Shown here piece after piece: positions 1 to 28,646 of a stretch of 28,646 nucleotides of DNA. Numbering within the stretch: the first letter of the stretch is position 1; the number at the start of each line of letters is the position of its first letter. The notes below the pieces were generated by a model. The model ran no database searches. It was not told where the DNA came from and was given only the letters and a program-made list of their open reading frames with translations. Both the position numbers and the translations under genes were made by a program. Source of the stretch: a virus. Location of the stretch: positions 1 to 28,646 of the IMG/VR virus record IMGVR_UViG_3300015262_000032. One strand, 5' to 3'.

Positions 1-1
1 A

Positions 2-1279
2 GGTGCGTGGACAATCATTGATAAGACCCACAACGGATCGTCCTTGGACTCTCAAGGCTTCACTAATCGCGTAGATCTTCCCTATCCTATGCGCCCAGAA
101 GCTCGGATAAAGAAACGCTTTATTCAGCAAGGAGAGCGAGAAACAGAAATCAACAATGATACTGTTTGGTATGGCGCTCTCTCGCTACTGTCTGCTCCAA
201 CATCTTACGCCGATGTAACCGTTATGAGCGTAAATGCTCGCGGCGGTGATCGTCTCTCTGCGCAATCTGAGGCGATGGTTTCAGTCGAGGCCACTCGCAA
301 ACTTCCGACTCGCTCTGGCGGCGTATGGACCGCTCCCATTGCAACTCGTGATATTGCACCGTTCTTCGCTTACGTCGCCAAAAACGTTGGCTACACGGAT
401 GCAGACATCGACCTCGTAGAACTAGATCGCCTAGATGCGATCTGGAAGGCTCGTGGCGATCACTACGACCAAGCAACTAACACCAACGGCACAGCTAAGG
501 GGGTCATCAATGACGCGCTGTCTTGCGGGTTTAGTGAGCTCACGGTAGATCGAGGCTTGTTGCGTCCGGCTCGTGACGAACTTAGAGCCGTATTCGAATC
601 GATGTACACACCACAGAACATGACTCGCGGTCTTGAACGCGATTTCACTGCCGTTCGTCCTGATGATTATGACGGCGTAGATGTTGAATATATTGATGGC
701 GTGTCGTGGCAGGTTGAAACGGTTGAATGCCGACTGCCAGGTGATGCCGGAACCAGGGTACAAAAAATCAAGGCGGAAGGCTGTACTAACCGAACAAAGG
801 CATGGCGTATTGGTATGCGTCAACGCCGCGCCTTGAAGTATCGTCGCTGGGAATACAACTGGGCGACAGAGCTGGACGCGCTGAATAGTCGTTACCTTAG
901 CTACGTGCAAGTAGCCGACGATGTTCCTGGCTATGCGCAATCGGCTTTCATGGTCGAATACGACAACGGCGTTATTGAATCGTCAGAGGCTTTCGACTGG
1001 TCTGATGCTGGCCCGCACTATCTGTATGTGCGCCGTGAAGACGGAACCAGTTCCGGCCCGTACATCGCTACCCGCGTTGATGATTTCCATCTGTCTATCT
1101 CCGGACTGGATTTTCCGCCAGATACAACGCTTGATCGAGAGCCTCCACACCTGCTGTTCTGTATTGGGTACAAGGTCTTGATTACGTCGATATCTCCAAA
1201 CGGAACCGACTCCGCGAGCGTGGAAGCGATGACGTATGACGACAGGGTTTACGAAAGCGACAATCTGTCGCCACCATAG
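2..1279 (+). CDS. Tail-tip protein, lambda J / TipJ-like, C-terminal part (cut by window edge)
   Basis: The frame is open from the first complete codon of the window, so the true start lies upstream and only the last 425 residues are seen. The C-terminus ends with a stretch of the type found in J-like proteins (YKVLITSISPNG, then an AMTYDDRVYESD-like segment). Members of this family sit at the distal tip of siphovirus tails and take part in host recognition. The gene is followed, after an antisense HNH gene, by a small tail-region gene, a fibre and a spike, which fits a tail-tip position. The family call rests on motif resemblance and gene order. It could be another large baseplate hub protein. 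Confidence 0.6.
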   Translation, partial: GAWTIIDKTHNGSSLDSQGFTNRVDLPYPMRPEARIKKRFIQQGERETEINNDTVWYGALSLLSAPTSYADVTVMSVNARGGDRLSAQSEAMVSVEATRKLPTRSGGVWTAPIATRDIAPFFAYVAKNVGYTDADIDLVELDRLDAIWKARGDHYDQATNTNGTAKGVINDALSCGFSELTVDRGLLRPARDELRAVFESMYTPQNMTRGLERDFTAVRPDDYDGVDVEYIDGVSWQVETVECRLPGDAGTRVQKIKAEGCTNRTKAWRIGMRQRRALKYRRWEYNWATELDALNSRYLSYVQVADDVPGYAQSAFMVEYDNGVIESSEAFDWSDAGPHYLYVRREDGTSSGPYIATRVDDFHLSISGLDFPPDTTLDREPPHLLFCIGYKVLITSISPNGTDSASVEAMTYDDRVYESDNLSPP

Positions 1280-1281
1280 AT

Positions 1282-1932
1282 CTACAAGATCTTTGCTCCC
1301 TTGCTAATGTTGTCACTGGCCCACAAAGGCTGCAAGTTAGAGCTGTGGCATAGCGCAATCATTTCCTCAATCGTTTTAGCTGACGCGAGCGGAATTATAT
1401 GATCGATATGCCACAAGCCTCTATTTTCCCATGTCATACCATCAGTGAATTTTGACTCTATAAGCGCCTTAAGCTCATCCCATGAGCATCCTATTATTTC
1501 TCTGGTGCCGTGCGGCTTTCCTGAAAATCGTCCTCTCTTTATAGCGACATTTATCCTGTTTCTAACCCTGATCTTCATATCATGCAATGGATCAGTCATT
1601 CTCTTAAGCTTATCGCTCTCACTCCTTTTCTCTTTGTTCTCTTGATAATGCCTGTTCCTTTGCTCTATTACCCTGTCCTTGTTTTTTTCTGCCCATTCTC
1701 TCTTTTTAAGAGTGCACCATTCTCTATTTTCCAGCTCCCACGCTTTCTGTCGCTCGCGTAGTCTTTCTTTGTTTTGCTCTCTGTATATTTTGTATCGTTC
1801 TTTTTGCTCGGTCGTCATGGGTTTTGCAGGCCTGCATATCTTGCATGTCCCTCTTCGAAGACCTATATTTTTTTCTCGAAAAGGAAACATCTCGTCACGC
1901 TTTTCAATTTTGCAAATGCTGCATGTTTTCAT
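1282..1932 (-). CDS. HNH endonuclease, probably homing-type, inserted antisense
   Basis: The 216-residue protein begins with a Cys-x2-Cys pair (CSIC, residues 4-7) and a second pair (CKIC) near residue 31, a likely zinc knuckle. A very basic, Glu-rich helical middle follows. The HNH core lies at about residues 174-216 (WHIDHIIPL, then NLQPLWASDN and SKG). It is the only leftward gene in the tail region, and its stop lies 2 bp past the stop of the tail-tip gene. Free-standing HNH genes like this are usually selfish homing endonucleases that nick or cut related phages. The upstream Shine-Dalgarno is weak. It shares a general build, but not close sequence, with the HNH protein at 15.5 kb. Confidence 0.85.
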   Translation of the reverse strand: MKTCSICKIEKRDEMFPFREKNIGLRRGTCKICRPAKPMTTEQKERYKIYREQNKERLRERQKAWELENREWCTLKKREWAEKNKDRVIEQRNRHYQENKEKRSESDKLKRMTDPLHDMKIRVRNRINVAIKRGRFSGKPHGTREIIGCSWDELKALIESKFTDGMTWENRGLWHIDHIIPLASAKTIEEMIALCHSSNLQPLWASDNISKGAKIL

Positions 1933-2018
1933 GGGTGACGCTCTGTTTTGCGGATGACGATATTATCCCACAATATCTACGCACGTCTGGCAACCGAAAA
2001 CCGAGAATCCCCAGCATG

Positions 2019-2024
2019 TATAAT
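2019..2024 (+). promoter_or_regulatory. Candidate -10 box upstream of the tail genes
   Basis: A perfect TATAAT lies 33 bp before the ATG at 2057, in the 124-bp gap behind the antisense HNH gene. No convincing -35 is present at normal spacing, so this is only a candidate. A local promoter would make sense if the HNH insertion separated the downstream tail genes from their original transcription. Confidence 0.3.
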
Positions 2025-2056
2025 GTACAAATTAATGAGATTACCAGCAGAAAACT

Positions 2057-2572
2057 ATGGCAATCAATTACCCAGAATCATTGCCGCGTGGACTTCATAA
2101 CGGCAGAACATACCAGACAGTTAGCCCGCTAAAGAGATCAGAACTAGCTAGCGGGCGGGCTCGTCAGCGCCGGAACTTCACCAGTGTTCCGACAATGGCT
2201 AGCATTAGCTGGATATTCAACTCTGCGCAGTCTCAGGCTTTTGAAATATGGTGGCATGAACAACTTATTGATGGATCTCAATGGTTCGAATGCCCGCTCG
2301 AAACTCCCCTCGTTTATCAGGATTACACAGCAAGATTCACTGATATCTACTCTGGCCCCTCTAGCGTTGGCCCGTTACTTTGGTCATTCTCGGCTGAACT
2401 TGAATTAAGAGAAAGACCTATCTTGGACGACGACTGGGGGCTTATCCCTGAATTTATCATTGACCAATCTATTTTCGATTTCGCTATGAATCGAGAGTGG
2501 CCTTTAAGCCCATGGCAGATCCACGCAGATGCTATGGATTCTGCAATTAACGAGGATTGGCCGCAGCCATGA
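2057..2572 (+). CDS. Conserved tail-region protein of unknown function
   Basis: The 171-residue protein is rich in Trp and acidic residues (SWIFNSAQSQAFEIWW near residue 50, several WPxxPW-like segments at the end) and has no signal peptide or membrane segment. It lies between the J-like tail-tip gene and the fibre gene, and its stop overlaps the fibre ATG (ATGA), so the two are probably translated together. Small proteins in this position are common in siphovirus tail-tip modules. I cannot assign an activity. The start is the first ATG of the frame, with only a weak purine-rich sequence before it. Confidence 0.75.
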   Translation: MAINYPESLPRGLHNGRTYQTVSPLKRSELASGRARQRRNFTSVPTMASISWIFNSAQSQAFEIWWHEQLIDGSQWFECPLETPLVYQDYTARFTDIYSGPSSVGPLLWSFSAELELRERPILDDDWGLIPEFIIDQSIFDFAMNREWPLSPWQIHADAMDSAINEDWPQP

Positions 2573-3546
2573 GTTCATACAATACTTTAAACCCTGTTCC
2601 ATCTATCGATCCTCGCGACCTAGACGACAATGCTACGGTATTCGATCTGCTTATGCATTCAACATCAAGCAGTGTTCCTGACCGTCTTAGCGTCCAGCGC
2701 AAGACTTGGCATCAGGTTGAGATTGACGCCGCAGCATTGGTTAGCCCTAACGTTTCGGCGCTAGCTGGGTTAACGAGCGCTGCGAATAAGGGTCTCTATT
2801 TTACTGGCTCTGGCACCATGGCCACGTTTACGCAGACTGCGTACGGTCGCACGATGCAGAGCTTTAACAATGGCGCGGAGCTGCGTGCGGATATAAGCGC
2901 TATGGCTCTCACCGATACTGGTGCATATGCTGGTAGCGCTGCGAAACTTACTACCCCTAGAGGCATTTCCGCTACCGGCGACCTAACGTGGACTGTTAGC
3001 TTCGATGGATCGGCCGCCGTAACTGCCGCCGCAACTTTGGCTGCGTCAGGCGTCGCTGCGGGGACATACGGTAGTGTCACGGTCAACTCGAAGGGTTTAG
3101 TGACCGCCGCGTCTACGGCTACCCCTGTTGCTAATGGCGGGACAGGGCAAACAACAATTGCGGCTGCCGCCCTGGCTATTGCTGTGCCTAAATTAGCTTG
3201 GACGCCTTACACTCCTACCGTAACGGCGGGTACGGGCACCTACACAGCGGCATCTGCCGTAGGTCAGTACTTAGTAGTGAATGGTATGTGCCATTTTCAA
3301 GTAACAATAACCGTTACTACCGTAGGCACCGGAGTTAAGCCGATTTTCACACTGCCTTTTACTGCCTTGGCGGGCATGCTCGGAAGCCCCTATCTAGCTC
3401 GCGAAAACGCGATAAACTTCAAGGCCGGAACGGCCACCTTGAGAACTGGCCTAGCGACTATGATATGCCATGATTACGCCAACGGCGATCTAGTAACTGC
3501 AAACGGAAGTGTCGTAATTATCGCCGGCTGCTATGCAGTCGCCTAA
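2569..3546 (+). CDS. Tail fibre protein
   Basis: The ATG at 2569, overlapping the previous stop, is preferred to a TTG 12 bases upstream and gives 325 residues. The N-terminal ~45 residues (ending DRLSVQRKTWHQVE) match the build of the tailspike N-terminus (DRFGRRRETWAGME), which suggests a shared anchor to the virion. The middle is Ala/Thr/Gly-rich with fibre-like sequence such as ANGGTGQTT, which often precedes receptor-binding tips. The C-terminal ~125 residues look like a beta-rich tip domain. It is expected to bind a surface receptor. No chaperone or protease motif is visible. Confidence 0.8.
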   Translation: MSSYNTLNPVPSIDPRDLDDNATVFDLLMHSTSSSVPDRLSVQRKTWHQVEIDAAALVSPNVSALAGLTSAANKGLYFTGSGTMATFTQTAYGRTMQSFNNGAELRADISAMALTDTGAYAGSAAKLTTPRGISATGDLTWTVSFDGSAAVTAAATLAASGVAAGTYGSVTVNSKGLVTAASTATPVANGGTGQTTIAAAALAIAVPKLAWTPYTPTVTAGTGTYTAASAVGQYLVVNGMCHFQVTITVTTVGTGVKPIFTLPFTALAGMLGSPYLARENAINFKAGTATLRTGLATMICHDYANGDLVTANGSVVIIAGCYAVA

Positions 3547-3561
3547 ACTTAAGGATCAGAA

Positions 3562-5469
3562 ATGACCAATACTTATGAAACGTCTGATCTTCCGCTAGGA
3601 ACTACGTCAGCGAAAGCTCTTTATAACAACGCATCCAACTTAGACGAGGGAATGAACTCTTTAGGTCCGTCTTTCGCTGACCGATTTGGGCGTCGTCGTG
3701 AAACATGGGCCGGCATGGAAACTGCGTTACAGGACTTCTTGGTTCGCTCGGCATTCGTATTCATTGGCGATTACGCTGCCGGTTTGAACTTTACGGCTCG
3801 CAATCAGTACACCATTCGCCTCGGTATTGCGTATCGGCTATCGCAGACCGCAACCCTTCCGTATGTAACAACGGGTGTTTGGGCTACGGACGCGGCTAAC
3901 TTCGTTGCATTTGACTCTGACGCCATATTAAGAACAGAGCTTGCTGACGATTCTGATACGTCGAAAGGCGCCGGAATGGTCGGCTACAAAGGCCGTACTG
4001 CCTATGACAAATTCATGGAGTCAGTCAGTATTAGCGACTTCGGAGGCGACACTTCAGCAATTGCTTCGGTAAACTCTGCGGCCATCGCTGCCGCTGTTGC
4101 ATTCGTACAGGCATCCGGTGGCGGACTCGTACACATCCCACGTGGCAACTGGAACTTCGCCAGCACCTTTAACATCGCCCCGCTCGGAACTGGCGAGGGC
4201 TACCACAACGTAATGATTGTTGGTGACGGTTCCGGCAACACCTTCCTAGACTTCTCTGCGGCTGTTGCTGGTTCTGACGGTATAGCGGTGCACAACTACG
4301 GTGGCCGCTTCGTTCTTCGGGGGTTCCGAGTTAAAGGGGCACCAGGTATTGGCGTCAATATCAACGCTGGCGAATCTCGCGGCGGCCAAAGCTTCATTTC
4401 CGAGTTCGTCATCGATGACGTGAAGGTTAGCGGATGTGGTAGTGATGGCATTCGGTGCCTTCAGACGTACTTGGGCACTCTGCGCGATATCGATTCGGCG
4501 TTTAACGGTGGCAATGGCATCAACCTGCAAGGGTTCCATACCTCTATGCAGATGTCCCGCGTATCGTCTTCGCACAACACTCTGGCTGGCTGGTTCTTGA
4601 ATGGCCTCGTCTACTCGACTATGGATTGTTGCACCTCCGACTGGAATGGAGCGGCGGGCTACTCGATCCACAACATTGCCGGTCTCAAAATCACTGGCGG
4701 CGGCGCAGAAAGCAACGGCCTTGACGGCTATCAAGTAATTACTGGCACTACGTACATTTCAGGTATTCCGGTTGATTGCCAGGATATCAACTGCCTTACA
4801 CTCGATACCTGCCTGACGTACAACAACTCAAAGGCGGCTGCCGGTGCTTACGCGAATTCCCTTAGCGTGTCTACCAGCGGTGGTCGTCACGCAAACTTAG
4901 AAATGAAGAACTGCAACGGCTGGAATGATGTTGGCGGCTTGCTCGCTGTCTATCTTGGCGGCGTTTCAGGTTCTGCCACTCTTCAGGCTCAGGGCAATAA
5001 GATAAAAGGCACTACCGTTAGAGCGGGATCTGCGTTCATTCAGAACGACACTCTGGCTGGACGGAGCATCATGGTAACTGCTTCGACCAACATCGCCGTT
5101 GCCACAAACACAGACACTATCGTGCTATGGGACGCAGTAGAGGCCAACCGACTTGGTGCGGCATATGGACTTGGCGCTGTAACCATTCCTGAAGGCGTTA
5201 ACCGGATCAAGGTCACTGCTGGCCTGTATTGGGCAGCTAGTTCGGCTGGCAGTCGCATCATCCGCATCAGTAAAAATGGCGGCGCTGTTATCGGACTGCC
5301 GCAGCTTAAAGTTCCAGGCATTGACGCAACTGGCCAGGCCATAACTACGGCCATCATCGAGGTTAATCCCGGAGATCTAATCAGGACCATGGCTTACCAA
5401 GATGCTGGCGGAACACTTGCCATCCTATCTGGAGCCGCATCATTCATGTCGGTTGAATGTATCGGCTAA
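3562..5469 (+). CDS. Tailspike with pectate-lyase-like beta-helix
   Basis: The 635-residue protein starts at an ATG preceded by an AAGGAT Shine-Dalgarno. Residues 1-50 form an anchor related to the fibre. Residues ~60-130 form a small linker domain. From ~160 the sequence VQASGGGLVHIPRGNWNF is the classic entry to a right-handed parallel beta-helix of the pectate-lyase-3 type, and short Asn/Gly-rich coils then run to ~470. The last ~130 residues resemble a C1q/jelly-roll-like trimerising end. Spikes of this class usually cleave or bind surface polysaccharide. The catalytic residues cannot be assigned by eye. A bidirectional terminator follows directly. Confidence 0.85.
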   Translation: MTNTYETSDLPLGTTSAKALYNNASNLDEGMNSLGPSFADRFGRRRETWAGMETALQDFLVRSAFVFIGDYAAGLNFTARNQYTIRLGIAYRLSQTATLPYVTTGVWATDAANFVAFDSDAILRTELADDSDTSKGAGMVGYKGRTAYDKFMESVSISDFGGDTSAIASVNSAAIAAAVAFVQASGGGLVHIPRGNWNFASTFNIAPLGTGEGYHNVMIVGDGSGNTFLDFSAAVAGSDGIAVHNYGGRFVLRGFRVKGAPGIGVNINAGESRGGQSFISEFVIDDVKVSGCGSDGIRCLQTYLGTLRDIDSAFNGGNGINLQGFHTSMQMSRVSSSHNTLAGWFLNGLVYSTMDCCTSDWNGAAGYSIHNIAGLKITGGGAESNGLDGYQVITGTTYISGIPVDCQDINCLTLDTCLTYNNSKAAAGAYANSLSVSTSGGRHANLEMKNCNGWNDVGGLLAVYLGGVSGSATLQAQGNKIKGTTVRAGSAFIQNDTLAGRSIMVTASTNIAVATNTDTIVLWDAVEANRLGAAYGLGAVTIPEGVNRIKVTAGLYWAASSAGSRIIRISKNGGAVIGLPQLKVPGIDATGQAITTAIIEVNPGDLIRTMAYQDAGGTLAILSGAASFMSVECIG

Positions 5470-5473
5470 ACAA

Positions 5474-5503
5474 AAACCCCGCCTAATAAGCGGGGTTTCT
5501 TTT
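5474..5503. terminator. Bidirectional intrinsic terminator
   Basis: A 9-bp stem (AAACCCCGC / GCGGGGTTT) encloses a 7-base loop, with T-rich tracts on both sides. It separates the rightward tail genes from the converging leftward accessory operon and can stop both. Confidence 0.9.
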
Positions 5504-5612
5504 AGTGACTCTTAAATGGTGCGGTTTCAATATAGACCTTTCCGTCTATCACGCGATACCACCCAACTTGACAAAAAGCGTTAGTAAACTCAATCCATGG
5601 TATTTCTTTCAT
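5502..5612 (-). CDS. Small hypothetical protein (36 aa), last gene of the leftward accessory operon
   Basis: The frame could extend further upstream, but the internal ATG at 5612 has a GAGGAT Shine-Dalgarno at good spacing. The upstream part would overlap the preceding gene for its whole length. The product is MKEIPWIEFTNAF followed by a short beta-rich stretch. It is not recognised. Its stop touches the terminator. Confidence 0.5.
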   Translation of the reverse strand: MKEIPWIEFTNAFCQVGWYRVIDGKVYIETAPFKSH

Positions 5613-5625
5613 ATTTATATCCTCG

Positions 5626-5820
5626 CTAGTGAATTGTCGGCCCAGTCGGTAGCACCATCGGCTCTTCCCCCTCATAACACCGCTCAGCAATCAGCACGCT
5701 AAAGTCTCCACCTTCGCATGGACTCATCTCGATGTTGAAGCCATACTCAGCCAAGTTAACCACAAGATCCGAAACCATATCTGGAAACGGGAAGAATTTC
5801 AGTTTGATTCGTTGGCTCAT
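5626..5820 (-). CDS. Small hypothetical protein (64 aa)
   Basis: The product is soluble and slightly acidic (MSQRIKLKFFPFPDM at the N-terminus, an EGGDFSVLIAER segment in the middle). Its ATG shares one base with the stop of the upstream frame (TAATG), a sign of translational coupling. Nothing in the sequence points to a function. Confidence 0.65.
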   Translation of the reverse strand: MSQRIKLKFFPFPDMVSDLVVNLAEYGFNIEMSPCEGGDFSVLIAERCYEGEEPMVLPTGPTIH

Positions 5821-6026
5821 TATCTTATCTCGTGCTTAATGGATTGAAGGCCGGAACACTCATTACAATACAGAACACCGTAACTGCGTAGGAAAATAGC
5901 GCCTGTATCACTCAGCTCGTGCTTGCAACTGCAAACTTTCTCGGAGAACTCTAAGCTCTTCGCGCATCTCGACAATTCCAGCGAGCCAGTAGTTCTTTTT
6001 TTCTCCATTTTGGTATGGACAGTCAT
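5820..6026 (-). CDS. Possible zinc-ribbon protein, start uncertain
   Basis: The C-terminal half carries a CSC pair and a CNEC pair about 22 residues apart, consistent with a small zinc ribbon, and ends by coupling (TAATG) to the next gene. The longest reading, from 6026, overlaps the Rmf/CrpP-like gene by 119 bases in another frame. No ATG lies in the non-overlapping part, so an internal TTG may be the real start. The Cys pattern and the coupling make the C-terminal half likely real. The N-terminal half is doubtful. Confidence 0.45.
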   Translation of the reverse strand: MTVHTKMEKKRTTGSLELSRCAKSLEFSEKVCSCKHELSDTGAIFLRSYGVLYCNECSGLQSIKHEIR

Positions 6027-6093
6027 TCCTTCCCTCCAGATAGGCTACTTTGCCCTCAAGGTAGTAACGATTCGTTAGACTCTTGTGCTGCAT
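5908..6093 (-). CDS. Rmf/CrpP-like small protein
   Basis: The 61-residue protein has the spaced pattern of the ribosome modulation factor / CrpP fold: G14-x-x-A-Y, a G-R-N segment, C25-P26-Y27, then W36-x-x-G39, with a charged helix after it. Rmf dimerises 100S ribosomes in stationary phase. CrpP-type relatives are carried by Pseudomonas plasmids and phages, and some have been linked to ciprofloxacin resistance. The start overlaps the HTH gene upstream by 38 bases. The role in this phage (translation control or another use of the fold) is inference. Confidence 0.65.
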   Translation of the reverse strand: MQHKSLTNRYYLEGKVAYLEGRNDCPYQNGEKKNYWLAGIVEMREELRVLRESLQLQARAE

Positions 6094-6346
6094 AATATTT
6101 TATCGCTCTCTTTAAAGCCTTGTAACTTGGCCCGATTTTATCGCTGATCGACTGCCAAGAGTATCCGTTAGTTCGCATTTCGTGTGCCTGTATTGCTTGA
6201 TCTAGAACGATCCTTGTTCCGTTTACACTGCACGGATCGTATCCTTGTGCCTTGAGAATCTTCCTTGTGTGCCCTTCGCTGAACCCGATCTGCCTTGCGA
6301 TTGACTTTACTGGAAGGCCTTGGTTGTAGAGTTCTATGGCTGTCAA
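6056..6346 (-). CDS. HTH DNA-binding protein (96 aa)
   Basis: A TTG start at 6346 is chosen because its first two bases form part of the upstream stop (TTGA) and an AAGGAG Shine-Dalgarno sits 8 bases before it. Longer in-frame readings run into the upstream gene. The protein has two HTH-like units: residues ~5-33 (LPVKSIARQIGFSEGHTRKI) and ~58-85 (GYSWQSISDKIGPSYKALKR). Tandem recognition helices of this type occur in phage regulators and in proteins that accompany HNH genes. No catalytic domain is attached. Confidence 0.7.
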   Translation of the reverse strand: MTAIELYNQGLPVKSIARQIGFSEGHTRKILKAQGYDPCSVNGTRIVLDQAIQAHEMRTNGYSWQSISDKIGPSYKALKRAIKYYAAQESNESLLP

Positions 6347-7215
6347 CCGTTCAGCTCCTTGACCTTGTCGAGGCAGTCGGGGATTGTAAGATTTTCTTCG
6401 GCTATCAGCACATAACGAGCCCCGCATTTTGGGCATGCAGCTGCCATGCAGTTTTCTGAGTCGCAGCCTGGGCATTTATCCTCTATTGGTTCAGGGCCTT
6501 GCCATTCGCAATCATGGCAGGCGCCAACACCGACTCCAGAATCATTAATTCCTACATGGTTGCAGTTATCGCACTGACGTGCCTCTGCGCGAAGATGTCC
6601 ACCTGAACTAACCACTGATACCGGCGCGGGCTGCGAGGTGTAGAGCGGCTTCGTATAGCGCTCGACAACCATCAAAGGCGCCCCGCCGAGCTTCTCGTTG
6701 TGGCTCTTGTGCGTCGCGGTAATGGTGTTGTCGTATGCATCGGCCCAATATGCCGCCTCACCCTGCCCACCCTTCAGCCGCTCGATTTCTGCAGCCTGCT
6801 GGGCGATGACCTCAGTCAGATCCTTGATAAGCGCGCCATTCGTTGGGACTTGCAGTTCGGCGAGTTCGGGCGGGGCGGCATAGAGCGGTACTCGCTGAGT
6901 GGACAGCGCACAAGACTGCGTTTTATGCAATAGCGATGAAACTGAATCAAACTCGCCGATCTTTAAAATACGCAGACAATGGCGCTCAATAAAAACATCA
7001 GGCTGGCGCTCGACGACAGGGGCGGCGAAGTATCTGCGCAGGTGAAATCCAAGTTCGCTCGCCAGCGTCACCGCAGTGGTAAGTTCTGGACTTGCGCCGC
7101 ACGCCTCTATCGCCTGACTGATCTTTCCAGCGTGCGCCAAAAGATCATCTCGGCTCATAGCTGGGTGGTCGGGGTGACTTGCGGCCAATTTAACACCGTC
7201 AATTTTACTGCTCAT
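6343..7215 (-). CDS. Hypothetical protein with C-terminal zinc ribbons (290 aa)
   Basis: The ATG at 7215 overlaps the upstream stop (ATGA) and follows a GGGAG Shine-Dalgarno. The N-terminal half is helical. The middle contains a short coiled coil (EVIAQQAAEIERLKGG) and a Tyr/Trp segment (AAYWADAYDNTI). The C-terminal ~75 residues carry three Cys-x2-Cys units (CDNC/CHDC, CPGC, CPKC), so two small zinc ribbons are likely. Proteins of this composite type are common in accessory blocks of Pseudomonas phages. The function is unknown; nucleic-acid or protein binding through the ribbons is a guess. Confidence 0.7.
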   Translation of the reverse strand: MSSKIDGVKLAASHPDHPAMSRDDLLAHAGKISQAIEACGASPELTTAVTLASELGFHLRRYFAAPVVERQPDVFIERHCLRILKIGEFDSVSSLLHKTQSCALSTQRVPLYAAPPELAELQVPTNGALIKDLTEVIAQQAAEIERLKGGQGEAAYWADAYDNTITATHKSHNEKLGGAPLMVVERYTKPLYTSQPAPVSVVSSGGHLRAEARQCDNCNHVGINDSGVGVGACHDCEWQGPEPIEDKCPGCDSENCMAAACPKCGARYVLIAEENLTIPDCLDKVKELNG

Positions 7216-7565
7216 TCGCTTGCTCCCGATTCGGTGGGTTTGAGGGCTGCGTCGATTTCTTCCATCAGGCTTACTGGCAAATCGAAGTCGCCGTACTCTC
7301 CTGCATTTCGAACAGAGCCAACGCATCGGCGTAGCAACTCGACCATAGCCGAATTCCGCTGCTCGGCGGCTGTCAGGTCATATTTCAGGTCTACAACATG
7401 CTCTGAGTACTCAAGCCCCATCGCATGCAGTTTGTCGCGGTCTTCCCGCAGCGCATCCAGTTCACGATCATGATCATCCGCACGAACCATAAATACTTCG
7501 CCATCATGCAAATCCCCACCAATGCAAAGCGCAGTCTCAATCACTGCATAACGCTGAATGCTCAT
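7212..7565 (-). CDS. Hypothetical coiled-coil protein (117 aa)
   Basis: The ATG at 7565 overlaps the stop of a 59-residue upstream gene (ATGA) and has an AAGG Shine-Dalgarno. The N-terminal 35 residues look beta-rich (GGDLHDGEVFMVRADD). Residues ~38-85 form an acidic helical stretch with heptad character (RELDALREDRDKLHAM onwards). The product is not recognised. It couples to the zinc-ribbon gene downstream. Confidence 0.7.
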   Translation of the reverse strand: MSIQRYAVIETALCIGGDLHDGEVFMVRADDHDRELDALREDRDKLHAMGLEYSEHVVDLKYDLTAAEQRNSAMVELLRRCVGSVRNAGEYGDFDLPVSLMEEIDAALKPTESGASE

Positions 7566-7741
7566 GATTTGCAAACCTTTTCGAAGTAGCCGTCTACATC
7601 TGGCCATACGCCTTCCAAGATCATCTGACAGCGAAACGCCTGATCATCTAGGCCGTCTTGATAGCTCATTCGATTAGATACGACGAAGCCAGCGCACAAG
7701 ATAACGATGATTACTGCGGTAGTGATTGCGCGAATGTTCAT
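7562..7741 (-). CDS. Small single-pass membrane protein (59 aa)
   Basis: The frame starts with MNIRAITTAVIIVILCAGFV, a clear N-terminal membrane segment. About 35 soluble residues follow (SNRMSYQDGLDDQAFRC and a VWPDVDGYFEKV segment). It overlaps both neighbours by ATGA, which supports it as a real gene. The segment could be a signal anchor with the C-terminal part in the periplasm. It lies about 660 bp from the divergent lysis genes, so a lysis role is conceivable but not shown. Confidence 0.7.
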   Translation of the reverse strand: MNIRAITTAVIIVILCAGFVVSNRMSYQDGLDDQAFRCQMILEGVWPDVDGYFEKVCKS

Positions 7742-8043
7742 TTTTCCATCTCCCGCAGATCAATCTGATTAATATCAGCCCAGCTATCGCGAACACTCTG
7801 CTTTGCGTCTTCAAGTGTTTTGTGATTCTTAGAATAAGTGATCCAGCTCCATGTGCAATTCTCATGAGCCGATTTATTGATCATAAACCACACCTCGTAA
7901 CCCATACGGGGCCCACCGAATCTTGAGGGCGCATGTATACGACCAATAACCTTTTTTGTTCGCTTGATATCGCAACCAACCACAAATCCAACTGAAGCTA
8001 AACCTGTGGGCCGGGAGTCATTCTTGAAAGTAGGCTTCGCCAT
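7738..8043 (-). CDS. Hypothetical protein (101 aa)
   Basis: The ATG at 8043 sits 7 bases after a strong GGAGG. An in-frame TTG two codons upstream is too close to that site. The protein is basic at the start and has an aromatic middle (MGYEVWFMINKSAHEN, TWSWITYSKNHKT) and an acidic helical end. No known motif is seen. The gene is the second of this operon. Confidence 0.7.
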   Translation of the reverse strand: MAKPTFKNDSRPTGLASVGFVVGCDIKRTKKVIGRIHAPSRFGGPRMGYEVWFMINKSAHENCTWSWITYSKNHKTLEDAKQSVRDSWADINQIDLREMEK

Positions 8044-8045
8044 AA

Positions 8046-8300
8046 TCAATCCTCCATGCTCAATTCTGCCTGCTCAGGATCTTCCATGTCTACCGCGTCC
8101 GAGTCAAACTTGCATTCCCAGACGTGACTGTAGAGTGAAGAGTACATTTCGTAGCTTATTCCGCCGACCAACAAGGCGCCACGCAGCATGCCGAAGATGT
8201 GTTTGTATTCGCTGGTGCGTGAACGCTGGAATTTGTCGTCGGCGAAGGAGATTGCCTTATGAATCGTTTTTGTGAACTCTGCTTGATTCTTGGTATGCAT
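8046..8300 (-). CDS. Hypothetical protein (84 aa), first gene of the leftward accessory operon
   Basis: The ATG has an AGGAG Shine-Dalgarno 8 bases upstream and lies just downstream of a leftward promoter. The protein is soluble, helical at the N-terminus, with a small hydrophobic centre (MLRGALLVGGISY) and a strongly acidic tail. It is not recognised. Confidence 0.7.
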   Translation of the reverse strand: MHTKNQAEFTKTIHKAISFADDKFQRSRTSEYKHIFGMLRGALLVGGISYEMYSSLYSHVWECKFDSDAVDMEDPEQAELSMED

Positions 8301-8326
8301 TGGGTTGCTCCTGTTGGCTTAAACAA

Positions 8327-8355
8327 ATGGTAAGCGAGCCATAGGAAATGCGCAA
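8327..8355 (-). promoter_or_regulatory. Leftward sigma70-like promoter
   Basis: On the minus strand TTGCGC and TACCAT are separated by exactly 17 bases, 27 bases before the first gene of the accessory operon. The same TACCAT -10 occurs in the promoter candidate near 26.86 kb. The rightward lysis genes start from the same 99-bp gap, but no good rightward promoter is obvious; a TATATT at 8378 has no matching -35. Confidence 0.5.
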
Positions 8356-8399
8356 CAGTTATTTGGTAAACTGAGGATATATTTTCAGGTGATGATGTC

Positions 8400-8852
8400 A
8401 TGAGCAATTTGCAGGCTTTCCTAGATACCCTGGCGTACAGCGAAGGTACGGATAACGGTCGACAACCAACCAAGGATCGCGGGTACGACGTAATCGTTGG
8501 AGGCGAGCTATTCAGTGGCTACAAGGATCATCCGCGCAAGCTTGTCTATCTGCCAAATCTAGGCATCAAGTCAACCGCTGCCGGTCGATACCAGATCCTT
8601 GCGAGATTCTATGACGCCTATAAGGTTCTGCTCAATCTGCCTGACTTCTCGCCGACCAGCCAAGACAAGATTGCAATCCAGTTAATCAAGGAGTGCAAGG
8701 CGCTAGGTGATATTGAGAGCGGAAACATTCATGACGCGCTGGTGAAATGCAAGTCGCGATGGGCCTCTCTGCCTGGCTCCGGTTATGGTCAGCACGAGCA
8801 TGAGATGGGAACACTGCTGGCCAAGTTCAAACTGTTCTCCGGAGAACACTAA
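8400..8852 (+). CDS. R: Endolysin, lambda R-type lytic transglycosylase
   Basis: The 150-residue protein follows phage lambda gpR closely along its whole length: AFLDTLAYSEGTDNGRQ, GYDVIVGGELFSGYKDHPRK, STAAGRYQILARFYDAY and WASLPGSGYGQHEHE. Family knowledge identifies the Glu after the first Ser as catalytic, here E15. The enzyme cleaves the glycan strand of peptidoglycan and forms 1,6-anhydro ends. There is no signal peptide or anchor, so it needs a holin to cross the inner membrane. It couples to Rz by a TAATG overlap. Confidence 0.95.
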   Translation: MSNLQAFLDTLAYSEGTDNGRQPTKDRGYDVIVGGELFSGYKDHPRKLVYLPNLGIKSTAAGRYQILARFYDAYKVLLNLPDFSPTSQDKIAIQLIKECKALGDIESGNIHDALVKCKSRWASLPGSGYGQHEHEMGTLLAKFKLFSGEH

Positions 8853-9223
8853 TGCCAATCTGGCTAACCGCGCTACCGTGGCGATTCCTCTCAGGGTTCG
8901 CGTGCGGCGCGTTCGTTGTTTTCCTTTGGCATGATGCGAGTGTGTCGAGGATTGCAACAGAGCGCGCAGGAGAGAAGCTTGAATCGGCATTCTCAGTCAT
9001 TGCCGCTAACAAGGCAGGCGAATCAATAGCTAAGGCGTGGGAAATTCGCCTTTCGGAGTTGCGAAGTAATGAAACAACTATTGTCCGTGAGCGCGAAAAG
9101 ATTGTTGATCGCCCTGTCTATCGCAACGTCTGTCTTGATCCTTCCGGCGTGCAGCTCGCAAACGACGCAAAGAACGGGCGTATCACAAGCAAGCCTGTTG
9201 ACGCCTTGCCGGATTCCAAGTGA
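8852..9223 (+). CDS. Rz: Rz-like inner-membrane spanin
   Basis: The 123-residue protein has one N-terminal membrane segment (FLSGFACGAFVVFLW, residues ~12-26). A helical periplasmic part with coiled-coil character follows, containing two Cys late in the chain or near it and a PVYRNVCLDPSG segment typical of Rz tails. The start overlaps the endolysin stop and has a GGAGAA Shine-Dalgarno. Rz pairs with the outer-membrane lipoprotein Rz1, encoded in an overlapping frame, to fuse the membranes in the last step of lysis. Confidence 0.9.
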   Translation: MPIWLTALPWRFLSGFACGAFVVFLWHDASVSRIATERAGEKLESAFSVIAANKAGESIAKAWEIRLSELRSNETTIVREREKIVDRPVYRNVCLDPSGVQLANDAKNGRITSKPVDALPDSK

Positions 9224-9341
9224 TCTGGAAGGCGTAACAGGGGAGGCAGCGCTGACTGCGCTGACTGAATGGGGGGCGGCGCTTAGAGAATGTTCTGAGC
9301 GGCAGAAGGCTTTGGCTGCTGCTTCCGGCCTCCAAGATTAA
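9069..9341 (+). CDS. Rz1: Rz1-like outer-membrane spanin lipoprotein
   Basis: The gene starts inside Rz in another frame and extends 118 bases past its end. The N-terminus has positive residues, a hydrophobic stretch and a lipobox (LPAC, Cys at 28), so a mature lipoprotein of about 63 residues is expected. It is less Pro-rich than lambda Rz1. Its 3' end overlaps the end of the converging HTH gene by 59 bases. Confidence 0.88.
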   Translation: MKQLLSVSAKRLLIALSIATSVLILPACSSQTTQRTGVSQASLLTPCRIPSDLEGVTGEAALTALTEWGAALRECSERQKALAAASGLQD

Positions 9342-9828
9342 GCTCTGCCCAGCCTGACTTGGTGCGTGGCGGAATCGGGTTGTACTTCTTGAACTCGACT
9401 TCAATCTCCCGGATCTTCATCCAGGCTCGCATGCTTGATGCAGCGCTCCAGCCGATAGCTCTAGCTGTGTCAACGACCGTGTTGTGTGGAGCTATTCGTC
9501 GGATAGCGGCCTCGGCTGACTCTCCGGTCTTCCTCTCATATTCGCCGGCAGCGCTTCTGTTCTGAGAGCGCTTGACGTCACTTATCCTCTGTTTATCAGC
9601 AGTCGTCATAGGATCTGGATTCTGTACAGCATTGCAGTAACCCATCTTCGGGAACTGTATATCCTTCTTGTGGTATCGCAGCAGATACCAAAGAGTTGAC
9701 CCGTCCTTGTAGCCGAGGATCTTGGCGGTCATGGTCATTGAGTTACCGTCAGCCGCATATGCCGCGACTACATCCCAAAACGGTTCGCCGTATTCCTTTT
9801 CGACCTCTTTGATAACGGACCTAGCCAC
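9283..9828 (-). CDS. HTH-containing protein (181 aa), paralogue of its upstream neighbour
   Basis: The GTG start at 9828 overlaps the upstream gene by 8 bases and has an AAGGAAA sequence before it. Residues ~10-62 (EYGEPFWDVVAAYAADG, then TAKILGYKDGSTLWYLL) line up with residues ~10-55 of the upstream protein. A second HTH-like unit lies at ~120-150 (TVVDTARAIGWSAASSMRAW). It is probably a DNA-binding regulator or terminase-like HTH. No catalytic motif is visible. It is the last gene of its operon, and its 3' end runs into Rz1. Confidence 0.7.
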   Translation of the reverse strand: MARSVIKEVEKEYGEPFWDVVAAYAADGNSMTMTAKILGYKDGSTLWYLLRYHKKDIQFPKMGYCNAVQNPDPMTTADKQRISDVKRSQNRSAAGEYERKTGESAEAAIRRIAPHNTVVDTARAIGWSAASSMRAWMKIREIEVEFKKYNPIPPRTKSGWAELNLGGRKQQPKPSAAQNIL

Positions 9829-10225
9829 GAGGTTTTCCTTTAATGTTGTTTGCTGGGAACTTGTGACGCTCCGATCCTGGCTGCAATGCTTGGCGTGGAG
9901 TCATTCCTTTTGCTAGTCGCTTGGAGATCTTGCAGCGAGTGACGCCTAGTTCTTTTGCCCATTGGCTGATTGACTGAGTGCGACCGTCAAGCTCAATGAA
10001 TCTAGAGCGCGAATCAGGACGCTTGGCCTTGCGCGGTGCTGGTTCTTTCGGCGCCATCCTTGGAGTGAATGGAATTGAACGCTCCAACACCCACTTCTTT
10101 AGCGTGTTATGTGAAGTGCCAACGATCTGAGCCGTTGCCGTCACGCTGTTTTCCATTAACAGCTCGCGAACCACTTCTACTGCTGGTCTTCCGATTTCCT
10201 TGTACAGCTCGAACGCCCAAGACAT
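9821..10225 (-). CDS. HTH DNA-binding protein (134 aa)
   Basis: The start has an excellent AAGGAGG 6 bases upstream. The N-terminal unit (SVTATAQIVGTSHNTLKKW, ~27-46) is an HTH. The C-terminal unit (FIELDGRTQSISQWAKELGV, then CKISKRLAKGMTPRQAL) is the short HTH module often seen in phage HNH/AP2-type proteins, here without a nuclease. A basic Pro-rich linker joins the two. It is likely a sequence-specific regulator. Confidence 0.75.
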   Translation of the reverse strand: MSWAFELYKEIGRPAVEVVRELLMENSVTATAQIVGTSHNTLKKWVLERSIPFTPRMAPKEPAPRKAKRPDSRSRFIELDGRTQSISQWAKELGVTRCKISKRLAKGMTPRQALQPGSERHKFPANNIKGKPRG

Positions 10226-10245
10226 CTGCTTCCTCCTTGTGGATT

Positions 10246-10267
10246 GCCCCGTGGTTAGCGGGGCTTT
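10246..10267 (+). terminator. GC-rich hairpin, possible rightward terminator
   Basis: A GCCCCG / CGGGGC stem with a 7-base loop is followed on the plus strand by TTTGTTGTT. It lies between two leftward genes, so it might stop read-through from the lysis genes, or act as an mRNA stability or processing hairpin in the leftward transcript. The T tract is imperfect. Confidence 0.35.
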
Positions 10268-10271
10268 GTTG

Positions 10272-10427
10272 TTACTCTTCGTCGTAGCCTGGCGGTACTG
10301 GATTTCCAGTTCGCTTGGTGTACTGTTCGTTCATGTAGTAGCGAACATCACCATCAGCAGGGCCGAAGTCGGCGTTACCGTAGAACCATTGCAGGTATTC
10401 TAATTCAGCCTTTTGTTCGTCGGTCAT
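10272..10427 (-). CDS. Small hypothetical protein (51 aa)
   Basis: The ATG at 10427 has a GAGGAA Shine-Dalgarno and lies 10 bases after the SSB stop. The product (MTDEQKAELEYLQWFYGNAD..., ending VPPGYDEE) is acidic and aromatic with no known motif. A longer reading upstream would run through the SSB tail and is rejected. Confidence 0.65.
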   Translation of the reverse strand: MTDEQKAELEYLQWFYGNADFGPADGDVRYYMNEQYTKRTGNPVPPGYDEE

Positions 10428-10437
10428 GTCAGTTCCT

Positions 10438-10854
10438 CTAGAATGGAATGTCGTCGTCGAAAGAATCAAAGTCAGGCTGAGGCTGAGGCTTTGCCGATGT
10501 AGAGGATTGCTGCGGAGATGGTCGCGATTGCTGAGGCGAAGGCTGGCTACCACCTTCCGACTTGCCGCCGCCAACCAAATCAATCGTGCCTACGCGAACC
10601 TGCAAATAAGTTTTGCCGTCATGTTCACGGGTAGAAAGCTCGCCAGATACCGCAACGCCTTGACCTTTGACGAGATAGTCAATCAGCTTCGACTCTGCCT
10701 GCTTGCCCCAAAGCGCACATGCGATCCAGATTGTCTGCGCCTTGTCGCCGTAACCAGCCTTAACCGCAACGCTGAAGTTCGCTACGGCTGTACCGCCAGC
10801 ATTGTTAACCTTGACGTCGCCGCCGATATTGCCAGTGAATGCAAACAGGTTCAT
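10438..10854 (-). CDS. ssb: Single-stranded DNA-binding protein
   Basis: The 138-residue protein has an SSB OB-fold (MNLFAFTGNIGGDVKV, WIACALWGKQAE, VKGQGVAVSGELSTRE, LQVRVGTIDLVGG). A Gly/Ser/Gln/Pro-rich linker follows, then the acidic tip DDDIPF, the family's docking peptide for replication and repair partners. It protects single-stranded DNA during phage replication and recombination. The start overlaps the upstream gene by ATGA, and the RecE-like nuclease is two genes upstream. Confidence 0.95.
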   Translation of the reverse strand: MNLFAFTGNIGGDVKVNNAGGTAVANFSVAVKAGYGDKAQTIWIACALWGKQAESKLIDYLVKGQGVAVSGELSTREHDGKTYLQVRVGTIDLVGGGKSEGGSQPSPQQSRPSPQQSSTSAKPQPQPDFDSFDDDIPF

Positions 10855-11429
10855 TGTGCCGCCTCTTGTGGTGTTTTGATCAGTTCAATTTGCTCAGGCG
10901 TCAATTTACCAGACTGCTGAACTTTTGCAATGATTTGTTCGGCTGTTGTTGGGCCTTTGAGAATTGCTGCGTGCCAGGCTGGAAGGTTGGTATTGAAGCG
11001 CTCGACAGGATACATGACCTCTTCCAGCGGAGAAATCACGTAGTCAATCCGAACGCCGCGCCGCTCAGTGATCTTGGTAGAGTACGGCGCCGGAATATGG
11101 CTGATATGGGAGATCCGGATGCCGCCCAACTCCTTACCTGCGTAGACAACGGTCGGCTCGCCAAACAGACGGACTTTTCGACCGATCCATTCAGAGAATT
11201 CCGACTCACCCCATCCCTCAGGATTTAACAGGCACTTGACCATTCCCTTTGGAACCCAGTAAGGAGTAGCCTCGCGGCCTTCAAAGATCATCAGCAGGCG
11301 CACGTTACCTTGATCAACTTTCCTGCCAAGCTTGGCAATCGTGAAATCCTGAGAACCCATTATAAAGTCCTCGAAATTTAGCCTGTCACTTTTGATCTTG
11401 ACAAACTCACGAATATTCATCTCTTCCAT
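10851..11429 (-). CDS. Conserved recombination-block protein of unknown function (192 aa)
   Basis: The start follows the stop of the nuclease gene directly and has a GGAGGAG Shine-Dalgarno. The sequence is beta-rich in the middle (KVRLFGEPTVVYAGKELGG, IRISHISHIP) and resembles a small OB-like fold. The C-terminus is helical (TAEQIIAKVQQSGKLTPEQI). It sits between a RecE-like exonuclease and SSB, where many phages carry an annealing protein, but no Erf, RecT or Sak motif is visible. A role in single-strand annealing or as a nuclease partner is inferred from position only. Confidence 0.7.
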   Translation of the reverse strand: MEEMNIREFVKIKSDRLNFEDFIMGSQDFTIAKLGRKVDQGNVRLLMIFEGREATPYWVPKGMVKCLLNPEGWGESEFSEWIGRKVRLFGEPTVVYAGKELGGIRISHISHIPAPYSTKITERRGVRIDYVISPLEEVMYPVERFNTNLPAWHAAILKGPTTAEQIIAKVQQSGKLTPEQIELIKTPQEAAQ

Positions 11430-12269
11430 TTACATCTCCTCCAGATCGCTTAAGTCGACTTCATCTTGCTGATCAAGCATCCAATGAGGAAGCCCAATCG
11501 TTTGTTCTTCTGAGGCGCCATCGTACCCCTCGTACACGCCGGTTTCAAGACAATTCGCGTAGGTATTTAGCGCAGCACGATATTGAGTGCGGCCAATCTC
11601 AATCGACTCATCATCCAGCCGATAGCACATGACGTTATGCGGCGCCTTGCTCTCTACAGCAATGAAACCGAAACCATCCAGAACATCGCCAGTAGCCCAG
11701 TAATACGTATCTATGTAGAACGCAGCCTGGAACGCATAGCCGTACTTGGCAATCGCATTACTAAACCCACGCGGACTTGCATCGGTCGTCGTCTTCAGAT
11801 CCGGCGAGAAACCGCGATCTAGCAGCCGGTCAAATCGGCAGCGAACGAGGATACCAGTCTCTGGATCTTTGGCATATACCGACAGCTCGTTGCGGCCTTG
11901 CTCCTGATACAGCCACTTGTTAGCGATTGGATTGGCGCGGACGGCTGACTGCATGGCGTTGATCTGGCTAGCATCGGCAGACACAAGTACGTTATCAGCG
12001 CCGTGAGTCGCACAGAGAGACTTGTACTCTGCTGAGCGGCGATCCTTGCCAGCAGGTAGCGTGACGTACTGCTTAGCAAACGAATCTGGCTCAAGGATGG
12101 CTGAGTGGGTAGCTTGTCCAGTGAACATGGAGGCGGTCTGCTTGAAGTCGCCATTCTTGAAGTGCGCTGGACTGACCGCGATCTTCTTCAGGCCGGTACA
12201 GCTAATGCCGGGGCCTGCGTGGTACTCGGCATTAGAAAGCTGATCTGCCGTGTAGATGCCTGGCTTCAT
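11430..12269 (-). CDS. RecE-like PD-(D/E)XK exonuclease
   Basis: The 279-residue protein matches the exonuclease VIII / DUF3799-type core: GxATHSAILEP (H55), CRFDRLLD (D147), SPDLKTT (D157 and K159, the metal and catalytic pair) and YGYAFQAAFYID (Q181, Y185). Such enzymes digest one strand of linear duplex DNA to leave 3' tails for annealing. The length fits the phage short form rather than the long E. coli RecE. It is read together with the partner gene and SSB. Confidence 0.85.
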   Translation of the reverse strand: MKPGIYTADQLSNAEYHAGPGISCTGLKKIAVSPAHFKNGDFKQTASMFTGQATHSAILEPDSFAKQYVTLPAGKDRRSAEYKSLCATHGADNVLVSADASQINAMQSAVRANPIANKWLYQEQGRNELSVYAKDPETGILVRCRFDRLLDRGFSPDLKTTTDASPRGFSNAIAKYGYAFQAAFYIDTYYWATGDVLDGFGFIAVESKAPHNVMCYRLDDESIEIGRTQYRAALNTYANCLETGVYEGYDGASEEQTIGLPHWMLDQQDEVDLSDLEEM

Positions 12270-12523
12270 TCTTCTTCCTTGACAACGCGAGTCATCGAAT
12301 ATTCGTGATAATCACCACGGCTACTTGCTTTGATATCGACGATCCCATTTGTCCATACGGTTACGATTGGGCCGTATTCAGGAGAGCTTTGTGTAGCCGC
12401 CAGCGTGAAAGCCTTCTTCGGCTCGTTAGCCAGCATCCCAGCCATCTGGTGAACCATGTTCAGCAGCCGGTAAACTTCGCCGCCATCACGGCTATTGGCA
12501 TAGATTGATTTGATTTCGCTCAT
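12266..12523 (-). CDS. Small hypothetical protein (85 aa)
   Basis: The ATG overlaps the upstream stop and the stop overlaps the nuclease start, both by ATGA. A GGGGAA Shine-Dalgarno is present. The N-terminal half is helical (EVYRLLNMVHQMAGML). The second half looks like a short beta sheet (IVTVWTNGIVDIKAS). It is not recognised. Position suggests a function in the recombination operon. Confidence 0.65.
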   Translation of the reverse strand: MSEIKSIYANSRDGGEVYRLLNMVHQMAGMLANEPKKAFTLAATQSSPEYGPIVTVWTNGIVDIKASSRGDYHEYSMTRVVKEEE

Positions 12524-12645
12524 TTTGTTTTTCCCCAGTAGATTGTGAGTTTCAAATAACGGTCACGTTTCGCCTTTGTAATCCGATGCCCAAACTTATC
12601 AGCCTCGCCGATGATTGCTGCCCATAGTGCGTCGCGGTAGGTCAT
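12520..12645 (-). CDS. Very small basic protein (41 aa)
   Basis: The frame encodes MTYRDALWAAIIGEADKFGH followed by a Lys/Arg-rich end (ITKAKRDRYLKLTIYW). It overlaps both neighbours by ATGA, which argues that it is translated. No function can be proposed beyond a possible nucleic-acid interaction from the charge. Confidence 0.6.
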   Translation of the reverse strand: MTYRDALWAAIIGEADKFGHRITKAKRDRYLKLTIYWGKTK

Positions 12646-12965
12646 GACTGGCCCCGCGCAATAACTGTGGCTCGCTTCATGTAGGAGTCTGCCTTGTCGA
12701 AAGCTCGGTTGAACTCAGCCTCAGATGAGAGGTACTCACCTTTGCCTAGATGGTAATCGGTTCCAGATGATTCGTTGAAGTTGTAACGCTCATCAACCTC
12801 GATTTCCAGAGAATTATTGCTCATGTTGACGTGAACTGCCGTCAGGTCTTCGTTGATTTTTGTGTAGATCGCGCCACCACTATCAAAATCAAGCTGACGA
12901 TAGATAGGGAATACAACCTCTACCTCTTCTTTGGTTACGGTTTTCTTGCTGACCATTATTTTCAT
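12642..12965 (-). CDS. Hypothetical protein (107 aa), first gene of the leftward recombination operon
   Basis: The product is beta-rich and acidic (VEVVFPIYRQLDFDSGGAIY, LEIEVDERYNFNES) with a helical C-terminus. It is not recognised. An in-frame ATG three codons later is an alternative start. The gene lies just downstream of a leftward promoter placed between it and a terminator. Confidence 0.65.
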   Translation of the reverse strand: MKIMVSKKTVTKEEVEVVFPIYRQLDFDSGGAIYTKINEDLTAVHVNMSNNSLEIEVDERYNFNESSGTDYHLGKGEYLSSEAEFNRAFDKADSYMKRATVIARGQS

Positions 12966-12992
12966 TTCAACCCCTACTATTCGTGTTCCGTC

Positions 12993-13021
12993 ACTCTAGC
13001 CGCACACTTAATCGCAGTCAA
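12993..13021 (-). promoter_or_regulatory. Leftward sigma70-like promoter for the recombination/SSB operon
   Basis: On the minus strand TTGACT and TAGAGT are 17 bases apart. The promoter lies immediately after the terminator that closes the 185-residue gene and 28 bases before the next ATG, a logical place to restart transcription. Confidence 0.5.
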
Positions 13022-13022
13022 C

Positions 13023-13053
13023 AAAAAAGGCCAACTATTTCTAGCTGGCCTTT
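13023..13053 (-). terminator. Intrinsic terminator (leftward)
   Basis: An 8-bp stem (AAAGGCCA / TGGCCTTT) with a 12-base loop is followed on the minus strand by six T. It ends the first leftward transcript after the 185-residue gene, or attenuates read-through into the recombination genes. Confidence 0.8.
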
Positions 13054-13071
13054 CTGTTCTGCGGAGAACTG

Positions 13072-13629
13072 TTAAGCGGCTTTCGGCTTCCTGATCTCTT
13101 TCGGCACTTTCGACTGGAAACGCATGACCAATTTCCGTAACCGTTGCTCGAAATCATCCTTATCCTCGTCGTTCAGGTTCTCGATGACGACGATTGCGTC
13201 ATGCCAGAGAGCGCCGTTCATGTGGCCCGTTGATCGGAGCATTACGCCTTTAAGCTCGGGGTCAGCTGGCTTAACCGGAGGCGTGGCCAGCTCCTTGCGC
13301 TTATCAGCCACCGCGTCGACCATCTGCCGCACCGACTCGAATTCCATAACCTTCATTTCATACTTGAAGGCGGCGCGGAACATCGAGGCGTATTGCTTAA
13401 CCGCTCTAGGTGCCGGAATCAGTGTCGAACCAGGAACAGGACGGCCAATCACGTTAGACCAGCCGTTCTCTTCGTAGCCGATCATCAGCCAGGGGTTGAA
13501 TTTCTCCAGTGTGTCTATGTTTTCTTCCTTGACTAGCTTCATAAAAGCTCCGGCTACATTGTCCAGCTTGTCACCTTGTTCGGCGATCTGCTGGAGAACC
13601 AGTGCTTGCTTGCTTTTTGGAGTAGTCAT
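13072..13629 (-). CDS. Hypothetical early protein (185 aa)
   Basis: The ATG has a GAGGTG Shine-Dalgarno and is the first gene left of the divergent control region, so it is expressed from its own strong promoter and closed by its own terminator. The protein is mostly helical and charged, with an aromatic patch (NPWLMIGYEENGWSNVIG) and a basic C-terminus (KVPKEIRKPKAA). No domain is recognised. Its isolated, early, operator-controlled position suggests a regulator or a host-takeover factor. This is inference. Confidence 0.75.
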   Translation of the reverse strand: MTTPKSKQALVLQQIAEQGDKLDNVAGAFMKLVKEENIDTLEKFNPWLMIGYEENGWSNVIGRPVPGSTLIPAPRAVKQYASMFRAAFKYEMKVMEFESVRQMVDAVADKRKELATPPVKPADPELKGVMLRSTGHMNGALWHDAIVVIENLNDEDKDDFEQRLRKLVMRFQSKVPKEIRKPKAA

Positions 13630-13694
13630 GATGTGTCACCTCAATTTTAAGTACCTTTGGGTTGGGGCCAAGTTACGTTTTGCCTTGACCTGTT

Positions 13695-13725
13695 GTAAGC
13701 ATAGGCTTACGTCGGTAATGGTCAA
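13695..13725 (-). promoter_or_regulatory. Leftward early promoter with overlapping dyad operator
   Basis: On the minus strand TTGACC (13725-13720) and TATGCT (13703-13698) are separated by 16 bases. A perfect 6-bp inverted repeat GTAAGC-ATAG-GCTTAC (13695-13710) covers the -10 box, as expected for a repressor operator. The likely ligand is the Cro-like protein encoded to the right. Confidence 0.65.
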
Positions 13726-13795
13726 ATACCGCTTTCGCATAAGCAGGTGACGCAAATTGCCAGCAGAAATATGGATCCATGACGGTTTTAGTGAA

Positions 13796-13836
13796 AAAGG
13801 TTGTGGTATAGTTATCGCCCGCAAGTCATAACCTTT
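13796..13836 (+). promoter_or_regulatory. Rightward early promoter within an inverted repeat
   Basis: An extended -10 (TGG followed by TATAGT at 13807-13812) lies 35 bases before the Cro-like gene. The -35 is weak. Arms AAAGGTTGTG (13796-13805) and CATAACCTTT (13827-13836), inverted with 9 of 10 matching, bracket the -10 and the expected start site. This could be a second operator for the divergent switch. Confidence 0.5.
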
Positions 13837-13846
13837 ACGGTGCAGA

Positions 13847-14020
13847 ATGCTAACGCTTGACCAGATCCAAGAAAAACTGAAGGGAAAGAACCTATCTAAA
13901 GCAGCGCGGGCGACAGACATTCACCCGTCAATGATGTGGCGCATAGCCAACGGACATGACAAGAACCCGCAATACAAGACTATTAAGAAGCTTTCCGACT
14001 ACGTTGAGGCGATGGAATGA
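13847..14020 (+). CDS. Small Cro-like HTH regulator (57 aa)
   Basis: The frame encodes one HTH domain (NLSKAARATDIHPSMMWRIA, residues ~15-34) with flanking helices, the usual build of minimal Cro/CI-type proteins. It is the first gene of the rightward operon and lies beside a divergent promoter region with dyads, so it probably binds there. It overlaps the helicase gene by ATGA. A poor Shine-Dalgarno suggests low expression. No larger CI-like repressor is visible in the window. Confidence 0.8.
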   Translation: MLTLDQIQEKLKGKNLSKAARATDIHPSMMWRIANGHDKNPQYKTIKKLSDYVEAME

Positions 14021-15459
14021 CTCTACAGCTAAGGCCGTATCAGGAGCAGGTGATCTCAGATACCAGGGATGCACTAAAAATCCACAAGCGTGTGCTCATG
14101 CAGGGCCCGACAGGTATGGGCAAGACTGCGATCACCGTATATATGATGGGCCGGGCTGCCGAGCAAGGAAAACGAGCCTATTTTCTGGTTCACCAGAATG
14201 AGCTATTGAGCCAAACAAGCAAAGCGCTATGGCGTCAGAAGCTTGAGCACGGAATGATTGCCAGTGGTCAAGCCATGAGCACTCTTCCTGCTCAGGTTGC
14301 TAGCGTTCAAACCTTGATCCGTAGACTCGACTCCTATCCAGAGCCGGCGATCCTTATCATTGACGAGGCGCACAGGGCTGCCGCAAAGACGTATCAGGCA
14401 ATCATTGATCACTGGCCTAAAGCCTTGGTCATCGGCCTGACCGCTACGCCACAAAGAACAGACGGAAAGCCCCTGGATGTGATTTTTCAGGATCTTGTGA
14501 TTGGTCCATCTATTCGTGAACTCATGGATGCCGGATACCTGTGCGACTACGAGATATTTGCCCCTCCACTTGGGATTGACGTTTCTGGCGTCAAGAAGAG
14601 CATGGGTGACTACGACAAGCACGATCTGGAAGCCGCTGTAGACAAGCCAACCATCACTGGCGATGCCGTGCGCCACTACAAACAGCACGCGATGGGTAAG
14701 CGCATGGTCACCATGTGCGTGACTGTCAAGCATGCACAGCACGTTGCAGATCAATACAACGCTGCCGGCGTTCCAGCCGCAACTCTTGAAGGAAAGATGA
14801 CCAGCAAGCATCGCGAAGAAGTGCTGCGAGACTTTGAGCTCGGAAAGCTTCTTGTGCTTACCAACGTGCAGCTTCTAGTAGAGGGCGTTGATATTCCTTC
14901 GATTGAGGTCATTCAGTGGCTTCGGCCTACCCAGTCGCTTGTTATCTGGATGCAGGGCAACGGTCGCGGCCTTCGTCCTCATGCCGGAAAACAGAGACTG
15001 ATTATTTTCGACCACGTTGCCAATAATCAAAAACACGGACTTCCTGACGATGACCGAGAATGGGGTCTGGAGGGGAAGGAGAAAGGCAAGAAGAAAGCAA
15101 CGCCAGAAGACGAGGTAAAAACAAAGCAGTGCGATCAGTGCTGGGCTGTATTTCGTACCGGTCCTGATTCTTGCCCACATTGCGGATCGCCAATCATTGC
15201 CACAGCAAAACGTGAACTTGAGGTTGTAGATGGCGATCTAGAAAAGGTAGACAAAGAGGCGCGTAGACTTGAGGCGCGCAAAGAGCAGGGCATGGCTAGG
15301 ACGCTAGAGGATTTGGTAGCGCTAGGTATGCGCAGAGGTATGCAGAAAGCAGCGCAATGGGCAGCAATAACAATGGCATCCAGGGAGAAAAGAAAACCAG
15401 AAGGTAAGGACTTTAACGCAGCACGAGAAATCCACAAACGTTTACAGGAAGCAGCTTAA
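14017..15459 (+). CDS. SF2 DEAH-box helicase with C-terminal zinc ribbon
   Basis: The 480-residue protein has Walker A (GPTGMGKT, 30-37), DEAH (116-119), the TAT motif III (142-144) and motif VI (QGNGRGLRP, 313-321) of SF2 helicases related to RecG/UvsW-type and type I restriction motors. A C4 zinc ribbon follows at 372-389 (CDQC...CPHC), then a basic helical tail. It couples to the Cro-like gene. It is expected to remodel forks or unwind DNA in phage replication. The exact polarity and substrate cannot be read from the sequence. Confidence 0.9.
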   Translation: MTLQLRPYQEQVISDTRDALKIHKRVLMQGPTGMGKTAITVYMMGRAAEQGKRAYFLVHQNELLSQTSKALWRQKLEHGMIASGQAMSTLPAQVASVQTLIRRLDSYPEPAILIIDEAHRAAAKTYQAIIDHWPKALVIGLTATPQRTDGKPLDVIFQDLVIGPSIRELMDAGYLCDYEIFAPPLGIDVSGVKKSMGDYDKHDLEAAVDKPTITGDAVRHYKQHAMGKRMVTMCVTVKHAQHVADQYNAAGVPAATLEGKMTSKHREEVLRDFELGKLLVLTNVQLLVEGVDIPSIEVIQWLRPTQSLVIWMQGNGRGLRPHAGKQRLIIFDHVANNQKHGLPDDDREWGLEGKEKGKKKATPEDEVKTKQCDQCWAVFRTGPDSCPHCGSPIIATAKRELEVVDGDLEKVDKEARRLEARKEQGMARTLEDLVALGMRRGMQKAAQWAAITMASREKRKPEGKDFNAAREIHKRLQEAA

Positions 15460-15463
15460 TTCA

Positions 15464-15475
15464 ATGTGATATTAT
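15464..15475 (+). promoter_or_regulatory. Extended -10 promoter before the HNH gene
   Basis: ATGTGATATTAT contains TG-A-TATTAT, an extended -10, 14 bases before the HNH start codon. A nearly identical 12-mer (one mismatch) lies at 28544. The predicted transcript would have a leader of about 7 bases. Confidence 0.4.
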
Positions 15476-15488
15476 GTAGAAATAACAC

Positions 15489-16043
15489 ATGAATCAGGCG
15501 AAATGGATGAAAAAGAAATACGAAAAATGCATAAAGTGCGGCGAGAAAAATGATGGTTCTCATTCGTCTTATTGCAAGCTCTGCTACAACGCATACAAAA
15601 GGGCAAGCTACGCGAAAAACAGGGAAAAGGAAGTTGCAAGGGTCATGGACTACACGGCAAGAAATTACGATGCCTTCAAGGCCAAGCTTAGCGAATACCG
15701 GCAGAAGCCAGAATGGAAGGCAAAAAGAAAGGCATGGGAACAAGAAAACAAAGCCAACATAAAGATATGGGATAACACGAAGCGAGCAAAGAGGTTTGCT
15801 GCCACAAAGGATTTTGACCCTATCACTCCAGAGCAATGGGAAGAAAAAATAAAAATGTTCAAAGGCTGCTGTGCGTACTGCAATAAAAAAACAAAAGCTC
15901 CAGAAATGGAGCATGTCATTCCGCTTTCTAAGGGCGGCCCGCATACCATTGAAAATATTGTGCCTGCATGCAAATCATGCAATTGCAAAAAGCATGCGGC
16001 AGACGAGCTTGCATTCCGGCAAAAACAAGGACAGCTGCTATGA
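15489..16043 (+). CDS. HNH endonuclease (184 aa)
   Basis: An N-terminal zinc knuckle (CIKC near 14 and CKLC near 29) is followed by a long basic helical region and a C-terminal HNH domain. That domain contains CAYC (128-131), MEHVIPLSKGG (~141-151), ENIVPAC and CKSCNCKKH, with Cys pairs that hold a structural zinc. No Shine-Dalgarno precedes the ATG. It lies between the helicase and VRR-NUC genes, and its stop overlaps the VRR-NUC start. It could be a homing nuclease that invaded the replication operon, or a resident recombination nuclease. Confidence 0.88.
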   Translation: MNQAKWMKKKYEKCIKCGEKNDGSHSSYCKLCYNAYKRASYAKNREKEVARVMDYTARNYDAFKAKLSEYRQKPEWKAKRKAWEQENKANIKIWDNTKRAKRFAATKDFDPITPEQWEEKIKMFKGCCAYCNKKTKAPEMEHVIPLSKGGPHTIENIVPACKSCNCKKHAADELAFRQKQGQLL

Positions 16044-16357
16044 AAGAGATGGATATTATGCGACTGATAATGGTGGCCCTGTCTGAGCATGGGTGCATTG
16101 TTTGGAGAAATAACTGCGGCGTGCTGAAAAATGCAGCAGGAATCCCGATCAAGTTTGGGCTCTGCGTAGGATCGAGCGACATTATTGGGGTCGCGCCTTG
16201 CGGCAGATTTTTGGCGGTGGAGGTTAAAACCGACAAAGGAAAACCGACGCCAGACCAAATCAGATTTATTGAGGCAATTAAACGAAAAGGAGGCATCGCA
16301 GGAATAGCTAGATCACCCGAGAATGCTGTAGCATTACTTTCCCAGTCTGCGGACTAA
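16040..16357 (+). CDS. VRR-NUC domain nuclease (105 aa)
   Basis: The ATG at 16040 overlaps the HNH stop and starts MKEMDIMRLIMVALSEHG. The core CGVLKN...GSSDIIGVAPCGRFLAVEVK contains the Asp and the ExK of the VRR-NUC branch of PD-(D/E)XK nucleases, followed by TPDQIRFIEAIKRKGG. Stand-alone phage VRR-NUC proteins act on branched or flapped DNA, plausibly resolving replication or recombination intermediates before packaging. Confidence 0.85.
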   Translation: MKEMDIMRLIMVALSEHGCIVWRNNCGVLKNAAGIPIKFGLCVGSSDIIGVAPCGRFLAVEVKTDKGKPTPDQIRFIEAIKRKGGIAGIARSPENAVALLSQSAD

Positions 16358-16372
16358 ATTAGAGGCAACAAA

Positions 16373-16579
16373 ATGCACTATGATTGCGATCATGTAGGGC
16401 ACCGCGTTTACGCGGTCAGGACTTTCTCAAATGGCTCCATTCATCACTGTGTTCAGTGCTTGAATTGCCTATCTGTTGTAAAAATGCAAGAGCACCAAAA
16501 TCGCCCTTGGATCAGGAAGGATGAAATACCTTCGGGTTTCGCCGTCCACACCTTTCTTGAGCCAGGGCAAAAACAATGA
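16373..16579 (+). CDS. Small Cys/His protein (68 aa)
   Basis: The protein has a CDH near the start and HHCVQCLNC in the middle, suggesting one small zinc site. A GAGGCA Shine-Dalgarno precedes the ATG. Its stop overlaps the primase-helicase start, so it is made with that protein. The function is not known. Confidence 0.65.
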   Translation: MHYDCDHVGHRVYAVRTFSNGSIHHCVQCLNCLSVVKMQEHQNRPWIRKDEIPSGFAVHTFLEPGQKQ

Positions 16580-18906
16580 CTCCTTCTATTAGCTGGTACG
16601 CATCCAACTACATCGACCGGTTTGGGATGAAGCTCGTCCCTGTCGAGCCGCTAAAGAAATTCCCGATGGCGAAGGACTGGGGGCATAACGTTTTGGGCGA
16701 GGCGATCACTGCCGAGCTGTTCTATGATCAAAACCCAACCTGGAACATGGGCGTTGCCCTCGGCCCGTCAAAACTGTGCAGTCTTGATATTGACTGCATG
16801 GACTCGTTCGCCATCATCTGTGAAACGTTTGGTATCGCTATCGATGAGCTGATTGCTGAGACGCCAACCATTCAGGGCAATCCGGCTAAGGGCTGCCGGC
16901 TGATGTTCCGTGTGCCTGCTGGCGTTTCGTTGCCTTACCAGAAACTGAACTGGAGACGTAACGACGGTACTGGCAAGAGCTACACGGTATTTGAACTGCG
17001 CAGCGCTACCGACGGCGAGCAGCGGCAAGATATCGTGCCTCCTTCTATTCACCCTGAAACCGGAAAGCCTTACCAATGGCTAACCAATCCACGTCAGGAC
17101 TGGCCGACGCCGCCTGCCTGGATGCTGGCAATGTGGGGTGACTGGGAGCGGTTCAAGCCTCAGCTAGTTGATATGTGCCCGTGGGCAGAAGAGAAGGTGC
17201 AGGCCGTACATCGTCCATCTCCTATCCAGCGCCAAGAAGGACAGGTGTCCGTCATTGACTCATACATTGATGCCAATGATCTGCAATCCGAGCTGTCTCG
17301 CTATGGCTATAAGAAGGTCGGTAAGCGTTACCTTTCACCGCACAGCACAACGGGGCTTCCTGGCGTTCTGATATTTCCGGAGGGGCGCTCGTGCTGGATT
17401 AACCATGCTTCAGACCCATTGTGTTCTGAGGACTCTGGCCGCCCGGTTAACGCCTTCGATCTGTTCTGCTATTACGAATGCAATGGCGATGCTAGCGCCG
17501 CCGTAAAGAAAGCCGCCGAACTTCTTGGTATGAAATCGGAGCCTATGGCAAAACGTCAGCAAGCGGTAGAGCGGTATGTTGAGGATGAGCCGGAAGAATT
17601 CAACGAGCAGGATTACGAGTTCGAGCCGCCTCGCCACCCTGATGATGAAGTCCAATCGCCGGCTATTCAGGATAAGCCGGTCGCTCGCTTCTCGCGAGCG
17701 GAATACAATCTGGCCGAGATCCTTCCGTTCTGTAACGACAAAGGCAAGCCGCTTAACCATATCGCCAACGTCGGTGAGATCTGCAAGCGTATTGGCGCAG
17801 TAATACGCTACAACGTAATCCGCAAGGAGGAGGAGATACTGATTCCGCATCACTCGTTCAGCATCGACAACGAAGCTAACGCTTCCTTCGCGTGGCTGAA
17901 GTCTGAGTGCTCTCTGTTCAACATGGGCACAGACAGTCTAGGCGAGTACATCACGTACCTAGCCGACAAAAATCTTTACAACCCAGTAGCTGAGTGGGTT
18001 GGATCGAAACCGTGGGATGGCGTAAGCCGGATGCAGGATTGGTGCAATACGGTAACTGGCGCTCAGGATTACATTCCGCGCAAGAAGTGGCTTAAGGAAA
18101 CACTGATGCGCCGATGGGCTATCTCTGCTGTTGCTGCTGCCCATTCGCCTGATGGCATATCGGCTGCCGGCGTTCTGACAATCCAGGGCGAGCAGTACCT
18201 TGGTAAAACGAAATGGTTCAAGCAGCTTGCACCCGAGGCGATGAACGTTGTTAAGGACGGCATGATCCTTCGTCCTGATGACAAGGACTCAGTGAAGCAG
18301 ATCTGTTCGTTCTGGCTTGTTGAGCTTGGAGAGCTCGATGCTACGTTTCGCAAGTCGGACATGGCTGCGCTTAAATCATTCTTGACGAACAAGACAGACG
18401 TTCTGCGTCGTGCCTATGCTCGCAGGGAATCTCAGTTTGCCCGTCGTACCGTGTTCTTTGCGTCCGTGAACCCGAAAGAGTTCCTGCATGACCCGACCGG
18501 CAACCGGCGATACTGGACGATTGAAGCGACAAAACTTGATCACTCGCACGATATTGACATGCAGCAATTTTGGGCAGAAGTGCTCCAGATGTGGAAAGGC
18601 GGAGAGGGGTTCTATCTGCTTCAGGATGAGATGACTGAGCTCAACGCGCACAACGAATCGTACACAGCTATCGACCCCGTAGAGGACCGGATCATGTCGG
18701 CACTGTCATGGGGTGATGAGCAGGTTGATTGGCGGTGGGCAACGGCTACCGATATTCTACGGGACGTTGGTTTCGACCGCCCTAATCAGTCTGAGGCTTC
18801 ACGAGCCGCTGCTTGCTTGAGGAAGCACAACGGGGGGCAGGGTCGACGAAGTAACGGCAGGGCTCTGCTGCTTGCGCCAAAGCGAATGCTAAGCGAATAC
18901 CCTTAA
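16576..18906 (+). CDS. Prim-pol / VapE-type primase-helicase
   Basis: The 776-residue protein has an N-terminal bifunctional primase/polymerase-like domain: KKFPMAKDWG, the DID pair at 71-73, and PPSIHPETGKPYQW with H159. A linker region contains a small Gly/Trp-rich domain (~225-320). The C-terminal VirE/VapE ATPase has Walker A (GEQYLGKT, 538-545), a Walker B-like FWLVELGEL (579-587) and FFASVNPKEF with TGNRRYW. It should prime DNA synthesis and load or act as the replicative helicase. The iteron-like region directly downstream fits a replication initiator. A terminator closes the operon. Confidence 0.88.
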   Translation: MTPSISWYASNYIDRFGMKLVPVEPLKKFPMAKDWGHNVLGEAITAELFYDQNPTWNMGVALGPSKLCSLDIDCMDSFAIICETFGIAIDELIAETPTIQGNPAKGCRLMFRVPAGVSLPYQKLNWRRNDGTGKSYTVFELRSATDGEQRQDIVPPSIHPETGKPYQWLTNPRQDWPTPPAWMLAMWGDWERFKPQLVDMCPWAEEKVQAVHRPSPIQRQEGQVSVIDSYIDANDLQSELSRYGYKKVGKRYLSPHSTTGLPGVLIFPEGRSCWINHASDPLCSEDSGRPVNAFDLFCYYECNGDASAAVKKAAELLGMKSEPMAKRQQAVERYVEDEPEEFNEQDYEFEPPRHPDDEVQSPAIQDKPVARFSRAEYNLAEILPFCNDKGKPLNHIANVGEICKRIGAVIRYNVIRKEEEILIPHHSFSIDNEANASFAWLKSECSLFNMGTDSLGEYITYLADKNLYNPVAEWVGSKPWDGVSRMQDWCNTVTGAQDYIPRKKWLKETLMRRWAISAVAAAHSPDGISAAGVLTIQGEQYLGKTKWFKQLAPEAMNVVKDGMILRPDDKDSVKQICSFWLVELGELDATFRKSDMAALKSFLTNKTDVLRRAYARRESQFARRTVFFASVNPKEFLHDPTGNRRYWTIEATKLDHSHDIDMQQFWAEVLQMWKGGEGFYLLQDEMTELNAHNESYTAIDPVEDRIMSALSWGDEQVDWRWATATDILRDVGFDRPNQSEASRAAACLRKHNGGQGRRSNGRALLLAPKRMLSEYP

Positions 18907-18913
18907 CACCATT

Positions 18914-18936
18914 GCCCGCAGATGCGGGCTTTTTTT
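18914..18936 (+). terminator. Intrinsic terminator of the replication operon
   Basis: A GCCCGC / GCGGGC stem with a 4-base loop is followed by seven T. It lies 8 bases after the primase-helicase stop. Confidence 0.92.
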
Positions 18937-18950
18937 CGTCTCCGGCTCAG

Positions 18951-19210
18951 TCAGTGTACCAGTGTGCTATAAGGGCACCTTTTAAAAACAAGGTGCACTG
19001 TCTCAAAGCCACGTGATCCGTGGCCTCTAGCCCTTTCAGTGTACCTAGTGTACTTATATCTATATAAGTAGTATAAAAGGGGTAATAGGGGTAATAGGGA
19101 GAAAATGGTATATATAGGGATTCCGTTACACTGGGTACACTGAAAACTCTGTAAGCCTTATAAACCGTGGCCTGGACACAGGGTGCCTGCTATTATCGAA
19201 GGTGCACTGA
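18951..19210. repeat. Iteron-like repeat region, candidate replication origin
   Basis: About 290 bases without a gene hold five copies of TCAGTGYACC. Two are direct, at 18951 and 19036. Three are inverted, at 18992 (ACAGTGCACC), 19134 and 19201. Three of them extend into a second AGTGT half. Between them lie a 9-bp-arm AT-rich palindrome (19051-19070), two tandem GGGGTAATA units (19079-19096), a GCCACG/CGTGGC dyad (19008-19024) and two copies of CCGTGGCCT (19018, 19165). This matches the build of an iteron origin: initiator sites, an AT-rich opening element and secondary dyads. A regulatory region for the small-gene belt is the alternative. Confidence 0.6.
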
Positions 19211-19224
19211 TAAGGAGAATAGAA

Positions 19225-19467
19225 ATGACGCACAATCTTGCGGCGCTGACACCTGATGAGCGAGCATCTATGGAGCAGCATCGCGCTGAATGCCTTGAGA
19301 GGTACAAACAGGGCTGCCACTACGCCAGGGAGATACTGTTCGGCATGCGAGCCCGTAGAGGCCCCCACGCCCGAGAGTGGGCCGTATCCATGCTTCACGC
19401 CAAACCGGAGATTTACGAACAGAGCCGATCAGCACTAAATGCACTGATCAAGGCGAAATCAGCTTGA
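19225..19467 (+). CDS. Hypothetical protein (80 aa)
   Basis: The ATG at 19225 has an AAGGAG Shine-Dalgarno. A longer in-frame reading would extend into the repeat region. The protein is helical and charged, with an N-terminal pattern (LTPDERASMEQHRAECLER) seen in small phage proteins of unknown function. It is the first gene after the origin-like region. Confidence 0.7.
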   Translation: MTHNLAALTPDERASMEQHRAECLERYKQGCHYAREILFGMRARRGPHAREWAVSMLHAKPEIYEQSRSALNALIKAKSA

Positions 19468-19527
19468 CGCCAACCCAGCAGCACCGTAAATTGTTTTCAC
19501 ATTCAGAGCATTCGGTAGGGGAAGAAA

Positions 19528-19878
19528 ATGGAAAATGATTGGGACGGTGAGGGTCTTCCGCCAGTAGGCATGATATGCGAGGCATACATCTATGCAGATA
19601 CCGCAAAGCAAGGACGACCAATTAATAGATGGGTAGTCGGCGAGTTCGTTGGTGCTGCTTATGATTCGAATGGTGGCTGCGCAGGACTGTTTAAGACTGA
19701 AGAAGGCCGAGTACATGTAATTGAGGCTTTCTCATATTTCCGGCAGGAGCGAACTCCAGAACAGATAGCGGCGGAAGAGCGCGAGGTGGCTGCTAGCTCT
19801 ATGAGTCAAGCAACTCAGGGTGCCAAGGATTGGATGGAAGCCTTCCGCATGCTACACGACGCCGGATACCGCAAGTAA
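19528..19878 (+). CDS. Conserved hypothetical protein (116 aa)
   Basis: The N-terminal ~75 residues look like a small beta barrel (PPVGMICEAYIY, INRWVVGEFVGAAYDS, GRVHVIEAFSYFR). A helical acidic tail follows (RTPEQIAAEEREVAA), common in phage accessory proteins. A GGGGAAG Shine-Dalgarno is present. The function is unknown. Confidence 0.72.
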   Translation: MENDWDGEGLPPVGMICEAYIYADTAKQGRPINRWVVGEFVGAAYDSNGGCAGLFKTEEGRVHVIEAFSYFRQERTPEQIAAEEREVAASSMSQATQGAKDWMEAFRMLHDAGYRK

Positions 19879-19922
19879 GTGTTTTCCAGAGAACAGTTAA
19901 ATTGAGAGTTTGGAGGGGTGTG

Positions 19923-20186
19923 ATGGATAGTAGGCAGCAGTTTGAAGCGTACATACTGAAACGAAATGCCGGTGATATCGATTACTGGAAAGACAAAGGA
20001 GGCCTAACAGGAATGATTGGGTCTGATCTCTACAATGTAGCTTGGGTTCAGAACGATTATGAGCTTTGGATGGCGTCACGAGAATCTGTAGTGGTTGACC
20101 TGCCAAAACAATTCAAGGAAGCGGACTGCCCAGACCTTGAAGAACTACACGAAGCCATTCACTCTGCCGGAATTCGCACCAAATGA
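19923..20186 (+). CDS. Hypothetical protein (87 aa)
   Basis: The ATG at 19923 follows GGAGGGG. The in-frame extension upstream overlaps the previous gene and is rejected. The middle (YNVAWVQNDYELWMASRE) and the acidic C-terminus are unremarkable. It is not recognised. It couples to the next gene by ATGA. Confidence 0.65.
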   Translation: MDSRQQFEAYILKRNAGDIDYWKDKGGLTGMIGSDLYNVAWVQNDYELWMASRESVVVDLPKQFKEADCPDLEELHEAIHSAGIRTK

Positions 20187-20356
20187 CCCTAACCGACCTA
20201 CTCCCCCTACTAATCGCCATCTACGAAAAACACGGCGACCTACCACTCGCTACAGGCTTCGACGACCATAAGCCTATTGTGGGTGCGCTGGTTAGTGAGT
20301 TTGAGAAGACTAGCGAGCTTGGTAAGAAGGGCGAGCTATTTGTTGATTTCTACTGA
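20183..20356 (+). CDS. Small hypothetical protein (57 aa)
   Basis: The product (MTLTDLLPLLIAIYEKHGDL, then a PIVGALVSEFEK helix and GELFVDFY end) is translated by ATGA coupling. The pattern of an N-terminal 'LLIAIYEKHGDLPL' helix is common in small phage proteins of unknown role. Confidence 0.65.
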   Translation: MTLTDLLPLLIAIYEKHGDLPLATGFDDHKPIVGALVSEFEKTSELGKKGELFVDFY

Positions 20357-20367
20357 GGGATACGAAG

Positions 20368-20640
20368 ATGTTCATGTATACAGATAAAGAGTTCAAGGCT
20401 CATTGCGATATAGAGCAAATAGCGGCATGCTCTCCAAATGAACTTGTTGCTTGGCGGTCTTGGGTTGCCGCTCATAAGTCGATGATCACCGCTTAGGTTG
20501 AAGGGCTTATGGCGTTTTATGATGCTAAAACTATAGCCGACCTCATTGAGCAGCAAGCCGATCATGTAAAGCTTCTTCAGCTTCGACTGTCTCCGTATCT
20601 GAATGAGCAGCATGCCACCTCAAAAGTAAGGGAGGGCTAG
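20368..20640 (+). pseudogene. Small gene with an in-frame amber codon
   Basis: From the ATG at 20368 the frame reads 42 codons, meets TAG at 20494-20496, then stays open for 47 more codons to a TAG at 20638-20640. The second half (VEGLMAFYDAKTIADLIEQQ onwards) is a credible helix with normal composition. A single C-to-T change (CAG to TAG) would account for the stop. An ATG at 20509 could restart translation. Likely readings are a nonsense mutation, amber read-through or a sequencing error. Confidence 0.55.
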
Positions 20641-20642
20641 AT

Positions 20643-20789
20643 ATGAGTAGCGCTGATATGTGTCAATGCGCAGGCTGCTTTCCTGCAAGGCAGGCAGCAG
20701 ATGCTTTTGCGAAAAAAATGGCTATCCTTGAGAAAATCAGGGAAATCAAAAAGCGGAAAGAATCTAGTGGAGATCGTAAAAATGATTAA
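20643..20789 (+). CDS. Small basic Cys-containing protein (48 aa)
   Basis: A GGGAGGG Shine-Dalgarno precedes the ATG. The product has CQCAGC near residue 7 and a Lys-rich helical tail (ILEKIREIKKRKESSG). It overlaps the next gene by 8 bases. The function is unknown. Confidence 0.6.
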   Translation: MSSADMCQCAGCFPARQAADAFAKKMAILEKIREIKKRKESSGDRKND

Positions 20790-21165
20790 TGCATCTGATG
20801 CGCAACTGATCGCGATCTGTCGTGGGGCGGCTCAGAGATGTGACGAGCAGCACGCGTACATGGCTTTGGCCCGAAGAGATCCTCATAGCTGGCTTCCGCA
20901 CAAATGGGTGGTTGATGCCATGCGTGACTCACTCGCTATCAACACGGGAAGGCTCGCCGAGCTTAAGGCGGAAAACGAATCTTTGCGCGCTAATTCCGAA
21001 AGGTATGAGTGGCTGAAGCTAAACTCAGAGATCATCCTAGCTAATGAGGCTGGATATATTTCAGTCCTTAGTGGAAAAAAGATTTATACGAGATACCAAG
21101 CATCTCATGAGATTGACGGGGCAGTTGACGCGAGCATGAATGATAAAGAAGCTAATGAGGCTTGA
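20782..21165 (+). CDS. Hypothetical protein with RYxWLK-type C-terminal module (127 aa)
   Basis: The ATG at 20782 has a GGAGA site and overlaps the previous gene by 8 bases. After a helical coiled-coil middle (TGRLAELKAENESLRANS) comes RYEWLKLNSE, ending HEIDGAVDASMNDKE. The same module (RYRWIK...LDAAIDAEI) ends the protein at 23015. The module is frequent in phage small proteins and of unknown function. Confidence 0.7.
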   Translation: MINASDAQLIAICRGAAQRCDEQHAYMALARRDPHSWLPHKWVVDAMRDSLAINTGRLAELKAENESLRANSERYEWLKLNSEIILANEAGYISVLSGKKIYTRYQASHEIDGAVDASMNDKEANEA

Positions 21166-21167
21166 AA

Positions 21168-21431
21168 ATGAGAAGAAGAGAAGATTTCGAGGCTTGGTCA
21201 GCGAATCATTATCTGCTTGGTGAGTGCGGTACCAGTATGGAGGATGGTGAATATTTTCACCCAGAAATGCAATATGCGTGGGAGTCATGGCAAGCTGCAC
21301 AACTACGCGAATCCGACCTCCTATCCGCCCTAATCGCCATAACCAACTCCGGCCCCGACGCAATACCGATCAAGGAGGCGTTTGAGATGGCGCATAGGGC
21401 GATTGAGCGGGCGACTGGAGGAAAGGTATGA
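21168..21431 (+). CDS. Hypothetical protein (87 aa)
   Basis: ATG 21168 has GAGG at good spacing; a TTG two codons upstream is less likely. The first half (REDFEAWSANHYLL, MQYAWESWQAAQL) matches a short aromatic motif common in phage proteins. The second half is helical. The function is unknown. It couples to the next gene. Confidence 0.7.
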   Translation: MRRREDFEAWSANHYLLGECGTSMEDGEYFHPEMQYAWESWQAAQLRESDLLSALIAITNSGPDAIPIKEAFEMAHRAIERATGGKV

Positions 21432-21565
21432 ACAACTACAGAATGAGCCATGCGACGTACACACAGGCTTGCGACCATGCTGGGAGACTCAAGCGTCAAG
21501 GAGCTATCGGCGTTTGCATCATTTGGACCGGTGATGGGTACGACGTTACTTGGTCGCAACCTTAA
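21428..21565 (+). CDS. Small hypothetical protein (45 aa)
   Basis: The ATG overlaps the previous stop and follows GGAGGAAAGG. The sequence MNNYRMSHATYTQACDHAGR runs into a short beta-rich end (GVCIIWTGDGYDVTW). It is not recognised. Confidence 0.6.
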   Translation: MNNYRMSHATYTQACDHAGRLKRQGAIGVCIIWTGDGYDVTWSQP

Positions 21566-21602
21566 TGCGAACCTGACTCAATCGTCGCCTTTATGACCAT
21601 AA

Positions 21603-21608
21603 TATAAT
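21603..21608 (+). promoter_or_regulatory. Candidate -10 box
   Basis: TATAAT lies 22 bases before the ATG at 21630, in one of the few gaps of the small-gene belt. No clear -35 is seen. Confidence 0.25.
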
Positions 21609-21629
21609 TAATAGTCACGGAATGAATAT

Positions 21630-21938
21630 ATGAACAACATACGCGCAAAGTTTGAAGAGATTTGGCCGGTGCCTGATCACATTGAGTGGGATGGTCAGCT
21701 TGGCAGATACGAGCCTACTATGTACAACTGGCAGACAATTCCAGCGTGCGACTTCTACAATGTTCGCCTCGACACCTTCACCCGCCGCCAGGAGACTATG
21801 GGGCCGGTTATGTCGTTGGTGGATGAAATGATTGCGGATATCAGGTATCGCGCTTATCATGATGCCGACGATGAAGATGACGAGAAGTCCAAAGCTTTGC
21901 TGCATCGAGCTAAACAAATATTGGGAGATAAGGAATGA
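21630..21938 (+). CDS. Hypothetical acidic protein (102 aa)
   Basis: The N-terminus resembles a short motif common in phage proteins (FEEIWPVPDHIEWDGQLGRY, then YNWQTIP). The rest is helical, with an acidic run near 90. The Shine-Dalgarno is poor, so expression may depend on the nearby -10 candidate. It couples by ATGA to the next gene. Confidence 0.65.
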   Translation: MNNIRAKFEEIWPVPDHIEWDGQLGRYEPTMYNWQTIPACDFYNVRLDTFTRRQETMGPVMSLVDEMIADIRYRAYHDADDEDDEKSKALLHRAKQILGDKE

Positions 21939-22159
21939 ACGCACTGCCCGGACAACTGGAATTGCCGACCGTGATTGATCATAAGCGCTGCTCTATTTTG
22001 AAAGAGATCAACGTGTCGGCTAGCAACTCGACTACGCCGGCAGACCTACACAAGCCAGCCGGCGTTCGACTGGCTAAGATGCTTAGCCAATACGACGATT
22101 CGCCATCATCGCAATTGTGGGGCGACATTCAGCGGTTGGCGCGGGAAATCTTGAAATGA
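21935..22159 (+). CDS. Hypothetical protein (74 aa)
   Basis: The product starts MNALPGQLELPTVIDHKRC and ends in a basic helix (RLAREILK). The start overlaps the previous stop and has GGGAGATAAGG before it. It is not recognised. Confidence 0.65.
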   Translation: MNALPGQLELPTVIDHKRCSILKEINVSASNSTTPADLHKPAGVRLAKMLSQYDDSPSSQLWGDIQRLAREILK

Positions 22160-22380
22160 GCGAGTGGATTAGTGTTGATGAGCGGCTTCCTTTGATCGCT
22201 GTTGATGGACAGCATTTTGCGTGCGTCGAGGTTCTGGTAACTGATGGCGAATACGTGCACGCTACTGATTTCAAAGCGGGCGGAATACCTGTCGCCTGGG
22301 TAGAGTTTGATGGTTATGGCGCTATTGCTCGCAGCCAGATTACTCACTGGATGCCGATGCCGAAACCTCCAACAAAATAA
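22156..22380 (+). CDS. DUF551-like protein (74 aa)
   Basis: The protein begins MSEWISVDERLP and ends THWMPMPKPP, the two ends that define DUF551-type phage proteins, with EVLVTDGEYVH between them. Its start overlaps the previous stop. It is the last gene before a terminator. The protein at 27948 is a second copy of the type. The function of the family is unknown. Confidence 0.8.
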   Translation: MSEWISVDERLPLIAVDGQHFACVEVLVTDGEYVHATDFKAGGIPVAWVEFDGYGAIARSQITHWMPMPKPPTK

Positions 22381-22397
22381 CCCTTGCAAAACCACCA

Positions 22398-22426
22398 AAA
22401 GGCTCCTAATGTGAGCCTTTCTTTTT
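22398..22426 (+). terminator. Intrinsic terminator
   Basis: An AAAGGCTC / GAGCCTTT stem with a 7-base loop is followed by CTTTTT, ending the 19.2-22.4 kb block. Confidence 0.88.
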
Positions 22427-22450
22427 GGATTATTTTTGGAGGGGTTACAG

Positions 22451-22612
22451 ATGAGCAGCGAACGACCAGAGAATCACATGCTGATGGTAAAGGGTAAGCA
22501 TTTTTACTGCGACTGCGGATGCAATGTCTTCACGCGACCATTCAAGGATAAGCCGAATCGATACAAGTGCAACTCTTGCGATGCAACATACACCACGGAG
22601 CCAGCACAATGA
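22451..22612 (+). CDS. Small zinc-ribbon protein (53 aa)
   Basis: CDCGC near residue 20 and CNSC near 41 form a C4 ribbon. A GGAGGGG Shine-Dalgarno precedes the ATG. It may bind nucleic acid or a host protein. Its stop overlaps the next start (ATGA). Confidence 0.7.
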   Translation: MSSERPENHMLMVKGKHFYCDCGCNVFTRPFKDKPNRYKCNSCDATYTTEPAQ

Positions 22613-22941
22613 CAATCTCAACCACAACCCTAAGAAACGCAGCCCGAGCGATTGAGTGTGACCTGTGGACTGACCCTGACGGCGCTAACTACCTGGCTAA
22701 GGACGGGGCTATTCTTCGGCGGTGGGAGCCTGAGCATTCGTTGGCTGATGCGTTTGAGTTGATGTCAGCGCTGGACATGAAGGCTGAGAGCGTCGATGGA
22801 GGTCGATTCATCGAGGCAGAGCTATACAGGTTTCGCAGACTGCACAGAGGATGCTGCGACCATAGTCACGACCGCGCACAAGACTATAGAACGGCAATCC
22901 TTCTGTGTGCGTCAGATTTCGGTGCGCGACTATGCCAATAA
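22609..22941 (+). CDS. Hypothetical protein (110 aa), possible frameshift near its end
   Basis: The first ~75 residues look normal (LRNAARAIECDLWTDPDGAN, DAFELMSALDMKAES). After ~75 the frame becomes Arg/Cys/His-rich, while the +1 frame (GFADCTEDAATIVTTAHK onwards, open to 22987) reads more naturally. Either the coding frame shifts near 22825 by an indel, or the C-terminus is just unusual. The overlap with a 28-codon frame at 22932 slightly favours the frame as read. Confidence 0.55.
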   Translation: MTISTTTLRNAARAIECDLWTDPDGANYLAKDGAILRRWEPEHSLADAFELMSALDMKAESVDGGRFIEAELYRFRRLHRGCCDHSHDRAQDYRTAILLCASDFGARLCQ

Positions 22942-23018
22942 TCGCTTGCACATGGTTTATGTACACGTATATTCTGCCTGCCGTTAAGGTGAAAATTAGT
23001 TATTGGAGGGGTGTATGA
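22932..23018 (+). CDS. Very small hydrophobic ORF (28 aa)
   Basis: MPIIACTWFMYTYILPAVKV is hydrophobic and could cross the membrane. The frame overlaps the end of the previous gene and the start of the next one (ATGA). No good Shine-Dalgarno is seen, so it may be chance. Confidence 0.3.
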   Translation: MPIIACTWFMYTYILPAVKVKISYWRGV

Positions 23019-23335
23019 GTATCTATTGCGGAAGGAAATTTGCGATGTCAGGCGAGGGATGGTCCGAGGTGTGCGGCCAATCAATGCGGCCTTCATGGCA
23101 TCTAGCTCAGTGCGAGTCGTGCGCCAGACAAGAAATAGCAGGTCTAAAAATAAAGGTTGATGAGCTCCACGAGTTGATTCATAGCGGAATCGGCGCTGTC
23201 ATTGCCGATGCTCGTAGATATAGGTGGATTAAGCGAAACGACGGCTCACAATCTTATGTCTTGGCCAAAAACATTGATGGCGACCTAGATGCAGCTATCG
23301 ACGCAGAGATAAACGATTCTCCGGAGAACCCTTAA
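23015..23335 (+). CDS. Hypothetical protein with Cys pairs and RYxWIK module (106 aa)
   Basis: ATG 23015 follows GGAGGGG; an upstream TTG is less likely. The N-terminal 45 residues contain four Cys (a YCG near the start, VCG, and CESC), perhaps a small zinc site. The C-terminal part (RYRWIKRNDG...LDAAIDAEI) repeats the module of the protein at 20782. Its stop and the next start share one base (TAATG). Confidence 0.7.
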   Translation: MSIYCGRKFAMSGEGWSEVCGQSMRPSWHLAQCESCARQEIAGLKIKVDELHELIHSGIGAVIADARRYRWIKRNDGSQSYVLAKNIDGDLDAAIDAEINDSPENP

Positions 23336-23559
23336 TGCCAACGCTGAGCATCCTAGGGCTCACTCTGGAGGCCGATATCATCTACGTCCATACAGAGCCA
23401 GCCACACAGCACGCAAACGGCTCCAGCGAGCTTGAGTGGACTCTAGAATCAGGCACAGACGAAATAGGCGAAACAATTTCGCGAAAAGGCCTTGACTTCA
23501 TCGCCGATAAGTTTTTAGATGACATCGAACGCGCTATTTGGGCGCAGATAGGGAGATAG
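23335..23559 (+). CDS. Hypothetical protein (74 aa)
   Basis: A beta-rich N-terminus (LSILGLTLEADIIYVHTEPA) is followed by an acidic middle and a helix (FLDDIERAIWAQIG). The layout and the SELEW and IExxIW positions resemble the next protein, so the two may be diverged duplicates. The function is unknown. Confidence 0.65.
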   Translation: MPTLSILGLTLEADIIYVHTEPATQHANGSSELEWTLESGTDEIGETISRKGLDFIADKFLDDIERAIWAQIGR

Positions 23560-23563
23560 GGAA

Positions 23564-23821
23564 ATGTCGGAGTTAACGGTTTTTATTCGTGGCTATGCAG
23601 TTGACGTGAATGTGACGCGCGCATTCGTTCAGAAGCCGCTTGGTCGCATGGCTGATAGCGATGCAGATTGCTATGGCTATTCCGAACTTGATTATGATGT
23701 GATCGCTGTTATCAATGAGCACGGCGACGCCATGCAAGAAATCGCCGCCAATTCCTGGGCAGAAGCGAATCACGCAGAAATCGTCGAAAACATTTGGCAT
23801 GAACTGGAGCGTCAATCATGA
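23564..23821 (+). CDS. Hypothetical protein (85 aa)
   Basis: The sequence has VFIRGYAVDVNVTRAF at the start, YSELDYDVIAVINEHG in the middle and EIVENIWHELERQS at the end. The arrangement is parallel to the gene before it. It couples to the next gene (ATGA). Confidence 0.65.
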   Translation: MSELTVFIRGYAVDVNVTRAFVQKPLGRMADSDADCYGYSELDYDVIAVINEHGDAMQEIAANSWAEANHAEIVENIWHELERQS

Positions 23822-24045
23822 GCATTACAGTCACCCAAGCACGCATAGCACTCGAAGCCGCGCACATGGCATACGTGCAGGCTGATATCGAGCATTCTAC
23901 AGCTACCCACATCGCAAAAGAAGCGCTGACCAATGCGCGACACGAATACTGGAATGCGTGCGCTGCGTTCTGTACCAAGCTGGAGTTCGCTACGGATCTG
24001 GCTGATGTGCATGACGCGCTTATCACTCAGGGGCTTTGGACATGA
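23818..24045 (+). CDS. Hypothetical helical protein (75 aa)
   Basis: Nearly all the sequence is predicted helix by eye (QARIALEAAHMAYVQAD, then AKEALTNARHEYWNACAAF). No motif is recognised. It is coupled on both sides. Confidence 0.65.
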   Translation: MSITVTQARIALEAAHMAYVQADIEHSTATHIAKEALTNARHEYWNACAAFCTKLEFATDLADVHDALITQGLWT

Positions 24046-24221
24046 AGCTGAAGCTAATGTGGGCCATCCCGATGACACTGGTTGCTCTGGCTGCATGCCT
24101 ATTTATCGCTGGAAACATTGACGTGTTTAGCTGGAGCGAGGCCGGAAGATTCGGGTTAGTATCTGTTGGAGTAGGTGTATTTGTTCTGACTGCCACCTGC
24201 CCACTTTTCGAGGATTTCTGA
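24042..24221 (+). CDS. Small two-pass membrane protein (59 aa)
   Basis: Hydrophobic segments lie at ~5-23 (MWAIPMTLVALAACLFIAG) and ~38-53 (FGLVSVGVGVFVLTA), with short charged ends. The ATG at 24042 overlaps the previous stop. It could be an inner-membrane factor or a holin candidate. Position does not link it to lysis. Confidence 0.7.
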   Translation: MKLKLMWAIPMTLVALAACLFIAGNIDVFSWSEAGRFGLVSVGVGVFVLTATCPLFEDF

Positions 24222-24222
24222 A

Positions 24223-24477
24223 ATGAGCGAGTTGCAGCCTGGGATGCTAGCGCTTATCGTTGGTTCTCGTTACGCTGGCACTCAGATCAATATCGGCAAG
24301 ATGGTTGAGGTAATATCCATTGAGCCAGACAACTAAGCACTGGTTAAAGGCGACTCAATCACGGATCAGCATGGCGGCACGGTAGATCAGGCTATTTGCT
24401 TGAAGACTCATCTATTGCCGATTAAGCCTGAATGTGATCCGCTCGACGTAACCCATAAGGAAGAACTGCATGCATGA
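24223..24477 (+). pseudogene. Small gene with an in-frame ochre codon
   Basis: From the ATG at 24223 the frame reads 37 codons, meets TAA at 24334-24336, then stays open for 46 more codons to TGA at 24475. The two parts together (GMLALIVGSRYAGTQINIGK ... ALVKGDSITDQ ... THLLPIKPE) match the build of a common small phage protein with a 'GxLALIVGxR...NIGK' start and a 'LMPL' end. It is therefore probably one gene broken by a single substitution, unless the stop is read through. Confidence 0.6.
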
Positions 24478-24655
24478 AATTATCAAGGAAATGCAGGCTA
24501 GAGGCTGGAGCCTGGCACTGATCGCCGCAAGAAGCGGTGTCAGCCAGAATAGGCTGGAGCGTGGAGTGTTTGGCGTTCGTGAAGAGCGAGCACTACTCCG
24601 GTTGGCTGAGGAAGAATGTCACATCGATTTGGATAGCATGGGGATTGAAGAATGA
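24470..24655 (+). CDS. Small HTH protein (61 aa)
   Basis: An HTH unit is visible (LALIAARSGVSQNRLERGVF, residues ~16-35). The start overlaps the broken gene by 8 bases and has AAGGAAG before it. It is a possible transcription regulator of the belt. Confidence 0.65.
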   Translation: MHEIIKEMQARGWSLALIAARSGVSQNRLERGVFGVREERALLRLAEEECHIDLDSMGIEE

Positions 24656-24744
24656 AGTTTGATCTATTTAAATTACTCCAGTTTGTTAGCATTCTGATAA
24701 TTTCAGTTTGCGCAGGCATTAAATCGACAGTGTGGTTGGAATGA
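24652..24744 (+). CDS. Very small membrane peptide, possible first half of a split gene (30 aa)
   Basis: LFKLLQFVSILIISVCAGI is one membrane segment. It is coupled to the gene before (ATGA) and to the next tiny frame (ATGA). A single-base loss near 24731 would explain the split. Confidence 0.45.
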   Translation: MKFDLFKLLQFVSILIISVCAGIKSTVWLE

Positions 24745-24812
24745 TTGTATGGGTTGCGCTGACAATACTCTTGGATATTCAGGAAGCCATCGAGAAAGGA
24801 CATAAGAAATGA
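24741..24812 (+). CDS. Very small membrane peptide, possible second half of a split gene (23 aa)
   Basis: MIVWVALTILLDIQEAIEKG is a second hydrophobic segment with a charged end. Read as one with the frame before it, it would give a ~50-residue two-pass membrane protein. Confidence 0.4.
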   Translation: MIVWVALTILLDIQEAIEKGHKK

Positions 24813-25252
24813 GCCGCAGCGACGGAAGCACAGCAGACTACTACGTACTCCCTGAAGGCGCTACACAGCTTCAGGACTTGATCAGCCATCGAGATATGAA
24901 TTCGCAAATCGGGGAAATATTCCGGGCCTGCTATCGGTACGGGATCGTCAGTCACAGCGATAAGATGCGCGACGCTAAGAAGATCCGTTTCTATGCTCAG
25001 GCTGAGGTTGAGCGGTTGGAGAAGCTAGTAAGCGCAGTAGATCTTAGCGAGTGGCAAGAGTGGAAGAAGGGCGATATCGTCGAGTCAATGGAGAGTGGTG
25101 GCGGCATTACGAACGGAGATAGCTATATCCTGATCGCTGACCCTGAGCAAGAAAGTGGCGATATCCGATTCTACGACGATGAGGGTTGCGCAAGAATCCG
25201 AGACGCCGACAAATACCGCTTCGTATCCCGCCCAACGAGCACAGCCCAATGA
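24809..25252 (+). CDS. DUF3310-like protein (147 aa)
   Basis: Residues ~10-70 (YYVLPEGATQLQDLISHRDM, then IGEIFRACYRYG and AKKIRFYAQAEVERLEKL) match the DUF3310 pattern found in many phage early regions. The C-terminal ~70 residues form an extra beta-rich domain (SYILIADPEQESGDIRFYDD). The family's role is unknown, though it is sometimes found near nucleotide-metabolism genes. It is the last sizeable gene before a terminator. A possible 8-codon frame follows at 25249. Confidence 0.75.
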   Translation: MSRSDGSTADYYVLPEGATQLQDLISHRDMNSQIGEIFRACYRYGIVSHSDKMRDAKKIRFYAQAEVERLEKLVSAVDLSEWQEWKKGDIVESMESGGGITNGDSYILIADPEQESGDIRFYDDEGCARIRDADKYRFVSRPTSTAQ

Positions 25253-25285
25253 CCGAATACAACGAGCAGCGCTAATAATTCAATC

Positions 25286-25312
25286 AAGGCCCGGATTCAG
25301 GGCCTTTTTATT
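25286..25312 (+). terminator. Intrinsic terminator
   Basis: An AAGGCCC / GGGCCTT stem with a 7-base loop runs into TTTTTATT. It closes the 22.4-25.3 kb block. Confidence 0.9.
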
Positions 25313-25350
25313 GCATAATGGATTTACACAAGATCGGTTGAGGGATGAAA

Positions 25351-26829
25351 ATGCAAGAGCTTCAGTGGTGCATGAGTCAGGGCTACACGAATCAACAGGC
25401 GGCGGATCATCTTGGGATCAATGAGCGGACTGTGCGCAGATGGAAGGCGCGAATTGCTAGCGAGCCAGCGCAGGAAGCGGCCAATCAAGAGCAGTCGGAC
25501 ACCTACGTCATTACCTCCGCAGTCAACGCCACAAAGGCGCACAACGGCTTTCTGGCGTCGCTGCACAACTACTGCCAGGCTAACAACGCAAAGCTGATTG
25601 TTCTGCCTATGCGTTATCGCAACCCTACCCGCAAGGAAGAAACGCCTGATGACTGGTGGGATGCTCGACTGACTCCGCATATCGTCAATCAGCGCACCAA
25701 GCTGTGCCGCGACGTTGTTCTGCTCGCGGACATCAAGGTTCAGCCTACTGCAATCAACCCGCTGCAAGGCTGGCTGACCGTATCTGGAACTGACTCTGCA
25801 ATCCTGGCCCACACAAAGGTCGCGCTTCAGTCCGTGCCGACGATGGTTGGCGATGATGCCAAGCTGGTTATGACTACTGGCGCCTGCACTGTTCCGCAGT
25901 ACTCCGACACCAACGCCGGCAAGAAGGGGGAATTCCACCACACACTAGGCGCTGTGATTGTCGAGGTAGATAAGAAAGGAACGCACCTTCGCCACGTCTT
26001 GGGTGAGCGCGATGGCTCATTCATCGACCTGACTACCAAGTACTCGCGACATGGCGTTGAGGTCGCTCCTGACGCGTCCGTGTTGATCCTTGGCGACCTA
26101 CACGCTAGACAGGTAGACAGTAAGGCTCTAGACGCCACAGAGCGCCTTGCATTGGCTATAAACCCTAAGTCGGTGTGCCTGCATGATGCGCTTGACTTCT
26201 CTTCGGCATCGCACCACTCAGGTTACTTCGAGCGGTTCAAGCTTCACATCACCAAGCAGAACAGCATTCTGTCTGAGCTGAAGGTGACAGCCAAGATCCT
26301 AGACCGCATCTCGATGTGGGCGCCTGAGATCGTCATGGTTGGATCTAACCACAACGAACACTTCACGCAGTACCTGTCTAAATACGAGAACGCGCTAGAC
26401 CTAGAGAATGCGCTGGTCTATCACGAGACAAAGGCTGCGATGCTTCGGGCAATCCATGAAGGATCATACCTTGACCCGTTCAAGTACTGGGTTGATAAGC
26501 TGGCATCGACGCCCGAGGTTATCCACTGGCTGCGACCTGGCGAATCGATCTCGCGTCACGGTATCGAGCTAGGATTTCATGGCCATAGAGGGCCAAACGG
26601 AGCACGAGGCAGCACGAAAGGATTTAGCAATATCGGAGCGCGTACCGTAACTGGTCACAGCCATTCTCCTGCGATCATCGATGGCGCTTATTGCGTAGGC
26701 ACAACCAGCAAGCTCAAGATGGGATACAACGAGGATTCGCCGTCATCCTGGCACCATACGCATTGTATTGTGTACGCAAACGGGAAAAGGGCGCTTTTGC
26801 ATTGTGTATCAGGCAAATTCTTTCGCTGA
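25351..26829 (+). CDS. HTH-metallophosphoesterase, T5 A1-like
   Basis: The protein is 492 residues from the ATG at 25351 (GAGGG 6 bases upstream; an ATG two codons earlier is too close). Residues 1-38 form an HTH (MSQGYTNQQAADHLGINER, then TVRRWKARI). The C-terminal half carries metallophosphoesterase motifs in order: GDLH (248-251), HD (278-279), NHNEH (333-337), HGHRG (410-414) and GHSHSP (435-440). The final GxxGARGS / GHSHSP / SSW...YANGK layout recalls the A1 pre-early protein of phage T5, needed there for host DNA breakdown and full DNA transfer. A phosphoesterase activity on DNA is inferred. Confidence 0.7.
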   Translation: MQELQWCMSQGYTNQQAADHLGINERTVRRWKARIASEPAQEAANQEQSDTYVITSAVNATKAHNGFLASLHNYCQANNAKLIVLPMRYRNPTRKEETPDDWWDARLTPHIVNQRTKLCRDVVLLADIKVQPTAINPLQGWLTVSGTDSAILAHTKVALQSVPTMVGDDAKLVMTTGACTVPQYSDTNAGKKGEFHHTLGAVIVEVDKKGTHLRHVLGERDGSFIDLTTKYSRHGVEVAPDASVLILGDLHARQVDSKALDATERLALAINPKSVCLHDALDFSSASHHSGYFERFKLHITKQNSILSELKVTAKILDRISMWAPEIVMVGSNHNEHFTQYLSKYENALDLENALVYHETKAAMLRAIHEGSYLDPFKYWVDKLASTPEVIHWLRPGESISRHGIELGFHGHRGPNGARGSTKGFSNIGARTVTGHSHSPAIIDGAYCVGTTSKLKMGYNEDSPSSWHHTHCIVYANGKRALLHCVSGKFFR

Positions 26830-26835
26830 TAATGC

Positions 26836-26864
26836 TTGACCGCGCTAACCACGCGGTCTACCAT
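26836..26864 (+). promoter_or_regulatory. Sigma70-like promoter with an operator-like dyad in the spacer
   Basis: TTGACC and TACCAT are 17 bases apart. A perfect 7-bp inverted repeat, GACCGCG / CGCGGTC (26838-26844, 26852-26858), fills the -35 edge and the spacer. No T tract follows, so it is not a terminator. It would drive the 26.9-28.4 kb block. Confidence 0.6.
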
Positions 26865-26891
26865 CAAAAAATACAAATAACGGAGGTGGAT

Positions 26892-27050
26892 ATGAAGATT
26901 TTAGGTTTTGCAATGCTTGCGGCTGTTTTCGCTGGGCTGTTCGTGTTTACAGCGAAGTCGCACGGTTACACGCATGCCACTATATCGTGGGGTATCTCGA
27001 TATTGGTCACGGCTATTATTTTCGTGTCTATCAACCTAATTGTTGACTGA
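26892..27050 (+). CDS. Small two-pass membrane protein (52 aa)
   Basis: ATG 26892 has CGGAGGTGG. Two hydrophobic segments (FAMLAAVFAGLFVF and ISWGISILVTAIIFV) flank a short polar loop. It lines up with the next protein (LG..M, LFVF, TI.W, F..IN), suggesting a tandem duplication. Holin, superinfection exclusion or membrane takeover are possible roles. Confidence 0.75.
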   Translation: MKILGFAMLAAVFAGLFVFTAKSHGYTHATISWGISILVTAIIFVSINLIVD

Positions 27051-27067
27051 CAATAGGAGGGCTCGCC

Positions 27068-27250
27068 ATGTTTTATCTAGGCTTGTCCATGATCGTTATC
27101 GTGATGGCAGCACTGTTCGTCTTCAGCTCGATGCTGATCGGCGTCAGGATTACGACAATCATCTGGCTCACTGCTACGTTCGTAATGGCGGTGTTTGCTT
27201 TCGGGTTTATCAATTTTCGGGTGGGACGTTATGATCGCAGTTATCGTTAA
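27068..27250 (+). CDS. Small two-pass membrane protein (60 aa), paralogue of its neighbour
   Basis: A TAGGAGGG site precedes the ATG. Segments at ~4-24 and ~29-50 are hydrophobic, and the end is basic (FRVGRYDRSYR). It overlaps the next gene by 20 bases. See the neighbour for the duplication. Confidence 0.72.
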   Translation: MFYLGLSMIVIVMAALFVFSSMLIGVRITTIIWLTATFVMAVFAFGFINFRVGRYDRSYR

Positions 27251-27449
27251 ATGGCAAGAAGGCAGTCCCGCACAATTCAAACCAGGCCAATTCCTAGTCT
27301 ACGAATCCGGCGAGTATGCGCTTGTAGGCAGCAATACGGCTATCACGTCAACGCAGCGGATCGTCAAGCATACGACGCTGATTGAGGGGCATGAGTTGGA
27401 TTGGTTGCAGTCGATGGCGGTTGAGCGTTCTTTAGGAGTGGCGAAATGA
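27231..27449 (+). CDS. Hypothetical protein (72 aa)
   Basis: The ATG at 27231 is chosen over an earlier in-frame start inside the membrane gene. The product has a beta-rich start (IAVIVKWQEGSPAQFKPGQF) and a helical end. It is not recognised. It couples to the next gene (ATGA). Confidence 0.65.
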   Translation: MIAVIVKWQEGSPAQFKPGQFLVYESGEYALVGSNTAITSTQRIVKHTTLIEGHELDWLQSMAVERSLGVAK

Positions 27450-27757
27450 TCAAGGTAGGCGATAAGGTTCTTGTAACTACAGACAATTGGTTTCATGCTC
27501 CAGATGGCAAGTCATACCAGTCCGTATTTGGAACTGTTAACGCCATCAGTGGCGATCAAGAGACGCTAGGTATTCGCACTAATGCCAGAGCAACTAACTG
27601 GTACGCGACTATCGGTAATGTTCTGATTGCTGGCTGTCAAATCCACTATGCGCTCAAGACTGACGAGTGCAACACTGATGACGTTGAAGACTTCCGAGTA
27701 ATCGACGGCGAGACTAAATACTTTAGCCGTCCATCCTACATCTACAGGGCCGATTAA
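27446..27757 (+). CDS. Conserved hypothetical protein (103 aa)
   Basis: The protein looks like a small beta barrel: KVGDKVLVTTDNWFHAPDGK, VFGTVNAISGDQETLGIRTN, NWYATIGNVLIAGCQIHYAL. I recognise the type as frequent in Pseudomonas phages, without a known function. It couples to its neighbours on both sides (ATGA, TAATG). Confidence 0.75.
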   Translation: MIKVGDKVLVTTDNWFHAPDGKSYQSVFGTVNAISGDQETLGIRTNARATNWYATIGNVLIAGCQIHYALKTDECNTDDVEDFRVIDGETKYFSRPSYIYRAD

Positions 27758-27951
27758 TGACAACCCTAATCGCAATCTACCTGGCAGTCGGGTTCTTCTC
27801 GTACTGGCCGGCGCTTTACAACTGGGATGCGTACGAGCCTTGCGCCGAGGTTCGCTGGTATCACTTCATCGCAGCATGGGCTCTATGGTGCGTCTGCTGG
27901 CCTATTCGTTATGCGCAAGATGCTTGGTATTGGTGGAGGGCTAAGAAGTGA
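27757..27951 (+). CDS. Small Trp-rich membrane protein (64 aa)
   Basis: Two hydrophobic stretches (TLIAIYLAVGFFSYWPAL and FIAAWALWCVCWPI) are separated by a charged loop, and the C-terminus is aromatic and basic (WYWWRAKK). The start shares a base with the previous stop. It is a membrane protein of unknown role. Confidence 0.7.
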   Translation: MTTLIAIYLAVGFFSYWPALYNWDAYEPCAEVRWYHFIAAWALWCVCWPIRYAQDAWYWWRAKK

Positions 27952-28157
27952 GTGATTGGGTGTCGGTATCCGAGAGAATGCCGGAGTCTTCCGGACCATA
28001 TCTGGTTTACAAGGAGAAGTCGGCGTATCAGTACGGAGTCTATGATTGGTTGCGAGCAGAAGGGTGCTGGGAACCGGAGCTGATGAGCAAAAAGCGATCA
28101 GAGTCAAAGCCGAAAACGTGGGTTACACACTGGAAACAACTGGAGCCACCGAAATGA
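27948..28157 (+). CDS. DUF551-like protein (69 aa)
   Basis: The protein begins MSDWVSVSERMPESSGPYLV and ends VTHWKQLEPP, the DUF551 layout also seen at 22156. The centre has YQYGVYDWLRAEGCW. It is coupled on both sides (ATGA). The function is unknown. Confidence 0.75.
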   Translation: MSDWVSVSERMPESSGPYLVYKEKSAYQYGVYDWLRAEGCWEPELMSKKRSESKPKTWVTHWKQLEPPK

Positions 28158-28372
28158 CCACAATCAACGACCTAGACCAAATCAACACAATGGCGATGAT
28201 GACCATGTGCGAGCTTGGGTATGCGCGGTATGAGAGGTTTCGTGCTGGGCTGAAGATGGATGATGAGGCTTGCGAGAAGCTGAGGCAGTTCGTGCATTCG
28301 AATGCTGATCGCGAACACGAGCTAGAACTACGAATTAAATGCGCACCGATGTACAAACCTATGGCATACTAG
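28154..28372 (+). CDS. Hypothetical protein (72 aa)
   Basis: ATG 28154 overlaps the previous stop. The product is helical (MAMMTMCELGYARYERFRAG, then ACEKLRQFVHSNADRE). It is not recognised. It is the last gene of the belt, and a terminator follows about 80 bases later. Confidence 0.68.
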   Translation: MTTINDLDQINTMAMMTMCELGYARYERFRAGLKMDDEACEKLRQFVHSNADREHELELRIKCAPMYKPMAY

Positions 28373-28455
28373 GTCCAACAGCGCGCTATCCTCTGACTCG
28401 TTACGTTAGCGCCTTCTAATCGCGGTCCTCCCCTCCCTGCGATGCTGCACCTTTA

Positions 28456-28488
28456 GCCCATCGTGAACCGTCCGATGGGCTTCTTTTT
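28456..28488 (+). terminator. Intrinsic terminator ending the early belt
   Basis: A GCCCATCG / CGATGGGC stem with a 9-base loop is followed by TTCTTTTT. Confidence 0.92.
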
Positions 28489-28543
28489 GCCTATTAAATG
28501 GCTGTTTTTACGCAAAACAGGCAGAATATGTGCAGTTTTGTGC

Positions 28544-28555
28544 ATGTGATATCAT
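28544..28555 (+). promoter_or_regulatory. Extended -10 promoter
   Basis: ATGTGATATCAT contains TG-A-TATCAT, one base from the consensus hexamer and close to the motif at 15464. Transcription would start near 28562, at the foot of the nested hairpin. A CTGTTTT/AAAACAG dyad lies just upstream (28502-28520). Confidence 0.45.
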
Positions 28556-28560
28556 TTCTA

Positions 28561-28612
28561 CATCCGGTGACAATGCCAGCGCAGGACTTGAAATCCTGTT
28601 AGCTTCCGGATG
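28561..28612 (+). other. Nested hairpin with an anticodon-arm-like inner loop
   Basis: CATCCGG (28561-28567) pairs perfectly with CCGGATG (28606-28612). Inside, CAGGA / TCCTG (28582-28598) closes a 7-base loop CTTGAAA. The inner arm has the size and bases of a tRNA anticodon arm, but there is no T arm, no TTCGAAT and no canonical D arm, so it is not an ordinary tRNA. An ATG at 28610, within the outer stem, opens a frame to the window edge. The element could be a structured leader, a small RNA or a processing site. Confidence 0.4.
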
Positions 28613-28646
28613 CAGCCTGTCGCAGTACTCAGGAAACCCCGGCGAG

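Follow-up and report, generated by a model that had tools for sequence, protein, structure and literature searches.

A non-coding stretch crowded with short repeats (18937–19224) lies directly behind a primase-helicase gene in a viral DNA of 28,646 nt (IMG/VR record IMGVR_UViG_3300015262_000032; this whole stretch of DNA is called the window), raising the question of whether replication starts there and which protein reads the repeats. A preliminary description had suggested an origin recognised by the primase-helicase or by a host factor. The repeats, their inverted arrangement, the retention of the layout despite word divergence and the covariation of the word with the C-terminal winged helix were computed directly. 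The sequence 18951–19210 is, with high confidence, predicted to be a phage replication origin, with the Prim-Pol/VapE protein encoded upstream as its initiator. By analogy we infer an origin with a self-loading initiator of the SaPI/PICI type, laid out like the alpha-terminator-crr segment of P4.

Repeats and other elements of the region

The proposed initiator gene (16576–18906, +) is closed by an intrinsic terminator (18914–18936, +; a stem of six G-C pairs, a loop of four and a T7 tail), which was also present in a near-identical relative, L001. The stretch opens with the end of this terminator, and the repeats proper begin at 18951, 45 bp past the stop codon, i.e. immediately 3′ of the initiator gene, as in SaPI/PICI-type origins. 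The ATG of the next gene (19225) is directly downstream.

Four exact copies of TCAGTGYACC, two per strand, were located by word search at 18951(+), 19036(+), 19134(−) and 19201(−), and there was no other exact copy in the contig. Five copies in both orientations had been described; the fifth, ACAGTGCACC (18992–19001, −), contained one mismatch. On allowing one mismatch, five of the eight copies of the contig fell in the region. The shorter word AGTG[TC][AG]C occurred 10 times in the contig and seven times between 18953 and 19208 (256 bp), against ca. 0.1 predicted from the rate over the whole contig. The most repeated 7-mer of the region had four copies, and the maximum over 40 shuffles was also four, so that this count alone was only modestly unusual; the repeat evidence therefore draws its strength from the longer word and from the relatives.

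The second AGTGT halves at three copies, the AT palindrome with 9-bp arms, the tandem pair and the separate GC dyad of the preliminary description were all recovered. The first iteron, TCAGTGTACC (18951–18960, +), was followed by a half-site AGTGTGC (18961–18967, +), and the mismatched second iteron by the dyad GCCACG-N5-CGTGGC (19008–19024), which was imperfect in the alignment with L001. An inner left tandem pair (19036–19053, +) consisted of TCAGTGTACC (19036–19045) and AGTGTAC (19047–19053), and an inner right pair in inverted orientation (19126–19143, −) of the half-site CAGTGTAA (19126–19133) and TCAGTGTACC (19134–19143). These inner pairs converged on and enclosed a core of 69% AT, which started with the palindrome TACTTATAT-CT-ATATAAGTA (19051–19070, inverted repeat I6, 100%) and continued as a purine-rich segment (19075–19124, +) containing AAAAGGGGTAATAGGGGTAATAGGGAGAAAA and TATATATAGGGATTCC, with the GGGGTAATA tandem pair at 19079–19096. 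Judged from its sequence, core comparison and alignment, the purine-rich segment is likely the counterpart of a TATATGGAAA element of the relatives. An outer right iteron, TCAGTGCACC (19201–19210, −), completed the set, so that iterons lay on both sides of the core. Searches of the region for Rfam families and tRNA genes gave no match, and its DNA similarity to isolated phages was confined to a match in the coding part.

The proposed initiator protein

The 776-aa protein contained a Prim-Pol (AEP) domain (PF09250, residues 9–182) and a VapE helicase domain (PF05272, residues 479–697). The closest solved protein was PriRep1 (7pds; phmmer E 1.4e-19, Foldseek with the AF2 model E 1.9e-18), of which the chain is named “Similar to D. 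nodosus vapE” and the entry is entitled “The structure of PriRep1 with dsDNA”; the SaPI5 primase-helicase 7ola was also matched (2.4e-5, fold search). By the matches to 7pds, the helicase was related to SaPI Rep, the initiator of SaPI/PICI-type origins. The last 88 residues were modelled by AF2 with a pLDDT of 88 as helix-strand-helix-helix-strand-strand, a predicted winged helix. The proposed iteron reader is this winged helix (residues 698–767; 18667–18876, +), in which the third helix (738–752) would be the recognition helix and two strands (756–767) the wing. Compared alone with the PDB, the C-terminal model gave only weak winged-helix matches (E 0.3 or worse).

Conservation of the layout in VapE loci

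VapE loci were taken from IMG/VR, GTDB genomes and isolated phages, leaving out L014 and L113, in which the gene end was missing, and L137 (an APSE phage, a VapE relative with a toxin cassette in its stretch). Behind vapE, 51 of 101 non-redundant loci had a 7-mer whose copy number exceeded that in all 40 shuffles, and the mean best 7-mer count was 4.6 there versus 2.8 in controls 1.2 kb downstream and 2.5 inside vapE. Iteron blocks were found behind the VapE genes of the isolated phages IPLA35 (Staphylococcus), PH15 (Streptococcus), Dante (Paenibacillus) and PMP (Pasteurella). An iteron cluster immediately after the gene was absent in about half of the loci, among them Stenotrophomonas prophages and the phages FoX1, ep3, PPpW-3, Mica, Persinger, VP16C and ECO1230-10, and no clear block was seen in the stretches examined of Bacteroides ARB14, Leuconostoc LN34 and the satellite Javan45. 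Fourteen of the loci lacking a block directly behind the gene (L097–L105, L112, L121, L122, L124 and L125, i.e. Stenotrophomonas prophages, FoX1, ep3, PPpW-3 and Mica) had a different C-terminal tip.

A search for the same 10-mer beside VapE-type genes of related phages had been proposed. The word was kept exactly in the nearest relatives only; what recurred widely was the layout, with a different iteron in each lineage: GGTACACTG in the window and GGATGCACTG, GGTTGCACT, GGTGTCA, GGTGACA, GGTGGCACTG, AGGGACAC, GGGGTCA, TTGGTCAC, GTGAACAA, GGTAACC, AGGGTAT, GTGTGGAT and others elsewhere. After near-identical proteins were dropped, 41 loci with a scorable core remained. Iterons were oppositely oriented on the two sides of the core in 36 of them, as around the AT-rich core of the window, with a median start-to-start distance of 96 bp across the core, and tandem pairs stood on both sides in 23. 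Read along the purine-richer strand, the AT maximum of the core was at one end in 35 of the 41 loci, and TATATGGAAA was often near the opposite end (exact in 10 of 41, 0 in shuffles). In L027–L030 and L033–L035 the whole core (AT end, purine strand and TATATGGAAA) was reversed relative to vapE. In L002, whose VapE was 94% identical, the block was kept behind an inserted gene with partly degenerate words.

Covariation of the iteron word and the winged helix

If the protein reads the repeats, the word and the DNA-binding domain should change together. Among 44 dereplicated loci, iteron similarity was correlated with C-terminal-domain identity after control for helicase identity (partial Mantel r = 0.43, p = 0.0002), and controlling for the C-terminus left no correlation with helicase identity (r = −0.11). 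The correlation persisted at 80% dereplication (r 0.28, p 0.0003) and without the GGGACAC group (r 0.31, p 0.0003), and faded at low helicase identity (70% dereplication, r 0.15, p 0.05, n = 18). When successive protein segments were compared, only those reaching well into residues 670–767 gave a correlation (0.30 and 0.45; others ≤0.11). The top-ranked columns included 738, 746, 758, 759 and 763, so the signal fell on the recognition helix and wing of the AF2 model. At identity cuts as low as 70%, the word was predicted better by the nearest neighbour in C-terminus than by that in helicase (p 0.001–0.005); at a 60% cut the test was not significant. The pair L028 and L029, with helicases 86% and C-termini 51% identical, had the words GGTGACAT and GTGAACAA. 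These results indicated that the iteron word, as judged from the sequences compared, follows the C-terminal winged helix rather than the helicase.

Seven dereplicated loci with a [KR]RSNG wing, from which this class was defined post hoc, all had AGTG-type words (AGTGTA, AGTGCA, AGTGTAG or AGTGCC). Same-wing loci outside the defining set (L022, L068, L069, L070, L073 and Achromobacter phage Mano) all had AGTG[TC]A clusters. The wing class also led to displaced blocks: a cluster in L069, 2.7 kb downstream of vapE, with an AT-rich stretch, AAAGGGGAG and CTATATGGAAA, and an origin-like block of Mano (39.81–40.05 kb), 2.9 kb from the primase gene and between a terminator and the next gene. In the Mano record (L130), this intergenic stretch (39800–40060) has no annotated feature. 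A simpler rule, that an SNG wing means AGTGYA, was only partly true (Fisher p 0.008), as RK-, KK- and RM-SNG wings were paired with other words; the R preceding SNG seems to matter for the word, a refinement made after seeing the data.

Proposed mode of initiation and alternative explanations

In the proposed mechanism, the C-terminal winged helix of the Prim-Pol/VapE protein would bind the AGTGYACC iterons, and two helicase rings would be positioned face to face by the inner tandem pairs, which are inverted about the core. Once the AT palindrome and purine-rich core had melted, the VapE AAA+ rings would load, and the fused AEP primase would make the first primers for bidirectional replication.

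Recognition of an origin by the primase-helicase, one of the two original suggestions, is the reading best supported by the comparisons. It is suggested by dense iterons in the non-coding DNA that directly follows the initiator gene and terminator; by the same layout with lineage-specific words behind many VapE genes; by a word that covaries with the C-terminal domain given the helicase and not the reverse, with the signal at recognition helix and wing; by PriRep1 with DNA as the closest fold; by the finding of displaced blocks through the wing class; and by the gene-terminator-crr order of P4 and the SaPI and PICI precedents (PMC7581432, PMC6092414). Against it stand the loci (about half) without a cluster, the degenerate words of L002, the fading of the covariation and a GC skew that does not turn here. 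The cumulative skew over the contig, which had been proposed as a check, reached its minimum at ca. 13.5–14 kb and made no turn at the repeats; as this minimum sits at a switch of gene direction, the skew does not locate the origin.

It is unlikely that the repeats are instead operators, bound by the initiator or a small repressor, for the downstream early operon or for autoregulation of the initiator. The region is just upstream of the next gene, and some relatives encode stand-alone winged-helix proteins near the block, whose binding could also regulate transcription. However, a scan of the region for sigma-70-like promoters found none, the block was retained where other genes part it from vapE (L002, L022, L031, L069 and Mano), and symmetric inverted pairs about a meltable core are origin-like, the SaPI, PICI and P4 precedents being origins.

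An origin of the pRN1 type, in which a large stem-loop is recognised by its structure and the repeats are merely its stem, is quite improbable. Stem-loop origins have been proposed for AEP-helicase-winged-helix initiators (PMC4234260), and 19033–19146 could fold into a stem of ca. 19 bp with a long loop (z −4.3). However, this stem is built from the inverted iterons, there are more copies beyond it, and tracking of the recognition helix and wing by the relatives' word points to reading of sequence; a pRN1-type locus would have the large stem-loop and no iterons.

Reading by DnaA, IHF or another host protein, the second original suggestion, is barely credible. Host proteins may assist at such origins, but the word varies by lineage and tracks the wing of the phage protein, and AGTGYA-type words occurred together with the [KR]RSNG wing across an Acinetobacter phage (L123), the Achromobacter phage Mano and metagenomic contigs. 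That the repeats are functionless chance or low-complexity sequence has a negligible probability and is already contradicted comparatively: the best 7-mer count was matched by one of 40 shuffles, but seven of the 10 AGTG[TC][AG]C words of the contig lay within 256 bp and the layout recurred in relatives.

Comparison with known replication loci

An origin predicted to be read by the C-terminus of the Prim-Pol/VapE protein closely resembles the pri-rep-ori replicons of SaPIs and PICIs, in which the origin is directly 3′ of the initiator gene and two iteron sets flank an AT-rich region (PMC6092414). The initiator helicase is of the same family (7pds, PriRep1). In SaPIs, the iterons lying behind the rep gene are recognised by the C-terminal domain of Rep (PMC7581432), a mode of recognition predicted here from sequence. 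A PICI pri-ori supports a plasmid, and this layout was called unique to PICIs (PMC6092414). In contrast, the window is from an ordinary phage with tail and lysis genes, its AEP primase and VapE helicase are fused in one protein, and its iteron words differ.

The window shares with P4 alpha/crr the order of gene, terminator and iterons in both orientations, and P4 alpha is likewise, from the literature, a primase-helicase-winged-helix protein with a C-terminal origin-binding domain. However, the P4 primase is of the TOPRIM type (PMC4234260), unlike the Prim-Pol (AEP) PF09250 of the window, the type 1 iterons of crr are GTGAACA versus AGTGYAC, and a second iteron site (ori) is present at another place in the P4 genome. 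GTGAAC-type words did occur in the relatives L029 and L110. ORF904 of the archaeal plasmid pRN1 also combines AEP primase, helicase and C-terminal winged helix, with an essential region behind the gene after a terminator (PMC4234260); it is reported without iterons and needs a stem-loop of ca. 100 nt, whereas iterons are evident in the window, and their inverted pairs could fold into a stem of this kind. At the putative origin of SCCmec Cch2, the C-terminal domain of the helicase binds in vitro to short repeats that closely follow its gene (PMC7581432), but there are only three iterons, a D5-type helicase and an A-family polymerase primase, and the element is not a phage.

This kind of origin is already known; the evidence adds a co-varying code and places a PICI-like layout, once called unique to these satellites, in ordinary phages whose initiator is an AEP-VapE protein. 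A search of non-subscription literature found no report of iterons behind the VapE genes of phages. For a large and mostly unstudied phage group, the origin becomes recognisable from sequence, and a testable recognition code (initiator wing versus iteron word) would predict which phages and satellites share or block origins.

Stand-alone winged-helix genes

An HMM search detected, in seven relatives, small genes near the block whose C-terminus was a stand-alone copy of the initiator winged helix (L002, 8364–8768, −; L022, 4432–4854, −; L031, 6270–6563, −; L069, 7499–7855, +; L086, 5259–5618, +; L063, 6553–6852, +; L068, 2966–3241, +); the window itself yielded none. The stand-alone wing mostly resembled that of the initiator of its own phage (own-pair identity sum 38 versus 27.7 permuted, p 0.012; hand-aligned, n = 7). 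In P4, the heterodimer partner among the winged-helix proteins is Cnr. By analogy, the stand-alone winged helix is possibly a Cnr-like copy-number brake, a natural guess because origin binding in P4 is under the control of homo- and heterodimer formation among winged-helix proteins (title of Yeo et al. 2002, as cited in PMC4234260).

More tentatively, and with somewhat less than even confidence, VapE phages of Gram-negative and Gram-positive hosts might have a single origin module in common, with a recognition code that changes fast; helix/wing and iteron word would change jointly, so that one architecture carries many replication specificities incompatible with one another. The stand-alone winged helix would then be a Cnr-like brake or an incompatibility factor, and the pRN1-type stem-loop may be the same arrangement of inverted sites seen as a fold.

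Phage context of the locus

Other genes of the window code for tail, virion structural, endolysin, spanin, SSB and exonuclease VIII-like proteins. Because of its own tail, virion structural and lysis genes, the element is a genuine phage with an AEP-VapE initiator and not a PICI, although the predicted origin is PICI-like. Relatives of the replication protein included complete phages such as Mano, with genes for terminase, portal, capsid, tail and integrase; a search for the TerL family PF03354 in the records of five relatives gave no match. Gene direction in the window switches at 13920–13956, between a leftward SSB/exonuclease arm and a rightward helicase/primase arm, and this segment is probably a divergent promoter region. 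Between the tail genes and in the opposite direction, a 216-aa ORF (1282–1932, −), for which a Pfam search gave no match, contained by eye zinc-finger-like CxxC and HxxPL motifs typical of HNH homing endonucleases.
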